From Deltaproteobacteria bacterium (lineage in GTDB: Bacteria > Myxococcota_A > Polyangia > Polyangiales > Ga0077539): DNA of 64,000 nt. How positions within the stretch are numbered: the first letter of the stretch is position 1; each line of letters opens with the position of its first letter. Location of the stretch: the NCBI GenBank assembly GCA_030694465.1, contig JAUXYJ010000055.1, positions 202,413 through 266,412 of the forward strand. Reading direction: 5' to 3'. The translations under genes were made by a program, and so were the position numbers. Shown in pieces: positions 1-64,000 of the stretch. The notes beneath the pieces were generated by a model, which made no database searches, was not told the DNA's origin, and saw nothing but the letters and a program-made list of their open reading frames with translations.

Positions 1-315
1 GTGGCTGCAAGCGCGGCCCCTACGCTGCCCACTGGGCGCATGACGCGCGCGGCGATGGCGATCTTTGGGGTCACCGCGCTGGCGGGCGCTGCGGGCTGTG
101 CTGCAGGCAACGCCGGGGGCTCGGCGACGCAGGGCGGGCAGGTCGCCTCGGGCGGCGAAGGTCCTGCGACCGGTGGCGGGGTCGACAGCGACGCGGGCGC
201 TCCGGTGACCAGCGATGACGCGGGCGCGCCGGTGCAAGACGCGGGTGCTCCGGTGGCGATCTACGGTGCCCCGGCGCCGCGGTATGGGGCGCCGCCGTCT
301 CCTGACACGGTCTAA
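1..315 (+). CDS. Small putative lipoprotein (Gly/Ala-rich, YGAP motifs), possibly truncated at the window edge
   Basis: ORF from the first base; hydrophobic segment ending AGAAGC resembles a lipobox; tail AIYGAPAPRYGAPPSPDTV. Confidence 0.5.
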   Translation: MAASAAPTLPTGRMTRAAMAIFGVTALAGAAGCAAGNAGGSATQGGQVASGGEGPATGGGVDSDAGAPVTSDDAGAPVQDAGAPVAIYGAPAPRYGAPPSPDTV

Positions 316-371
316 CTGCGTGCGGGGTTGCCTTCTTCTGCGACGCGCTCGGGTGTACCTTTCGCGCCCTG

Positions 372-1163
372 ATGAACGACGTATTTCGCGAGGGGCTCTT
401 TGCCGGGCAGACTGTGGTGGTCACCGGCGGTGGATCTGGGATTAACCTGCGTATTGCCGAGCGCTTTGCCGCGCAGGGCGCACACACCGCGCTGATCGGC
501 CGCACGCAATCGAAGCTCGACGCGGCCGTCGAGGGCATCGTGGCGGCGGGCGGCAGCGCCAGCGCCCACAGCGCAGACGTGCGCGACTACGACGCGATGG
601 CGGCGATCATGGCCGAGGTCGCGCAGACGCGCGGGCCGCTGGATGTGCTTGTGAGCGGCGCTGCAGGAAACTTTCCGGCGCCCGCTGCGGTGATGAGCTC
701 ACGTGGGTTTAAAGCCGTGCTGGACATCGACGTGCTGGGGACTTTTCATGCAGCGCGCGCGGCGTTTGAGCACCTCCGCAAGCCTGGCGCCGTGGTGCTG
801 AACATCTCAGCGCCGCAGGCCACCGTGGCCTACCCGCTGCAGTCGCACGTGTGCGCTGCGAAAGCTGGCGTAGACATGATCACCAAGACCTTGGCCCTGG
901 AGTGGGGCCCGCTGGGTGTTCGCGTGATCTCGATCTCGCCGGGGCCCATTGATGACACCGAGGGGATGCGTCGGTTGACCCCCGACGAGGACTCTCGGCA
1001 GCGCGCGATGGACGCGATGCCCTTGCGTACCTTTGGGACCCGCGATGACATCGCGAACCTCTGTCTCTTTTGTGCATCGTCTGCGGGGCGATTTATCACG
1101 GGCACCGTGCTCTCGTGCGACGGCGGGATGTCACTCGTCGGTGGCGCGGTGATGCTCGGATAG
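372..1163 (+). CDS. SDR-family oxidoreductase, 2,4-dienoyl-CoA reductase-like
   Basis: TGGGSGI NAD(P) motif, NISA and CAAKAGVDMITKTLALEWGP segments, GPI..TEG motif. Confidence 0.85.
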   Translation: MNDVFREGLFAGQTVVVTGGGSGINLRIAERFAAQGAHTALIGRTQSKLDAAVEGIVAAGGSASAHSADVRDYDAMAAIMAEVAQTRGPLDVLVSGAAGNFPAPAAVMSSRGFKAVLDIDVLGTFHAARAAFEHLRKPGAVVLNISAPQATVAYPLQSHVCAAKAGVDMITKTLALEWGPLGVRVISISPGPIDDTEGMRRLTPDEDSRQRAMDAMPLRTFGTRDDIANLCLFCASSAGRFITGTVLSCDGGMSLVGGAVMLG

Positions 1164-1190
1164 GTCATCACAGGCTCCATTGGTTTCAGC

Positions 1191-2681
1191 ATGAGGACTC
1201 GTTTGGCTATGAAAAACACACACATTTTGCTCATTGCGCTGGCGACGGTGTCGAGCGTTTCGGCGTGCCGCAAGCGCAGGCCCGAGGCCAACGCGAACGC
1301 CGCGCAGGCGCAGCCCAGTGGCACCCCGAGCGCGACGCCTGAGACTCCTGCGGTGCCTACAACCCCCGGAGTGACCGGGGCCAACAGCAACGCGGCGAGC
1401 TCTGTTCGGTCGACTCCGCCCGCTCCTGCGACTGGCTGTCCCGCGCTCATTGCGAACGCACAGTTGGGCGCTGGGACCGTGCACAACCGGGACATCACGC
1501 TCAACGAGACCTGGTCGCTTGAGGGCTCACCGCATCGGCTGCCCGACGGGGCGCTCATTGGCGACAACGTCACGCTGACGCTCGCTCCGTGCACGGTGGT
1601 GTTGGTGGGCCATGATCAGCCGATGGTGGTCTCGAGCGGTGGCGCGTTGGTGTCTGTGGGCGACGCCGAGCATCCCATTCGTATTGGCAGTGACAAAATC
1701 GATCCACAGCCTGGTGACTGGGACGGATTGACTTTTGAAGAGCAATCGCGGAGCACGTCGCGCTTGGCTTTTACGACCCTTGAGCACGGCGGGCGTGAGA
1801 CCGGCGAGCGGCCCGCGTGTCTTCACAACGATCGCGCGAGGTTGAGCGTGCAGCACGTGACGCTGCGTGCGTGTCGTGCGTACGGCGTGAGCGTTGAGAA
1901 CGCAGGCTCGTTCTCGGATGACAGCGTGGATCTGCAGGTCCATGAGCAGGTCTTGGGCGGGGCCAGTCATGGTGCAGCGGTCGTATTTTATCAGGCGGAT
2001 GCGGTGCGGACGCTCCCGACGGGCTCGTACGATCGCAACGAGAAGAGTGAGATTTTGATCTCGGGGATCGGCCCGATCGTGACGGCCTCGGGGACCTGGC
2101 GCAACCCGGGTGTGCGCTACGTGATCGCGCCCGACATTGACCTCCGCGTGCAGGGCGCTGGTGCGCCAGTGCTGACCATTGCGCCTGGAAATACCCTAGC
2201 ATTTGGAGTGGGTAGCAATCTCACTGCGGGCTGGGACACCGAGGGTGGGGTTGTTGTCGACGGGAGCAACGAAGCGGGACGCATCACGCTCACTGCGGCG
2301 TCGAGCGACCCCTCGGCGGGCGACTGGAAGGGCGTGTTTTTGGGTGAGCGCGTGATGCGGAGCCGTACGAAGTTCAACTTTGTCACGATCGCGTACGCGG
2401 GCCGTGACGACAGCACCAGCGCTCCCTGCCCATGGAACGACAACGAGGACGACGGCGCGCTCTATCTCTCCACGCCGTTGCCCGCGCAGGCGATCTCGCA
2501 CGTGACCTTCACCAACCTCCCTGAGAACACCGCGGCCATTGTGCGCGCGTGGTACACCGGGACGCTCGTGAGCTACACGGCGCCAGAACTCGGCAACGAC
2601 TTCGCGCAGGCCGGCACCACGTGCCATCAGTCCCCTGGTCGCAACGGCTCAACGTGCCCCGAGCCCGCGCGCTGTGATTAA
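1191..2681 (+). CDS. Putative lipoprotein, possibly right-handed beta-helix fold
   Basis: Signal peptide MKNTHILLIALATVSSVSAC with lipobox; repeated GDWDGL/GDWKGV-type segments. Confidence 0.6.
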   Translation: MRTRLAMKNTHILLIALATVSSVSACRKRRPEANANAAQAQPSGTPSATPETPAVPTTPGVTGANSNAASSVRSTPPAPATGCPALIANAQLGAGTVHNRDITLNETWSLEGSPHRLPDGALIGDNVTLTLAPCTVVLVGHDQPMVVSSGGALVSVGDAEHPIRIGSDKIDPQPGDWDGLTFEEQSRSTSRLAFTTLEHGGRETGERPACLHNDRARLSVQHVTLRACRAYGVSVENAGSFSDDSVDLQVHEQVLGGASHGAAVVFYQADAVRTLPTGSYDRNEKSEILISGIGPIVTASGTWRNPGVRYVIAPDIDLRVQGAGAPVLTIAPGNTLAFGVGSNLTAGWDTEGGVVVDGSNEAGRITLTAASSDPSAGDWKGVFLGERVMRSRTKFNFVTIAYAGRDDSTSAPCPWNDNEDDGALYLSTPLPAQAISHVTFTNLPENTAAIVRAWYTGTLVSYTAPELGNDFAQAGTTCHQSPGRNGSTCPEPARCD

Positions 2682-4612
2682 GACATCGTCGTCGTTTGGC
2701 TAGGCAAAAACCAGCTCATTGCCGCTGAGCCATAGGCCAAGAGGGCGGTCACACCAAAGATCTCTAGCTCAAGGGTTGGCCAGAGCATCACGGCGATCGC
2801 GCCCGCGCCAAACGACAACCCTGTGGCGATCACGCGTCGGTCAAAGAGCAGGCCCACCATGATCCACCCGCCAGAGACCCACCAGAGAAACTGGGTGAGG
2901 GCGACGTGGATGGGCACGTGCAAGATCCACGAGACGACCCAGTGTGAGACCAAGCCGACGCCCATGAGCATGGCGACCAAGAGCAGCCTACGCACGGCGG
3001 CGTTGGGCCTCTGGGTGCGCCACACGTACACCGAAGCTGCCACCGAAATCACAGCGTTAAACGTGATCGCCGCGATCGCTTCTCGGTAGCCAAACGGCAT
3101 CCATCCGGCGCGCACGGCGGCGCCCGTCGCGACCGAGAGCGCGAGATAGAACACGCCCATGGACAAGAGCAGGATGCCCCGGGTTCGCATGGTCTGTGTG
3201 GGGTCTTGATCGCGCGCAAAACCCTCGAGCGCTTCAAGACGCTTAAGAGACTCTTGCTCAGCGCGCAGGGCGGTCTCGACGCGGAGGGTAAGCGACGGCA
3301 CCGGGTGAGGGAGTTGAGTCAGCAAGGCGCTCGCGCTCTTAGGATTTTTGCAGGCCAAATGATGAGCGATCATTTGCTCTAGGGCGCGCTGGAGGCCCTC
3401 TTGGGCGGCGAGGTTTTCGCTCCATGCGCGCAGGGCTTGGAGGTATCCAAAGCGGCACTCGGTGAACGCTTGTTGCAGCGCGGTTTCGTCGCGCGAGGGG
3501 TCTCGCAAGAGCGCATGGACGGTGTCTTCGCGTGTGTGCGCTTCATGGGCGAGCGCGTGAGATGTGCGGTGCTGCAAGAAGTCTTGCAGCGCGCGGCGAA
3601 GCTGGTCTGCGGTGGTGTGTCTGGCGTCTGGCGAGCGTTCGAGGGCTTGGTGCACGATCGCACGGAGCTCTTCGGCGGTGCTTGTGGGCAGCTCGTCGAA
3701 GCTGCACTCAAAACTGCGAACGAGGCACTGGTGGATGGTGGCTCCTTCAAAGGGCGCGCGCTGTGTGATGAGCTCGTACAAGATCGCGCCCAACAAAAAC
3801 ACGTCGGTCCGCGGGGACAACGCCACCGGGTTGCACGCGGTCATCTCGGGGGCCATGTAGCGGGGCGTCCCGACGAGGGTCGTGGCGTCCCGCGCGAGCG
3901 GAAGAAACGGGTCGTCTACGAGGCTGACTGCGAGACCCCAATCGACCACATAGACCTCGCCAAACGTGCCAAGCATCACGTTGTCGGGTTTGAGATCTCT
4001 GTGCAAAATTCCACGCGAATGCGCGAAGTGCGTCGCCTCACACACCCGTCCCAAGATCCCCAAATGAAACGCGAGCGGGTCTTCGTCGAGCCCTGTAAAG
4101 AAGGGCGGCGCTTGCGTTGGGTCTGTGAGCACTTTGCTCCACGGCACGCCTTCGATGCGTCGCATGACAAAGAGCGGCGCGCCGTCGGGCGAGGTCCCCA
4201 GAAGATAGACGGGGACAATGTTCGGATGCTCGAGTCTCCCGGCGATGATGGCCTCGCGCAGGAGGTCACGATTGGCGCGTGGGTCCTGGGTGTCACGCAG
4301 GACCTTCACCGCGACCTCACGCCGAAGAGCGACCTGCTCAGCGGCCAGTACGCGACCCATCCCGCCCTCGCCCAAGAGCGCGTGGATGAACAGCTCGGGC
4401 TGTTCTGCTCGCACTTCGGAGGCCCGCACGATCGGAAACGCGCTGCGCTCCACAGTGGGTGACTTCGCACTTGAGGGAGCGTCCAGTGTGGTCAGCGTCC
4501 CGTTGCTGTCCACGGTGAGATCTGTCACTGCCAAGCCCAACGTGGCCAAGTGCGCATCCAAGCGTGCGACAGGGTCTTGAGCAGCCAATGTGGCGTCTGT
4601 TTGCGCGTTCAC
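2678..4612 (-). CDS. Serine/threonine protein kinase with C-terminal multi-helix membrane domain
   Basis: LLGEGGMGRVLAAEQ, HRDLKPDNVML, DWGLAV, GTPRYMAPEM motifs; about 6 hydrophobic helices at the C-terminus. ORF extends to 4717 but GTG at 4612 avoids most of the overlap with the TerB-like gene. Confidence 0.9.
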   Translation of the reverse strand: MNAQTDATLAAQDPVARLDAHLATLGLAVTDLTVDSNGTLTTLDAPSSAKSPTVERSAFPIVRASEVRAEQPELFIHALLGEGGMGRVLAAEQVALRREVAVKVLRDTQDPRANRDLLREAIIAGRLEHPNIVPVYLLGTSPDGAPLFVMRRIEGVPWSKVLTDPTQAPPFFTGLDEDPLAFHLGILGRVCEATHFAHSRGILHRDLKPDNVMLGTFGEVYVVDWGLAVSLVDDPFLPLARDATTLVGTPRYMAPEMTACNPVALSPRTDVFLLGAILYELITQRAPFEGATIHQCLVRSFECSFDELPTSTAEELRAIVHQALERSPDARHTTADQLRRALQDFLQHRTSHALAHEAHTREDTVHALLRDPSRDETALQQAFTECRFGYLQALRAWSENLAAQEGLQRALEQMIAHHLACKNPKSASALLTQLPHPVPSLTLRVETALRAEQESLKRLEALEGFARDQDPTQTMRTRGILLLSMGVFYLALSVATGAAVRAGWMPFGYREAIAAITFNAVISVAASVYVWRTQRPNAAVRRLLLVAMLMGVGLVSHWVVSWILHVPIHVALTQFLWWVSGGWIMVGLLFDRRVIATGLSFGAGAIAVMLWPTLELEIFGVTALLAYGSAAMSWFLPSQTTTMS

Positions 4613-4667
4613 CGAGGGCGAGCGTATCGCGGGTCTGGCAGCAACCCAATCCCATCGCGCGTCGCGA

Positions 4668-5051
4668 TCAGCGGTACTGGAGCAGTCGCTGCGCGCGGCG
4701 TGTGGCTGCTTCGACAATTTCGAGCGCGTCGCCGGGGAGAAGATCCAGCTTTTTTCCGAGCGAATCGATGAGAGCTTTCTCGTCGTCGCTCTGGGTTCCG
4801 TCGATAAAGGTCAGGACGACGGCGTGGTTGAGCAAGAGCTTGCGGTCGTCTGCGGACATCTCAGAGAGGGGGATGTCATCGATGGATCGCTGGGTCTTTG
4901 CGTACTCGCGGATGTCATTGGCTTCGCTCTCGCTGGCATCAAAGCCATTGAGCAACGCGTCGAGCATGTCGCGTTCTTCGTCCGCGAAACGGCCATCCGC
5001 CCAAGCGACGGCTACGAGAGACTTGAGGAGCGCCTTGTCTTGGTTGTGCAT
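4668..5051 (-). CDS. TerB-like family protein
   Basis: Acidic helical protein AVAWADGRFADEERDMLDALL...FIDGTQSDDEKALIDSLGKKLDL, two TerB-like repeats. Confidence 0.65.
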   Translation of the reverse strand: MHNQDKALLKSLVAVAWADGRFADEERDMLDALLNGFDASESEANDIREYAKTQRSIDDIPLSEMSADDRKLLLNHAVVLTFIDGTQSDDEKALIDSLGKKLDLLPGDALEIVEAATRRAQRLLQYR

Positions 5052-5361
5052 GGTCCGGGATGGTAACCCGACAACTCACGGCCTGAGCAAGTGTCGAATG
5101 TACTCGCGATCGACGGTCATAGACTGTCATCGCTGAGCGCGCCTTCATTTTCCTTTGCCGTGGGCGTCGAGGGTTTTGCTTGGTCGAGGTCGCACCGTGT
5201 GAGCGGGTTGCGGCGCGGTCGCGGGACACAATGTGCGATAAGTCTGAGCAGCAAGTGCGCGAGGCACCGTTGCCGTCGTGTGAAGTGTGCACAACACTTC
5301 GCGAGGCAGCAGACCTGTCTGCGTCGCAGCGCCTGATGACCCGCAAAGGACCCCAAGGTTT

Positions 5362-6816
5362 ATGACAGAGAGCACTGTTTCGCTTCGCGCGCCGTTTGCG
5401 CCCGGAGAGCCCTATGAGCTGGACCGCGCCCGGTGCCGCAAGCTGCTTGAGACTGCGCTGAGCAAGGGCGGAGACACCGCGGATGTGTACGCCGAGTTTG
5501 CTGTGGGCGGCTCGATGGTGCTCGACGAGGGCATCGTGAAGAGCGCCTCGCGTGGGGTCTCGCTGGGCGTGGGCGTGCGCGTCCGCAAGGGCGACGCTGC
5601 GGGCTATGCCTACACCGAGGATCTCTCTTGGGAGGCGCTCGTGAGGGCTGCTGAGACCGCAGCGCAGATCGCGACGGGCAACCCCGTGGCGCCACAAGAC
5701 GTGACCGAGCGCTCGGTGCCATCGCGGTACAACGTGAAGGTTCCCTCGCTGCTCGTGAGCGGTTTTGAGAAGCGCGAGCTCTTGCTGCAAGCGGACAGAG
5801 CGGCGCGGGCGGCGGACCCCAGAATTACCCGCGTCGAGGCCTCGCTCAACGAGTCGTACCGCGAGGTGCTGATGGCGACGAGCGTGGGGATTTTTGCACG
5901 GGATATTCAGCCGATGATCCGCTTTGGCGTGCGGGCGATCGCCGAAGAGAACGGCAAGCGGCAGTCGGGCTCTTCGGGTGGCGGCGGCCGCATGGGGCTC
6001 GAGTACTTCTCGCACCCCGGAAAGAGCCCTGTGGAGCACGCGCAAGAAGCGGTGCGCTCGGCCCTCGCGATGCTCGATGCGCGCGAGGCTCCCGCGGGCG
6101 AGATGGACGTGGTGCTCGCGCCGGGGGACAGCGGCGTGCTCTTGCACGAGGCGGTGGGCCATGGGCTTGAGGCCGATTTTAATCGCAAGGGCGTGAGCAA
6201 TTATTCAGGGCGCGTGGGCTCGATGGTGGCGAGCGAGCTGTGCACGATTGTGGACGACGGCGATGTTCCGTTTAACCGCGGGGCGGTCAACGTGGACGAC
6301 GAGGGCAACGTGCCGGCGTGCGCGACGCTGATCGAGAAGGGGGTGTTGCGCGGGTACATGCACGACGCGCACAGCGCCAAGCACTTTGGTGTCGCACCGA
6401 CGGGCAACGGGCGGCGCGAGAGCTTTCGCAGCGTGCCCATGCCGCGGATGACCACGACGATGCTCTTGGCCGGGCCACACGACCCCGAAGAGATCGTAAA
6501 GAGCGTGAAAAAAGGCGTGTTTGCGAGAAAATTTGGCGGCGGTCAGGTGGACATCGCGTCGGGTGATTTTGTCTTCTCGATCAGCGAGGCCTACCTCATC
6601 GAGGACGGCAAGATCACCGCGCCGCTGAAAGACGTGAATCTCATCGGCAACGGCCCCGACGCGCTGGGCAAGGTCACGATGTTGGGCACGGACCTCGCGA
6701 TCTCGGACGGGATCTGGACCTGCGGCAAAGACGGCCAGTCCGTCCCCGTGGGTGTGGCCTGCCCGACGATCAAGATTTCGGGGATGACCGTCGGCGGAAC
6801 AGACGTCTCGCGCTGA
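5362..6816 (+). CDS. tldD: TldD family metalloprotease
   Basis: HEAVGHGLEADFNRKGVSNYSGRVG (HExxxH) and the C-terminal TldD domain; paired with the TldE-like gene downstream. Confidence 0.9.
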   Translation: MTESTVSLRAPFAPGEPYELDRARCRKLLETALSKGGDTADVYAEFAVGGSMVLDEGIVKSASRGVSLGVGVRVRKGDAAGYAYTEDLSWEALVRAAETAAQIATGNPVAPQDVTERSVPSRYNVKVPSLLVSGFEKRELLLQADRAARAADPRITRVEASLNESYREVLMATSVGIFARDIQPMIRFGVRAIAEENGKRQSGSSGGGGRMGLEYFSHPGKSPVEHAQEAVRSALAMLDAREAPAGEMDVVLAPGDSGVLLHEAVGHGLEADFNRKGVSNYSGRVGSMVASELCTIVDDGDVPFNRGAVNVDDEGNVPACATLIEKGVLRGYMHDAHSAKHFGVAPTGNGRRESFRSVPMPRMTTTMLLAGPHDPEEIVKSVKKGVFARKFGGGQVDIASGDFVFSISEAYLIEDGKITAPLKDVNLIGNGPDALGKVTMLGTDLAISDGIWTCGKDGQSVPVGVACPTIKISGMTVGGTDVSR

Positions 6817-6849
6817 GCGACCTTTGCCAAAAGAGAAGAGAAAATACGC

Positions 6850-8220
6850 ATGACAAGCAGCGAAAACAGCAGCGCAGTGGCAGAGCTCTTGACCCTGGCC
6901 GAGGACGTCTTGGCCAGGCTCACCAAGGGCGGCGCGAGCGAGGCCAAAGTTGTAGCGCGGGCAGGGCAAGACCTCTCGGTGCGGGTGCGCTTGGACGAGG
7001 TCGAGCTGGTCGAAGAAGCGGGCACGCGCTCGCTCTCGGTGCGCGCGGCCAAGGGCAAACGCGTCGCGACGGCGGGCACGAGCGACATGACCCCAGCGGG
7101 GATCGAGCGCGTGGTGCGGGATGCACTTGAGCTGTGTGATCTCTCGCAAGAGGACCCGTACGCGGGCCTGCCGGACCCGAGCGAGCTCGCGATCGATGTG
7201 CCGGACTTGGCGCTCTTTGACCCGGCGTGCGACGGCGTTCGCGCGGCCGAAGCGGTGGCGCGGTGCCAGCGTGCAGAGCGCGCGGCGCGTGAGTACGACC
7301 CGAGGATTACCAACTCCGAGGGGGCGAGCTTTGGGCGCGCTTCGGGCGCGTTTGCGGTGGCCACGAGCGGGGGATTTCGTGGGGGCTATCGCGGCTCGTA
7401 CGCTTCGCTCAGCGTGTCCCCCGTGGCCGACGACGCCGACGGAAAAAAGCGCACCAGCGGCTACTGGACCTCGCGTCGGCAGCTCGCGTTGCTCGAAGAC
7501 GAGGTCGCCGTGGGCCGCGAGGCCGCGCGTCGCACGCTGCGCATGTTGGGCGCCAAAAAGATCCCGACTGGGAGCTACCCGGTGGTCTTTGAGCGCGACG
7601 CGGCGCGGTCGCTCATCGGCAACTTTGCGGGTTGCATCGTGGGAGATTCTATCTATCGCCGATCGAGCTACCTGCTCGACCGCGTGGGGACACAGGTCGC
7701 GAGCGAATTGCTTACGATTGTGGATGATCCGCTGATCCCGAGCGGGCCTGGGTCGCGGCCCTTTGACGGCGACGGGCTGCCCTCGCGGCGCAACGCTGTG
7801 GTGACCGCGGGCAAGCTCGAGACCTACCTGCTGGACACGTACTCGGCGCGCAAGCTCGGGCTCAAGTCCACGGGCTCGGCGGCGGGGATGACCGGCACGG
7901 GCGCGGGCACGAGCAACTTTGTCGTGAAAGCGGGCGAGACCCCTGCGGCGGATGTGATCAAGCAGACCAAGCGCGGGCTCTACGTGACGCAGATGATGGG
8001 CTTTGGCTTTAACGCGGTCACCGGAGACTTCTCGCGCGGCGCCTCGGGCTACTGGATCGAGGACGGCGAGCTGGCCTACCCCGTGAGCGAGGTGACCATC
8101 TCGCTTAACTTCGACAAGCTGCTCAAGAGCATCGATCTACTGGGCGATGACCTGGATTTTAAGAGCTCGATCGTGGTCCCGAGCTTCAGGGTCGCCGAGA
8201 TGACCGTCGCGGGGAGCTGA
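6850..8220 (+). CDS. pmbA: TldE/PmbA-like protein (TldD partner)
   Basis: PmbA/TldD C-terminal domain (SSYLLDRVGTQVASELLTIVDDPLIPSGPGSRPFDGDGL...); no HExxxH. Confidence 0.85.
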   Translation: MTSSENSSAVAELLTLAEDVLARLTKGGASEAKVVARAGQDLSVRVRLDEVELVEEAGTRSLSVRAAKGKRVATAGTSDMTPAGIERVVRDALELCDLSQEDPYAGLPDPSELAIDVPDLALFDPACDGVRAAEAVARCQRAERAAREYDPRITNSEGASFGRASGAFAVATSGGFRGGYRGSYASLSVSPVADDADGKKRTSGYWTSRRQLALLEDEVAVGREAARRTLRMLGAKKIPTGSYPVVFERDAARSLIGNFAGCIVGDSIYRRSSYLLDRVGTQVASELLTIVDDPLIPSGPGSRPFDGDGLPSRRNAVVTAGKLETYLLDTYSARKLGLKSTGSAAGMTGTGAGTSNFVVKAGETPAADVIKQTKRGLYVTQMMGFGFNAVTGDFSRGASGYWIEDGELAYPVSEVTISLNFDKLLKSIDLLGDDLDFKSSIVVPSFRVAEMTVAGS

Positions 8221-8268
8221 GCGAAGGGGTGCACCCGGCGACGTCGCCGGGTCTCTAGGTAGGCGGGA
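8161..8268. repeat. Duplicated segment copy 1: 3' end of the TldE gene plus palindrome
   Basis: 64 bp identical to 12752-12815, then near-identical through the palindrome and tctcta. Confidence 0.95.
8233..8252. repeat. Interspersed palindrome ACCCGGCGACGTCGCCGGGT
   Basis: Perfect 20-bp palindrome between convergent stops. Confidence 0.95.
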
Positions 8269-9661
8269 TGGGAGTGCCCAGTCCACGGATGCGCAGGCGC
8301 CGGACACGAACGCGTTCACGCACCCTGCGCGCATAGGCGACCTCGTCCGCTGTGACGTAGTCAACATTGTAGACGCGCTCGCCCGGATCTGGCTCAAAGC
8401 GCGCACCATCGGAGAGCCTAAGCAGAATGAGTTGTGTCTCGGCTGAGCCATCCCGCATGCGCGAAGCAAACGCGATCCACCCACCGCCAAATTGCACATC
8501 AAGCCCGGTGTCCACAAAGGCTCCTAGCGGCATGGTCCAGAGGTTACGCGGAGCCCAGGCGGCGGGATCCACGGTGCGCTGCGCGACGCTGAGATGCTCG
8601 TACTCGCGCTGCTGTAGATCGCCTGCGAGGGGGCTGCGTTCGAACAGCAGAATCTGTTCGCCCATGATTTTGTACCCAGCGAAGCGACGTTCGCCTGTGG
8701 GATGATACATGCGCCGCGCTGGGAGGTTGTTTTCGATCACCCACAAGCTGTCGTCGTCGTACATGCCCGTCGCGCGATTAAACTCGGTCAACATGAACCA
8801 GGTCTGGTTCTCGATGATCTGCACCGCCGCGATTTCGCCACGAAGCTCGGCCGCACTGGCGAGCGACTCCATGCGCCCTGTGACAGCGCTGTTGCGATAG
8901 ACGTTGGTGCCTAGCGTCGTCGCCACCGAGCGATTCCAGTAGGTAAAGTAGGGGATCAACGCTCTTTCAAAGCGGGGCTCGTCCATCTCCACCACGCGCT
9001 CGCGCCACACGGGATCGTTGCTCGGCGGTCCGGTCAACACAAAGTGCACCAATCGATCCTGAGTGCGAGCACGCCATATGGACATGCCGAGATGCGATCC
9101 ACCCCACGAGATGTCGCTTGCCCAACAACCCTCCTGAGCAAATGGAGCGACCTCCCAAGCTGCAACAGGAGGACCGTCGACGTGGCTTACGACGATCAGG
9201 TCGCGGGTGTTTGCGGGCCCCTCGCGTCGATACGCGATCCAGAGCTGGCCATCGATTTCGTGCCCCAAAAACTCGAAGGTGAAGTGCCACGACCTTGGGT
9301 TGCGCCAGTCATCGACCATGTCGAGGCAGTCGGCGCGGTCGGTGCACGCACGCCATTGAATCGGTGGCGCTGCAAGTTCGGGGGAGTGCGCCATGCGCGC
9401 GTCGCATTCGCATGCGAAGGGCAGTCGTTGCCAGCGTTCGGGCGTCGCAGAGATCTCGGCGCATTGCGCGGCAAGGGCAGCTTCGTCGCGACCTGCGTCT
9501 TGACGCACGACGTCGCTCCGGGCGCTGTCAATGCGTGCATCGCGTGGCCCGGCGACGTCGCCGGAAGCCCCATCGATCGAAGCGTCTTGGATATTCGAAC
9601 CCACGCAACCGAGAAATCCAAGCGCGATGCAGAGCGCGGGGGCTAGTCGTCGAAGCGACAT
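8255..9661 (-). CDS. Putative lipoprotein, unknown function
   Basis: MSLRRLAPALCIALGFLGCVGS lipoprotein signal peptide; Asp/Ala-rich linker containing GDVAG. Confidence 0.6.
   Translation of the reverse strand: MSLRRLAPALCIALGFLGCVGSNIQDASIDGASGDVAGPRDARIDSARSDVVRQDAGRDEAALAAQCAEISATPERWQRLPFACECDARMAHSPELAAPPIQWRACTDRADCLDMVDDWRNPRSWHFTFEFLGHEIDGQLWIAYRREGPANTRDLIVVSHVDGPPVAAWEVAPFAQEGCWASDISWGGSHLGMSIWRARTQDRLVHFVLTGPPSNDPVWRERVVEMDEPRFERALIPYFTYWNRSVATTLGTNVYRNSAVTGRMESLASAAELRGEIAAVQIIENQTWFMLTEFNRATGMYDDDSLWVIENNLPARRMYHPTGERRFAGYKIMGEQILLFERSPLAGDLQQREYEHLSVAQRTVDPAAWAPRNLWTMPLGAFVDTGLDVQFGGGWIAFASRMRDGSAETQLILLRLSDGARFEPDPGERVYNVDYVTADEVAYARRVRERVRVRRLRIRGLGTPIPPT
9549..9564. repeat. 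Interspersed palindrome CCGGCGACGTCGCCGG, inside a CDS
   Basis: Perfect 16-bp palindrome encoding GDVA in the lipoprotein linker. Confidence 0.9.
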
Positions 9662-12492
9662 GATGCACCTCCATGGTCTGGCTCTGGGTCTGCGAAAGGG
9701 AGCCCTTCGCTCTCGAGCTGATCGCCTGTTTGCAGCAGCAGTGACACGCCCTGGCTGTCGACCGCGAGGTCCTCGCGTAGCGCACCACGGCGGATCCACG
9801 CATGACGAATCCGCATGCGATTTTGCAGGTCGATATGTTGCACAAGCGTCGTTGCAGTTCGACCGGTTTGACTGCGCGCGACCAGCATGGTGCCGTCCCA
9901 AGCCGCGGCGAGGCTCCAGCGGTTGGCGTGAGGATCAAGCCAGCGACCGATCTGGCGCACCATGCCAGAGCGAAGATCAATCTCAAGCCAACGGATCCAA
10001 GGTGTTCGTGGTGTCTCGCGATCCAACACGTGCATCGAGCCCTCGGCCGTGTTGAGCGTCGCGGCTTCGACGAGGGTGGGCAGCGCTTTGCCATGAAGCG
10101 CGAGGTCACGTCGGAGGAGCGTGACCGGATCGATCACGACGATCTCTGTCGAGGGCTCACCGTTGGAGCTGCCCACAAAGTACACACCTCGCAGACCGGC
10201 CACCGTGGTGTAGAGCGCCCGGACTGAGGGGCTGCGAGTTGGAGACCTTCGCGCCACGCGCTGCAGCGAATCTTGCGACGGATCGATGCGTTGGGTCAGC
10301 TGTCCGTCACGCACATCAAGACGTGCCGCGAGCTCGAACGAGCCCTCGATACGGATCGCAACGAGCGCTGGGGCATCGGTTGTCGCGCGTGCCGGAGAGT
10401 CTTGCGGCGCGATCCAGCGAAGCGACGAATCCCGTAGGAGGGCCGCGACAGAGGCGTCGGTCTGGCTCGAAAAATCGATGTCTCCGGTGGCGAGATGCAC
10501 TCCGATGTGCGTCGCATCGACTGCAAGTCTAGGCAGCGGAAAAGTCCCTTCGCACACTGGACAAAGGGGCTCAGGCACACGCCAAAACACCCGAGGCGAG
10601 ATGAGATCTCGCAAGATCACGCGAGAGATCAACGAGGGCGATTGCACAAAGGTGCCAGAGAGGTAGTGGCTGCGAAGCGAATACAAGAAGGGTGTGCTTT
10701 CAACGTCGCGAATCCCCGGATCATCAAATTCTACCGTCGCCATGTGCGTCCAAAAGACCCCGCGTAGCGTGCCTAATGGATCAATGGAGGTTGGAGGCGC
10801 ATCGGGGATTGGCTGCACAAATCGCCGCACATCCGCGATGAGATTCCAAAACACTTGTGCGTTGCGAGGTGAGCCATTTCGCACGAGCGGGCCCATTCGG
10901 AGCCTCACGGGAATCTCGCGCACACCGCTGGGCGCGGTCGGGTCCGTAGTCGTACATGCGCCCCCCGAGAGACACATTTGGATCTGGCTCCAACCCACCA
11001 ACGGAAAGCCAGCTGTCAGCAACTTGCTTGCGTTGAACTCGTCACGCCCGGTGACAATAGGATTGCCCAGTCGACAACGAAATATTTCGTTGATTGAGCA
11101 AGCTCTGCGCGAAATCGCCGTGTTTATTGCGTTGTCACACCGACAGAAACGATAAGCCGGGAGCGCATGCCCTGGGATGATCGCAGTGCCTTCGCTTGCC
11201 ACAACGCGGGTGGTCAACGCGACATTGGTGCCGAGCGTCGCCGAACCGAGCTGTTGAGAGCGGTTCGCACGATCCGAGCGCGGGACGGGCACGGGGTCGC
11301 AAGTGTCGCCAAACTGCCGCTGTTCGTGTGAGATTTCGGCGTCTTCGTTGCTGTTCTCGTTGTCTGGACTTCGCAGTCCCGCGCAGAGATCGCATGCGTC
11401 GCCAATACCGTCCCCATCCGAGTCAAGCTGGCTCAAATTGGGCACCTCGGGACAGTTGTCGCGTCCGTTTCCGTTGGTTGAGATTCCGTCGCAATCGGGA
11501 TCTTCTTCGTCCACTGCACAGCCCTGCGTTCCGCGGACACAGCAGCTGGGGTTGATGCGGTCGCGGGCACCCAGTAAAACGTTTGGATCGCCGTTGCGGG
11601 ACGGATCTGCGATTTGCATCACGAAGGCGCCGTTGCTTGTGGGAGTGCCGTCGTTCTCAAGGGTCGCATCGCGAGTGCGACCGTCGTTGCTCACGACCGA
11701 GTGCACGCCCAGAAGCCTCCGTTGCCCCTCGATACGGGCCAGCGTGGCCCCTCCCGAGTCACCCGTTGTCCCGCGTTGGCTCGGGTTGCCGAAAATCACA
11801 TCGTACGAGCGCAGAACCTCACCACGACTGCCGAGCTGCTCGACACCCTCTACAGTGGCCTCTGCACGTCGCCGATTGTTGATCACCCGAAGGTTCGGAT
11901 TAGCGCTCGCTAGGCCCCAGCCAACGTACTCAACAGCCACGCCACGCCACGCGGACGGAGACCACGGCAGGCCTGATGGGCCTGTGAGAATCGGCGCGAT
12001 AGGATTGAGCTGCACGTCCGTGGGATTTTCAGCCACGTCGCGCGAGAGGCTTCGGTCCAATTCAAGAATTGCGAGGTCGTGATAGGGCTGGAGTGATCCG
12101 AAGTCTGCAAGCTCACCGCACCCGCGAACAAACTCTCCCACGCGTCCAGGTTCGCGCGAGCGCATCGCCTGGGGATGCACCCAACATCGTCGTGCGAGGG
12201 CTCGCCGGTCGGCTAAACGGGGCGGCTCGTTGAACGAAGTCTCGGGGTCCCCAGCGTTCAGGATCTCAAGCAGGACCGCATTTGAACCCAGGCGAGTCTC
12301 CACGGTCACGCAGTGCGCTGCAGTGAGCACCAAGCGAGGTGAAATCAGCGTCCCCGAGCACTGCCCCACCGCCGGTCCCTGCCGCAGTCGAACGCGAACC
12401 ACCGCAGTGTTCACCGCATCGATCGAAGCCCCCTGCTCGGTTAGCAGGTTCTCACTTCGGACACCCACAGCACCCTCTGGCGAGCACGCCAT
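9643..12492 (-). CDS. Trypsin-like (S1) serine protease-domain lipoprotein with thrombospondin type-3-like calcium-binding repeat
   Basis: LISPRLVLTAAHCV, YHDLAILELDRSL, GTTGDSGGATL give the catalytic H/D/S; DPDCDGISTNGNGRDNCPEVPNLSQLDSDGDGIGDACD. Sequence upstream of the ORF start (ARPAIGLWTLLLMACS) completes a lipoprotein signal peptide. Confidence 0.8.
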   Translation of the reverse strand: MACSPEGAVGVRSENLLTEQGASIDAVNTAVVRVRLRQGPAVGQCSGTLISPRLVLTAAHCVTVETRLGSNAVLLEILNAGDPETSFNEPPRLADRRALARRCWVHPQAMRSREPGRVGEFVRGCGELADFGSLQPYHDLAILELDRSLSRDVAENPTDVQLNPIAPILTGPSGLPWSPSAWRGVAVEYVGWGLASANPNLRVINNRRRAEATVEGVEQLGSRGEVLRSYDVIFGNPSQRGTTGDSGGATLARIEGQRRLLGVHSVVSNDGRTRDATLENDGTPTSNGAFVMQIADPSRNGDPNVLLGARDRINPSCCVRGTQGCAVDEEDPDCDGISTNGNGRDNCPEVPNLSQLDSDGDGIGDACDLCAGLRSPDNENSNEDAEISHEQRQFGDTCDPVPVPRSDRANRSQQLGSATLGTNVALTTRVVASEGTAIIPGHALPAYRFCRCDNAINTAISRRACSINEIFRCRLGNPIVTGRDEFNASKLLTAGFPLVGWSQIQMCLSGGACTTTDPTAPSGVREIPVRLRMGPLVRNGSPRNAQVFWNLIADVRRFVQPIPDAPPTSIDPLGTLRGVFWTHMATVEFDDPGIRDVESTPFLYSLRSHYLSGTFVQSPSLISRVILRDLISPRVFWRVPEPLCPVCEGTFPLPRLAVDATHIGVHLATGDIDFSSQTDASVAALLRDSSLRWIAPQDSPARATTDAPALVAIRIEGSFELAARLDVRDGQLTQRIDPSQDSLQRVARRSPTRSPSVRALYTTVAGLRGVYFVGSSNGEPSTEIVVIDPVTLLRRDLALHGKALPTLVEAATLNTAEGSMHVLDRETPRTPWIRWLEIDLRSGMVRQIGRWLDPHANRWSLAAAWDGTMLVARSQTGRTATTLVQHIDLQNRMRIRHAWIRRGALREDLAVDSQGVSLLLQTGDQLESEGLPFADPEPDHGGASCRFDD

Positions 12493-12528
12493 CAGCAGCA
12501 GCGTCCAAAGACCGATCGCTGGACGAGC

Positions 12529-12548
12529 TTGACTTGACTTGACTTGAC
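12529..12548. repeat. (TTGAC)x4 pentanucleotide tandem repeat (GTCAA on the coding strand)
   Basis: gagc TTGAC TTGAC TTGAC TTGAC gcc read directly. Confidence 0.95.
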
Positions 12549-12751
12549 GCCTCTTCGAGCGTCGAAACCAATGGGCTGCATACCTCTCATCAATCCCCTA
12601 CTTTCGTGTGTTGCGAGCGGGCATCGGGCAGGGTTTCAACTTGAGAAACCGTGTTGATCCAATTGGCAACGCTTGATCGCACCATGGGCGATAACTGATT
12701 GTCAAAGCGACCAGACGGGACACTGCCTTCTCGGACTGATCAACGCGCGCC

Positions 12752-12858
12752 AAGAGCTCGATCGTGGTCCCGAGCTTCAGGGTCGCCGAGATGACCGTCG
12801 CGGGGAGCTGAGCGAGGGGTGTACCCGGCGACGTCGCCGGGTCTCTACCTGGGCGGGA
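12752..12858. repeat. Duplicated segment copy 2: TldE C-terminal fragment plus palindrome
   Basis: Same 64 bp then one indel and one substitution before the shared palindrome. Confidence 0.95.
12823..12842. repeat. Interspersed palindrome ACCCGGCGACGTCGCCGGGT
   Basis: Perfect 20-bp palindrome 2 bp past the VanY-like stop. Confidence 0.95.
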
Positions 12859-14500
12859 GAGCGTCGTTGGGACTCGCGGCGCGCTGCGCTCGCTGTCGCT
12901 CTCGGCGGTAGCGATCTCGGTGCGCGACCACGCATGCGAGCGCGAGCCCCGCTGTCAGGGCACTGGTGCGTGTGTGTGCTTGAGGCATGGCGCTCACGCG
13001 ACAACCGCAGCCAGCCTCGCTGATAGCGGGTCGACTGCCATCTGCCATCGCGTCGTTTCTCTGTGAAATCACAGACGAATCTTCAGTGGTCCCTGCATCG
13101 GTTCCGGCGTCTGGGTCTTCTGCGGGCGGCTCTTCTTCGGGGGGGATCTCTTCGACGTCGTCCCCACCATCGCCACCATCGCCACCATCGTTTGCGCTCG
13201 CGTCGGCCGCGCCTGCGTCTCGAGACCCCGCGACACACAGAGGCGAGCCCCCTACGTCGCCACAGATTTGCCCCGCGGGGCAGGCTCGAAGGTTGCTTAG
13301 CGTGCCCACCGCGGTGCAGCTCGCGCGGCGCCCGTCGGGAAGGCAAATCTCGTGTGCGCTTGGCCGCTCTCGCGCGTTCGCTACGCAAAACACAGAGACA
13401 CACCGGGGCGCGGTGGTCCCCGCGGTCGAGCAATAGTGCGCAAACGCGCCGCAGTCATCCGCGCGGCTGATGGCGCCGTTGTAGCAGTGCGCGATGTAGC
13501 GATCGTCGACGCAGATCGTGGGCGTGCCTGTGGTCGGACACACCCTCGGCGCGCAGTGTGCTGTGCCGCCGGTCATGCTGCACGCTTGCCCGCTTGGGCA
13601 GTCGCTGGTCGTGGGCTGTCCATTGCGGTCGCAGTGGAGCATCTTGCCGCCCGAGATCCAGCAGCCGTTGTGTGCCTCGGGGACATCGCGCGCGTTGTCG
13701 ACGCAGAAGATCGAGACGCAGTGCGCGTCGGTGCGCGCTCGCCCCGCGGTCGAACAATACGCAGCAAATGCCCCGCAATCCGCAGGAGTCGCGGCTCCGT
13801 TGCGGCACGTCGCGAGCGTGCGCTCGTTGATGCACACCGAGGCAGCGCCGGTCGCGGGACAGGTGCCAAACACACACCGAACACCCATCGTGTCGTTGAC
13901 ACAGCGCGCGCCGTACGAGCCACATTCGCCGCGTCGGCACGCGCTGTCGATGAGCGTGTCGCCGTCTTCGCAGCGCGGGGTACATGTCACCGCGCCACGA
14001 AACTCCCAGTGCCAAATCTCAGACGGAACCGTGCGGATAAAACCGTAGCGACCGCCGTTGCTCGTGAGCCACGCATACACGCCACCGGAGCTTGTATTGA
14101 GATCCAGCGCGAGGCCGCTCTGGTGGTTGGAGTAGCCGGGGCGCGCGGCGAGGTTTCCGGTGCCTGCGAGGTATCTTCGATAGAGCTCTTGCTGCTCGGC
14201 CATCGTGCGAAATCCGCTGACGATCGAGATCGAGACCCCTGCAGAACGTGCGGCGGATTGCATGCGAAGGTACGCCTCGGCGGTGTGCACTTCGACCGGC
14301 CTGCCGTCGACACGCGCGACACAAATCGTCCGCGGGACACCCGACACGTACCCTTGTGCGCTGGTGCAGCTCAGCAGATTGAGCACCGAGGTGCCCACGG
14401 TGGGATCGGCCTCGTCGACCGGCGCGCAGCCCGCGACCGTGAGCAGCGCGAGGACCCCATATCGCGAAACGAGCAGCCAATTGTCAGCGAATCGAAGCAT
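12845..14500 (-). CDS. D-alanyl-D-alanine carboxypeptidase family (M15, VanY-like) lipoprotein with Cys-rich modules and MYXO-CTERM-like C-terminus
   Basis: SNHQSGLALDLNTS...SEIWHWEFRG M15 motifs; repeated Cys-rich segments; C-terminal GCGCRVS + hydrophobic stretch + RDRYRRERQR. Confidence 0.8.
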   Translation of the reverse strand: MLRFADNWLLVSRYGVLALLTVAGCAPVDEADPTVGTSVLNLLSCTSAQGYVSGVPRTICVARVDGRPVEVHTAEAYLRMQSAARSAGVSISIVSGFRTMAEQQELYRRYLAGTGNLAARPGYSNHQSGLALDLNTSSGGVYAWLTSNGGRYGFIRTVPSEIWHWEFRGAVTCTPRCEDGDTLIDSACRRGECGSYGARCVNDTMGVRCVFGTCPATGAASVCINERTLATCRNGAATPADCGAFAAYCSTAGRARTDAHCVSIFCVDNARDVPEAHNGCWISGGKMLHCDRNGQPTTSDCPSGQACSMTGGTAHCAPRVCPTTGTPTICVDDRYIAHCYNGAISRADDCGAFAHYCSTAGTTAPRCVSVFCVANARERPSAHEICLPDGRRASCTAVGTLSNLRACPAGQICGDVGGSPLCVAGSRDAGAADASANDGGDGGDGGDDVEEIPPEEEPPAEDPDAGTDAGTTEDSSVISQRNDAMADGSRPAISEAGCGCRVSAMPQAHTRTSALTAGLALACVVAHRDRYRRERQRAQRAASPNDALPPR

Positions 14501-14819
14501 CGGGTCACTCCTTGGTGCCTCTTGGCACAATGCACACGAGGCAATGGGCGTACTCGGTGTGGGCGCGTCGAGACCGCGCAAATGGGGTACACGGCCAGCC
14601 GCAGAATCTTCTCGGTTTGCGAACCGGTTCACAAGCTCGCGCGAGATATCCGTTTAAGAATCCAGGGAGTTCTTGTGAGCACTTGCGCAGAGTGACCCAC
14701 CGGAGTGCGTGACTTGATGGGGAGAGGTCCTCGCTCTGATCCCCCGGTGGCCTCGCGGCGCCGTTGTACGTGTGCCCGCAAACGAGGGGCAAGAGCACAC
14801 CGAGCATTCTCCCGGTTGC

Positions 14820-14839
14820 ACCCGGCGACGTCGCCGGGT
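14820..14839. repeat. Interspersed palindrome ACCCGGCGACGTCGCCGGGT
   Basis: Perfect 20-bp palindrome just past the O-methyltransferase stop. Confidence 0.95.
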
Positions 14840-14846
14840 CGGGCTC

Positions 14847-15548
14847 TCACCGCCGCACGCCCACGGCCAGACCCTCGTTGGTCGGGATCATGGACGCTTT
14901 AAACCGCGTGTCTCTCCCGAGCTTCTCGAGGGTCTCGCGGATGGCGAGCACTTCGGCCGGCCGTGGGGCCTTGTCGGGGTCACGCAGGTGGCCCCACGCG
15001 AAGGCGTTATCGAACGCGACGATGCCACCCGTGGTGAGGTTTTTGGCTGCCCATTCGAGGTAGCGCGGGTAGTTCTCTTTGTCTGCGTCGACGAAGACAA
15101 AGTCCACCGGGGTGAGCACGTTCTCGAGGAGGTCGAGGGCAGGGCCCACGTGCATCGCGAGGGTGATCGGTGGGCACGCGCGGGTGAGATGCTCGAGCGC
15201 GAAGTGCGCGCGGTCTACGTCGAGCTCCATGCAATCGAGCAGGGCGCCGGGCTCAAGCGCGCGGGCGATCCACAGGGCCGAGTAGCCACCGAGGGTCCCG
15301 ATCTCGACCGCACGTCTTGCGCGGGTCGCGCGCACGAGGGTCGACAAGATCTGCCCATCCATTGGCGTGATCGCGATGGGCGGAAACCCGAGCTTCTTGC
15401 TTCCGTCACGGATCGCGATCAGGTGCTCGTCTTCGGGCCCGAAGAGCGCAACGCAAAACTGCTCCATCGCGTCGTCAAAGTACCGCGTGTCTTTCACGGT
15501 AAACGGGCTCGGCGGCTTGGACTTGGGGCGCGGGATCTGTGTGCTCAC
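14847..15548 (-). CDS. SAM-dependent O-methyltransferase (class I, CCoAOMT-like)
   Basis: AVEIGTLGGYSALWIARAL, VDFVFVDADKENYPRYLEWA, GGIVAFDNAFAWG. Confidence 0.9.
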   Translation of the reverse strand: MSTQIPRPKSKPPSPFTVKDTRYFDDAMEQFCVALFGPEDEHLIAIRDGSKKLGFPPIAITPMDGQILSTLVRATRARRAVEIGTLGGYSALWIARALEPGALLDCMELDVDRAHFALEHLTRACPPITLAMHVGPALDLLENVLTPVDFVFVDADKENYPRYLEWAAKNLTTGGIVAFDNAFAWGHLRDPDKAPRPAEVLAIRETLEKLGRDTRFKASMIPTNEGLAVGVRR

Positions 15549-15663
15549 GGCAAATGCTCCATCGGTTCGGCAGTGGCGTATCCCACACGCAAGCTTCGCA
15601 TGGATGCCACGCGTGTTCGCTCGCAATCTCTCGCGCAAAGTGCAGTATGTTCGGCGCAGCGCA

Positions 15664-16452
15664 ATGCTCTTAGCGATGGACGTCGGCAACACCAACACGG
15701 TCTTTGGGATCTACCGCGGCGCGCAGCTCATCAAGCATTTTCGCATTGAATCTGTACGCACAAAGACCGCCGACGAGTACGGCGTCCTGGTCGAAAACCT
15801 CTTGTCGCGCTTGTCACTCGCGGGCGACGAAGTGAGCGCCGCGATCGTAGCGAGCACTGTTCCTTCGCTGGGCGAGACCTTCGTGCGGATGTTGCGCACG
15901 TACTTCGAAATTGAGCCCGTCGTGGTAGGCCCTGGGTTGCGCACCGGGATGCCCATTTTGTACGAGCCACCGCGCGACGTGGGCCCGGACCGAATCGTCA
16001 ACGCGGTCGCAGCGTTTGAGCGCCTACAGTCTGCGTGCATCGTGGTGGACTTTGGCACCGCGACCACCTTCGACGTGGTCAGTCCGCGAGGAGAATTCCT
16101 CGGTGGAATCATCGCTCCGGGGCTCCAGGTCGCCGCCGAGGCGCTCTTTACGCGTGCGGCCAAGCTGCCCCGCGTCGAGCTCGCCTGCCCTCCCAAGACC
16201 CTCGGCAAAAACACCGTCCACGCCATGCAGAGCGGGCTGGTCTACGGCCACGCCGCCCTCGTCGATGGGCTCGTCACACGCCTCATGCGCGAGGTGAGCT
16301 TTGACCCCATCCGCGTGATCGCGACGGGGGGCTACGCGCAGCTCATCGCGCCCTTGTCCGAGCGCATCGAGTCCGTCGATGTGTGGCTCACGCTCGATGG
16401 CCTACGGATCTTGTACGAGCGCAACCGCGGCGGACACGACGGCGCGCGATGA
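15664..16452 (+). CDS. coaX: Type III pantothenate kinase
   Basis: MLLAMDVGNTNTVFGIY, PPRDVGPDRIVNAVAAF, VVDFGTATTFDVVS...GGIIAPG. Confidence 0.93.
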   Translation: MLLAMDVGNTNTVFGIYRGAQLIKHFRIESVRTKTADEYGVLVENLLSRLSLAGDEVSAAIVASTVPSLGETFVRMLRTYFEIEPVVVGPGLRTGMPILYEPPRDVGPDRIVNAVAAFERLQSACIVVDFGTATTFDVVSPRGEFLGGIIAPGLQVAAEALFTRAAKLPRVELACPPKTLGKNTVHAMQSGLVYGHAALVDGLVTRLMREVSFDPIRVIATGGYAQLIAPLSERIESVDVWLTLDGLRILYERNRGGHDGAR

Positions 16453-17432
16453 CGCACTCTGCCAAGTGGCCGTGGCGGTTGTCCGCCCTCGCGCTGCTCA
16501 CGGTGCTGTGTTTTGGCTTCGCGTTGCGCGTGGGCGCGGCCTCACTCGATTGGTCCATCGCCCTGCGCGATGCCTCGTCAGTCCATCGCGCCGTGATGCA
16601 AGCGCGTGGGGCGAGGGTGATCTTGGGAGCGCTCACGGGCGCGAGCCTCGCGGCGGCTGGGTGTGCCTTTCAAGCGCTCTTGCGCAACCCCCTGGGAGAC
16701 CCGTTTGCGCTGGGCGTCTCGGGGGGCGCAGCGTTGGGCGCGACCGTGGTTGTCTTAGTGGGCGCGACCGCTCCCTTCTGGCTGCCATTGGGGGCCTTTG
16801 TGGGGGCTCTAGGCGCTGCCCTCGCGGTGGTACTCCTCGCGCGTCTGGGCGGCTCCATGGACGCCCGGGGGATGCTCTTGGCGGGGGTCGTGCTTAACAC
16901 CGCGACGAGCGCGATGCTCTCGCTCTTGCGCAGCGCGCTGCCCGGTGGTCGCGCCGAGCGCACGCTGTCGCTCTTGCTCGGGACCATCGGCGAAGAGTCC
17001 ATGGGCACGGTCGCGCTGGTCGCGGGTTTTGCGATCCCCGGATGGATCGCCCTGATGATTCTCTCGAAATCCATGAACCTGTTGTCCCTCGGTGCAGACA
17101 GCGCCGCGTCGCTCGGGCTCTCAGTGCGCCGCGCAGAGCTCTGGCTCTTCGCGGTGGGCTCGCTCGTGGTGGGCGCGGTCGTGAGTGTGTGCGGCCTCGT
17201 GCCCTTTGTGGGGCTGGTGGCGCCGCACTACGCCCGCGCGTGGGTGGGCGGAGACCACCGCGTGCTCTTGCCCGCGAGCGCTCTGGTAGGCGCTTCGCTC
17301 GTGCTCGTCGCGGACGCGGGCGCGCGAGGGGCGTACGCGCTGCTCGGGACCGAGGTCCCTGTGGGCGCCCTCACGGCGCTTGTCGGGGCACCCTTTTTAC
17401 TCGTCGCATTGCGAGCAAAATCACACACGTAG
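16449..17432 (+). CDS. FecCD/BtuC-type ABC transporter permease
   Basis: GAALAAAGCAFQALLRNPLGDPFALGVSGGAALGA, GLVPFVGLVAPHYAR; ATG overlaps the coaX stop. Confidence 0.88.
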   Translation: MTHSAKWPWRLSALALLTVLCFGFALRVGAASLDWSIALRDASSVHRAVMQARGARVILGALTGASLAAAGCAFQALLRNPLGDPFALGVSGGAALGATVVVLVGATAPFWLPLGAFVGALGAALAVVLLARLGGSMDARGMLLAGVVLNTATSAMLSLLRSALPGGRAERTLSLLLGTIGEESMGTVALVAGFAIPGWIALMILSKSMNLLSLGADSAASLGLSVRRAELWLFAVGSLVVGAVVSVCGLVPFVGLVAPHYARAWVGGDHRVLLPASALVGASLVLVADAGARGAYALLGTEVPVGALTALVGAPFLLVALRAKSHT

Positions 17433-17567
17433 CGGATTTTGTAGATGACCACAGGGTCTTCTTCCGCCGAGCCCTTCCGACCGTGTACCTTGCGCGCGCT
17501 CGGCATGAGTGTGGCTGTCAGACAACACCGACACAGCACTCCTGTCGCACACCGAAAGGGATACCTC

Positions 17568-18290
17568 ATGAAGCACACCTCCATTGCACTGAGCCTCGTG
17601 GCCACTTTGGCCGCCTCGATGATCGCCTGCGGCGGCTCGCAGACCGCAGCGCCTCCGCCTCCTCCGCCCGCAGCAGAGCCCACCTCGGGCAGCACGGCCG
17701 AAGCGACCCCCACGCCCGAAGCGACCCCCACGCCCGAGCCCACGCCTGAGCCCACGCCCACACCGGTCGCGTTTTCGGCCACGGCGGCACAGATCGCTGC
17801 GTGGCAAGCAGCCACGACGACGCTAAACTTCAACGCCCGCGCGAACTTCGGCGGTGGCGCGCTCCGCACGGGATTTACGCCGGATCCCTGGCCCTTTCCC
17901 CTTAGCGCAGGCGGCGGTCGCACCCCCGTGGACGTGGCCTCGCTCAACATCGTTGACGCAGTGAGTGGCGCTGCCTGCACGCGCTCGTTCGTGACCCGCG
18001 CCCCGGACTTTCACTTCACGTTTACCGCAGGCACGGACTTTCCGATGTTGCGCTTTTACGTTGTGACCACCAACGGTGCCGACGCGACCTTGCTCATCAA
18101 CCAGCCCAACACCCAGTGGCGCTGCAACGATGACCATGGCCACGCCGACTGGACCAACCCCTTGATGCCCACCATCGACTTCGCGCACCCCGCGCCCGGT
18201 CGCTACGACATCTGGGTCGGGACCTTCGACGCATCGCGCAGCAACCCCGCGCGCTTGATGGTCACCGAAGTCGACAGCAACCACCCGTGA
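17568..18290 (+). CDS. Putative lipoprotein with Pro/Thr/Glu repeat linker
   Basis: MKHTSIALSLVATLAASMIACGG signal; (P)TPEATPTPE repeats then a globular domain. Confidence 0.65.
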   Translation: MKHTSIALSLVATLAASMIACGGSQTAAPPPPPPAAEPTSGSTAEATPTPEATPTPEPTPEPTPTPVAFSATAAQIAAWQAATTTLNFNARANFGGGALRTGFTPDPWPFPLSAGGGRTPVDVASLNIVDAVSGAACTRSFVTRAPDFHFTFTAGTDFPMLRFYVVTTNGADATLLINQPNTQWRCNDDHGHADWTNPLMPTIDFAHPAPGRYDIWVGTFDASRSNPARLMVTEVDSNHP

Positions 18291-18337
18291 GCCCGTCGCA
18301 AACGGTGCTGCAAATTCTCTGGTAGAACGCGCACTGT

Positions 18338-20338
18338 TTACGGCTGAGCAAAGAACGGCGTGACGTCAATCGGGCCATCGCCCGGTGTTCGATCGAGCGC
18401 CTCGCGCAGCGCGCTGAGCTGCCTCGCTTGAGGCACACGCGCCTGTGCACGCTCGATCGCGCGGCGAGCCTCGGGGCGTGCTCCGCGGGCCGCAAAAAAG
18501 AGCGCGTCGACATAGGCGCTCCAGAGCAGGGTCTCTTGCACGCGCTGGGTCGCGAGACCCTCGCGGTCAAGCTGTGTTGCGAGCTGATCGAAGCGCGCAA
18601 AGTGTCTCGCGCCGCCTGCACGTACGTCCGCGAGCGTGCTCGGCGCCTCAAGCACAATCGCAAACGGTCCCGCGGGGATCACAAAGGGCGTGTACTCCCG
18701 GAGGTTGTCTAGGTGGAGCTCGACCAAGACGTGCCTTCGCGTGGACAATCCCACAGAATCCTGCGCTCGGATCGCTCGCTCGGGCCTAAGCAAATAGTGC
18801 GTGAGCACAGGCGCGAGGCCAGGGTCCAGACGCAAGATTTCGGTGACCAAGCCCGGATAGCCCAGCAAGGGCACAGGGATCACGAGCACATCGGGCCGCT
18901 CGCCCTCGACGATCTGCGCATAGCGAAGCCGAAAAATGGTCTGCGGATCATGCGCCAAGAGCACCGCGCGCGGAGGAGCGCTCGCGAGCGGCGAGAGAGA
19001 GAGCGTCGTGGGCGCGCTTGCGCGGTCTTCTTGCGAGGCGAGCCAAGACGCAGGCAGGTGCCACAGCGGCAGCGTTGTTGGTAGCGCTACCAACAGCACC
19101 ATGAGCACGACGCGCATCGTGCGCGAGGGGCCCTGCGGGGCCGCCGGGGCGTCGCGGATGATCTTGAGCGAGCCGGCGGTAAAAGCAGCAGAGAGCGTAG
19201 CGAGCGCGACGCTGGCAGGTAAGAGGTAGCCCGCGGCATCGGGATTATCTCGGGTAAATCCCAGCCAAGCGCGCGCAATCACGCCCACAACGAGCACCCA
19301 CACCAGCCGCCCGGCGTGCAACCGCGCGGTCAATCGCGAGCGGCGCGCGAGCCACAGTCCCATCAGGCCCGCGAGGATCCCAAACGGAGTGAGCCCATGC
19401 GAGAGCGTGTCCAACACATCGGCGATGCGCTCGGCGGCGCCTTGGGGGACGCCCGCTCCGGTGTTCTTTGCGAAGGTGCGCGCGGAGGCGACCTCGAGGA
19501 TTTCAGCGAGGTTTTGGGGCCGAGGGAGGCTCGCCCTCGCGTGCGCACGCAAGGGCAGCAGGGCATAAAGCGAGAGGGCTGAGACGAGCGCGATGCTCAG
19601 CGGGACCACCGCGCGCCGCGGTCCCACGCGCTTGACGTGTCGCACGAACGTAGCGCCCAACGCGGGCATCGCGGTGATCGCGATAAAGTGATGGTTGGCG
19701 AGGCCCAGCGCCGCGATCCCGAAGGCGAGCCTCGCGCGAACGCTGGGCGAAATCCCTCGCACTGTGAGCAACGCGATCGGAGCGATCGCCAAGAGCGCAG
19801 CGAGCGCGTAGACCTCGGGCCGCGTCGCTTGGCGCATCGCGGTGGGCCCAAGCGTGGCGCTGAGTGAGGCGCTTAGCGCGAGTGTGGCGCGTATACGGGG
19901 CGAGACGCCGCCGCCGCCCAGATCACGGCTGAGCCTAAAGGTCAGCTCATAGGTCGCGCGGCCCAAGAGTCCCAAGAGGGCTGCAGAGAGAATGGTCAGC
20001 CGAAACGCAGCACTTCCGACCGGAATGAGCCCACACGCGAGCGCCCCCAAGATCACCCACAGCGGGTGGCCCGGCGGGTGTGTGATCCCCAAGCCTTGCG
20101 CGCTGGTCGCGAGCTCGGGACTGTCGAGCCACCCTGCGCCATCGCCAGCCAAGAGCACCGCGACGAGTGTGGGCACCAGCGTCGCGATCGCGGCCCAGGT
20201 CCATGGTGGGCCCGGTGAGACTCGCGGGGCCGACACGGCAGCGCTGTCCGTGTTGTTTTGTGGCTGAATTTGCTCTGCGATCACGCTCTCGTCGGCGGTT
20301 TGCTCTGCGGTCACGGCGTTGGGGTGCGGAGCATACAC
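18338..20338 (-). CDS. DUF2723-type multi-pass membrane protein with TPR-like C-terminus
   Basis: DSPELATSAQGLGITHPPGHPLWVILG N-terminal motif and multiple TM segments. Confidence 0.75.
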   Translation of the reverse strand: MYAPHPNAVTAEQTADESVIAEQIQPQNNTDSAAVSAPRVSPGPPWTWAAIATLVPTLVAVLLAGDGAGWLDSPELATSAQGLGITHPPGHPLWVILGALACGLIPVGSAAFRLTILSAALLGLLGRATYELTFRLSRDLGGGGVSPRIRATLALSASLSATLGPTAMRQATRPEVYALAALLAIAPIALLTVRGISPSVRARLAFGIAALGLANHHFIAITAMPALGATFVRHVKRVGPRRAVVPLSIALVSALSLYALLPLRAHARASLPRPQNLAEILEVASARTFAKNTGAGVPQGAAERIADVLDTLSHGLTPFGILAGLMGLWLARRSRLTARLHAGRLVWVLVVGVIARAWLGFTRDNPDAAGYLLPASVALATLSAAFTAGSLKIIRDAPAAPQGPSRTMRVVLMVLLVALPTTLPLWHLPASWLASQEDRASAPTTLSLSPLASAPPRAVLLAHDPQTIFRLRYAQIVEGERPDVLVIPVPLLGYPGLVTEILRLDPGLAPVLTHYLLRPERAIRAQDSVGLSTRRHVLVELHLDNLREYTPFVIPAGPFAIVLEAPSTLADVRAGGARHFARFDQLATQLDREGLATQRVQETLLWSAYVDALFFAARGARPEARRAIERAQARVPQARQLSALREALDRTPGDGPIDVTPFFAQP

Positions 20339-20448
20339 GCGCCATTCCCATTCGCGTGTTGTGTGTGTGGACTTTGTTGCGCGATAGTGCTCTGCGAATG
20401 GCGTACGATCGCGCCGTCGATTCGCACGAGTCAGTGTTGGCTCGGTGC

Positions 20449-21084
20449 ATGACTACCCATAGTCTCGGAGGATGTCCCAAGGTGAACAGGTTGCCGTTGA
20501 TGACCGCTGCGCTCTTGTGTGCGCTCGCGACAAATTGTGCACGTCCGCAAACGACGGCGTTTGAGTGGGTGGGCCAGGACACCATGACGGGCCGCCAGGT
20601 CAATCTTCGCGCGGGCCCCATGCCGAGCGGCGATAGCTTCTCTGGGTTCTATCGCACCACGCTTATGGGCGACGTAAACCTCCAGCAGACCGGGGACGCC
20701 GTCATCGGCGACTACGAATACGAGCGCGGATCGTGTCACGTGCTGGGTCACCTCGAGGGCCAGGCCCAGGGCAACCTGTTTCGCTTCAATTGGCGCGAAG
20801 ACAAGCGCGCATGTGGCTTTCAGTCACCGGTCATTGGCCGGGGATTTATGCTCATCGAGCGGACCGAAGAGGGCGGCATGGCGCGCTCGCACATCTACGG
20901 TGAGATCGGGCTTCAGGCCGCAGACCGAGGAGACGGCACAGTGCTGGGCGTCAAGGTCCCAGGGCGTGAGCCTGTGTTGCGCTCGGAGGGCTCGTCCGGC
21001 GGCGAAGGCCTCGGCGAGGGAACAGGCTTGCCAGACCCCAACGCGACCACCACCGGCGGCAGCGGCACAGGCGGCGGGCTCTAA
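20449..21084 (+). CDS. Putative lipoprotein
   Basis: VNRLPLMTAALLCALATNCARP signal/lipobox; Gly-rich tail. Confidence 0.55.
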   Translation: MTTHSLGGCPKVNRLPLMTAALLCALATNCARPQTTAFEWVGQDTMTGRQVNLRAGPMPSGDSFSGFYRTTLMGDVNLQQTGDAVIGDYEYERGSCHVLGHLEGQAQGNLFRFNWREDKRACGFQSPVIGRGFMLIERTEEGGMARSHIYGEIGLQAADRGDGTVLGVKVPGREPVLRSEGSSGGEGLGEGTGLPDPNATTTGGSGTGGGL

Positions 21085-21092
21085 AAGAGCCC
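21076..21092. terminator. Candidate hairpin terminator overlapping the stop codon, between convergent genes
   Basis: GGGCTCT-AAA-AGAGCCC, 7-bp perfect stem; no clear T-tract. Confidence 0.35.
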
Positions 21093-21121
21093 CGCTGGGC
21101 GTTGACAGTGCTTGGTGAGGG

Positions 21122-21892
21122 TTATTCGTCGTCGAGAACAAACGCGACGATCACCGTCACGTTGTCTTCTCCGCCGTGCTTGTTGGCGAGGTCCACAAGC
21201 TGCTGAACGGCGTCGTCTGGCGTGGTCGCGGTGGAGACAATGCTCAGGATCTCGTCGTCGCTCACCATGGTCGAGAGCCCATCCGAGCAGAGCACATAGC
21301 GGTCGCCCACCGTGGTCTCGTCGTTGCTCACGTCCACTTGCACGTTGTCCCCCATCCCGAGCGCACGCGTGATCACGTTGCGCGGGACCTCGTTGCGCTG
21401 CTCTTGGGGAAGCTCGGGCACCGCGCGCAGCCAATCGTTGAGCAACGAGTGGTCCTGTGTCAGTGGCGAGAGCGCGCTGTCCCGCAAGCGATAGCAGCGT
21501 GAGTCACCGACGTGTCCCACGTAGATTTTTCGTGCGCTGTTCGAGAAGAGCATCCCGACCACGGTGGTGCCCATGCCCTGATGGTTTCGCGAGCGAACGC
21601 CGTGCTCGTAGATGCTCTTGTTTGCGATCTTAATGCCGGTGACGAGCCGGTTTTCTTCTGCAGAGAGGGTGGGATCGTAGTGAAAAGGCCAGGTCGCGTC
21701 TTCACGGGCCGTGGTGTTAAAAAACTCGGTGATGGTGTCGGTAGCCAGCTTCGACGCAACATCGCCGGATCGATGGCCACCCATGCCATCGGCCACGACG
21801 AATAAGTTGTGTTGGTCGAGCAAGACGAAGCTGTCTTCGTTGTGCTCGCGCTGGAGCCCGACGTCTGTCCTGCCGGCAGCGATGACGCGCAT
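21122..21892 (-). CDS. PPM/PP2C-type Ser/Thr protein phosphatase
   Basis: REHNEDSFVLLD, VVADGMGGHRSGDVAS, VGHVGDSRCYRLR, LCSDGLSTMVSDDEI, GGEDNVTVIV. Confidence 0.93.
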   Translation of the reverse strand: MRVIAAGRTDVGLQREHNEDSFVLLDQHNLFVVADGMGGHRSGDVASKLATDTITEFFNTTAREDATWPFHYDPTLSAEENRLVTGIKIANKSIYEHGVRSRNHQGMGTTVVGMLFSNSARKIYVGHVGDSRCYRLRDSALSPLTQDHSLLNDWLRAVPELPQEQRNEVPRNVITRALGMGDNVQVDVSNDETTVGDRYVLCSDGLSTMVSDDEILSIVSTATTPDDAVQQLVDLANKHGGEDNVTVIVAFVLDDE

Positions 21893-22021
21893 GAGGAGTG
21901 AGAGCGTTTCACCGCACTAGGGATGCTGTCAACCGAAGATCATCCTTCGTGCTGCGCACTTGCAGACTACGCGCGCTCGTGCTCTCGATCGGTGTTAGTA
22001 CAGCACAGAGAATCTTTGATC

Positions 22022-23095
22022 ATGAGCAAGACCCAACGCGTGGCTGTCATCCCGGGAGATGGCATTGGTGTAGACGTCCTTCGAGAGGCCGTGAGGCTCC
22101 TCGAGGCCATTGATCGCAAGCGTCCTTTGGCGCTCTCGCTCTGGTCTCTCGACCTCGGCGCCGAGCGATATCTCAGGGACAAGACCACACTCCCCAAAGA
22201 GACGTTCGAAGAAATCAGGGACACTTGCGGAGCGATTTTGCTCGGCGCGATGGGCGATCCGCGTGTGCCAGGTCTTGAGCACGCGCGGGACATCTTGTTT
22301 GGCTTTCGCTTCGGCCTTGAGCTGTATGCCAACGTACGACCGGTCAAGTGCCTCGACGACCTCCTGTGTCCGCTCAAGCACAAGCGCGCGAAAGACATCG
22401 ATTTTACTGTGTTTCGCGAGAACACCGAGGGTGTCTACGTCGGCGTCGGTGGCCAAGTCCGCCGCGGTACGCCCGACGAGATCGCGATTAACGAAGACAT
22501 CAACACACGCAAAGGTGTCGAGCGGATCATCCGCGCGGCGTTTGAGTTTGCAAAACGCACGGGCAAGACCCGCGTGCACATGGCCGACAAATCCAACGCG
22601 ATGAAGCACGCGCACGAGCTCTGGTACCGCACGTTCTTTGAGCTCGCCGCTGAGTATCCGGGGATCGAAGCGCGGCACGTGTACGTCGACGCATTGTGTC
22701 TCTACATGATCCAAGAGCCTGAGAATATTCAGGTCGTTGTGACCAATAACCTCTTCGGTGACATCGTCACAGACCTCGGCGCCGCGCTGCAAGGAGGGCT
22801 CGGCATGGCCCCAAGCGCCAACCTCAACCCCACCCGCCCAGGCCCCGCGCTCTTTGAGCCCGTGCACGGCAGCGCACCTCCTTTGGCCGGAAAAAACCTG
22901 GCCAATCCCTTCGCTGCGGCCCTCACTGTGGGCATGATGCTTGAGCACCTAGGGCACCAGGGCATCGAGACGCTCATCGAAGACAGCGTGCGCGCGTGCG
23001 TCGTTGAGCGACAGTGCACCAAGGACATCGGCGGCACGCTCGGCACGACCCAGACCATGGACCGGTTGCTCGAGCGGCTCAACGATCGCCTGTGA
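22022..23095 (+). CDS. Isocitrate/isopropylmalate dehydrogenase family protein
   Basis: VIPGDGIGVDVLREAVRLL, FRENTEGVYVGVGG, VVTNNLFGDIVTDLGAALQGGLGMAPSAN. Confidence 0.9.
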   Translation: MSKTQRVAVIPGDGIGVDVLREAVRLLEAIDRKRPLALSLWSLDLGAERYLRDKTTLPKETFEEIRDTCGAILLGAMGDPRVPGLEHARDILFGFRFGLELYANVRPVKCLDDLLCPLKHKRAKDIDFTVFRENTEGVYVGVGGQVRRGTPDEIAINEDINTRKGVERIIRAAFEFAKRTGKTRVHMADKSNAMKHAHELWYRTFFELAAEYPGIEARHVYVDALCLYMIQEPENIQVVVTNNLFGDIVTDLGAALQGGLGMAPSANLNPTRPGPALFEPVHGSAPPLAGKNLANPFAAALTVGMMLEHLGHQGIETLIEDSVRACVVERQCTKDIGGTLGTTQTMDRLLERLNDRL

Positions 23096-23097
23096 AA

Positions 23098-24024
23098 TCA
23101 CACGGCAGACTGCGGTAGCTCGTCACCCTCGGTGGGGATGGGTGCGCACTGAAACACCTCGCCGTCGATGGTGCTCTTGAGGTTGTTCTCGATGGTCGAG
23201 CAGATGCGCTCGAGCGGCAGATCATTGTCGTCGTATCCGAAGGGATCTTCGATCTGAACGCCGATCTCTTCGATGCCATAAAACACATAGGACACAAAGA
23301 ACACCGCGGCGATGGTGGCGTTGCCCATGTCACGAAGTAAGGCAAATGGCAGGGTAAACGTGTAGAGCAGCAGCGCGCGCCGGAGGTGTACGACGTAGGC
23401 AAACGGCAGCGGTGTCTTCACGATGCGCTCGCACGCGCCGACGTAGTCAATCAAGAGCTGGACGTTGTGGTCCATGGCCTGCTGCTGGATCGTGTCGATC
23501 AGCCCCTCGCGCCGCGCGTCCTCAATCACGCGTGACATGCGGATCGCAAGCCAGAGTGGGGCATGTTGTGCTTGGAGCGCGCGCTTGACCGAGCCCTGCG
23601 GCAGCTGCTCGGCGATGGGCCCAAGGTCACGTCGGCCGCGCAGGGAGTGCATGGTGCAGTAGGCCCACGCGATGGTCCAGCGCACGAGCTCGGCGTGCTT
23701 TTCAGGATCTTGGCGTGCGAGCAAGACCGAGGACATTCGCGCGAGGTTGCGGGTCTCGTTGACGATTCCGCCCCAGAGCTTGCGACCCTCCCAAAAGCGA
23801 TCGTACGAAGCGTTGGTGCGAAACACGAGCAACAGCCCAAGCGCGGTGCCTACGAGCGAGTGGACCGTGACCGGGATCGTCCGCCTGAGAAAATACTCTT
23901 CGAGCAGGACGACAAGGACGGCCCACGCGGTCGTAAACGCGACGCGGTGCATGATCTCGCGGACCATGGTGCCGCGCACGTCGAACAGATGCCGGTGCCA
24001 CTTGTGTGAGTCGTAGTCGATCAT
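23098..24024 (-). CDS. Bestrophin family ion channel
   Basis: VPVTVHSLVGTALGLLLVFRTNASYDRFWEGRKLWGGIVNETRNLAR; C-terminal YGIEEIGVQIEDPFGYDDNDLPL. Confidence 0.92.
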   Translation of the reverse strand: MIDYDSHKWHRHLFDVRGTMVREIMHRVAFTTAWAVLVVLLEEYFLRRTIPVTVHSLVGTALGLLLVFRTNASYDRFWEGRKLWGGIVNETRNLARMSSVLLARQDPEKHAELVRWTIAWAYCTMHSLRGRRDLGPIAEQLPQGSVKRALQAQHAPLWLAIRMSRVIEDARREGLIDTIQQQAMDHNVQLLIDYVGACERIVKTPLPFAYVVHLRRALLLYTFTLPFALLRDMGNATIAAVFFVSYVFYGIEEIGVQIEDPFGYDDNDLPLERICSTIENNLKSTIDGEVFQCAPIPTEGDELPQSAV

Positions 24025-24084
24025 GGATCCCGAAGAGTGCTAGCGGTAACGTGCGTAGAAAGTACTGTGAATTCGCTGGTATAA

Positions 24085-25050
24085 TTATCTGGCGTTGAGC
24101 TCTGCGAGGGCATCGTTGTACTCGGTGGTCCAGCGGGCGACGAGCTCGGCCGTAGTGGGCACGTCATGCAACACGCCGATGCCTTGACCGCAGCCCCAGA
24201 TGTCTCGCCAAGCCTTCGCGAGCGAGGTCCCGCCTGAGCCAAAGTTCATCGCGCTCGGGTCGCTCTTGGGGAGATTGTCCGGATCGAGGCCCGCGTTCAC
24301 GATGCTCGCGCGGAGATAGTTGCCATGAACCCCAGTGAAAAGATTGGTGTACACGATGTCGCTGGCGGTGCCGTCCACGATGCCCTGCTTGTAGCTCTCG
24401 ATCGCGTGGGCCTCTTGCGTCGCGATAAACGCGCTGCCAACGTAGGCCAAATCGGCACCCATCGCGCGCGCTGCGAGCGCGCTGCGGCCGTTCGCGATCG
24501 CGCCCCCGAGCGCTAAAGGGCCCTTAAACCACTGACGGATCTCTTGCACGAGCGCGAAGGGTGACAGCAGCCCCGCGTGCCCGCCCGCGCCCGCGGCGAC
24601 CGCGATGAGCCCGTCTGCGCCCTTCTCAATGGCCTTGCGTGCGTGCACCAAATTGATCACGTCGTGCAGCACGATGCCGCCATACGAGTGGATCGCTTGG
24701 TAGACGTCCTCGCGCGCGCCGAGCGAGGTGATCACGACGGGTACCTTGTGCTTGACGCACATCGCGACGTCGGCCTCGAGGCGGTCGTTGCTCTTGTGCA
24801 CAATCTGGTTGACCGCGAAGGGCGCCGAGAGCGCGTCGGGGTTTGCGCGATCGTGCGCGTCGAGGGTCTCGCGGATTTCGCTGAGCCACTCGTCCAAGAG
24901 CGATGCAGGCCGCGCGTTGAGCGACGGAAACGAGCCCATGACGCCCGCCTTGCACTGCGCGATCACCAAGGGCGGCTGAGAGACAATAAACATCGGTGCG
25001 CCCACCAAGGGCAGACGCAACCGTCCATTGAATTGCTGGGGAAGTGCCAT
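24085..25050 (-). CDS. NAD(P)H-dependent flavin oxidoreductase / nitronate monooxygenase
   Basis: LPLVGAPMFIVSQPPLVIAQCKAGVMGSFPSLNAR, AVAAGAGGHAGLLSPFALVQEIR, GSAFIATQEA. Confidence 0.9.
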   Translation of the reverse strand: MALPQQFNGRLRLPLVGAPMFIVSQPPLVIAQCKAGVMGSFPSLNARPASLLDEWLSEIRETLDAHDRANPDALSAPFAVNQIVHKSNDRLEADVAMCVKHKVPVVITSLGAREDVYQAIHSYGGIVLHDVINLVHARKAIEKGADGLIAVAAGAGGHAGLLSPFALVQEIRQWFKGPLALGGAIANGRSALAARAMGADLAYVGSAFIATQEAHAIESYKQGIVDGTASDIVYTNLFTGVHGNYLRASIVNAGLDPDNLPKSDPSAMNFGSGGTSLAKAWRDIWGCGQGIGVLHDVPTTAELVARWTTEYNDALAELNAR

Positions 25051-25223
25051 GTTGCCTCGCACCGTATCCCGAGGACCTCCCAGCGCCCTAGTGACCTCGC
25101 GAGATTCACTGACGAAAATCGAAATCGTTTGACTAGAAGTCAAGTGCGAACGCAGCGAGACGCTACGCTCAAAATGGGCTAGCAACGCGTTGGGATGGGG
25201 CTGAGATCGCTCAGGAGAAAAGC

Positions 25224-25586
25224 ATGGACGTGACCGCAACATCGACATCGCCAGGGATCAAGTTTGACGAGCCCACGCAGACGCTGCGAATTTGGGGTGA
25301 GTCCTATCCCGAGAACGCGTTTGAGTTTTATCGGCCGCTTTTGAAGTGGTTGGACGCGCGAGTAAACACCGCGCCGCTGACGGTCGAGATGGACGTGACG
25401 TACATGAACACCAGCAGTGTGAAGTGCGTGATCGACATGTTTGATCGTCTCGAAGAGGGGCATCAAGCGGGCGGGGCGGTCTGCGTCGTGTGGCGCCATC
25501 GCGTTGAAGACGAGCGTGCGCGCGAGCTGGGCGAAGAGTTTAAAGAAGACCTCACGCTGCCGTTTGAGATGCATGCGTACGCATAG
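25224..25586 (+). CDS. siaC: SiaC-family regulatory phosphoprotein (DUF1987)
   Basis: SYPENAFEFYRPLLKWLD, MDVTYMNTSSVKCVIDMFDRLEEGHQAG, EFKEDLTLPFEM. Confidence 0.85.
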   Translation: MDVTATSTSPGIKFDEPTQTLRIWGESYPENAFEFYRPLLKWLDARVNTAPLTVEMDVTYMNTSSVKCVIDMFDRLEEGHQAGGAVCVVWRHRVEDERARELGEEFKEDLTLPFEMHAYA

Positions 25587-25629
25587 TGTTGGACCACTGA
25601 AGACCACCGCACCAGGAGACCCATCCCCC

Positions 25630-26181
25630 ATGCAATCAGGTCAGCTTCAGACTCTGAGCGATCAATTGACCCGCGCCAACGTGCTGCTGTGTTTTAACGG
25701 GCCGTTCTCGCACTCGTTGATTGAAGAGTTTGGCAAGGCGTTGCGCGCGTATCTCACGGTGAACGAGACGGACAAAGGCTCGGTGAGTGACGTGTTCTCG
25801 GTGTACATCGAGCAAGCACAAAACGTGAAAAATTACACGACATCGTACTTTCCTGCCGAAGTCGGGGGCTTGCTCCAGCGCGGGATTCTGGCGATCGCTC
25901 GTGAGCACGATGGCTACGTGATCTCGGCTGGAAACTTCGTGCGCAGCGAGCACGTTGAGCCTCTCCGTGCGCGGCTGCAAAGCGTCGTCAACGCAGACAA
26001 AGACTCACTCAAAGCGATGTACAAGCGTCAGCTACGGGCCGAGCGCAGCGAGGATTCGTCTGGGGCGGGGCTAGGGCTGCTCTCCATGGCCCGCGTCGCG
26101 TCGGCGCCACTCTCGTTTCACTTCGAGCCCTCGTCCGAGCACCACGCGCACACGTACTTCAGTCTCTCTGTGCAGGTCTGA
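25630..26181 (+). CDS. siaB: SiaB-family protein kinase (DUF6272-like)
   Basis: Gene context plus NYTTSYFPAEVGGLLQRGILAIAREHDGYVISAGNFV and GAGLGLLSMARVASAPLSFHF. Confidence 0.8.
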   Translation: MQSGQLQTLSDQLTRANVLLCFNGPFSHSLIEEFGKALRAYLTVNETDKGSVSDVFSVYIEQAQNVKNYTTSYFPAEVGGLLQRGILAIAREHDGYVISAGNFVRSEHVEPLRARLQSVVNADKDSLKAMYKRQLRAERSEDSSGAGLGLLSMARVASAPLSFHFEPSSEHHAHTYFSLSVQV

Positions 26182-26186
26182 GCCAC

Positions 26187-28229
26187 ATGGAACGCGCCGC
26201 CGCCACCGCAAACGCCACCGCGATGATCCCGCTGAGACACCGCTTTGTTGTGCGGGTCGCGCTTGGATTTTTGCTGTGTGTTTTGGTGCCCTCCGCGGTC
26301 GTCGGTTGGGTCTCTTACGAGACCGCCAAGCGCGTGCTGGTGCAAGAGCTCAAGCGAAGGCTCATCACCGTGGCCGAGCGCAAGGTCAACAAGCTCGAAG
26401 ACTGGACCGACCAGCAGCGCCGTGTGCTCGCCGCGATCGTGCGTGAGCCCGCGCTGCAGCAACAGATGGACGAGCTCACGCGCGCGCAGGACCAAGACCA
26501 GCGCCGCCGTCGTGCCTCTGGGCTGCTCTTGGGGATGGCCTCGCAGCTGCGGTTATTAGGCCGCGGATCGGCGCTCTTGGTCGACGCCAACGGGCAGGTG
26601 CTCGCTACCTCTGGCGACAGCAACCTCGCAGGGCAATCGCTCTCACGCGGGCTGCTCGCGCGCTCAGAACTCGGCCAGTCTTTCGACCGCGCGCGGATGG
26701 TGTATCAGACCGAGTTTACGGACTTCGCCTTGGCCACAGACCAGGGGGATCGACGAGAGCCTCGTGCTTGGTTGGCTGCGCCCATTTTGGCAACCGGGCA
26801 GGTCGTGGGTGTTTTGGTTGTGCAGATTGACAACGACGCGGTCTCGCGATTGAGCGCAGACCACGCAGGGCTGGGCTCGTCGGGCGAGGTGCTCTACGCC
26901 GGACGTGTGGGCTCGCTTCCCATGCTCATTGCGCCGACAAGGACTCACGCGAACGCCGCGTTTCGTCTGCAAATTCCCTCGCATAGCGCGGCAATCGATG
27001 CGCTCCGTGGCAGCTCCGGCGATGGCCTCCGACGCGACTATCGTGGGGTCGATGTGTTCGCGGTATGGCGCTATGTTCCGTCGTTGCGGTGGGGCGTGGT
27101 CTGCAAGATTGATGTCCACGAGGTGTTCGCGCCCGTCGAACGCCTTCGGCTACTGAGCATCGGCATCACTGCGCTCGCTGCGGCGTTGTCTCTCCTCGCG
27201 GCGTGGGTCTTTGGCCGCCGCTTGTCTTCTCCGCTCGAGACCATGACCCGCGAGGTCGTCGCCATCGGCCAGGGCAACCGAGAACAGGGAGTGTCCGCGC
27301 AAGGGCACGACGAGGTCGCTCACCTCGCGCGCGTCTTTAACGCGATGTTGGACGAAATCCGAGCGCACACAGAGGGCCTCGAAGGGCAGGTCGCTGAGCG
27401 CACGCGCGCCCTCGCAGAGGCCAACGAAGAGCTCCAAGTGCGAGGCCGACGGATTGAAGAGGGCGTGGCCCTCGCGCGACAGATTCAGGCCACCGTGTTG
27501 CCTTCGTTTACCGGCGAGCGCGCCGAAGTTGGCGGGCTGATCTGGCGTCCACTCGATCAGGTCGGCGGAGACATCGCGTTTGTCGAGCCTCTGGGTGAGG
27601 ACGGCTACGTCGCCGGGGTCATCGATTGCACGGGCCACGGCGTCCCCGCAGCGATCACCGCGATGTTTGCCTCGGCGATGTGCCAGCTCGCGTTGATCAC
27701 TCACGGATCGCAAGGGCCCGCTGCGGTCTTGCATGAGCTTGATCGTAGGCTCACGAGCACGTTTCGCCGAGCCAATGAGGCGGGGATTTCGCTGGGGCTT
27801 GATGTCGGTCTCGCGATGGTCTCGCGCGACGGGCCGGTGCGATTTGCGGGCGCGGGGATCCAGATTTTTTACGCACGAAGCGATGGATCTATCAGCGAAA
27901 AAGCAGGTCGTCGCCGCGGTTTAGGGTACGGTGAGCGAAAGCGCGAGGTCGCCATCACCGACGTGCTGCTCAGCGAGGAAGACATCACCACCCTCTATCT
28001 CTCGACCGATGGGATGTTGGACGAGCCGATCGGGCAGTCGGGCGAGGGCCTCGGTCGCTCGAAGCTCTTTGCGTTGCTCTCAGGGCTGCAATCGATGTCG
28101 ATCGCGGCGCAGCTTGAGACACTTGATGCGCAAGTGATCGCTCTGCGGGGCGCGCGGACACAACGCGATGACGTGACGGTGCTTGCCATGCGCGTGGGGC
28201 CAAACAGCAGCAACCGCCAGGTGGCTTAA
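26187..28229 (+). CDS. siaA: SiaA-like membrane PP2C/SpoIIE phosphatase with extracytoplasmic sensor and HAMP domain
   Basis: N-terminal TM, periplasmic region, HAMP (SPLETMTREVVAIGQGNREQGV), SpoIIE domain QIQATVLPSF...QVGGDIAFVEPLGEDGYVAGVIDCTGHGVPAAITAM. Confidence 0.85.
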   Translation: MERAAATANATAMIPLRHRFVVRVALGFLLCVLVPSAVVGWVSYETAKRVLVQELKRRLITVAERKVNKLEDWTDQQRRVLAAIVREPALQQQMDELTRAQDQDQRRRRASGLLLGMASQLRLLGRGSALLVDANGQVLATSGDSNLAGQSLSRGLLARSELGQSFDRARMVYQTEFTDFALATDQGDRREPRAWLAAPILATGQVVGVLVVQIDNDAVSRLSADHAGLGSSGEVLYAGRVGSLPMLIAPTRTHANAAFRLQIPSHSAAIDALRGSSGDGLRRDYRGVDVFAVWRYVPSLRWGVVCKIDVHEVFAPVERLRLLSIGITALAAALSLLAAWVFGRRLSSPLETMTREVVAIGQGNREQGVSAQGHDEVAHLARVFNAMLDEIRAHTEGLEGQVAERTRALAEANEELQVRGRRIEEGVALARQIQATVLPSFTGERAEVGGLIWRPLDQVGGDIAFVEPLGEDGYVAGVIDCTGHGVPAAITAMFASAMCQLALITHGSQGPAAVLHELDRRLTSTFRRANEAGISLGLDVGLAMVSRDGPVRFAGAGIQIFYARSDGSISEKAGRRRGLGYGERKREVAITDVLLSEEDITTLYLSTDGMLDEPIGQSGEGLGRSKLFALLSGLQSMSIAAQLETLDAQVIALRGARTQRDDVTVLAMRVGPNSSNRQVA

Positions 28230-28232
28230 CCA

Positions 28233-29483
28233 ATGTCCATTTTGAATCGACGTAGGTTGCTGGGGTTGGGGGCCGGAGGGGCCGCGGTGGCTTCCGCAGC
28301 GATGCTCACTCGCTGCGTAAAAAGGCAGTCGATCCGCGTAGGCATCCTCCACTCGTTGACCGGAACGATGGCGCTCAGCGAGCGGCCTGTCGCGGCGGTC
28401 ACCCGCATGAGCCTTGAGCAGCTCAACGCCAAGGGTGGTCTCTTAGGGCGCAACGTTGAAATCGTCGAAGCAGATGGTCAATCGTCGGGCGCGGTGTTTG
28501 CTCGTCAGGCCCGCAGGCTCATCGAGTCTGAGCGCGTCGATGTGATCTTCGGTTGCTGGACCTCGGCGAGTCGTCGCGCGGTTTTGCCTGTGATCGAGCA
28601 GGCCAAATCGCTCTTGGTCTACCCGGTTCAATACGAAGGCATCGAGCGCAGCGATCGCGCGATCTATCTCGGCGCCGTGCCAAACCAGCAGATCCTCCCG
28701 TCGGTCGCGTGGTGCTTTGCAAACCTGGGCCGCAAGTTCTTTTTAGTCGGCTCGGACTACGTGTTTCCGCGCTCAGCCCACGAGATTATCAAAGACCAAC
28801 TGCGCGCGATCGGTGCTGAATTCGTTGGTGAATCGTTTGTGCCGTTAGGCTCGCGAGATGTGTCGTCGATGATGGCCGCGATCCGCGACGCTTCGCCCGA
28901 CGTGATCCTCAACTCGATCAACGGGGACACGAACCTAGCGTTTTTTCGCGCGCTAAGAGCCACCGGAGAGCGTCGCATCCCGACCATGTCGTACAGCATC
29001 GCGGAGCCGGAGCTCCGGGCGCTTGGCGACGTCCAGCTTGAAGGTGAATACGCTGCGTGGAATTACTTTCAATCTCTGGATGGCCCCTCGAATCGTGCGT
29101 GGTTGCAGAGGGTCTTGGGGCGCTCGGTGGACACGGCGGTCTTGTCCGACCCGATGCAAGCCGCGTGGGTTGGGACGCACTTGTGGGCTCAGGCGGTCTC
29201 GAGCGTCGAGAGCTCGGACCCCACCGACGTGCGCGCGGGCATGCTCGGGCAGAGCATCGCGGCCCCAGAGGGCGTGATTACCATCGACCGCGAGACAGGA
29301 AACGCCTGGAAAATCGCACGCATCGGTCGTGTTCGCCGCGACCGCCAGTTTGACGTCGTCTGGAGCAGCGAGCGGCCTGTTCGTCCCGAGCCCTACCCCG
29401 CCTATCGCTCCCCCGAGGCCTGGGAGCGATACCTTCGCGACCTGTACAACGGCTGGGGACAGCGCTGGCAAGCCCCGGGCTAG
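28233..29483 (+). CDS. UrtA/AmiC-like periplasmic ABC substrate-binding protein (urea/amide family)
   Basis: RRRLLGLGAGGAAVASAAMLTRC signal; VGILHSLTGTMALSERPV, GCWTSASRRAVLPVIEQAKSLLVYPVQYEG, GSDYVFPR. Confidence 0.85.
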   Translation: MSILNRRRLLGLGAGGAAVASAAMLTRCVKRQSIRVGILHSLTGTMALSERPVAAVTRMSLEQLNAKGGLLGRNVEIVEADGQSSGAVFARQARRLIESERVDVIFGCWTSASRRAVLPVIEQAKSLLVYPVQYEGIERSDRAIYLGAVPNQQILPSVAWCFANLGRKFFLVGSDYVFPRSAHEIIKDQLRAIGAEFVGESFVPLGSRDVSSMMAAIRDASPDVILNSINGDTNLAFFRALRATGERRIPTMSYSIAEPELRALGDVQLEGEYAAWNYFQSLDGPSNRAWLQRVLGRSVDTAVLSDPMQAAWVGTHLWAQAVSSVESSDPTDVRAGMLGQSIAAPEGVITIDRETGNAWKIARIGRVRRDRQFDVVWSSERPVRPEPYPAYRSPEAWERYLRDLYNGWGQRWQAPG

Positions 29484-29501
29484 CTTCGGTCTGCTGGCAA
29501 T

Positions 29502-29517
29502 CCGGCGACGTCGCCGG
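29502..29517. repeat. Interspersed palindrome CCGGCGACGTCGCCGG
   Basis: Between convergent UrtA-like and kinase-REC genes. Confidence 0.95.
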
Positions 29518-29528
29518 GTGTGGGCGCG

Positions 29529-30917
29529 CTAGCCGCGGCGGACCGTCAGGGCCTCGATGCCGGGGCTCGCGGCGATCCATCCGGCCGAAGTGGCGAGCTG
29601 ACGGATCTCGTCGACCAGCGAGCGAAATACCACGGGTTTTCGAAGGACGCGCTCGACGCCGAGCGCCCGACACCGCCGCACCGCTTGCTCTGACGGGTCG
29701 GCCGACCAGACCATCGCCCGCATGCGCGCGCCGCGCCGACGCTCTCGCAGCTGCGCCAACAGCTCTGCGCCGTCCATCCCCGGAAGGTGCAGATCCAAGA
29801 TGACCAGGTCAGGCGCTGAGGCCCATCGGTTGAGCGCGTCTTCGGCCGAGTGCGCGATGTCCGTGTAGGTCTCGGCCGCCCCAAAGGCCGACTCGGCAGC
29901 GCGCCGCGCCAGGGTCGCCAGCGTGGCCTCGTCGTCCACGATCAGGATCCGCACAAACGCCGACGTGATGCTCTCCTCCGCGGGCTTCAGTGGCTGCTTC
30001 TCAAAGTGCGTGTGCGCGGTCTCGAGGGCGGTCGCGAAGCTGCGCCCATTCGCAAAGCGATCCGTGGGCTCTTTTGCAAGCGCGCGCTTCATGAGCGCGT
30101 CGAGTGGCGCGAGCGCTGGGTTGCGGTCACTCAGGGTCGGAATGGGATCTCCGACGTGCATCGCCATCAGCCGCGCGATGGTGTCCGCGCGGTAGGGTGT
30201 GCTGCCGGTGAGGGTCTCAAACAGCGTACAAGCGAGCGCGTAGACGTCGCACGTCGCGGTGAGGGGACGGTCGTGCAGGATCTGCTCGGGCGCCATGTAC
30301 GCGGGTGTTCCGACAAAGGTGCCGCTCTCATCGCGCGCGCTCCCCGCGGTGGTGGCGATGCCAAAGTCCACGAGCACCGCGCGCCCACTTCCCTGCTCGA
30401 TCACGATGTTTGATGGCTTGATGTCGCAGTGGACAAGCCCCGCCGCGTGCACCGCTGCGAGCCCGTCGGCGATCTGTCGCACGACGCTCACCGCGCGGAT
30501 GGCAGACAACCCTCGCGCATCGTGCTCGTCACCAATCGCCGCAGCGAGAGAGGTGCCATGGACAAACTCCATCGCAAAAAATGCCCGCCCGCGATCGAAA
30601 CCAAACGCGTACACGCGCGCGATGTGTTCGCTCTTGAGTGCCGCGAGCGCGACCGCCTCTCGACGAAACAGGCGCTGCTCTTCGATGCCGGACAGATGGT
30701 GTCCCAAGAACTTCAGCGCGACCTGCCTTTGGAGCGCCAAATCGTCCGCGACGTAGACATCCCCCATCCCGCCGGCGCCGAGCTTCTTCACGATCCTGTA
30801 GCGCCCATCCACCAGCGATTCATCGGGTGGGAGCGCGCTACCGCACAGCTCGCACATGGCGTTGTCGCCACGCACCAGGAGCTCACATTGCACGCACCAA
30901 CTCATAGGCCGTTCCAT
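29529..30917 (-). CDS. Ser/Thr protein kinase with N-terminal zinc ribbon and C-terminal response-regulator receiver domain
   Basis: CVQC..CELC ribbon; KLGAGGMGDVYVADD, HCDIKPSNIVI, GTPAYMAPEQ; C-terminal RILIVDDEA...DLVILDLHLPGMDGAELL...RKPV. Confidence 0.9.
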   Translation of the reverse strand: MERPMSWCVQCELLVRGDNAMCELCGSALPPDESLVDGRYRIVKKLGAGGMGDVYVADDLALQRQVALKFLGHHLSGIEEQRLFRREAVALAALKSEHIARVYAFGFDRGRAFFAMEFVHGTSLAAAIGDEHDARGLSAIRAVSVVRQIADGLAAVHAAGLVHCDIKPSNIVIEQGSGRAVLVDFGIATTAGSARDESGTFVGTPAYMAPEQILHDRPLTATCDVYALACTLFETLTGSTPYRADTIARLMAMHVGDPIPTLSDRNPALAPLDALMKRALAKEPTDRFANGRSFATALETAHTHFEKQPLKPAEESITSAFVRILIVDDEATLATLARRAAESAFGAAETYTDIAHSAEDALNRWASAPDLVILDLHLPGMDGAELLAQLRERRRGARMRAMVWSADPSEQAVRRCRALGVERVLRKPVVFRSLVDEIRQLATSAGWIAASPGIEALTVRRG

Positions 30918-30975
30918 AACGCATCAACGCCAAGATGGAAGCACTTGAAGGTCGCGATTCGTTGCAGCGCGCGCG

Positions 30976-32679
30976 CTATCGCCGGTGAAATGGCAGAGTG
31001 ACTACAAACGACGCGCCCGCGCCGACTACGGATTGCACACGAACTGAGCCGTTCATTCGTTCGCACACTCTGCGCACAATGGTGAGCCCTAGCCCGTGAC
31101 CGCCCTCGGTGCTCGTGAGTCGTACAAAGGGCTGAAAGAGCCGGGCGATCTGATCTTCAGTGAGCCCGCGACCGTTGTCGCTGATCACGATCTCTAGCGT
31201 TTGATCAGCGATTTCGCAGCTCAATTTGACATGCGGCGGGCGCCCTCCGTAGCGAAACGCGTTGGTCACGAGGTTCACGAGCGCAGCCTCGATCCAGGGC
31301 GCATACCCCAACGCGCGAGGCCACTGAGCGGGCACCTCAAGCGTGCCCTCAAGCTGCGTTTGGATCGGTACAACGCGCTGTTGGACCTGCGCAAACACGG
31401 CCCCGAGATCGACCGAGTCAAACTGCACGGCGCCGCGGCGGGCCTGCGCGAGCAAGAGCAATGCGTCGATAATCTCGAGCATCTTTTGCGCGGACCACAC
31501 GATGTCGTTGGACGTCGATCGCACCAAGGAAGGGTCGTTCGAGAACGACTCTTCGCACAGCATCGAGGCGAAGCCCATGACGCCTGCCAGCGGGTTCTTC
31601 AGATCGTGTGCGACGCGACCGGCAAACTCGAGCAGGTCTGAGTTGGCTTCTTCAAAAGCCGCCTTGCTGCTTCGCAGCTCGCGCTGATAGAGGTCGCTGA
31701 TTCGGCTGACTTTTTCGAGTCGTCGCGCGAGGCGTGTGTGCCTCACCGCGAGACTCTTCATGTCCTCTTGCGTGGGGTGGGTGAGGGCCGAGACAGACTG
31801 GAGCCACTGCGCTTCTTCGTGCTCTCCAAGGTGCGGCACAGAGACCAAACCACCCGTGTTGACTTGCGCAACAAGACGCAGCGAGACCAACGCGCATGTC
31901 TGCACGACGCTCTCGGAGGATGGCCGAAACGCAGAAAATACCTGAGAAACAGACTCGAAATCAGGCTGGTTCTCTGCCTCCATCGAGTTGAAGCGCTCGA
32001 GCTTAGACGCAAGCAACGAGCTGGCCGCGGGGTTGCCAATCCAGAGCGTGGTCTTTGCCGTGAGCGCGCGCTGACTCTCGGCGCGAGAGCCCTCCAACCA
32101 GCCCACCGTGTGCTCGGTGCTTAGCTTTGCGTCGATCGCTCCGTGAGAGATCCACCGCAGTGTCCGTGCAGTGAGATCGACGACGCCATACCAGAGAGAG
32201 CCGTCCTCGACCTTGCTCAGGGCGGTCTCTTCGTCCCAACGAGCGAGCACCGCAGACGGGTCGCGCCCGATCGCCGGAGACCATTGCGTGAGCGCGATCG
32301 CGTTGCGCAGAGTGAGCGCAACCACGCAGCTGCGTGTGCCGGGGAGCGCAACATCGATGAGATAAATCGCGAAGGTCTTTGCGGGCTCGATCCAGTGATA
32401 GCCCATGGTCGCGGCGCTGCTTTGCTCAGAGCCGATGTAAAATCCCTGGGCGTGAATCCCGTCGCTGAGCACTGGGGGCACCGACGCGCGCAGGGCATGT
32501 CGAAGCTGTTGCGTAGTCAGGAGCTTGCGCAGGTGCTCGCGCTCCATTTGCTCTCGCAGCGCAGCGGTCTCGCGCGCTTGTGCCGCGGCGCGGTCCCTCG
32601 ATTGCGCAAGTTCGGACTCAAGGGCCGCAATGCGCTGCAAAAATGCAGAGGGATTGTCAGGGGGTGCGTCAGGGGGCAT
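30976..32679 (-). CDS. Sensor histidine kinase with N-terminal coiled coil and apparently degenerate SpoIIE/PP2C-like domain
   Basis: HisKA FAGRVAHDLKNPLAGVMGFASML; HATPase NLVTNAFRYGG, ISDNGRGLTEDQI, GGHGLGLTIVRRVCE; SpoIIE-like DGSLWYGVVDLTARTLRWISHGAIDAKL. Confidence 0.85.
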   Translation of the reverse strand: MPPDAPPDNPSAFLQRIAALESELAQSRDRAAAQARETAALREQMEREHLRKLLTTQQLRHALRASVPPVLSDGIHAQGFYIGSEQSSAATMGYHWIEPAKTFAIYLIDVALPGTRSCVVALTLRNAIALTQWSPAIGRDPSAVLARWDEETALSKVEDGSLWYGVVDLTARTLRWISHGAIDAKLSTEHTVGWLEGSRAESQRALTAKTTLWIGNPAASSLLASKLERFNSMEAENQPDFESVSQVFSAFRPSSESVVQTCALVSLRLVAQVNTGGLVSVPHLGEHEEAQWLQSVSALTHPTQEDMKSLAVRHTRLARRLEKVSRISDLYQRELRSSKAAFEEANSDLLEFAGRVAHDLKNPLAGVMGFASMLCEESFSNDPSLVRSTSNDIVWSAQKMLEIIDALLLLAQARRGAVQFDSVDLGAVFAQVQQRVVPIQTQLEGTLEVPAQWPRALGYAPWIEAALVNLVTNAFRYGGRPPHVKLSCEIADQTLEIVISDNGRGLTEDQIARLFQPFVRLTSTEGGHGLGLTIVRRVCERMNGSVRVQSVVGAGASFVVTLPFHRR

Positions 32680-32774
32680 GCGTTCACTCAGTGCTTACCA
32701 ACCGCTGGTTGGGTCTACAAACGCACAAGCTACCGTGTCACGACGCTCTCGAATGGCAATCCAACGCGCAATTC

Positions 32775-34181
32775 TTACTGGCCAGTGAACAGACAGCGTG
32801 TGACGGGGATCCCGACGTCTTGCAGCACGTAGAGATAGTACTGTTGTCCCGCGACCAAGGGCATGGGGGCCGTGTCTGCAGGGACGCGCTGCGTGGTGCC
32901 CATGGGGGCTACGCCATAGCGAATTCCACTCGCGATGGGGGTGCCATCGAAGGGGACATCGACGCGCCACTGCGTGCCTGCGGGGGTGTCCAGGTTCGGT
33001 GGCACGCCAGGGTTGGTCGAGGTCGGTGAGAGCACATACACGTAGCGAGCGTTGCCGCCGGTCCAGGTGACCGTGCCGTCCCGCGCGACTCCTTCGCCCT
33101 GTGTGCACGCGGTGGGTCGATAGATCTGCTGGGTGTAGATCGGGCCACCAAACGGAACCGCCTCTGCGAAGCTCTCACGTGTGCGCCCACGGTTTTGCAA
33201 TTCGTCAGCAAAAAACCTCGCCATTCGTGCGGGGTCCGTCGCCGGAAACCCCGAGGTCGTGCGAGAAAACCCGTTGTTCTCTGCGGGCGGATACGCGCCA
33301 AACGAGGTCGAGTCGATCCAGCCCGCGCCCAGCGCGAGCCCGCTGTCGTGAAAGCTGTCCATGAAGTTTCCGGCGGACTCGACGAACCAGTTGGACGGAC
33401 CTCGGGGCGCGAGCTGATCCGAGTGACAGCACACACACGCACAGGACTCGATCTGGCTTCGGACCCAGCCGAGCTCGGCCGCGTACGTGGGGTTTTGCAG
33501 TCGAGGATCTGGCGTCTCGCGGCGTGCAGGCGCAGGTCGGGCCGGCCAGTAGGGGCGCTGAGTCAGCACGCGATCGCAGGTGCCATATTGTCCGAACTTG
33601 CGGCCCTGCTCGGTACAACCCGAGATCGCGGACCACGTACATACGCGGCCCTCTGCGCTCGTGCCCGCAGGCTCTCCGGCGCGGGGCGCGACGCACGCTT
33701 GCGTGGGCTGTTGAAAGATCGGCAACGTCGAGGGCGCGCTCGGGGGCGGCATGGTCGACCCACCACACGTATTGTTTGGCACAAACACACCGCCGCCCCA
33801 GAATTCGCAGCCGTTTTGCGTCGAGCCACACTGGGTCGCGTCGGTGCCCGGAAACGTCAATCGATTCACCTCGGGCCGCCCTGCGTTGATGATGCACTGG
33901 CCGAGCGACATGGTCGCGTCGCAGGCCACGCCAATGTTCGCCGTGGTCCCACGGCGGGAGCAATCCGCCGTCACCGTGGCTGCAGTCCAGCCGCTGCCTA
34001 GAAAGTCTTTGCACTCATCGCGCCCCGAGAACATGTTGCGATACGTGCAGCTCCCGATGACCTGCGCGGGCACCTCGGGGATACCCGAGGGGCGACCACA
34101 GCCCATCGCGAGCACGATCGGGGCGAAGAGCAGCGATGCCCACAAGGGCTGCGAAAAGCGGGTTCGGGAGAGGCGCATCAT
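32775..34181 (-). CDS. Cys-rich secreted lipoprotein, unknown function, with CVCCH motif
   Basis: Lipoprotein signal FAPIVLAMGCGR; multiple Cys; SCACVCCHSDQ. Confidence 0.6.
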   Translation of the reverse strand: MMRLSRTRFSQPLWASLLFAPIVLAMGCGRPSGIPEVPAQVIGSCTYRNMFSGRDECKDFLGSGWTAATVTADCSRRGTTANIGVACDATMSLGQCIINAGRPEVNRLTFPGTDATQCGSTQNGCEFWGGGVFVPNNTCGGSTMPPPSAPSTLPIFQQPTQACVAPRAGEPAGTSAEGRVCTWSAISGCTEQGRKFGQYGTCDRVLTQRPYWPARPAPARRETPDPRLQNPTYAAELGWVRSQIESCACVCCHSDQLAPRGPSNWFVESAGNFMDSFHDSGLALGAGWIDSTSFGAYPPAENNGFSRTTSGFPATDPARMARFFADELQNRGRTRESFAEAVPFGGPIYTQQIYRPTACTQGEGVARDGTVTWTGGNARYVYVLSPTSTNPGVPPNLDTPAGTQWRVDVPFDGTPIASGIRYGVAPMGTTQRVPADTAPMPLVAGQQYYLYVLQDVGIPVTRCLFTGQ

Positions 34182-34224
34182 GACGTTCTAGGATGACATG
34201 AGCGGCTTGACGGTTGCGCGGTTT

Positions 34225-34668
34225 CTACGCTTTTGCCGGGGTCGCGTCGACGGGGTCTGATGCGCTCTCGGCCGAGGGCAACGAGCGCGTGGTGAACATC
34301 GGGCGAAACGCGCTGAAGTAAGCCCAGCCCAAGAAGGCCTCGAGGGCCACGAGCATAAACGCCATCGGGTTGGGCGGCGTAAGCACCGTGTGAAACGCGA
34401 GGATGTTCACAATGATCGGGGCCAAGAGCACGAGCGCGAAGGGCACCATGCGGTTGCTCAAGAGCAGCAATCCGCCCAGGACCTCAGTGCCTTTGATCAT
34501 CGGAAACATGTAGCCCGTCGCCGCAAATGCGCCCATCAGCGCGCCTGCGGGGCCCGGCATCGGCGGCATCGGCAAGAAGTGCAAAAAGCCATTGAGCCCG
34601 AAGACAAAGAAGATCAGCCCGAGAAGATAGCGGGCCACGGTGGCGGCGATGCGAACGTTACGTGACAT
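34225..34668 (-). CDS. DoxX-like small membrane protein
   Basis: ARYLLGLIFFVFGLNGFLHFLPMP..., about 4 TM helices. Confidence 0.75.
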   Translation of the reverse strand: MSRNVRIAATVARYLLGLIFFVFGLNGFLHFLPMPPMPGPAGALMGAFAATGYMFPMIKGTEVLGGLLLLSNRMVPFALVLLAPIIVNILAFHTVLTPPNPMAFMLVALEAFLGWAYFSAFRPMFTTRSLPSAESASDPVDATPAKA

Positions 34669-34819
34669 GGTGAATGAGCTCCAAGTGATTGAAAATGTTC
34701 GAAAAATTCTTCGGTGGTTGAGCGCTCGTTTGTCACCCGAAGGTCAACCCACAGCGTAGTCAGAGGCTAGTCAATGTTGCGCTTGCGCACCAGCCGGCTA
34801 TTTGCGAACACTTCGTTGC

Positions 34820-35707
34820 ATGAGCGCAACCATCGACGATGTCTCGCTGTTTGTTCACGTGCTTCGTGCAGGCTCGCTCACCGCGGCGGCGGCCGAGCGC
34901 GGCGTGCCCAAGTCCACCGTCAGCCGCGCGCTGACAAGGCTCGAGACCGAGCTGGGCGCGCAGCTCGTACGGCGCTCTCCGCGTGCGCTTAAGCTCACGG
35001 ACCTGGGCCAGCGGTTCTTTGACGAGGTCACTCCGCACGTCGACGCGCTCTCGCAAGCGACGCAGCTCGTGCACCAGCGCGTGGGCCGCGTCGAGGGCAC
35101 CCTGAGGCTCAGCGCGGCGCCCGACATGGCCGAGTCCGTCGCGAACCTCGTGAGCCGGTTTTGTGCGAGATATCCCAAGATCCGCGTCGAGGTCGATCTC
35201 AGCACGCGCTTGGTGGACTTTGCGACGGACCGAGTCGACGTGGCCTTGCGTGCGACGGACAAAGTGCGTGACGGGAGCGTGGTCGCACGCAAGATCGCTT
35301 CGACAAAGACAGGGCTCTACGCCGCGCCGTCGTACCTCGCGCGCAAGCCCGCGCCGAGGTCGTTTGCTGAGCTCAGCGAGCACGACCACGTCTCGTTTCG
35401 GCCCAGCGCGAAGACCCCCATGATGCTCGTCGATGAGCAAGACAACGAGTACGAGTTTTTGAGCCAAGGGCGCATCGGCGGCGACCAGTTTGTGTTTATC
35501 CGGGCGGCGCTCCGCAACGGGGCCGGCGTGGGCCCGCTGCCTGAGTTCTTTGCGCGCGAAGACGTGCAAGAGGGGCGCTTGGTGCGCGTGCTTCCTGGCC
35601 TGTGTGTGCGCTCGGGCAACCTGTTCTTGGTCTATCCCGCGGCCAAGCATGTCCCGCGCGCGGTCGCTGCGTTGAGAGACATGGTGCTCGAACAGCCGCT
35701 GCTCTAG
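34820..35707 (+). CDS. LysR family transcriptional regulator
   Basis: VSLFVHVLRAGSLTAAAAERGVPKSTVSRALTRLETELGAQLVRR HTH and LysR substrate domain. Confidence 0.92.
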   Translation: MSATIDDVSLFVHVLRAGSLTAAAAERGVPKSTVSRALTRLETELGAQLVRRSPRALKLTDLGQRFFDEVTPHVDALSQATQLVHQRVGRVEGTLRLSAAPDMAESVANLVSRFCARYPKIRVEVDLSTRLVDFATDRVDVALRATDKVRDGSVVARKIASTKTGLYAAPSYLARKPAPRSFAELSEHDHVSFRPSAKTPMMLVDEQDNEYEFLSQGRIGGDQFVFIRAALRNGAGVGPLPEFFAREDVQEGRLVRVLPGLCVRSGNLFLVYPAAKHVPRAVAALRDMVLEQPLL

Positions 35708-35752
35708 CCCACGAATCGCGCGAGAATTTGCTACCCTCACGAGCATTCACTG

Positions 35753-37183
35753 ATGGCATCCCCGCTTCGCGCCTGTGTGTTCGGACAGTTCTTTACCTTC
35801 GCATCGGTCAAAGAGGTCCTGTGCAAATCCAGCGATCTTCGCTCGGGCGACGTGCAAGCGGGCTTGGCTGCACAGAGCGACCGCGAGCGCGTCGCGGCCA
35901 AGCGTGTGCTCTCCGAGCTCACCCTCGACGACCTCTACGAGAGCCCCAGCGTCCCGTACGAAATCGACGAGCTCACCCGGCTGTTTCAAGACAGCTGTGA
36001 CAAGAGCGCGCGGCGACGGATGGCCAACAAGTCCCTCGGCGAAGTGCGCGAATGGATCCTCTCGGCCAACACCAGCGGGCGCGATTTGTTAGCGATTTCG
36101 CCAGGATTAACGCCCGAGATGGTGGGCGCGCTCGCGAGGCTTATGTCCAACATGGACCTGATCGCGGCGGCCAAAAAGATCCGCGTGGTCGTGCGGTGCA
36201 ACAACACCCTGGGCCTCGAAGGCCGCATCTCGTCGCGGTTGCAACCCAACCACCCGCGCGACGCGATCGAGGGGATCTTGGCCGTGATGCTCGAGGGGCT
36301 GTCGTATGGCAACGGCGACGCGGTCATCGGGATCAACCCCTCGACCGAGACGGTCGAGAGCACCATCGAGATCTTAAAGCGTACGCGGGACTTGATGAAT
36401 CACCTGCAGGTTCCCACGCAAAACTGTGTCCTCTCGCATGTCACCGTGCAGATGGAGGCCCTGCGCATGGGTGCCCCGCTCGACCTCTGCTTTCAGTCCA
36501 TCGCGGGCTCGGAGGGCGCGAACAAGAACTTCGGAGTCAACATCGCCCTGCTCGATGAGGCCTACGCGATGACCCGCGAGCTGGGCTCTGCACAAGGACC
36601 CAACGTGATGTACTTCGAGACCGGGCAGGGCACAGCCCTCTCGGCCAACGCACACCACGGCACAGACCAGGTCACCATGGAGGCCCGCGCGTATGGGCTC
36701 GCACGCCGCTACGCGCCCTTCATCGTCAACTCGGTCGTAGGCTTTATCGGCCCCGAGTACCTCCACGACGCCAAGCAAATTACCAGGGCAGGGCTCGAAG
36801 ATCACTTTATGGGAAAGCTCAGCGGGCTCTCGATGGGCTGTGACGCTTGCTACACCAACCACGCCGAGTGCGACCAAAACGACCTCGAGAACCTTGAGCT
36901 CTTGCTCGCCACCGCGGGGGTGAATTACCTCATGGGCATCCCCGCCGGCGACGACGTGATGCTCAACTACGAGACCACGTCGTTTCACAACAACGCGACG
37001 CTCCGCGAGGTGCTGGGGCTCAGACCCGCGCCCGAGTTCGAGTCCTGGCTTGAGCGCGTAGGCCTCTGGCGAGATGGCCACATGACCGACCGCGCCGGTG
37101 ACCCATCGGTGTTTCTACGCAGAGAATCCACACGCGAATCGCTCTTTGAAGGTTCGCCCACTCGTGCCCCGAGGTCCGCATGA
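35753..37183 (+). CDS. eutB: Ethanolamine ammonia-lyase large subunit
   Basis: FTFASVKEVLCKSSDLRSGDVQAGLAA...RMANKSLGEVREWILS...NNTLGLEGRISSRLQPNHP. Confidence 0.95.
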   Translation: MASPLRACVFGQFFTFASVKEVLCKSSDLRSGDVQAGLAAQSDRERVAAKRVLSELTLDDLYESPSVPYEIDELTRLFQDSCDKSARRRMANKSLGEVREWILSANTSGRDLLAISPGLTPEMVGALARLMSNMDLIAAAKKIRVVVRCNNTLGLEGRISSRLQPNHPRDAIEGILAVMLEGLSYGNGDAVIGINPSTETVESTIEILKRTRDLMNHLQVPTQNCVLSHVTVQMEALRMGAPLDLCFQSIAGSEGANKNFGVNIALLDEAYAMTRELGSAQGPNVMYFETGQGTALSANAHHGTDQVTMEARAYGLARRYAPFIVNSVVGFIGPEYLHDAKQITRAGLEDHFMGKLSGLSMGCDACYTNHAECDQNDLENLELLLATAGVNYLMGIPAGDDVMLNYETTSFHNNATLREVLGLRPAPEFESWLERVGLWRDGHMTDRAGDPSVFLRRESTRESLFEGSPTRAPRSA

Positions 37184-38094
37184 AGCTCGACGACGAAGCG
37201 ATCGCGACCATCCTCCGTGCCGTGCAACAGCGCCTCGCCGCCGACGCCGTGCGCGAGGCTCACGCGCAAGCCCACAGCGCCCCGACGCGTGCGCCAAGCA
37301 GCGACCTCGCGTGTGACGGAGATGCAGGCCACGCATGCACGGCCTCTCCGCGACCGGTGCACAGCGTGCGCGAGCCCGTGTACGAAGCGATGCTCCCGAG
37401 GCTCGTCCAGGCCACGTCGTCGCAGATCGCGGTGGGGCACTCTGGGCTGAGATTTCGCACGGATTTGTATCTTCGTGTGCGCGAAGGTCACGCCGACGCG
37501 CGTGACGCTGTTCACAGCCACGTGGCGCCCGAGTGGCCTGTCGCGAACAACCTCATCGCGCTCAAGACACGCTGCCACGACAAGCGCGAGTACCTGCTCT
37601 ATCCCAACCAAGGCCGCCGCCTCGATGACCTCTCACGGAGCATCGTGAGCACCCACGCGCAGACGCGGCCCGATGTGCAGATCCTCGTCGGCGATGGGCT
37701 CTCACCCAACGCGATCACTCAAAATGGAGCACGTACGCTCGCGGCCATCACCGAGGCCATTCAGCGCGAGGGATGGCGCATCGGCGTGGGATTTTACGTA
37801 GAGTACGCGCGTATCGGGGTGGCCGACGAGGTCGGTGTTCTGGTGGGCGCCCGCGCGACGGTGATGCTTGTGGGCGAGCGCCCAGGGCTCGGAACCGGGG
37901 ACTCGCTCAGCGTGTACATCGCGATCGCGCCGAGGCTCGACCAAGACAACGCCGAGAAGAACTGCATCTCCAACGTGCGCCCCATCGGGATCGCACCGAG
38001 CGAGGCCGCCGAACAAACCGTGCAGATCCTCAGGCGCGGTTTCGAAACCGGCGTAGGGGGCGTGGCCCTTGGGTTAGGCTGGGGGCGTCGATGA
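37180..38094 (+). CDS. eutC: Ethanolamine ammonia-lyase small subunit
   Basis: VQILVGDGLSPNAITQN...GERPGLGTGDSLSVYIAIAPRLDQDNAEKNCISNVRPIGI; ATGA overlap with eutB. Confidence 0.94.
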   Translation: MKLDDEAIATILRAVQQRLAADAVREAHAQAHSAPTRAPSSDLACDGDAGHACTASPRPVHSVREPVYEAMLPRLVQATSSQIAVGHSGLRFRTDLYLRVREGHADARDAVHSHVAPEWPVANNLIALKTRCHDKREYLLYPNQGRRLDDLSRSIVSTHAQTRPDVQILVGDGLSPNAITQNGARTLAAITEAIQREGWRIGVGFYVEYARIGVADEVGVLVGARATVMLVGERPGLGTGDSLSVYIAIAPRLDQDNAEKNCISNVRPIGIAPSEAAEQTVQILRRGFETGVGGVALGLGWGRR

Positions 38095-38750
38095 GCGTAT
38101 TTTCAGTCCTTCGAGGTCGCGTCCTGTCATGCCGTACGCTGCCCAACGCAGACGCGCGGTTGTGTAGGTCTCTCGGTCTCGCCGAGGGCTCTGAGCGTCG
38201 CTCGCTCGGGCTCATCACGTGCGACCAAGACGACACGCTCTACGCGGCCCTCGACCACGCGACCAAGATGGCCGACGTCGAGGTGATCTACGCGCGATCG
38301 CTCTACGCAGGCAGCGCGCACGCCTCGGGACCGCTGTCCGGCGAGGTCCTCGGGGTGATCGCCTCCAACGACCCCGAGAGCGTCACGCAGGGGCTCGCAG
38401 CGGCCCGCAGTGCGGTCGAGAAGCTCTTCGCTTTCTACGCGGTCCACGGGACCGGCGTGAGCGTGTTTGCGCCCGTGATTGCCAGCGTGGGGAGGTACCT
38501 CTCGGCGCAGAGCGATGTGCCCGTGGGCGACCCGCTGGGCTATTTTATCGCGCCTCCCATCGAGGCCATGGTGGGGCTTGATGCTGCGCTCAAAGTGGCC
38601 TCGGTGCAGATGACAAAATTCTTTGGGCCTCCCACCGAGACCAACTTCGCGGGGGCGTACCTCACGGGCTCGCTGGACGCGGTCGAAGCCGCCTCGCGCG
38701 CGTTTTGTGACGCGGTCGCAGACGTGGTCAAAGCGCCGTTGCGAGGGTAA
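38091..38750 (+). CDS. eutL: Ethanolamine utilization microcompartment protein EutL
   Basis: ITCDQDDTLYAALDHATKMADVEVIYARSLYAGSAHASGPLSGEVLGVIASNDPESV...FFGPPTETNFAGAYLTGS; ATGA overlap with eutC. Confidence 0.9.
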   Translation: MSVFSVLRGRVLSCRTLPNADARLCRSLGLAEGSERRSLGLITCDQDDTLYAALDHATKMADVEVIYARSLYAGSAHASGPLSGEVLGVIASNDPESVTQGLAAARSAVEKLFAFYAVHGTGVSVFAPVIASVGRYLSAQSDVPVGDPLGYFIAPPIEAMVGLDAALKVASVQMTKFFGPPTETNFAGAYLTGSLDAVEAASRAFCDAVADVVKAPLRG

Positions 38751-40117
38751 TGCCGCTTCAAACGCACCCCAAGGTGCGATGCTGCGGGCAGAGTCCACCG
38801 ATGTCATTGCAACAGCCCTCTGAGACAAAGCCCGCGGTCACGATGCCACGCACGCTCCGCACGCTGCACCTGTGGGGCATCGCCGTGGGCATGGTGATCT
38901 CGGGTGATTACTTCGGCTGGAACTACGGCCTCGCCCACGGCGGCCCCCTCGGGATGATCGTCGCGACGCTCACGGTCACCGTGCTCTACGTGTGCTTTAT
39001 CTTTGGCTACACAGAGCTCGCAGCGGCGATCCCTCACAGCGGCGGACCCAGCACATTTGCTCGCCGAGCCTTCGGTCCGTGGGGGGCTTACCTCGCGGGC
39101 GCCTCGGCCCTCATTGAGTTTGTCTTTGCGCCGCCAGCCATCGCGCGCGCGGTGGGCTCGTACGTGCATTTTCGTGTGCCGTCGCTCTCGGTGGACCTCA
39201 TCGCGGTGGGCGCGTTTGTCCTGTTTGGGCTCATCAACGCGTGGGGTATCGCGCTCGCGGCGATGCTTGAGCTGGTGATCACGCTGCTGGCGACGTTTGA
39301 GCTCGGGCTGTTCTTTGTGCTCACCGCGCCACACGTCTCGGTGACAAACTGGACCGCGTCACCGCGCTTGCCCGAGGGCCCTTGGGGCGTGTTTGCTGCG
39401 CTCCCTTTTGCGATCTGGTTCTACCTCGGTCTCGAGGGCGCCGCGATGAGCGCCGAAGAAGTGATCGAGCCTCGCAAGACTATTCCGCGTGGATTTTTGG
39501 CTGCGATCGCGACATTGGTCGTGCTCGCGCTCGCGACGCTCTTGTGCACGACCGGCGTGATGCCCTGGCGCGAGCTGCTCGCAGACGACTCGCCCTTGCC
39601 GCGCGCGCTCGCGCACGTGCTCTCTCCAGGACACCCCATGACGCACCTGATGGTGTACCTGGGATTGCTCGGTCTGCTCGCGTCGTTTCACGGGATCGTG
39701 ATGGGGTGCTCGCGGCAGATTTTTGCGCTCGCACGCGATGGCATATTGCCACAATCACTAGCAAAATTGCACCCCGTACGACGTACCCCTGTGCGCGCCA
39801 TCGCGGCCTCGTGCGCGGTCGGGATCGCCGCGACGCTCACCCGCAAGACCGACGCGCTGATCACCATGTCCGTCCTTGGCGCGCTGGTTGTGTACATCGT
39901 GAGCATGCTCGCGGTGATCCGATTGCGCAGGTCCGAGCCCGCGCTCGACCGGCCCTTCATCGCGCCGCTGCACCCGTGGCTGCCGTGCATCGCGATCGGG
40001 CTCGCCTCGCTCGCGTTTGTCTCGGTCTTGCTCAGCGCGCCGTGGGTCGGGCTCGCCTTCTCGGTGCTCTTGTCGCTCGGCGCAGCGCTCACCAAACGAA
40101 ACACACACAGCGCATGA
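38750..40117 (+). CDS. eat: Ethanolamine permease (APC superfamily)
   Basis: [30 protein letters not shown], 12-TM APC pattern; TAATG junction with eutL (true start may be internal). Confidence 0.88.
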
Positions 40118-42498
40118 AGACACCCACGATCGCTGTGATTTTGCTCGCGGTTGTCACTTCGTGTCGTGCGCCAACGCCGCAGCAAAGCGGGCGCTCGGGT
40201 CCCTCGGTGCGCGACGCCGCCGCGGTGCCCCGGGATGTGCCGACCGAAGACCTCGCAGTGCTCTCTGCGCGACTGCGCGCGGGACTCACTGCGCGTGGAC
40301 CCGACTACGTCGCGCGCACGAGGCACCGGAGCGAAGACGGCGGCCCGAGGTTTACCAACCGCTTGATCCTTGAGGCGAGCACCTATCTTTTGCAGCACGC
40401 GCACAACCCGGTGCAGTGGTGGCCTTGGGGCGAAGAGGCGTTTGCGCGCGCGCGTGCGCTGGGTCGACCGGTGCTCTTGTCCGTGGGCTACTCGACCTGT
40501 CACTGGTGCCACGTGATGGAAGAAGAGAGCTTCGAAGACCTCGAAATCGCTGGATATATCAACGCGAATTACATCGCGATCAAGGTAGACCGCGAGGCGC
40601 TCCCTAACGTCGACGAGGCGTTTATGGCCTACGTGCAGATGACAACGGGCCGTGGTGGGTGGCCCATGACCGTGTGGCTCACACCGGAGGGTCAGCCCTT
40701 CTTTGGAGGCACGTATTTTCCGCCGCGCGCGGGGTCGCGAGGCTCTCGGATGGGGTTTGCCGAGATCTTGCGCGAGAACCACGACGCGTATGTGCGCTCA
40801 CCCGGCGACGTCGCCGACCGCGCCCGCGCGATGGTCGCAAGAGTGCGCGACGCGCAGCGACCGCTCCCTGCCGGGGACATGCCGACGGTGAGCGCGCTAC
40901 GCAACGCCGTCGCCATGGCCGACCGTCGCTACGACGCGCTGCACGGTGGGGTGCTCGGAGCGCCCAAGTTTCCCTCGTCTTTTCCCACGCGGATGTTACT
41001 TCGTGTGTCACGCGCGGCCGCGCCGATGGGCCCGCGTGCGCTCGCAATGGCCACGCACACGCTCGACGCGATGCGCGCAGGTGGGATCTACGATCAGCTC
41101 TCTGGGGGCTTTCATCGCTACGCCACGGACGAAACCTGGCTCATCCCGCACTTTGAAAAAATGCTCTACGACAACGCCCTCCTCGCGGTGACCTACCTCG
41201 AGGCCGCACAGCGTCTTGGAGTGCAGGGCGAGGGCGCGCGATTTGCGCAGACCGCACGCGACACACTCGACGCGACCCTGCGCGAGCTTGGCTCATCCGA
41301 CGGGGGATTTTACTCAGGAACCGACGCAGACAGCCCCGTGCGCCCGGGCAGCGATCGCCGCGAAGAGGGCCTGTACTTCGCATGGACCCGCGACGAGCTC
41401 GTGGCGATCCTGGGGCCCGCGTTGTCACCGCTCGCGATGGGCTTCTGGGGTGTCACCGAGCAGGGCAATTTCGAGGGCCGCAATGTGCTGACTCAGCGGC
41501 AATCGCTGGACGCGTTTGCGCGCGCTGTGCGGCTCGATCCAAGCGTGGCGCGGACCCAGCTCGAGCGCGCACGACAGCAGCTCCTCACGGCCCGCGCGCT
41601 GCGTGCTCCCCCCCTGCGCGACGACAAGCTCATCACCAGCTGGAACGCGCTCACGATCACCGCCTTTGCCCGCGCCTCCATCGCCCTCGGGGACCCTCGC
41701 TACGGCGCGATTTCTCTGCGTTGTGCCGAGCTATTTCGCAGCGCGATGCGCGACGGCTACCCGCCCCGGTTGATCGTCGCGGGGCGCTCCCACGGGCGCG
41801 CATTCGCCGAAGACGCGATCTTCTTAGCCGCAGCGTTTCTCGACGTCTTTGAGCTCACCAGCGACGCGCACTGGTTGACCCTCAGCGCCGAGCTCATGGC
41901 GCGCACCGAGCGTGACTACGGCGACCCTTCGCACGGCGGCTATTTTCTCACCGCGCAGAGCCAAGAGGCCCCGTTGGTGCGCACGCGCTCAAGCTACGAC
42001 GGACCCGTCCCGAGCCCCTCGAGTGTGGCCGCGGGGGTGTGGTCGCGCCTGGCGCTGCTGCGTGAGGACACCCGCGCAAGTGACGCGTCTGAGCGCACAA
42101 TCCGTGCATTTTCTCAGACTATTGCACAACAGCCTCTGGCGCTCGACGCGATGCTCCTCGCGATCGAGACACGCTTCGATCGCCCGCTTGAGGTCGTGAT
42201 CGTGACTCCAGACGGTGAAGGCGTACACGCTCCCAGCGCGCAGCCGTTGCTCACCGCGATGCGCCGCGTGTGGTCGCCCTCAAGCGCCGTGTTGGTCGGG
42301 ACCGAGGCGCGCTTGACCGCGCTTGGCTCACAGGTCCCATGGGCACACTCACGCACGCTGCGTCGCGGTGTCGCCACGGCGTACGTCTGCGAGCGAGGGA
42401 CCTGTCAGCTGCCCACAACAGACCCAAGAGCGCTCGAGAGACAGCTCGTCGCGCTCACACAAGCTTCAATGAGTACTTATTTAAGTGACTCGCCCTGA
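40114..42498 (+). CDS. Thioredoxin-domain protein, DUF255/YyaL (SSP411-like), with lipoprotein-type signal
   Basis: [74 protein letters not shown]. Confidence 0.9.
40803..40816. repeat. Palindrome core CGGCGACGTCGCCG inside the DUF255 CDS
   Basis: 14-bp core, flank diverges on the right. Confidence 0.7.
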
Positions 42499-43400
42499 TT
42501 GAGCCACGAGATCACCCGCGTCGCGATCACTTCAGGGGCCTCGTGCGCCAAGAAGTGCCCCACCGAGGGGACGACTTCGCTAGCAAATTCTCCCGAAAAA
42601 TATCGCTCTTGTCCCACGCATGCGCTGGGCGCGATGCAGCCGTCTCGCGCGCCCTGGAGGTGCAACACCGGCACGGTGATCGGGGCCGCCATGGGGCCGC
42701 GCAGCCTCGCGATCGCTGCACCCACGGGGCGTGTCATCGCGCGGTAAAATTCAATGGGCGCAGCGCCGCTCTGCGTGAGGGTGTGAAGCAGCGCGCGTTG
42801 TGCTTGTGCGTCGAGCGAGAAGCCCGGGGACCAGCGCCTCCAGAGCGCGCGAACGAGCAGCCCGTGAGGGAGCCTAAGCAGCGCCTCGGGCAGCCAAGGG
42901 AGCTGAAACAGGGCCATGTACGCGCTGCGCTTGCGTTGCGAGGGGTCACGCAACGCGCTGAGAAATTGCAGCGAATGTGGGACCGCCATGGTCACCGCGC
43001 GGCGCACTCTTGTGGGGTGCAACGCGCAGAGCCCGTAGGTGATCGCGGCGCCCCAGTCGTGGCCCACGACACTGACGCGCTCGCGTGGTGCGAGGGTGTC
43101 TAACAGCGCGACCGCGTCGTCGACGAGCTGCTCGAGGGTAAACGGTCCATCGATCGGGCTGGGCGCATAGCCGCGCAAAAATGGGGCGACCACACGGCGC
43201 CCCGAGCGCGCAATTCGCGTGAGAAATCCCATGCAACTCAGCGGATGATCCGGAAACCCGTGGAGGTACAAGACGGTCTCTCTCGGGGGCACCTCGGGCG
43301 CGGTGATCGTGAGAACCCCGAAGGTCCCGGAGCGTGTGCGGGTGCTCGACGGGGTGACGGTGACGTGCGCGCGTGCGTCGCGTGGCGTGGGCTGGGTCAT
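42477..43400 (-). CDS. Alpha/beta hydrolase (epoxide hydrolase/haloalkane dehalogenase-like)
   Basis: [45 protein letters not shown]. Confidence 0.88.
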
Positions 43401-43486
43401 GGCGCTTTGGGAGTGTTGTACCTCTCCCAAGAGGCGAGCGCGTGTTCTCGGGTCTTCGAGTGCTCGGTGAGCGCGGAGCTTGGCAA

Positions 43487-43502
43487 CCGGCGACGTCGCC
43501 GG
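43487..43502. repeat. Interspersed palindrome CCGGCGACGTCGCCGG
   Basis: In the divergent intergenic region 43401-43620. Confidence 0.95.
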
Positions 43503-43620
43503 GACTTCACTCCGTAACTGACCGGGTGGGTGCTCTACGTCTGCGTGCACTGCCGCGTGTGCCGATGTACAACGTCTGAAAGGGGGCGGACAGGTGTCTC
43601 GCCACCACGGAACAACGAAC

Positions 43621-44241
43621 ATGAGCAAACGTGGACTTGGCGCGGCGATGGTCTTCTTGGCGTCCCTCATCACGAGCGCAGAGGCCCTCGCGCAATCGCA
43701 GACGCAGTGGGCCCATATGAGCTCTCCCGCGGTGGCGCCGACCTCTCGAAACGCGGGCGGCGGCGGCAGTACAGGCATCGAGATCCGCGACTTCTTGGGC
43801 TACACCGCGAACGTCGCGGGCACGTCGCTCACGCACGGAGTCGTCGAGTCTGCGCACCTGGGTGTGCGCTTTGTCCCGGCCTTGTCCGTGGGGCTCGCGG
43901 CGAGCATGAGCTTCTTTGTTGCAAACAACCTGAGCTCGATCGCCACGGTGATCAGCGCAGGGCCGTTTGCGACGGTCCATCTCGGCCCGATGATCGGGGA
44001 CTTTTTTAACCCCAACCTCAGCGTTGGCGTGATGTTTGGGCCGCACTTCGAGCCCAACGGAGGCATCGTCGGCACCGTCGCGCCCTTCGCGCGGGTGTCG
44101 TTTGAGTTGGCCTTGGGCGGTAGCTACGCGCTGGGGCTCTTTGGTGGCATCCAGGCGCATTTTCCGTTGGCTCCGACGTCGAGCTCGCTCACCGCGGTCG
44201 AAGTAGGGCTGTCGCTGACGCGCACGTACTCGTGGATGTGA
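43621..44241 (+). CDS. Putative outer-membrane beta-barrel-like secreted protein
   Basis: Signal peptide ending AEALAQ; alternating hydrophobic strands, C-terminal aromatic-containing YSWM. Confidence 0.55.
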   Translation: MSKRGLGAAMVFLASLITSAEALAQSQTQWAHMSSPAVAPTSRNAGGGGSTGIEIRDFLGYTANVAGTSLTHGVVESAHLGVRFVPALSVGLAASMSFFVANNLSSIATVISAGPFATVHLGPMIGDFFNPNLSVGVMFGPHFEPNGGIVGTVAPFARVSFELALGGSYALGLFGGIQAHFPLAPTSSSLTAVEVGLSLTRTYSWM

Positions 44242-44268
44242 TCGCTGGGAGGTGCTCAACCCGTGCAT

Positions 44269-44284
44269 CCGGCGACGTCGCCGG
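44269..44284. repeat. Interspersed palindrome CCGGCGACGTCGCCGG
   Basis: 28 bp past the stop of the 43621-44241 gene. Confidence 0.95.
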
Positions 44285-44358
44285 GTGAGCCTGTGCCTGC
44301 CTCGTGTGTGAGCGGTGCTTGCACTCGCGCGCGCTTGCATCAATGCTCGCGGCCCTCC

Positions 44359-45516
44359 ATGACAACGCACGACCGACCGCTCTACTTCGATCACAACGCG
44401 ACCACGCCGGTGCTGCCCGAGGTGCTCGATGCGATGCTCCCGTACCTCCGTGAGCACTTCGGCAACCCCTCAAGTCAGCACGCCTACGGTCGCGCATCCC
44501 GCGACGCGATCGCCAAGGCCCGCGTGCAGGTAGCGTCGCTTTTGTCCTGTGAATCAAGCGAGATTGTATGGACCTCAGGAGGCACCGAGGCGAGCAACCT
44601 CGCGCTCGTGGGGACGTGCTCGCAGCACTCGACCCCCGGCCGCGTGGTGATCACGCGCATCGAGCATCCGGCCACCTCGCGGGTGTGCGCCGAGCTCGCG
44701 CGGCGCGGCTGGGACGTGGTCTCCCTCCCTGTGACACGCGAGGGCGTTGTCGACCTGACCCTCGCGCACGAGCTTATTGGGCCGGGCACCACGCTCGTGA
44801 GCGCGATGCACTCGAACAACGAGACGGGCGCCCTGCAGCCCATCGAGGCGCTCGGTTTGCGCGCGCGCGAGGTGGGCGCGACGATGCACACGGACGCGGC
44901 ACAATCGGTGGGACGCGTGCCGCTCGACATGCGCACACTGCCAGTGGATTTGCTGAGCATCGCGGGCCACAAGGTCTACGCGCCCAAGGGCATCGGCGCG
45001 CTGTACCTACGCCATGGGACACGCGTCGAGCCCGTCTTGCGAGGGGCAGGGCACGAGGGCGGCGTGCGTCCGGGGACCGAGAACGTCGCGTCCATTGTGG
45101 GCCTCGGCATGGCGTGTGAGGTCGCTCAGCGAGACATGGCGCACGAGTCCAAGAGACAGCGGGAGCTGGTCGAGCACTTGAGCGCGCGGGTGCTCAGCGC
45201 GTGCCCCGATGCGTCGCGCACATGCGCAGGGGTCGCTTCGCTGCCCAACACACTTCACCTGTGTTTTGACCGGGTCTTGGGCGATGCGCTCCTCGCCGCG
45301 CTCCCGGGCCTCGCGGCCTCGACGGGTAGCGCATGTCACGAGGGTCACCATGAGCCCTCGTCCGTGCTGACCGCGATGGGCCTGCCGCGCGGCCTCGCGC
45401 TCGGCGCTGTGCGGTTGACGCTTGGGCGATCGACGACGCGCGCCGAGGTCGAACAAGCGGCAGCGATGCTTGTGGCGGCTTACAAGCGGCTCGCCACCAT
45501 GGAGACAGCACCGTAG
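44359..45516 (+). CDS. Cysteine desulfurase (NifS/IscS family)
   Basis: LYFDHNATTPVLPEVLDAM, SGGTEASNLAL, HSNNETGALQPIEAL, SIAGHKVYAPKGIGALYLR, STGSACHEG. Confidence 0.93.
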   Translation: MTTHDRPLYFDHNATTPVLPEVLDAMLPYLREHFGNPSSQHAYGRASRDAIAKARVQVASLLSCESSEIVWTSGGTEASNLALVGTCSQHSTPGRVVITRIEHPATSRVCAELARRGWDVVSLPVTREGVVDLTLAHELIGPGTTLVSAMHSNNETGALQPIEALGLRAREVGATMHTDAAQSVGRVPLDMRTLPVDLLSIAGHKVYAPKGIGALYLRHGTRVEPVLRGAGHEGGVRPGTENVASIVGLGMACEVAQRDMAHESKRQRELVEHLSARVLSACPDASRTCAGVASLPNTLHLCFDRVLGDALLAALPGLAASTGSACHEGHHEPSSVLTAMGLPRGLALGAVRLTLGRSTTRAEVEQAAAMLVAAYKRLATMETAP

Positions 45517-45530
45517 CGGCGACGTCGCTG
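45517..45530. repeat. Imperfect palindrome CGGCGACGTCGCTG
   Basis: Abuts the cysteine desulfurase stop codon; first of a tandem pair. Confidence 0.85.
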
Positions 45531-45537
45531 GGTGAAT

Positions 45538-45553
45538 CCGGCGACGTCGCCGG
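45538..45553. repeat. Interspersed palindrome CCGGCGACGTCGCCGG
   Basis: Second of a tandem pair between convergent stops. Confidence 0.95.
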
Positions 45554-45558
45554 GTGTC

Positions 45559-46356
45559 TCAGCGGCTGCGATCGGGCGGGAGGCTCCTGCGCCGCGTGGG
45601 CAGCTCGTCGTCGTCCAAGATGGCGCGCCGGAGGTCTTGCGGGAGCTTGGGGGGCGCCAAGTTTTTGCGTGACGGAAACACCGGTTGCGCAGTGTTTTTG
45701 CTTGGTGCCATGGTGCTCTGGGCCTTCTTGCGGGGCCGCGCTCCCTGCCACGCGACGGCAAACACTCGGCGCAGCGCGCGCCGGCCGATGTCTGGATCGC
45801 GCGCGTCGTCGCTGCGAAGCCACCGCAAGACCACGTGGCGGTAGAGTGCAAAGAGGTTCTCGGCAAACGTGGCGCTGTCGAGGTCTTCGCGTGCGTCCCC
45901 GTCGAGGCTAGCCCGCGTGAGCAACGCGGTGAGCGAGCCACAGAACTGTCTCTCTCTCTCGCTCTGTACTTTGGCGTCTGCGCCCTCAAGGGTGAGCGTC
46001 TGATGCAAAAACCGAAAGGCGAGGTCGGGCTGCTCGCAGTACGCCAAAAACAGCGGCGCAAACACGTGATCCAACCGGTCGAGCACAGAGACCTCGTCAC
46101 GAACCGTGCGAAAAGCCTCGCCAAATGCGCTGTCGACCCGCGCCCCATAGACCAACCTGAGCAGCGCGTCTTTGTCTCTCACGTGCACAAACAGGGTCCC
46201 CACCGCGACGCCGGCGCGCTCGGCGACCAGGCGCGTGGTGCAGCCTTCGTAGCCGCGCTCGGCGAAGAGCGTCCACGCGGCGGCGTGGATCTTGGCCAGC
46301 GTCGCGCGCTTTTTGCGGGCACGTTGGGTCGTGGGAGGCGCGCTCGAACGTGTCAC
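45559..46356 (-). CDS. TetR family transcriptional regulator
   Basis: KIHAAAWTLFAERGYEGCTTRLVAERAGVAVGTLFVHVRDKDALL. Confidence 0.88.
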   Translation of the reverse strand: MTRSSAPPTTQRARKKRATLAKIHAAAWTLFAERGYEGCTTRLVAERAGVAVGTLFVHVRDKDALLRLVYGARVDSAFGEAFRTVRDEVSVLDRLDHVFAPLFLAYCEQPDLAFRFLHQTLTLEGADAKVQSERERQFCGSLTALLTRASLDGDAREDLDSATFAENLFALYRHVVLRWLRSDDARDPDIGRRALRRVFAVAWQGARPRKKAQSTMAPSKNTAQPVFPSRKNLAPPKLPQDLRRAILDDDELPTRRRSLPPDRSR

Positions 46357-46537
46357 CTAGGCTTCTCGATCCAACAGCGTACCAAGAGCGCGGCGCGCCG
46401 TGACCCCTCGGTGGCGTCAGCGTCCATTTCGAACCCGGTCGAGTGCAAGCGCGCTTGGACCGCCGCGACAGCCTGCTCGCGTGGGCAGATGCCATGGGGC
46501 TTCACTTGCGGATTGTCCTATAAAATACTGATTATTA

Positions 46538-46924
46538 TCAAGGGGTTGTCGGTGCTTGCGCAGGCACACTCTCGACCGGTGGGACCGGTGGGACCGGTTG
46601 GACGCTCGGCAGCAGCTCGGCCGGTGCCTGAACAGGCTCCGGCGGCGGCGGCGGCCTGCTTGTCATCAAGTACAAGCTCATGCCCGCGGCCATCAGCACC
46701 GCGATCCCCATCGCGACGAAGACGACTACCATGGGGTTCGCCCCCGAACGCGGAGGCATTTGTCCCTGCGCGATCAGCCGAAGCTGCTCTTGGTGAGCCT
46801 GCTGCTCTCGCGCCCGCGCGCGCTCTGCGCTGGCGAGCTTCTGCGCGAGCTCTGCGTTTTCTCTGCGCAAGCTGTCGTTGGCTGCATGCGCTGCGGCTCC
46901 CTCGTCGCGATAATCTCCGCTCAT
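46538..46924 (-). CDS. Small single-TM coiled-coil protein with Pro-rich tail
   Basis: RRENAELAQKLASAERARAREQQAHQEQL coiled coil, then TM, then PPPPPEPV...VPPVPPVESVP. Confidence 0.55.
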   Translation of the reverse strand: MSGDYRDEGAAAHAANDSLRRENAELAQKLASAERARAREQQAHQEQLRLIAQGQMPPRSGANPMVVVFVAMGIAVLMAAGMSLYLMTSRPPPPPEPVQAPAELLPSVQPVPPVPPVESVPAQAPTTP

Positions 46925-46988
46925 CGTTGCTCTGGTCTCCTCGGGTTGAAGTGTACGATCGAGCGCCCGCAATGACGACTGATCTTGC

Positions 46989-47789
46989 ATGTTCGCGATC
47001 GCGAAGATCGCCATGGTGACTGCTTCTGCGTACGCGATCCAGTGCGAGAATCTCACCGTCTTGCGAGACAAGCGGCCGGTGCTGCACGCGCTCACGTTGG
47101 CGGTCCCAGCGCGGGGTGTCACCGCGCTCCTGGGTCCCAATGGCGCCGGAAAATCCACGCTCTTCGCGGCCCTGCTCGGGCTCATCACGCCCCATCAGGG
47201 CGTCATCTCGCTCTTTGATCAGCCCTGGACGAAGAGCCTCGTGCGCGAGCGTGTCGGGGTGCTCTTGCAAGACGAAGGGGCGTTTGAGGCGATGACTGTG
47301 CGCGAGTACGCGGCGCTGTTTGCGACCCTCGGCGGCGAGCCCGCGCGTGCGACCCAGATGCTCGCAAACGCCGGTATTTCTGCACGCGAACGCGCTCCGT
47401 TGCGCACGCTCTCGGGGGGCGAACTGCGTCGATTGCAGCTCGAGACCGCCGTCGCGTTCGAGCCCTCGCTGCTTTTGCTCGACGAGCCAACCAACCACCT
47501 CGACCCGACGGCGCGCCGCACGGTGCTCACGCGCATCGCAGCGCTTGGAGCTCGCGCCGCGGTCGTGATGGCCACCCACGACCTCGCCGAGGCCGAGCGC
47601 ATCGCCGACACCGTGCTCGTTCTGGTGCAAGGCCGTTTGGTGCACAGCGGTAGCGCGCGCGCGTCGGTCGCGTCGCTCCCCGATCACGTGAAATCTCGTG
47701 ATTTTCACGGGCTCTTTGCTCACTATGCCGGCGCGGCGCTCTCTCGGGATGGTCGCCTCGACGAGCCTCGGTCCGAGGTCGTGTCGTGA
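46989..47789 (+). CDS. ABC transporter ATP-binding protein
   Basis: Walker A LLGPNGAGKST; LSGGELRRLQLE; LLLLDEPTNHLDP. Confidence 0.93.
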   Translation: MFAIAKIAMVTASAYAIQCENLTVLRDKRPVLHALTLAVPARGVTALLGPNGAGKSTLFAALLGLITPHQGVISLFDQPWTKSLVRERVGVLLQDEGAFEAMTVREYAALFATLGGEPARATQMLANAGISARERAPLRTLSGGELRRLQLETAVAFEPSLLLLDEPTNHLDPTARRTVLTRIAALGARAAVVMATHDLAEAERIADTVLVLVQGRLVHSGSARASVASLPDHVKSRDFHGLFAHYAGAALSRDGRLDEPRSEVVS

Positions 47790-48814
47790 CGCGCGAGATG
47801 CTTGTGCAGCTGCGCGCGGGGTGGGTGCTGTTTCGGGCGCGTGTGGCAGAGAGCGTCCGTGTGCGCTCGTCGCTCGTGTTCTTGTTGGGTCTCCCCGCGC
47901 TCTTGATGCTGTCGCTCTCGTTGGTCTTCGCAGAAGGTCACCCGTTTGAGCGACGAAGAGTCGTCACCGATTGCGTCGATCCGCGTGTGCACCAAGCGCT
48001 CAATGTGTTGCATGACAGCCTCGCGTGGACACTAGAAGACCGCGCCCACGCCGAGTCTTCGCTGCGCACGACTCGCGCCGAGCTCTGGGTTCGCTGTGAT
48101 TCTGGCCGCAGAGTGACCTTGGTCTACGGACAACGCAGCGCCCTTTTGGCCCAAGCGCTCACGACGCAGTGGTCCGCGATGACCGTCCGAAGCGAGCGCT
48201 GGACCCTCGCAAAAGGCGCGTATGCGCAGGGATTATTGCCCGGAGTGATCGCGTTTGCGGTCCTCTTTTCGGGGCTCTTTGGCATGGGACCGCCCATGCT
48301 GCGGATGCGTCGTCAAAGGCTGCTCACGCGGTTGACGCTCTCGCGGTTGCGCTGGTCGACCTTTGTGCTCTCGCAGGTAAGCGCCCGCGCGCTGCTCACC
48401 ACTGGACAGGTCTTGTCGCTCACATGCGTCGCTCACGTGTTGGTCAAGAGCCCCTTGAGCGTGGGTGCGCTGCTCGCCGTGGTCTGCGTCGCGGTGCTGG
48501 GAGTCTGCGTGTTCGCCGGGCTCGGTGTGATGCTCGCCGCGATCGTGCAACACGAAGACATCCTGAGCGACGGGATCGCAGCCTCGGCTACACCGCTCGT
48601 GTTGCTCTCCGGGGCGTTTTTCTCGGTCGAATCGCTGCCCTCATGGCTCGCGACCGTCGCGCGCGCGCTGCCCTCGACGGTGCTGGTCGAGGCGTGTCGT
48701 GAGGCCCTCGAGCATCAGCGCGTTCTGCCTGGGCTGGCGCTCTGGGCAATCGCTGGGCTCATGGTGGCGACCGCATCGACGCACGCGATCGCACAGCGTC
48801 ACACCTTGGCGTGA
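47786..48814 (+). CDS. ABC-2 type transporter permease
   Basis: Overlaps the ATPase stop; TM-rich, ...LVLLSGAFFSVESLPSWLATVARALPSTVLVEACREAL. Confidence 0.8.
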   Translation: MTREMLVQLRAGWVLFRARVAESVRVRSSLVFLLGLPALLMLSLSLVFAEGHPFERRRVVTDCVDPRVHQALNVLHDSLAWTLEDRAHAESSLRTTRAELWVRCDSGRRVTLVYGQRSALLAQALTTQWSAMTVRSERWTLAKGAYAQGLLPGVIAFAVLFSGLFGMGPPMLRMRRQRLLTRLTLSRLRWSTFVLSQVSARALLTTGQVLSLTCVAHVLVKSPLSVGALLAVVCVAVLGVCVFAGLGVMLAAIVQHEDILSDGIAASATPLVLLSGAFFSVESLPSWLATVARALPSTVLVEACREALEHQRVLPGLALWAIAGLMVATASTHAIAQRHTLA

Positions 48815-48912
48815 CGATCCTTTACCCGTTGATCTGAATAATTCTTGGGATTCTGCGGCTGTGCTAGCCTAATTTGTCTGTGTACGGTCTGCTTATTGAG
48901 GATGGCTTATCC

Positions 48913-49914
48913 ATGAAATCCACACGTGTTCTGGGGCTGCTGTTGTGCGTCTCTTTGGGGGCCGCGTGCGCCGCACCCGAGGCTCCACGCGACGCCTCGG
49001 GCGATCGCTCTGTTCGCGACGTGGCCAGCGGTGACACCGAGGCCATGGACGCGACGGTGGACGTACAGGGCGATATCGGAGGGGACCAAGTCGCAACGAA
49101 CGATTCAGCGACTCCCGAGGACGATGCGGCGTGGCGTCGCGTGTGTTGCCGTGCTTTTTCGACCGCAAACCAAGGGATCTGCGACAACCTTGAGCCGCTC
49201 GGACCGTCACGATGCAACATGCTCGACGACGGAATGACCTGCGCGTGGTCGCCCGACCCCATGTGCCACGATGGAGGCACTGGGATGGGCACTGGATGCT
49301 GCATCGCGGTTAACCCCGCCAATCAAACCATGTGCTCGACCGTGGCCGCCTTTGGCTCTTCGTCCTGCAACGCGTTTGCCGACGGAAGAGTCTGCCGTTG
49401 GTCTCGCTCAAGCGCATGCAACCCAACTCCAGACGCCGGCACGCCAGACGCTGGCTCGATGGACTCGGGGATCACCTGCTGTACCGCTCGGATTGCAGCC
49501 AATGAGCCTCAGTGCTCACCCCTCGCGACTCGCTCGCGGTGCACAGGCCTCAACGGCGGGCTGACCTGCAATTGGTCCGCGAGCGCGGCTTGCAATCCTG
49601 GGGATGCTGGCACCGATGCTGCTACGGACGTGCGCGACGCCGGAGCCACAGGGTGTTGTCTCGCGCGCACAGCGAACGCGACCAACACGACCTACTGCCG
49701 CGCACAGGCGACGCAGGCGACCTGCTCGACCTCCTTGGCCGCTTTTCGCACCTGCGCATGGTCCACGGTCCCTGGCGCGTGCGCGGGGGCCGGCGCGACC
49801 GCAGGAGCGTGCTGCCAGCCCACCACGTCGACTGCTGCGATCTGTGCGGCGAATTCAACGGCCGCACAGTGTGGTGGGCTCATGCTCCGTGGGTGCGCGT
49901 GGCGCTGCCCCTAG
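48913..49914 (+). CDS. Lipoprotein with about five tandem Cys-rich (CC...C...C...C.W...C) modules
   Basis: Signal VLGLLLCVSLGAACAAPE; repeats read in the translation (see finding). Confidence 0.7.
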   Translation: MKSTRVLGLLLCVSLGAACAAPEAPRDASGDRSVRDVASGDTEAMDATVDVQGDIGGDQVATNDSATPEDDAAWRRVCCRAFSTANQGICDNLEPLGPSRCNMLDDGMTCAWSPDPMCHDGGTGMGTGCCIAVNPANQTMCSTVAAFGSSSCNAFADGRVCRWSRSSACNPTPDAGTPDAGSMDSGITCCTARIAANEPQCSPLATRSRCTGLNGGLTCNWSASAACNPGDAGTDAATDVRDAGATGCCLARTANATNTTYCRAQATQATCSTSLAAFRTCAWSTVPGACAGAGATAGACCQPTTSTAAICAANSTAAQCGGLMLRGCAWRCP

Positions 49915-49973
49915 TGACCCTCACGCGATGGGCGCGTGAGTCTCTGCGTTGAAGCGCTACACTCTCTCTCGCT

Positions 49974-51323
49974 TTGTCAATTCATGCCTGGGTGCGCGCG
50001 CTCTTTGAGGGGCTGGTACGGTTTTACTACCCGTGGAGAACGCTGCGCGGCGGCGAACACCTCCCTCGCAAAACGTGTGCGATTTTGGTCGCCAATCATC
50101 CCAATGGCCTGATCGATCCCCTTCTCATTCGCGTCTCGACGGGGGTGCCTGCCCGGTTTCTCGCGAAGAGCACACTGTTCAAAAATCCCCTCGCGCGGTT
50201 TACGCTCAACGCGTTTGGCGCGCTGCCCGTGTACCGCAAGCAAGACGCAGGCGAGGGCGAGCACATGCGCGATGGCAACGAGGCTACGTTCGCGTTGGCG
50301 CGCGAAGTGCTCGCGCAACAGCACGTCCTGGCGTTGTTTCCAGAGGGGGTGTCGCACGCCGACCCAGAGCGCAAACCTCTGCGCACCGGCGCCGCTCGGA
50401 TCGCGCTCTCTGCGATCGCCGCGCACGACGCGTGCGAGTCCATGGTGATCGTCCCCGTGGGCGTCGAGTACGCCCAGCGCGAGATCTTTCGTTCGGCCGT
50501 GTGCGTCCGTGTGGGAGTGCCCATTGATGTACGACCGCTGCGAGAGCTCTACGCACAAGACTCGGTGCAAGCGGTTGAGACTTTAACCAGTCAAATCGCA
50601 GACGGATTAGACACACTCATCGCTCAGGCGCCTTCGTATGCGCTGCTCGAGACCATGACCCGCCTCGCCGATTGGACCCTGCTCGATGAGCACGTGGTCG
50701 AGCTTGCGCAGCGTGACCAGCGTCGCACGGCGATCCTCAACGCCTATCGCCGACTGAAGCTCGAAGACCCCGTGCGTCTGGATGCGCTCACCGACGAAGT
50801 GCTCGCGTACGACGCCGCGCTCAGAGCCCATGGCATCGAAGATCCCTGGGCGTTGACCCTCCAGAGCGTCTCGGTCCGTGCCGCGATCCTGGGCAGCCTG
50901 TGGCTGATTCTCTTCGCTCCGCTGGCGCTCGTGGGGGCGGCGCTCTCGTGGGTCCCCTATCGATTGGTGGGGGTCGTTGCGGCGCGAGTGACACCCCACC
51001 GAGATGTCCTTGGGACTGTAAAATTGCTTGGTGGAATGCTCTTTCTCTCGCTGGCCTGGCTGCTCGAATCGCTCTTGGCGGCGTGGCGCCTGGGAGCTCT
51101 CTACGCGCTGGCGGTCTTGGTCCTCGCGCCCCTGAGTGGCTACGTCGCGTTGCGCTGGGACGAGCGGCTCCGCAGCGCACGTGTCGCGATGGGCTATGCG
51201 TGGTTTCGCGCAGCGCACTCGGACAAACAACGCAAACTCGACGCACGCCGTCGCGCGCTCGTGCACACAGTCCTCGAGGGCCTGAGCGAGTACGAACACG
51301 AGCGCTCACGAGAGACAAACTAG
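49974..51323 (+). CDS. PlsC-type glycerophosphate/lysophospholipid acyltransferase
   Basis: LVANHPNGLIDPLL (NHxxxxD), FGALPVYRKQDAGEG, LALFPEGVSH. Confidence 0.85.
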   Translation: MSIHAWVRALFEGLVRFYYPWRTLRGGEHLPRKTCAILVANHPNGLIDPLLIRVSTGVPARFLAKSTLFKNPLARFTLNAFGALPVYRKQDAGEGEHMRDGNEATFALAREVLAQQHVLALFPEGVSHADPERKPLRTGAARIALSAIAAHDACESMVIVPVGVEYAQREIFRSAVCVRVGVPIDVRPLRELYAQDSVQAVETLTSQIADGLDTLIAQAPSYALLETMTRLADWTLLDEHVVELAQRDQRRTAILNAYRRLKLEDPVRLDALTDEVLAYDAALRAHGIEDPWALTLQSVSVRAAILGSLWLILFAPLALVGAALSWVPYRLVGVVAARVTPHRDVLGTVKLLGGMLFLSLAWLLESLLAAWRLGALYALAVLVLAPLSGYVALRWDERLRSARVAMGYAWFRAAHSDKQRKLDARRRALVHTVLEGLSEYEHERSRETN

Positions 51324-51607
51324 AACGCGTTGACCGCGTTGGTCTGGATGACCAACACAACGAATGCGAGCAAAAGTCCTGCAACAAGCGCGACCGTGAG
51401 CCCCGCCTTGGTGTGCCCATGCGCCGAGAGCATCATCGCGATCGCGCCCCCCGCCGCGCCGATGCCGAGGGCCATCATCGTGGGTCCGCGCTGCAGTGAA
51501 AAGACCTGATGTGCGGACTCGGCCGAACGCCGCGCGACCACAAGACCGACCAGCGCACCGAGCGCACTGCCCACAAACAAGCGACCCAGCGTGCGAAGAC
51601 CCATCAC
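51320..51607 (-). CDS. Small membrane protein, unknown function
   Basis: Three hydrophobic segments. Confidence 0.5.
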   Translation of the reverse strand: MMGLRTLGRLFVGSALGALVGLVVARRSAESAHQVFSLQRGPTMMALGIGAAGGAIAMMLSAHGHTKAGLTVALVAGLLLAFVVLVIQTNAVNAF

Positions 51608-51629
51608 TCGCTTGTAGCGATTGGCTCAC

Positions 51630-52625
51630 TCAGAGCGCAAGCGCTGCCCACCACGCGTCAGGATCGATCCAGGCCACCGCGGTGAGCAAGTCGCTCTCAC
51701 CATAGGGGCCTTCGCTCGCGAAGCGGCTCAGCTCGGAGAGGGCGAGGGCGTCGAGTTCTGCGAGCGAAATTGCAAGCGTTTGTGTGCTGTCCTGGCGCCC
51801 AAGCGCGTACAGAACGCACGCGAGATGCTCGCGCTGTACAAGCCAGCGTCTTGCCATCGCGCGTGTCGCCGGGTGGTCTTGTTCGCTCGACGCGATCCAT
51901 GCGTGCAGGGCCTTGGTTGCGCTCGATACACACGCAAGCGCTTCGACCCTCAGAGCCTGCTGCGCGGCCGCGTCGAGCGTGTCTAGCGCAGACCAAACCC
52001 TCCCAATGAGCGGAGTGGATGTCGCCAGATCAAGGCGCTCAAGCGCCTCGCGAGGCGCTGTCGGAGAGTGCAATCGGGCGACCATGGCGGCCGCCGCGTG
52101 GCCCAATACCGGCCCTCCGCGCTCGGCGAGGGTGACCGCGTGTGCGAGCACTTGCTCGTCCAGCAGCGTGTCGCCAAAGAGTGTCCGGAGCGAGCGCTCT
52201 GCCGCAGACTCGTGGTGAGCGAGCGGCGCGAGCGAGGCGAAGAGGGCGTGAAGCCCCGCCGGTCCGAGCTCTTGCGCGGCGACCTCGGGCTCGGTCACGC
52301 GGTGGACCACGAGCTGGTCGGTAGTCGTGTAGATCCAGTGATTTTGCAGGCGAATGTGGGATTGCGGTCCGAGCCACACATAGTGACACGAGCCCGATCG
52401 CTGCGCGGGCGCGTTGCTACGGAGGGTCTCGTCTGGCGACTCGATGCAGAGCAACCCAGGGCGTGTGGTCGACCGTGACAGGGCAAGCGCAGGAGCCAAA
52501 GGATCGACGAGCGCGAGCACTTCGAAGGTGTCCTCGAAGGGCGCCGTAGGGGGCGCCGTCTCGGTGGCCACGATCCACGGGAGCGTAGCCAAAGGGCGCA
52601 TCGTTTCGTCGATCGGGTGAGACAT
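51630..52625 (-). CDS. Hypothetical protein, last gene of the GAF/S8/sigma-like operon
   Basis: Open frame MSHPIDETMRPLATLPWIVATE...; no recognised domain. Confidence 0.6.
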   Translation of the reverse strand: MSHPIDETMRPLATLPWIVATETAPPTAPFEDTFEVLALVDPLAPALALSRSTTRPGLLCIESPDETLRSNAPAQRSGSCHYVWLGPQSHIRLQNHWIYTTTDQLVVHRVTEPEVAAQELGPAGLHALFASLAPLAHHESAAERSLRTLFGDTLLDEQVLAHAVTLAERGGPVLGHAAAAMVARLHSPTAPREALERLDLATSTPLIGRVWSALDTLDAAAQQALRVEALACVSSATKALHAWIASSEQDHPATRAMARRWLVQREHLACVLYALGRQDSTQTLAISLAELDALALSELSRFASEGPYGESDLLTAVAWIDPDAWWAALAL

Positions 52626-52750
52626 AGGGAGGGCTCGAGGGTTAGAGAACACTTGAGAAAATGCAGCTTCGATGCGATCTCAGGCGCTGGCGATGTCGCG
52701 CTTGAGTGGGAGGGCACGTAGCGGAGCGTGCGCGATGGGCGGTGAAGCGT

Positions 52751-53560
52751 TTAGTGTTCGATGCGCGAGGCGGGGCTGTTCTGACATCGAAACAGCAGGC
52801 TCAACGCTTTGCCGAGGTGCGAGTGCTCGTCTTCGGACACGAGCTGCTCTTTGAGCATCCGGTCGCTGCTCTCGCGCAGCGCAGTGCGCAGCCGCTCGTG
52901 GTTCTTAAACAGCTTATTGCGTGCTCGCACGAACTGAGCGCGATCGACGTTGGCGTCTGCATTCTCATCGCGCAACAAGATGTCGGCGAACGAGACCTGG
53001 TCAAACACCATCGCCTCAAGCTGCGACCAAGACGTCCGCAATGACTCATGAAACCGAGCTTGGCGCGCTTGCACCGCGTGCTCGACGCAGCGGTTGAGCA
53101 GCGTGCGCGCGACGGCGATCCAGGCGAGGGCGTCATCGCTTGGGCTCTCGTCATGCGAAGGCTCGGCGGTGCGCGTCGCCAGCAGCTTGTCGTCCCCCGG
53201 AAGATCGATGCGAGCGCGCTTGCGATACTCAGCGATGTGCGCGCGAACGAGCATGGTCGCGAGATAACGGCGGCACTCGCCGTCGGATTTTCCGGCGACG
53301 GGCAAGGGCGAGCGGTCGATCACTTTGAGAGCGATTTTGGCGACTAAATCATCGCGAAGGTCCGCCCCTTGGATCTCAAAACTGTGCCCACTCGAGGGCT
53401 CCGTGAGTCGCATGCGGACGAGGCTCTGCAGCAACGCGATGAGCGCCCGCGCGGCGGCTTCACGCTGCGGATCACCGAGCTCAAGGTGCGAGAGAACGTC
53501 TGCTGGAGTCATCGTCGAGGTGGGAGGTGCGATGAGAGAACGCGACTGGACCCATTCCAT
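52751..53560 (-). CDS. Putative sigma-70/ECF-like or helical regulatory protein
   Basis: DLRDDLVAKIALKVIDR...YLATMLVRAHIAEYRKRAR resembles a sigma region 2; weak. Confidence 0.4.
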   Translation of the reverse strand: MEWVQSRSLIAPPTSTMTPADVLSHLELGDPQREAAARALIALLQSLVRMRLTEPSSGHSFEIQGADLRDDLVAKIALKVIDRSPLPVAGKSDGECRRYLATMLVRAHIAEYRKRARIDLPGDDKLLATRTAEPSHDESPSDDALAWIAVARTLLNRCVEHAVQARQARFHESLRTSWSQLEAMVFDQVSFADILLRDENADANVDRAQFVRARNKLFKNHERLRTALRESSDRMLKEQLVSEDEHSHLGKALSLLFRCQNSPASRIEH

Positions 53561-53575
53561 TCGCTGACGGCGGCT

Positions 53576-54379
53576 TTACAGCGCAGAGAATCTGTCATCG
53601 AACACAGGATCTACTAGCGCAAACGCCTTGAGCAGAGACTTTATCTCGAAGGGTCTGAGCCCCGGAAACGCTCCGAGCCACAGCGCACAAAGCGCGGACA
53701 CCGTGGGCGCCGCAAACGAGCTGCCGGTCGCCGTAGACAGCCCTCCACCCGCCGCAGCGACCTCGATGTTGGCTCCCGCAGCGGCATACTCAATCGGGTG
53801 AGTCCTGCGATAGTGAACCGCATACAGTGCCGAAATCGCCACAGAATCTACGCTCACTACGCTCGACAACTCGGCCGGATAGCCGTGGTCTGCGAGGGGC
53901 ATGTTGCGGGTCGCTGCGACCACCGTCTGGCCCTGGCGATACGCTCGTTCGCACAGCAGGTGGAGCGACTGTGCGAGCTCGCTGCTGGCGGCCACCGAGA
54001 GATTGATCACGCTAAATCGCTGCTCGATGGCGAACTTGAGGGCAGCGACAAGCGCAGCGCTTGTGCCCAACGCGCGATCGCCCAACACGCGAAGATCAAC
54101 CAGCTTGGCGTTGGGAGCGAGCTTCGCGAGGATGCTCGCGACGGCCGTCCCGTGCCCATAGCGATCATTGTTGGCCGCGGGATCTGTGGGCTCCATGACC
54201 GCGCGTCCCTGCGAAATGACAGCCGAAAACGACTGCACGACGCGCCCGCGCAAGAGCCCATGCGAGCCGTCGATGCCCGAGTCGAGCACCGCCACCGTGA
54301 CGGGCTCGAGGGGGGCGAGCGCGAGCGTCTCGGGCGCAGATCGCAGGGCTCGGAGCAACAGAGGCTCGTCAGCGCTCAC
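53576..54379 (-). CDS. S8 (subtilisin-like) serine peptidase, no evident signal peptide
   Basis: VTVAVLDSGIDGSHG (Asp), RYGHGTAVASILA (His), GGGLSTATGSSFAAPTVSAL (Ser); GTG at 54379 overlaps the upstream GAF gene stop. Confidence 0.85.
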   Translation of the reverse strand: MSADEPLLLRALRSAPETLALAPLEPVTVAVLDSGIDGSHGLLRGRVVQSFSAVISQGRAVMEPTDPAANNDRYGHGTAVASILAKLAPNAKLVDLRVLGDRALGTSAALVAALKFAIEQRFSVINLSVAASSELAQSLHLLCERAYRQGQTVVAATRNMPLADHGYPAELSSVVSVDSVAISALYAVHYRRTHPIEYAAAGANIEVAAAGGGLSTATGSSFAAPTVSALCALWLGAFPGLRPFEIKSLLKAFALVDPVFDDRFSAL

Positions 54380-55005
54380 CTCGCGTCTCCGAGAGAGAGA
54401 GCCTCGAGAGCGCGCAACATGGCCGCGAGAGACGCAATTTGCTCTGGTTTTTGACTGGTCAATCTCGAAATCGACTGGGCAATCGAGCGCTGCGCCGAGA
54501 GCGTCTCGGGGTCTGCGGTCTCGGTCACCGCGAGGGCGCGTTGCTGCCCGATCAGCACCGCGCCCACGGTGGCCAGCTGCGCATACAGCCTCACATGCGC
54601 CTCGGTGAATCGCTTGGCCGAATCGAACGCGACGGCCGTGATCACCCCGACACACTGCTCTGCGAGCATCATGGGCGCTGCGATCACCGAGCGCGGCGAG
54701 TGGCCATCACGTGCCGCGCCACCCAGCGCAAAGGTAGGCGCGCCGAGCTGCACCTGCCCGGTCACCGCGGCCAACCCCGTGAGCCCGCTGCCAACAGGCA
54801 CAGACTGGCCCACGAGCTCGCTCGAAGCGCTCCCGACCACTGCAGCAAACACGAGCGAATCTGCAGATGGATCTAAGAGCAAGAGCGAGCCTTCGTCGCC
54901 ACCACAGACTGACAGACCCAGCTCGACAAGCAGCCGAAGCACCGCGGCGACTGGCTGCTGTGAATCCACCCTGAGCAATCGCTCAAACGCCTCATGGTCG
55001 TTCAT
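54376..55005 (-). CDS. GAF domain protein
   Basis: SLLLLDPSADSLVFAAVVGSASSELVGQSVPVGSGLTGLAAVTGQVQLG...SVIAAPMMLAEQCVGVITAV. Confidence 0.8.
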   Translation of the reverse strand: MNDHEAFERLLRVDSQQPVAAVLRLLVELGLSVCGGDEGSLLLLDPSADSLVFAAVVGSASSELVGQSVPVGSGLTGLAAVTGQVQLGAPTFALGGAARDGHSPRSVIAAPMMLAEQCVGVITAVAFDSAKRFTEAHVRLYAQLATVGAVLIGQQRALAVTETADPETLSAQRSIAQSISRLTSQKPEQIASLAAMLRALEALSLGDAR

Positions 55006-55179
55006 CGTGTCGAGGACCCTAACACCGTGGCGACGGTAGACTCAGAGCGTGTCAGCCTGTCCTCTCGTCCCGCGAGCGCCCAGCACTTGAGAGATCCGAC
55101 GGTGGTGTCGGAACTTTTTGCTAGGTCTTAGACTCCAACGCCTGTCGCGCGTTGCAGTGCAGCGCCTCGTACGAGTCTT

Positions 55180-56862
55180 TTGCGCCCGAAAGTCACGGTT
55201 TTGCATCGTCTGCGCGCTCTCCGATGCCTCGCCCTCTCGCTGCTCTGCCTCTGGCAATGCGGCATCGCGCCCGTGCCTGTCGTGCTCTCAGCGATCGAAT
55301 CCGCGCCCCCACCCGCCGCCGCGACCACGTGCAGCCCCGAGCCCTTCTGTCCCCCCGCGCGGCAGCCCCCTGCGGTCACAGCCCTGGCCGAATGGCCGCG
55401 GATCGAGGCCATGCTCCTCGGCCCCGAGTCCCAAATCGACCCCGCCGCGCTGAGCGTCATGCTCGGTCGCGTGCGTGAACCCGAGCTCGTCGAGCAGCGC
55501 GAAATGTTGCGCGTGAGCTACCTCACGGATCTCCTCCGCGCACGCTTGCCCGCGCAGTGCAACGACGCATGCAAGCTCGAGCGCCTGCGAAAGTTCATGT
55601 TCGAAGAGCAGGGATTTTCGGCCGAGTTCGATCCGTCAGGGCTCTACAATCGCATCGAGCGCGATTTGGTCCATCGCGTGATCGAGTCCCACGTCGGCTA
55701 CTGTGAGGGGCTGACTTATTTGTACCTGTCCCTCGCGTGGCGAATCGGGCTCCCGGTCGCTGCGGTCGCAGCCAGACAGCACATGTACGTTCGGTACGTT
55801 GGCCGAGAGCTCCCGCAGCGGGACATGGACATGACCCTCGGGGGGCGGCCGCCGGTGATCGTGAGCACCTGCCAAGCCCAAGAGGGCGTCTACGGACAGC
55901 CGCTGACCCGCCGAGCGCTCGCGGGGCGAATGCTCGCGACCCTGGGAATTGCCGGTGATTTACGCGCCCTCTCTTGGCTCGAGCGCGCCGCAGAGCTCAC
56001 TCCACAGAGCCCCGAGGTTCGCCATAATTTGGGCCTCGCGCTGGCCCGTGTCGGTCGATCAGACCAAGCCCTCGATGCGTTTCGCGCGGCGAGGCAGCTA
56101 GACCCCTGTGTCGCGCTCTTTTCGGTCAACGAGGCCCGGCAACTCTGGGCCATGGGACAGCGCCCCCAAGCGCTGGTGCTTCTCGATCACATCGAGCGCC
56201 GGAGCGTCCGCGGAGAGCTCGCGGACAACGCGTTCTTTCTGCCCCTCGCGCGTGCCAGCTTTGCCTTCGAAGAGCACCAAGACGAACGGGTCGAGACGCT
56301 CTTGCGTGAGGCCGTCACACAGTCTGACACCGCCCCGGTAGTGCTCGAGGCCATCGCGACCATCCGCACCATCCAAGGCCGAAAAGACGACGCGATCGCT
56401 GCCATGCGCGCCGCCGTCCGCCGTGACCCGACGGTCCGAACACGCGCGGGCTATCTTCGCGTCTTGTTGCAGTCTGGCCGCATCGCGCAAGCGCAACAGC
56501 AGCTCGATCGCATCGAGGGAGAGAGCGCCGCAGACTCGCACGCGCACGACCTCTTGCGCGCCATGGTGTCCATCGCGCGAGGAGCGACCGACGAGGCCCG
56601 TGTGTTCGCGCTTCGTTGCCTGCGTGAGCAAGGCCGAGACTGCGCGCGCGCCCTCGTAGTCCTCGGCGATATCGCACAACTGCGTGGAGAAACACAGTGT
56701 GCTCGCCGATACTACGAAGGGTTTCTGCAGTGCCCACGCCCGCTACGATCTCGCGCCTTTGACTTCGCCCAGCGCGAGGTCCACCAACGCTTGGCGACCC
56801 TGAATCCCCCTCACGCCTCCGCCGACACTACGCGTCCGACAGCAACGCCCCAAGCGCAGTGA
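55180..56862 (+). CDS. SirB1/transglutaminase-like domain plus TPR protein
   Basis: FMFEEQGFSAEFDPSGLYNRIERDLVHRVIESHVGYCEGLTYLYLSLAWRIGLPVAAVAARQHMYVRY; TPRs. Confidence 0.7.
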   Translation: MRPKVTVLHRLRALRCLALSLLCLWQCGIAPVPVVLSAIESAPPPAAATTCSPEPFCPPARQPPAVTALAEWPRIEAMLLGPESQIDPAALSVMLGRVREPELVEQREMLRVSYLTDLLRARLPAQCNDACKLERLRKFMFEEQGFSAEFDPSGLYNRIERDLVHRVIESHVGYCEGLTYLYLSLAWRIGLPVAAVAARQHMYVRYVGRELPQRDMDMTLGGRPPVIVSTCQAQEGVYGQPLTRRALAGRMLATLGIAGDLRALSWLERAAELTPQSPEVRHNLGLALARVGRSDQALDAFRAARQLDPCVALFSVNEARQLWAMGQRPQALVLLDHIERRSVRGELADNAFFLPLARASFAFEEHQDERVETLLREAVTQSDTAPVVLEAIATIRTIQGRKDDAIAAMRAAVRRDPTVRTRAGYLRVLLQSGRIAQAQQQLDRIEGESAADSHAHDLLRAMVSIARGATDEARVFALRCLREQGRDCARALVVLGDIAQLRGETQCARRYYEGFLQCPRPLRSRAFDFAQREVHQRLATLNPPHASADTTRPTATPQAQ

Positions 56863-59080
56863 TCGCGCTCTTGAGCGACGTCAACCGAGCCCCCGCAGCC
56901 TCTGCTTGTTGCTCAAGCTCTCGCTTGGAGCCTTCAAGCGCTTCCACTGCCAATTTCTGGGCATCGCGCTCGCTCACCAACGCATCGCGCGCTGCAACAA
57001 GCCCATCGCGCTCGGTCTTCAACGCGTCACACTCCGCGCGCAGAGCGTCGCGCTGGGCGAGGGTGTCTTGCTGGGATTTTTGCAGGTCTGTGTTCGCTTG
57101 TTCGAGCTCTGCAGTGATCCGCAACACCTCGGCTGAGTGCTTGCCCTCAAGCTGCTCGAGCTGCTCGCGCTGAGTCTTTGCTTGCGACTCGCCCTCTGCA
57201 GCGTGCTTGCTCGCCAAGTCCGCGAGCGCTTGCTCGTGAGCCGCTTTCAGCGCGCTGAGCGCCTGGGCCTGGGCCTCGGCGGCCTGAGTCGCCTCGGTCG
57301 CCGCGTTGTCATGCTTAGACTGAAGCGCTTTAAGAGCATTTTCGCTGGCCAAGAGAGACTGAGCCGCTTGGTCCAGCGAGGCCTGGTGCGCACGGGCTTT
57401 GGCCTCTGCAGCGTCGCGCTCGGCCTTCAGGGCGCTCTGAACTTCGCTCGCCGCGGCGAGCTCGGTCTGCAAGGCCGCGACCTGGTCCTCGGCGTCCGCG
57501 ATCGCGCGCTCACGGCTCAGAAGCTTTTCGTCAAGATCGGCCTTCTCGTGACCCAGCGCAGAGAGCTTCTCTTTTGCCTCAAGTGCCGATCGTTCGCGCG
57601 CGTTGAGCTCGTCTTTGAGCTGCAGAATCTCTTTGTCTTTGCGGTGCAAATTCTCACGGAGTTCTAAGAACTCGCGCGTCGATCCGCTGCCACTCGGCGG
57701 TGCGACGCTCGCGCGTGAGACATTTTGCGCTGCTGCCGCGACGGCTGCCTTGCTGCGAGACTCGTCGAGCTCGGCCTGAAGCCGCTGGATCGTCTGCAGA
57801 TCCACGGCGCCTGAGCTTGCCTGAGCAGCGAGACTCTCTCGCTCTTTTTGCAGCGATTCGACGCTCGCGAGCGCTTGGTCGAGCTGGCCTTGTAGCGCCG
57901 CGGAGCGGTCCTCTTTCGGGGCCGCGCTGAGCTCGGCGACCGTGAGGTCGAGCCGCTGTCGGGTCTCTTGCGCTTCAGCGAGCGCTCGCTCAAGCACGTC
58001 GACTTGCTGTGCACTCTCCGCGCGTTCTCGGAGCGCGCGCTCCAGCGAGCCTCGGATCGTCGCGAGCTCTTCGCGCATGGAGGCGACCTCGGCCTGGACA
58101 TCTGGAGAGGCGTCATCGCCGCTGGGAGGCTGCAAAGACCCTGCGATTTCTCTCGCAGATTGCACATCTGCCTGGGGCTCTGGCTCAACCATATTCGCCG
58201 CGTCCGAGGGCGGGTGAACCGAGAGCGGGGCAGGCGTTTCAAGCTCGCGCGCGTCCAGCGGCGGGAGCTCCGCAGGAGGCGCAGAGACGACAGGCTCGGG
58301 CTCAGGCTCAGGCTCGTTGACCGGAGGCAGCTCAGGAGACTCAGAGGCAACCGCTGGGGGCTCTTCGGCTACGACGGGCGGTAGGACCGCAGAAGCGTCG
58401 ACGTGGGGCTTGTCGCCGTCGTTGAGAATGATGCTGTCAAACGCCGCGTCCGCAAACGAGTCCAGGTCGTCGAGCATCCCGTCCGAGGGCTGAGACACCG
58501 CGGCAGCCGGAGGCGGCGGAGGCGGTGGAGGCGGCGGTCCTGCGGGTGAAACCGCAGGTGGCTTTGGAGGCGTCGCGGGTGCTGAGAAAGCGACCGGAGC
58601 GGTCGGCATGGGCGCGATCACCGTGTGCTCTTCAAACTCGTCGAGGGACAAATCGTCGAGGCTGATCGCGTCGCTTTCAGACTCAAAGAATCCCTCGGCG
58701 CCCGGCAGCGTGACGTAGGTCGAACACTTCTCCAGGAGCGCGTCCACCGTGATGGGCTTATGCAAATATTCTTGCGCGTGCGTCCGGAGCTTTGAGTGCT
58801 GCTCGAACGTCTCTTGCGCCGCCGAAGACGCCACGACCACAAGCGGAATGTGCTGCAATTCCGGGTGCTTTTTGAGTTTATTGCAGACCGCAAAGCCGTT
58901 CATTCCGCGGAGCTCGATCGCAAGAATGATCAACGCGGGTCGGTGAATCTGGGCTTCATCGAGCCCAAGCTGTCCATCCTCGACGACGGACACAGTGCAG
59001 CCTCGCTCAAGCAAAACAGATTGTAATTCTTGCGAAAATTCGGCGTCGTTGTCGATCACCAGGACGTGTGGGGCGGACAT
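56828..59080 (-). CDS. FrzS-like protein: pseudo-receiver domain plus Pro-rich linker and long coiled coil
   Basis: HVLVIDNDAEFSQELQSVLLERGCTVSVVEDG...RPALIILAIELRGMNGFAVCNKLKKHPELQHIPLVVV...HSKLRTHAQEYLHKPI; Asp of LLD.. replaced by Ala; about 400 aa heptad-rich C-terminus. Confidence 0.7.
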   Translation of the reverse strand: MSAPHVLVIDNDAEFSQELQSVLLERGCTVSVVEDGQLGLDEAQIHRPALIILAIELRGMNGFAVCNKLKKHPELQHIPLVVVASSAAQETFEQHSKLRTHAQEYLHKPITVDALLEKCSTYVTLPGAEGFFESESDAISLDDLSLDEFEEHTVIAPMPTAPVAFSAPATPPKPPAVSPAGPPPPPPPPPPAAAVSQPSDGMLDDLDSFADAAFDSIILNDGDKPHVDASAVLPPVVAEEPPAVASESPELPPVNEPEPEPEPVVSAPPAELPPLDARELETPAPLSVHPPSDAANMVEPEPQADVQSAREIAGSLQPPSGDDASPDVQAEVASMREELATIRGSLERALRERAESAQQVDVLERALAEAQETRQRLDLTVAELSAAPKEDRSAALQGQLDQALASVESLQKERESLAAQASSGAVDLQTIQRLQAELDESRSKAAVAAAAQNVSRASVAPPSGSGSTREFLELRENLHRKDKEILQLKDELNARERSALEAKEKLSALGHEKADLDEKLLSRERAIADAEDQVAALQTELAAASEVQSALKAERDAAEAKARAHQASLDQAAQSLLASENALKALQSKHDNAATEATQAAEAQAQALSALKAAHEQALADLASKHAAEGESQAKTQREQLEQLEGKHSAEVLRITAELEQANTDLQKSQQDTLAQRDALRAECDALKTERDGLVAARDALVSERDAQKLAVEALEGSKRELEQQAEAAGARLTSLKSAITALGALLSDA

Positions 59081-59246
59081 GGCGGCCCCAGCGTAGAAGC
59101 CTGCAATTCACACCGTCAACGAAACACACACCTGAGCGCACTTGTTTCGGTCGAAGTGGCCGCTGGCGTGAGATGTCCTTCTTGTAGGCTCATGTGCTCT
59201 CTGTTCGCTCACGTGCCCTACGTGAGCCGCCTAGACCGAGCGGCCA

Positions 59247-59963
59247 TTGTTGCTAGTGTGCCCCGTGATTTTGCCCGACAGAGCGCAGCAGTTGGCCACT
59301 TTTTTCGACTTCAATGGGGTCCTCGTAGACGACGAACACCTGCATTTTTCATGCTTCAACGAAGTTTTGTCAGCCTACAATATCGAGATCTCTCAGCGGC
59401 AATACGACGAGACCCTTCTGGGCTTTGACGATCGAGGGGTCTTCGATGCCCTGCTGCCCTCCGCGGAGCGATCATTGCGCGAAGCCACGATCGCCTCGCT
59501 CATTCGCACCAAGGCGGCGGTCTACATGGCCCGAGCCGCCGCAGATCTCTCGTTTTTCGCGGGAGCACGCGAAGCGCTGGCCGCCGCCGCACAGCGCGGT
59601 CCCGTGGTGGTCGTGTCGGGTGCCCTTCGCGCCGAGATCGAGCTTGCACTTTCGCTTCTCGACGCGAGCGCGAGCGTCGCGCACATCGTGGCCGCCGAGG
59701 ACGTCCATCGCTGCAAGCCCGACCCCGAAGGATACCTCCTCGCGCTTGGATGGCTCCGCGCGACCGCCCCGGAGGTCCCGCGATCTGCGGTCCTCGTGAT
59801 CGAAGACTCTCTCGCCGGTGTAGACGCCGCACACGCCGCTTCGCTGGGGGTCTGGGCGGTCGCACACAGCTACCCCGAAGAGCAGCTACGCGCGCACCAT
59901 CCCAAGAAGATCTTTGCGACGCTCGCAGAGCTCGTGGGGTCTCTCGCGACGCGCAGCGCGTGA
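59247..59963 (+). CDS. HAD family hydrolase (phosphoglucomutase-like)
   Basis: FFDFNGVLVDDEHLH, VVVSGALRAEIEL, KPDPEGYLLAL, LVIEDSLAGVDAAHAA. Confidence 0.88.
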   Translation: MLLVCPVILPDRAQQLATFFDFNGVLVDDEHLHFSCFNEVLSAYNIEISQRQYDETLLGFDDRGVFDALLPSAERSLREATIASLIRTKAAVYMARAAADLSFFAGAREALAAAAQRGPVVVVSGALRAEIELALSLLDASASVAHIVAAEDVHRCKPDPEGYLLALGWLRATAPEVPRSAVLVIEDSLAGVDAAHAASLGVWAVAHSYPEEQLRAHHPKKIFATLAELVGSLATRSA

Positions 59964-59990
59964 CCCCCACGGTCGCGGTCGCGGTCGCGG

Positions 59991-60674
59991 TTACCGAAGC
60001 GTCTGCGATCGGGCCAGCATATTCGCAGCCCGATCGCGCGTCTTGAGAGAAATCCTTCGGTCGCCCTCGACCGCGCGGAGGTCCTCGAGGTCGGCTAGGC
60101 CCACAATGAGCGACGTGAGCTCTTCGGGGGAGGCTGGGTTGAGAACCGTCGCGCGCAGCACCGCGGCGCGAGAGACCCAGCGCGTAGAGGTGAGAACGCG
60201 CGCGACGATCACTGGAGAAATCCTAGGAGTCGCACACAAGCGCGTCACATCAAGCTCGAGCAACCGCGGGTTGAGCAAGACCTCGCGAACCACGTCGGGA
60301 TGGGGATCACGCAGCGCACGATCCAGCAGTCGACGGTCGGCCGTGCGCGCGAGGGTCTTGCGCTCTCCCAGCGCGAGTGGCCTCCCTCCCCAGTCGATTT
60401 CGGGTGGCGAAAATGCAGCTTCTTTGAGGCAACGCTCTGCCGCGCGGAGGCCAACCCAGGCGAGCAGCGTCACGGCTGCGTTGTCGGTGCGCTCAAGCAC
60501 GCGCTCAAGCAGCGCTTCTTCGAGAGGCTCGTGCGCGTCGGGTGGCACGGACGCGAGCCGCTCAGCCAGCACTCTGACGCGGATGCCGTGGTCTGAAATC
60601 GCGCCGATCGCAAACGCCCAGCGAGCCATCGTCTCATGCGTCTCTTGAGCGATCCTGAGGGACGTGTCGGACAT
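59991..60674 (-). CDS. Hypothetical helical-repeat (HEAT/DUF2336-like) protein
   Basis: LLDRALRDPHPDVVREVLLNPRLLELDVTRLC...VLRATVLNPASPEELTSLIV repeats. Confidence 0.5.
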   Translation of the reverse strand: MSDTSLRIAQETHETMARWAFAIGAISDHGIRVRVLAERLASVPPDAHEPLEEALLERVLERTDNAAVTLLAWVGLRAAERCLKEAAFSPPEIDWGGRPLALGERKTLARTADRRLLDRALRDPHPDVVREVLLNPRLLELDVTRLCATPRISPVIVARVLTSTRWVSRAAVLRATVLNPASPEELTSLIVGLADLEDLRAVEGDRRISLKTRDRAANMLARSQTLR

Positions 60675-60851
60675 GACAAGACTCGTGAAAATACCCGTCG
60701 AAACCAATGGAGCCTAGCGCTAGATTGCCGCTTGGTCTTGACGCATGACGCCATGCGGTGCCATCACCTACGGCATTGCGCGAGGGGCCAACGCATACAC
60801 GTGTTGGCAAGCCTCTAACAAAACTCGCAAGCACTCCAAAGGTTCAAATCC

Positions 60852-61505
60852 GTGAGCACCTCAGACAGCACAGACGTGAGCGGCAAGTCCACCGAAGCAC
60901 GCGCCACGCCTCGCATGATCAAGCGGTACTCGAACCGAAAGCTCTACGACACCGTCGAGAGCCGCTACGTCACGTTGCCACAGATCGCGCTGCTGTTGCG
61001 CAATGGCGAAGACGTCAAGATCATCGACAACAACAGCAAAGAAGACCTGACGAGCGTGACCCTCGCGCAGATCTTGTACGAAGAAGAGAAGCGTCAGTCG
61101 CGCTCGCTTCCGATGGCTGCCCTCAAGGACCTGATCCACACGTCCGGCGAGCGGATCAACCAGTTCTTGCGCGAAGGCCCCATGGGTAAGATCCTCCGCA
61201 AAGACGAGGCGAGCGGCGAGGCCGTCGAGGCCGCTTCGACGGTCGCAGCGCCGGTCGTTGTGCCCGAGCCCGTCGCAGAGCCCGCGAAGGTCGCCGAGGG
61301 GCCGGGAAAATTTGAGAAGCTCGTCGAGCAGTCGCGCGCCAGTTTTGCCGAGTGGAGCGCGGCCGTGGACGATCGCGCGCGCAAGGTGGTCGAGGCGGTC
61401 TCGCCCGCGGCGCAGATCGAGAAGCTCACCAACGAGGTCCGAAAGCTCGAAAAGCGTGTCGCCGAGCTCGAAGCACATCAGGACACTCGACGAACGAAGG
61501 AATAG
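60852..61505 (+). CDS. phaR: Polyhydroxyalkanoate synthesis regulator, PhaR-like DNA-binding N-terminus
   Basis: RMIKRYSNRKLYDTVESRYVTLPQIALLLRNGEDVKIIDNNSKEDLTSVTLAQILYEEE. Confidence 0.9.
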   Translation: MSTSDSTDVSGKSTEARATPRMIKRYSNRKLYDTVESRYVTLPQIALLLRNGEDVKIIDNNSKEDLTSVTLAQILYEEEKRQSRSLPMAALKDLIHTSGERINQFLREGPMGKILRKDEASGEAVEAASTVAAPVVVPEPVAEPAKVAEGPGKFEKLVEQSRASFAEWSAAVDDRARKVVEAVSPAAQIEKLTNEVRKLEKRVAELEAHQDTRRTKE

Positions 61506-61596
61506 TGCACACGGTCTGGCGGTTTGCTACTCCACGAGGCCGCACAGACGTTGTGCAGGGCTGAAGTAGCTTAGAGCTTCTAGGGACGTTGCACCG

Positions 61597-62238
61597 ATGG
61601 TTGAATTACGCGTTGATCCAGGCCGCCGAAAGCGCTTCGAGAGCGAAGTCCTTCCACATCTTGACGCGCTCCATCGCACCGCCCTGAGGCTGACCCGAAG
61701 CCAAGCCGACGCGGACGACCTGGTGCAAGACTCGGTGCTCAAAGCCTACCGATTCTTCGATCACTACGAAGCGGGGACTAACATCCGCGCGTGGCTCCTG
61801 CGGCTGCTCACCAACGTGTTTTTCTCGAAGTACCGAAGACAAACGCTGGACTCGCAGCTCAAGACCCTTGGTCAAGGAGACCCCGTGGCCGACGGCTGGA
61901 TGGGCGCCGCGACGATGGCTCCAAACCGTGAGCCCGAGCGCTTGGCCGAAAAAGCGATCCTCGAGGGCTCCGTGATGCGCGCCGTCGAAGAGCTCCCCGA
62001 AGAGTTTCGAGCAGTGCTTTTGCTAGCAGATGTTGAAGGGTTGACCTACCGAGAGATCGCAGAGTCCATGGGCTGTCCCATCGGCACGATCATGTCGCGA
62101 CTGCACCGTGCCCGTCGCGCGGTGGCGACCAAGCTCGGGGTCACACACACAAGCAACCAAGCCCCAAAGGACGAAGCCTCGCCTGTGGTCAACATGAACG
62201 ATTTTCGCCTGCGTCAGAAGAAAGAGGTCGCAGGGTGA
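61597..62238 (+). CDS. ECF RNA polymerase sigma factor
   Basis: ALRLTRSQADADDLVQDSVLKAYRFFDHYEAGTNIRAWLLRLLTNVFFSKYRR; LPEEFRAVLLLADVEGLTYREIAESMGCPIGTIMSRLHRARRAV. Confidence 0.93.
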   Translation: MVELRVDPGRRKRFESEVLPHLDALHRTALRLTRSQADADDLVQDSVLKAYRFFDHYEAGTNIRAWLLRLLTNVFFSKYRRQTLDSQLKTLGQGDPVADGWMGAATMAPNREPERLAEKAILEGSVMRAVEELPEEFRAVLLLADVEGLTYREIAESMGCPIGTIMSRLHRARRAVATKLGVTHTSNQAPKDEASPVVNMNDFRLRQKKEVAG

Positions 62239-63056
62239 GCGGCTGCGACGAGACAAGCCGCTACCTTGACGCGTGGCTCGATGGCGAGCTCGACCCCGGA
62301 GCCTCGCTCATCGTCGAGACCCACATCGCGCGTTGCGCGCAGTGTGCCGACGAGGCCGACGCGATTCGCTCGATCAAGAAAGCGCTCGCGTCCACACGCG
62401 AGGGCCACGCGACGCCCGGACATCTTCGCAGCAAGCTCTTGGCGGCCCTGGACGCCGAGGACCAGTCGGCGGTGCGCACCGTCCAAGCCACCCGCCGCAA
62501 GCGGCACGGTTCGGCCTTTGCGCTCGCAGGAGCAGCTCTCGCTGGCATCGCGGTGAGCACGGGCTGGCGTGGCTCGTTGGGCGGGACAACACCCGTCGCC
62601 GGCGCGGCCATGATGCCTCCGATTCTCGAGGACATCGCGCAGCGTCATGCGCGCAATTTGCCCGTCGAAGTGAGCGGCGCGCAGCCCGACCAGGTCTCCA
62701 ATTTTTTCAACGGGAGGCTGGACATTCCGGTTCGCCCCGTGCGGTTTCGCGGCGTGTCTGCGCGGCTCGTCGGTGCGCGAATCTCAAACGTCTCAGACCG
62801 CATGGCTGCGGCCCTGTACTACGACGTCGAAGGTCGCCGCGTGTCGGTGTTTATGTTCGATGCCTCTGTGCTCCCGCGTGCGTTTGCGACCGACAGTCTC
62901 CGTCCTGTGCGGGTCAACAATCAGCCCGCGTACTTGGGCTATGTGCACGGGTACACCGTGGTGATCTCCGAGCGCGCAGGGGTCGGCTACGCGGTCGCGA
63001 GTGACATGCCTCCCGACGCAACGCTGAGCATTTTTGCTCGCGCTGAGCTGCAGTAG
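62235..63056 (+). CDS. Zinc-finger (zf-HC2) anti-sigma factor
   Basis: YLDAWLDGELDPGASLIVETHIARCAQCADE (HxxxCxxC) followed by TM; overlaps the sigma stop. Confidence 0.85.
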   Translation: MSGCDETSRYLDAWLDGELDPGASLIVETHIARCAQCADEADAIRSIKKALASTREGHATPGHLRSKLLAALDAEDQSAVRTVQATRRKRHGSAFALAGAALAGIAVSTGWRGSLGGTTPVAGAAMMPPILEDIAQRHARNLPVEVSGAQPDQVSNFFNGRLDIPVRPVRFRGVSARLVGARISNVSDRMAAALYYDVEGRRVSVFMFDASVLPRAFATDSLRPVRVNNQPAYLGYVHGYTVVISERAGVGYAVASDMPPDATLSIFARAELQ

Positions 63057-63175
63057 CCGTCGCGATCGCCTCCACGCACGCTCTGGGGATCTTCGCTGGG
63101 CGCGGGATCGCAAAGATTCGCGGTATGCCTTGGCTTCTGCGCGCGCGGTTGGTTACAACGCGCGTTGCCTAAGCC

Positions 63176-64000
63176 ATGACAACCAGCCCAATGGAAGCGC
63201 TCGACGCCATCGAGCACGACGTCGATGCATCGTTTTTGCCAGTCCAGAGCGACCCAGAGCTCCGCGCGGTCTACGCACGCTGGCTCGGTCGCGAAGGCGC
63301 CGTCACCCTCTTGATGCGACGGATGCCCGAGCTCCCGGGCCCCGAGCGAAAGACCTTTGGCCAGGCGATTAACAGGGTCAAAGACAAGGTCGAGGCCGCC
63401 AAGACCGTGTGCGAACAGCGCCTGCGCGAGCACGCGCGCGCGCTGGACCTTGGTCGTGAGCCGCTCGATGTCTCCCTCCCGGGGCGCAAGCCTCGCGTCG
63501 GTCGCCTCCACCCGCTCTCGCGCATGATGTACGATGTGATCGACGCGTTTGTAGCCATGGGTTTCGACGTGGCCGAGGGCCCCGAGACCGACTGGGAGAC
63601 CAATAATTTCGAGCGCTTAGGGTTTCCGCCCGATCACCCTGCGATGGACATGCAGGACACGTTCTTCTTGCAACAACCCGACGGGGCGACCGGTCCACGA
63701 GCGCTCTTGCGAACGCACACGAGCACCGTGCAGGTCCGCGAGATGCTCTCGCACGCGCCGCCCGTCATGATCGTCGCGCCGGGGGCTGTCTATCGCCGTG
63801 ACGACGACGCGACGCACAGCCCCATGTTTGCCCAGATCGAGGGGCTCGTGGTCGACCAGGGCATCGCCCTCTCGCACCTGCGCGGCACGCTGGACACCTT
63901 CGCGCGCAAGCTCTTCGGTGAGCGCGTCACGACCCGTATGCGAGGGAGCTATTTTCCGTTCACCGAGCCCAGCGTTGAGCTCGACGCGAGCTGCGCGCTC
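63176..64000 (+). CDS. pheS: Phenylalanine-tRNA ligase alpha subunit, truncated by window end
   Basis: LHPLSRMMYDVIDAFVAMGFDVAEGPETDWETNNFERLGFPPDHPAMDMQDTFF...LLRTHTSTVQVREM; frame open to base 64000. Confidence 0.92.
   Translation, partial: MTTSPMEALDAIEHDVDASFLPVQSDPELRAVYARWLGREGAVTLLMRRMPELPGPERKTFGQAINRVKDKVEAAKTVCEQRLREHARALDLGREPLDVSLPGRKPRVGRLHPLSRMMYDVIDAFVAMGFDVAEGPETDWETNNFERLGFPPDHPAMDMQDTFFLQQPDGATGPRALLRTHTSTVQVREMLSHAPPVMIVAPGAVYRRDDDATHSPMFAQIEGLVVDQGIALSHLRGTLDTFARKLFGERVTTRMRGSYFPFTEPSVELDASCAL

Follow-up and report, generated by a model that had tools for sequence, protein, structure and literature searches.

In the open-access literature searched, work on SiaC concerns its activation of a single diguanylate cyclase of Pseudomonas. 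The locus described here encodes a SiaC together with relatives of its kinase SiaB and its phosphatase SiaA, followed by a gene for a UrtA-type binding protein, and raises the question of what such a switch senses and which protein it controls. The whole stretch of DNA analysed, called the window in the following, comprises 64,000 nucleotides (positions 202413-266412 of contig C17) of a 7.2 Mb genome that is 94% complete.

An earlier note, made from the letters alone, had described a tandem siaC-siaB-siaA-UrtA-like cluster at 25224-29483 with gaps of 43, 5, and 3 bp, the absence of a GGDEF gene from the window, and the absence of ABC permease and ATPase genes near the UrtA-like gene. The cluster was borne out by gene calls, Pfam, and NCBIfam, and both absences were confirmed, the second for urt permease and ATPase; ten GGDEF genes lie in the genome outside the window. 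Overlooked in that note were two genes directly downstream (29529-32679, minus strand), convergent on urtL and coding for a histidine kinase (HK) and a receiver-bearing Hanks kinase. They are part of the conserved locus, which has the following features:

25224-25586, plus strand: siaC (DUF1987/PF09345, E 8e-37), with the predicted phospho-acceptor Thr63 at 25410-25412
25630-26181, plus strand: siaB, SiaB-family kinase of SiaC (PF19788, E 2e-37; NCBIfam NF038262, 183 bits against a cut-off of 85)
26187-28229, plus strand: siaA, membrane receptor phosphatase (Pfam: dCache_1 26337-27101, HAMP 27210-27365, PP2C (SpoIIE) 27597-28196)
28233-29483, plus strand: urtL, orphan UrtA-type binding protein with a Tat-like signal/anchor (PF13433, Peripla_BP_5, 453 bits)
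29529-30917, minus strand: Hanks-type Ser/Thr kinase with a C-terminal receiver (Pfam: kinase 30054-30800, receiver 29604-29948)
30976-32679, minus strand: histidine kinase (HK), predicted SiaC target (Pfam: HisKA 31435-31632, HATPase 30985-31296)
31669-31722, minus strand: predicted SiaC-binding stalk motif of HK, RLEKVSRISDLYQRELRS, residues 320-337 (best PDB match SiaD, 7e6g)

A nitronate monooxygenase-type gene (24085-25248, minus strand) is divergent from siaC. Its longest open reading frame overlaps the siaC start by 25 bp, and the true start probably lies further inside this frame.

The switch proteins and their distribution

The best PDB matches of the window SiaC, SiaB, and SiaA were the Pseudomonas SiaC, SiaB, and SiaA structures. 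The identities assigned to the three proteins in the earlier note also held for the functional residues, the roles of which were taken from PMC7647112 and PMC8457831. Aligned to 6kko/6k4f, SiaC keeps the NTS segment and the phospho-acceptor threonine, as well as the residues that contact SiaD, with two conservative changes (I71V and M75I). SiaB scored above the NF038262 cut-off and has the features of its family, namely the ATP-site motifs and the catalytic glutamate, which lies in YIEQAQN and aligns with that of 6kko_A. In the HAMP-PP2C protein SiaA, the metal aspartates of the DCTGHG, STDG, and RDD motifs align with 6k4e. Equivalog level was not reached for SiaA, SiaB, and SiaC (NF038263, 255 of 700 bits; NF038264, 162 of 225; NF038265, 124 of 150), and no SiaD diguanylate cyclase with a SiaC-binding stalk was found in the window or among the GGDEF genes of the genome.

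By the three features tested, the window locus is a Sia-type partner switch; since the equivalog scores fall short of their cut-offs and SiaD is lacking, it is not an ortholog of SiaABCD. It shares with SiaABCD of Pseudomonas aeruginosa (PDB 7E6G) the PP2C of SiaA, the SiaB kinase, and the SiaC phospho-switch, including catalytic and contact residues, and also the stalk motif that immediately precedes the catalytic part of the target. In contrast to that system, the predicted target is a histidine kinase and not the GGDEF protein SiaD, the sensor half of SiaA is of another subfamily, and a binding-protein gene has been added. Judged from its sequence, the locus is a Sia variant with a predicted binding-protein input and histidine kinase output.

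SiaC was found in five of 379 Myxococcota genomes, as a single copy in the genome under study, and only in this family, in three genomes, does UrtL occur in linkage with it. Conservation of the four-gene cluster across Myxococcota, which had been proposed as a check, is therefore poor, and the candidate claim that UrtL is conserved with siaA throughout the phylum was rejected. Within the family, the adjacency of the UrtA-like gene and siaA, on which the earlier note had let its reading depend, is kept in all three members carrying both. In G324, the genes for HK and the Hanks kinase-receiver are flanked by SiaB-SiaC on one side and SiaA-UrtL on the other; in G233, they adjoin a second SiaB-SiaC pair, at a distance from SiaA-UrtL.

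The histidine kinase and the stalk motif of SiaC targets

The SiaD stalk residues contacting SiaC are R74, K77, V78, R80, I81, S82, D83, R84, Y85, Q86, M88, R90, and D91 (PMC8457831, the eLife SiaC-SiaD structure). The window HK has the same residue at ten of these 13 positions, among them the S and Q by which the SiaC threonine is held; R84 is among the three differing positions, and the second motif of SiaD itself has a glycine there. An RxxKVxRISDxYQ-type stalk before the catalytic part, the mark of SiaC targets, is present in the window HK. In an alignment of the three family HKs (own, G324, and G233), the motif sits directly before HisKA, inside an otherwise divergent N-terminal half, and all three have the near-identical stretch RRLxKxxxISDxYQRELR in common.

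A search of the 61-residue HK stalk against 177,635 PDB sequences returned SiaD (7E6G) first, with an E-value of 2e-5 and matches to both SiaC sites of SiaD; the next match had an E-value of 0.7. The same stalk found only itself in its own genome (next E 2.1). Among Myxococcota, the N-terminal half with the stalk was recovered from the own genome, G233, and G324, which are the SiaC carriers of the family, plus one weak partial match. No transmembrane segment or known sensor domain was detected in HK. Its N-terminal part was considered as a possible degenerate PP2C domain; a weak SpoIIE match (E 0.18) occurs in the window protein only and in none of the relatives, and the AlphaFold model built from the three sequences had a mean pLDDT of 51.

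The output of the window Sia switch is most likely the adjacent HK bearing the stalk motif. The earlier note had postulated an output different from SiaD without specifying it; the difference is supported, and HK can now be named as the candidate. Alternatively, the target of SiaABC could, as in Pseudomonas, be a diguanylate cyclase, its gene lying at another place in the genome, with the neighbouring HK being a bystander. Ten GGDEF genes are available for this role, and SiaC partners in other bacteria are mostly GGDEF proteins, as they are at two SiaC loci of G062, from the same order. However, the stalk motif is present in none of the ten GGDEF loci, the whole-genome stalk search led to HK only, and HK accompanies the sia genes in three genomes, so that we consider a distant diguanylate cyclase quite unlikely.

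To follow the motif beyond this family, an HMM was trained on 24 stalks taken from GGDEF proteins next to SiaC in Pseudomonadota and Bacteroidota; the training set held no Myxococcota sequence and no histidine kinase. Run on 22,279 ORFs (2.85 Mb), it gave matches at E<1 exclusively within SiaC loci, and the window HK alone scored modestly (E 4e-3 in the 22,279 ORFs). Among GGDEF proteins, the motif was found in 27 of 28 near SiaC and in none of 22 elsewhere, with 24 of the 27 being training sequences or copies of them. The independent test lies in the histidine kinases: all seven with the motif belong to SiaC loci, and the one tabulated as far from SiaC is a short fragment of the window HK itself, which lies some 5 kb away from siaC. 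In the reverse direction, an HMM from the three HK stalks retrieved the stalks of SiaC-locus diguanylate cyclases next (E 6e-7 and weaker).

SiaC-linked histidine kinases were found by the motif HMM in three phyla, and SiaC-adjacent ones with the motif occur in Pseudomonadota (L179/L241, L209/L271, and L259) and Bacteroidota (L227/L296). Further SiaC-adjacent proteins with the motif were class III nucleotide cyclases (L283:4929-6386 and L317:1339-2400), GAF-HD proteins (L212, L215, L313:5416-7503, and L314:5746-7884), and a SpoIIE (PP2C) phosphatase (L232:1847-2893). Two Bacteroidota genomes, G396 and G382 (L244, L245, L248, and L251), have nine and six SiaC genes, respectively.

The authors of the eLife SiaC-SiaD study suggested that modulation of adjacent proteins is common among DUF1987 members (PMC8457831); a description of the range of SiaC target classes was not found in the open-access literature searched. 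It appears fairly probable to us that SiaC (DUF1987) acts as a general phosphorylation-gated clamp of helical stalks, an interchangeable coupling part that could switch any dimeric enzyme with the motif. Diguanylate cyclases, histidine kinases, class III nucleotide cyclases, HD-domain proteins, and PP2C phosphatases would be covered by the same reading, and the window SiaC would connect a receptor fed by a binding protein with a cascade of two-component and Ser/Thr kinase steps.

The Hanks kinase-receiver gene is paired with the HK gene in all three family members carrying it (own, G324, and G233), and its product is a probable partner of HK. It is from this conserved gene pairing only that phosphotransfer from HK to the receiver of the Hanks kinase is proposed, with moderate confidence.

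UrtL and the sensor half of SiaA

UrtL reached 426 bits with TIGR03407, under the curated UrtA cut-off of 492.75, and its best PDB match was 8TG1, followed by UrtA structures. Of the TAT/lipoprotein-like signal described earlier, the Tat-like RR and the hydrophobic segment stand; the two closest relatives keep just these and miss the lipoprotein cysteine, and the assignment as a lipoprotein was dropped. With UrtA of UrtABCDE (8HIC, 7S6E, and 7S6F), UrtL shares the fold family and the nine residues of the urea site (PMC10392092), all of which are identical in the alignment. Unlike that UrtA, it comes without permease and ATPase, scores below the curated cut-off, belongs to a separate clade, and has relatives that are membrane-anchor-like or kinase-fused.

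The settings of UrtA-type genes were surveyed in 80 genome loci and 31 Myxococcota genomes. Three main settings were observed: with urtBCDE, fused behind a Hanks kinase, and beside a dCache-HAMP receptor. UrtL-linked receptors of the last kind carry a PP2C output (window, G233, G324, L036, and L092), a histidine kinase output (L021, L030-L032, and probably L034), or a chemoreceptor output with chemotaxis genes nearby (L025-L027 and L033; L028 ends at the contig end); the receptor in L035 is a PAS protein cut by the contig end. The adjacency of binding protein and receptor is conserved, with several output domains, in four phyla (Planctomycetota, Bacteroidota, Pseudomonadota, and Myxococcota). 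In a tree with several long branches and an unsure inner order, one group unites the kinase-fused and dCache-linked UrtA-type proteins and is set off from transporter UrtA (92/95); L092 was recruited separately. Literature searches on UrtA-type sensors, at the level of titles and abstracts, turned up no account of the UrtL-dCache pair.

The survey also yielded observations on single lineages. Planctomycetal chemotaxis clusters start with UrtL and a dCache-MCP receptor (L025:1-8388, L026:7698-16247, L027:6948-16313, and L033:7905-16068); their CheW, CheR, and CheA were identified in single loci. Hanks kinases fused to a C-terminal UrtA-type domain (L015:6771-9173, L019:6516-9167, L141:5251-7995, and L143:5193-7679) occur in Planctomycetota and in one Myxococcota family, where they branch separately and number up to four per genome. 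Other Myxococcota families have UrtA-type proteins with no transporter genes, dCache receptor, or kinase fusion beside them (L147:2703-3983, L156:3330-4679, L148:5145-6461, and L167:5338-6657). In Emcibacter (L031:4373-12122 and L032:4352-11916), another large histidine kinase precedes the UrtL-dCache histidine kinase, the one in L031 being PAS-rich with receiver domains; L031 also has a receiver-HD protein after the UrtL-dCache histidine kinase, a possible sign of a c-di-GMP-type output in this case.

When the two halves of the window SiaA were searched separately, the sensor half had its best matches in UrtL-adjacent receptors (chemoreceptor of L033, 4e-39; histidine kinase of L021, 6e-39) and barely any match to other SiaA proteins (36 bits or less), whereas the PP2C half found SiaA of SiaB/SiaC loci first. 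As far as sequence can tell, the window SiaA is a chimera of a UrtL-linked-receptor sensor half and a SiaA-type PP2C half. The result speaks for a putative sensing unit made up of UrtL and the dCache domain, and does so more strongly than adjacency by itself, a sign that may be misleading (PMC11113362). The proposal of the earlier note that the binding protein presents a ligand to SiaA gains from the UrtL-SiaA adjacency and the homologous UrtL-linked receptors; the identity of the ligand is not settled.

It could still be argued that SiaA senses through its own dCache domain or through the state of the membrane, with urtL as a hitchhiking gene. dCache domains frequently bind ligands directly, Pseudomonas SiaA functions without an adjoining UrtL gene and was reported to respond to membrane perturbation upon cooling (PMC12834913), and adjoining binding-protein and sensor kinase genes can be functionally unlinked in Pseudomonas (PMC11113362). 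Hitchhiking would not, however, be expected to place the same sensor subfamily beside UrtL homologs in four phyla with different outputs, and the fusion of UrtL to kinases indicates a signalling use. We regard a hitchhiking urtL as unlikely.

Even less credit is due to UrtL as the binding protein of an ABC transporter encoded elsewhere, with the cluster coordinating uptake, which we consider very improbable. LIV-type permease genes do exist on other contigs (C32 and C44), but the C32 permease has a binding-protein gene of its own, and UrtL falls outside the transporter-linked UrtA clade. Moreover, UrtB, the Urt subunit searched, was not found above its curated cut-off in the 94% complete assembly (best 165 of 250 bits).

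Urea or a short amide is an uncertain first guess for the ligand of UrtL, and urea itself is possible at somewhat less than even chances. In five of the dCache-linked UrtL proteins, two residues of the urea pocket are changed (Q144A and N246V), and their ligand may differ; they correspond to the chemoreceptor-linked ones by count, as the changes were tabulated per column and not per protein. Urease alpha was not found in the assembly, and urea catabolism was rejected as a context. Because the assembly lacks both urease alpha and a UrtB-grade permease, the evidence argues against urea as a nutrient.

The use of a binding protein for signalling has several parallels. AmiC of Pseudomonas aeruginosa regulates AmiR in the cytoplasm. 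It resembles UrtL as a UrtA-family protein serving sensing and not transport (1PEA); in contrast to AmiC, which is more distant in sequence, UrtL has an export signal and its gene adjoins that of a membrane receptor. In LuxP-LuxQ, a membrane receptor reads the ligand state of an exported binding protein. GlnH-GlnX (PMC9769921) is alike in this respect; UrtL differs from both systems in its binding-protein family, and the output of the window receptor is the PP2C of a partner switch.

Proposed pathway and its meaning

We consider it likely, from the sequence relationships above, that the locus encodes a layered sensory pathway of three exchangeable modules, with UrtL-SiaA as input, SiaABC as switch, and HK (followed by the Hanks kinase) as output. 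UrtL, a Venus-flytrap protein whose pocket is of the urea type, would convey its ligand state by docking to the dCache domain on the periplasmic side of SiaA. Via HAMP, this signal would set the activity of the SiaA PP2C, which would oppose the SiaB kinase on SiaC Thr63. The chemistry of SiaA, SiaB, and SiaC is established in Pseudomonas, as is the loss of stalk binding upon SiaC phosphorylation, and the residues are kept in the window proteins. Dephosphorylated SiaC would then clamp the helical stalk before HisKA of HK, the equivalent of the SiaC site of SiaD, and switch HK, both the contact and its sign being predictions. HK would probably phosphorylate the receiver of the adjacent Hanks kinase, and the final output would be Ser/Thr phosphorylation and not c-di-GMP.

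Some observations speak against this pathway. The HK gene is convergent with urtL and therefore not co-transcribed with the sia genes, HK lies apart from SiaA-UrtL in G233, and the motif E-value of the window HK is only 4e-3. The reported response of Pseudomonas SiaA to cooling (PMC12834913) and the fact that binding-protein and sensor genes in proximity do not always work together (PMC11113362) count against it as well.

If the layered pathway is true, a histidine kinase would be driven through Ser/Thr phosphorylation of a partner instead of through a sensor of its own, and the UrtL-dCache pair would represent a widespread sensory module with exchangeable outputs. The stalk motif would predict the protein controlled by a given SiaC, with candidate targets that include histidine kinases, nucleotide cyclases, and HD-domain proteins in several phyla, and through it the function of many DUF1987 proteins would become directly testable.
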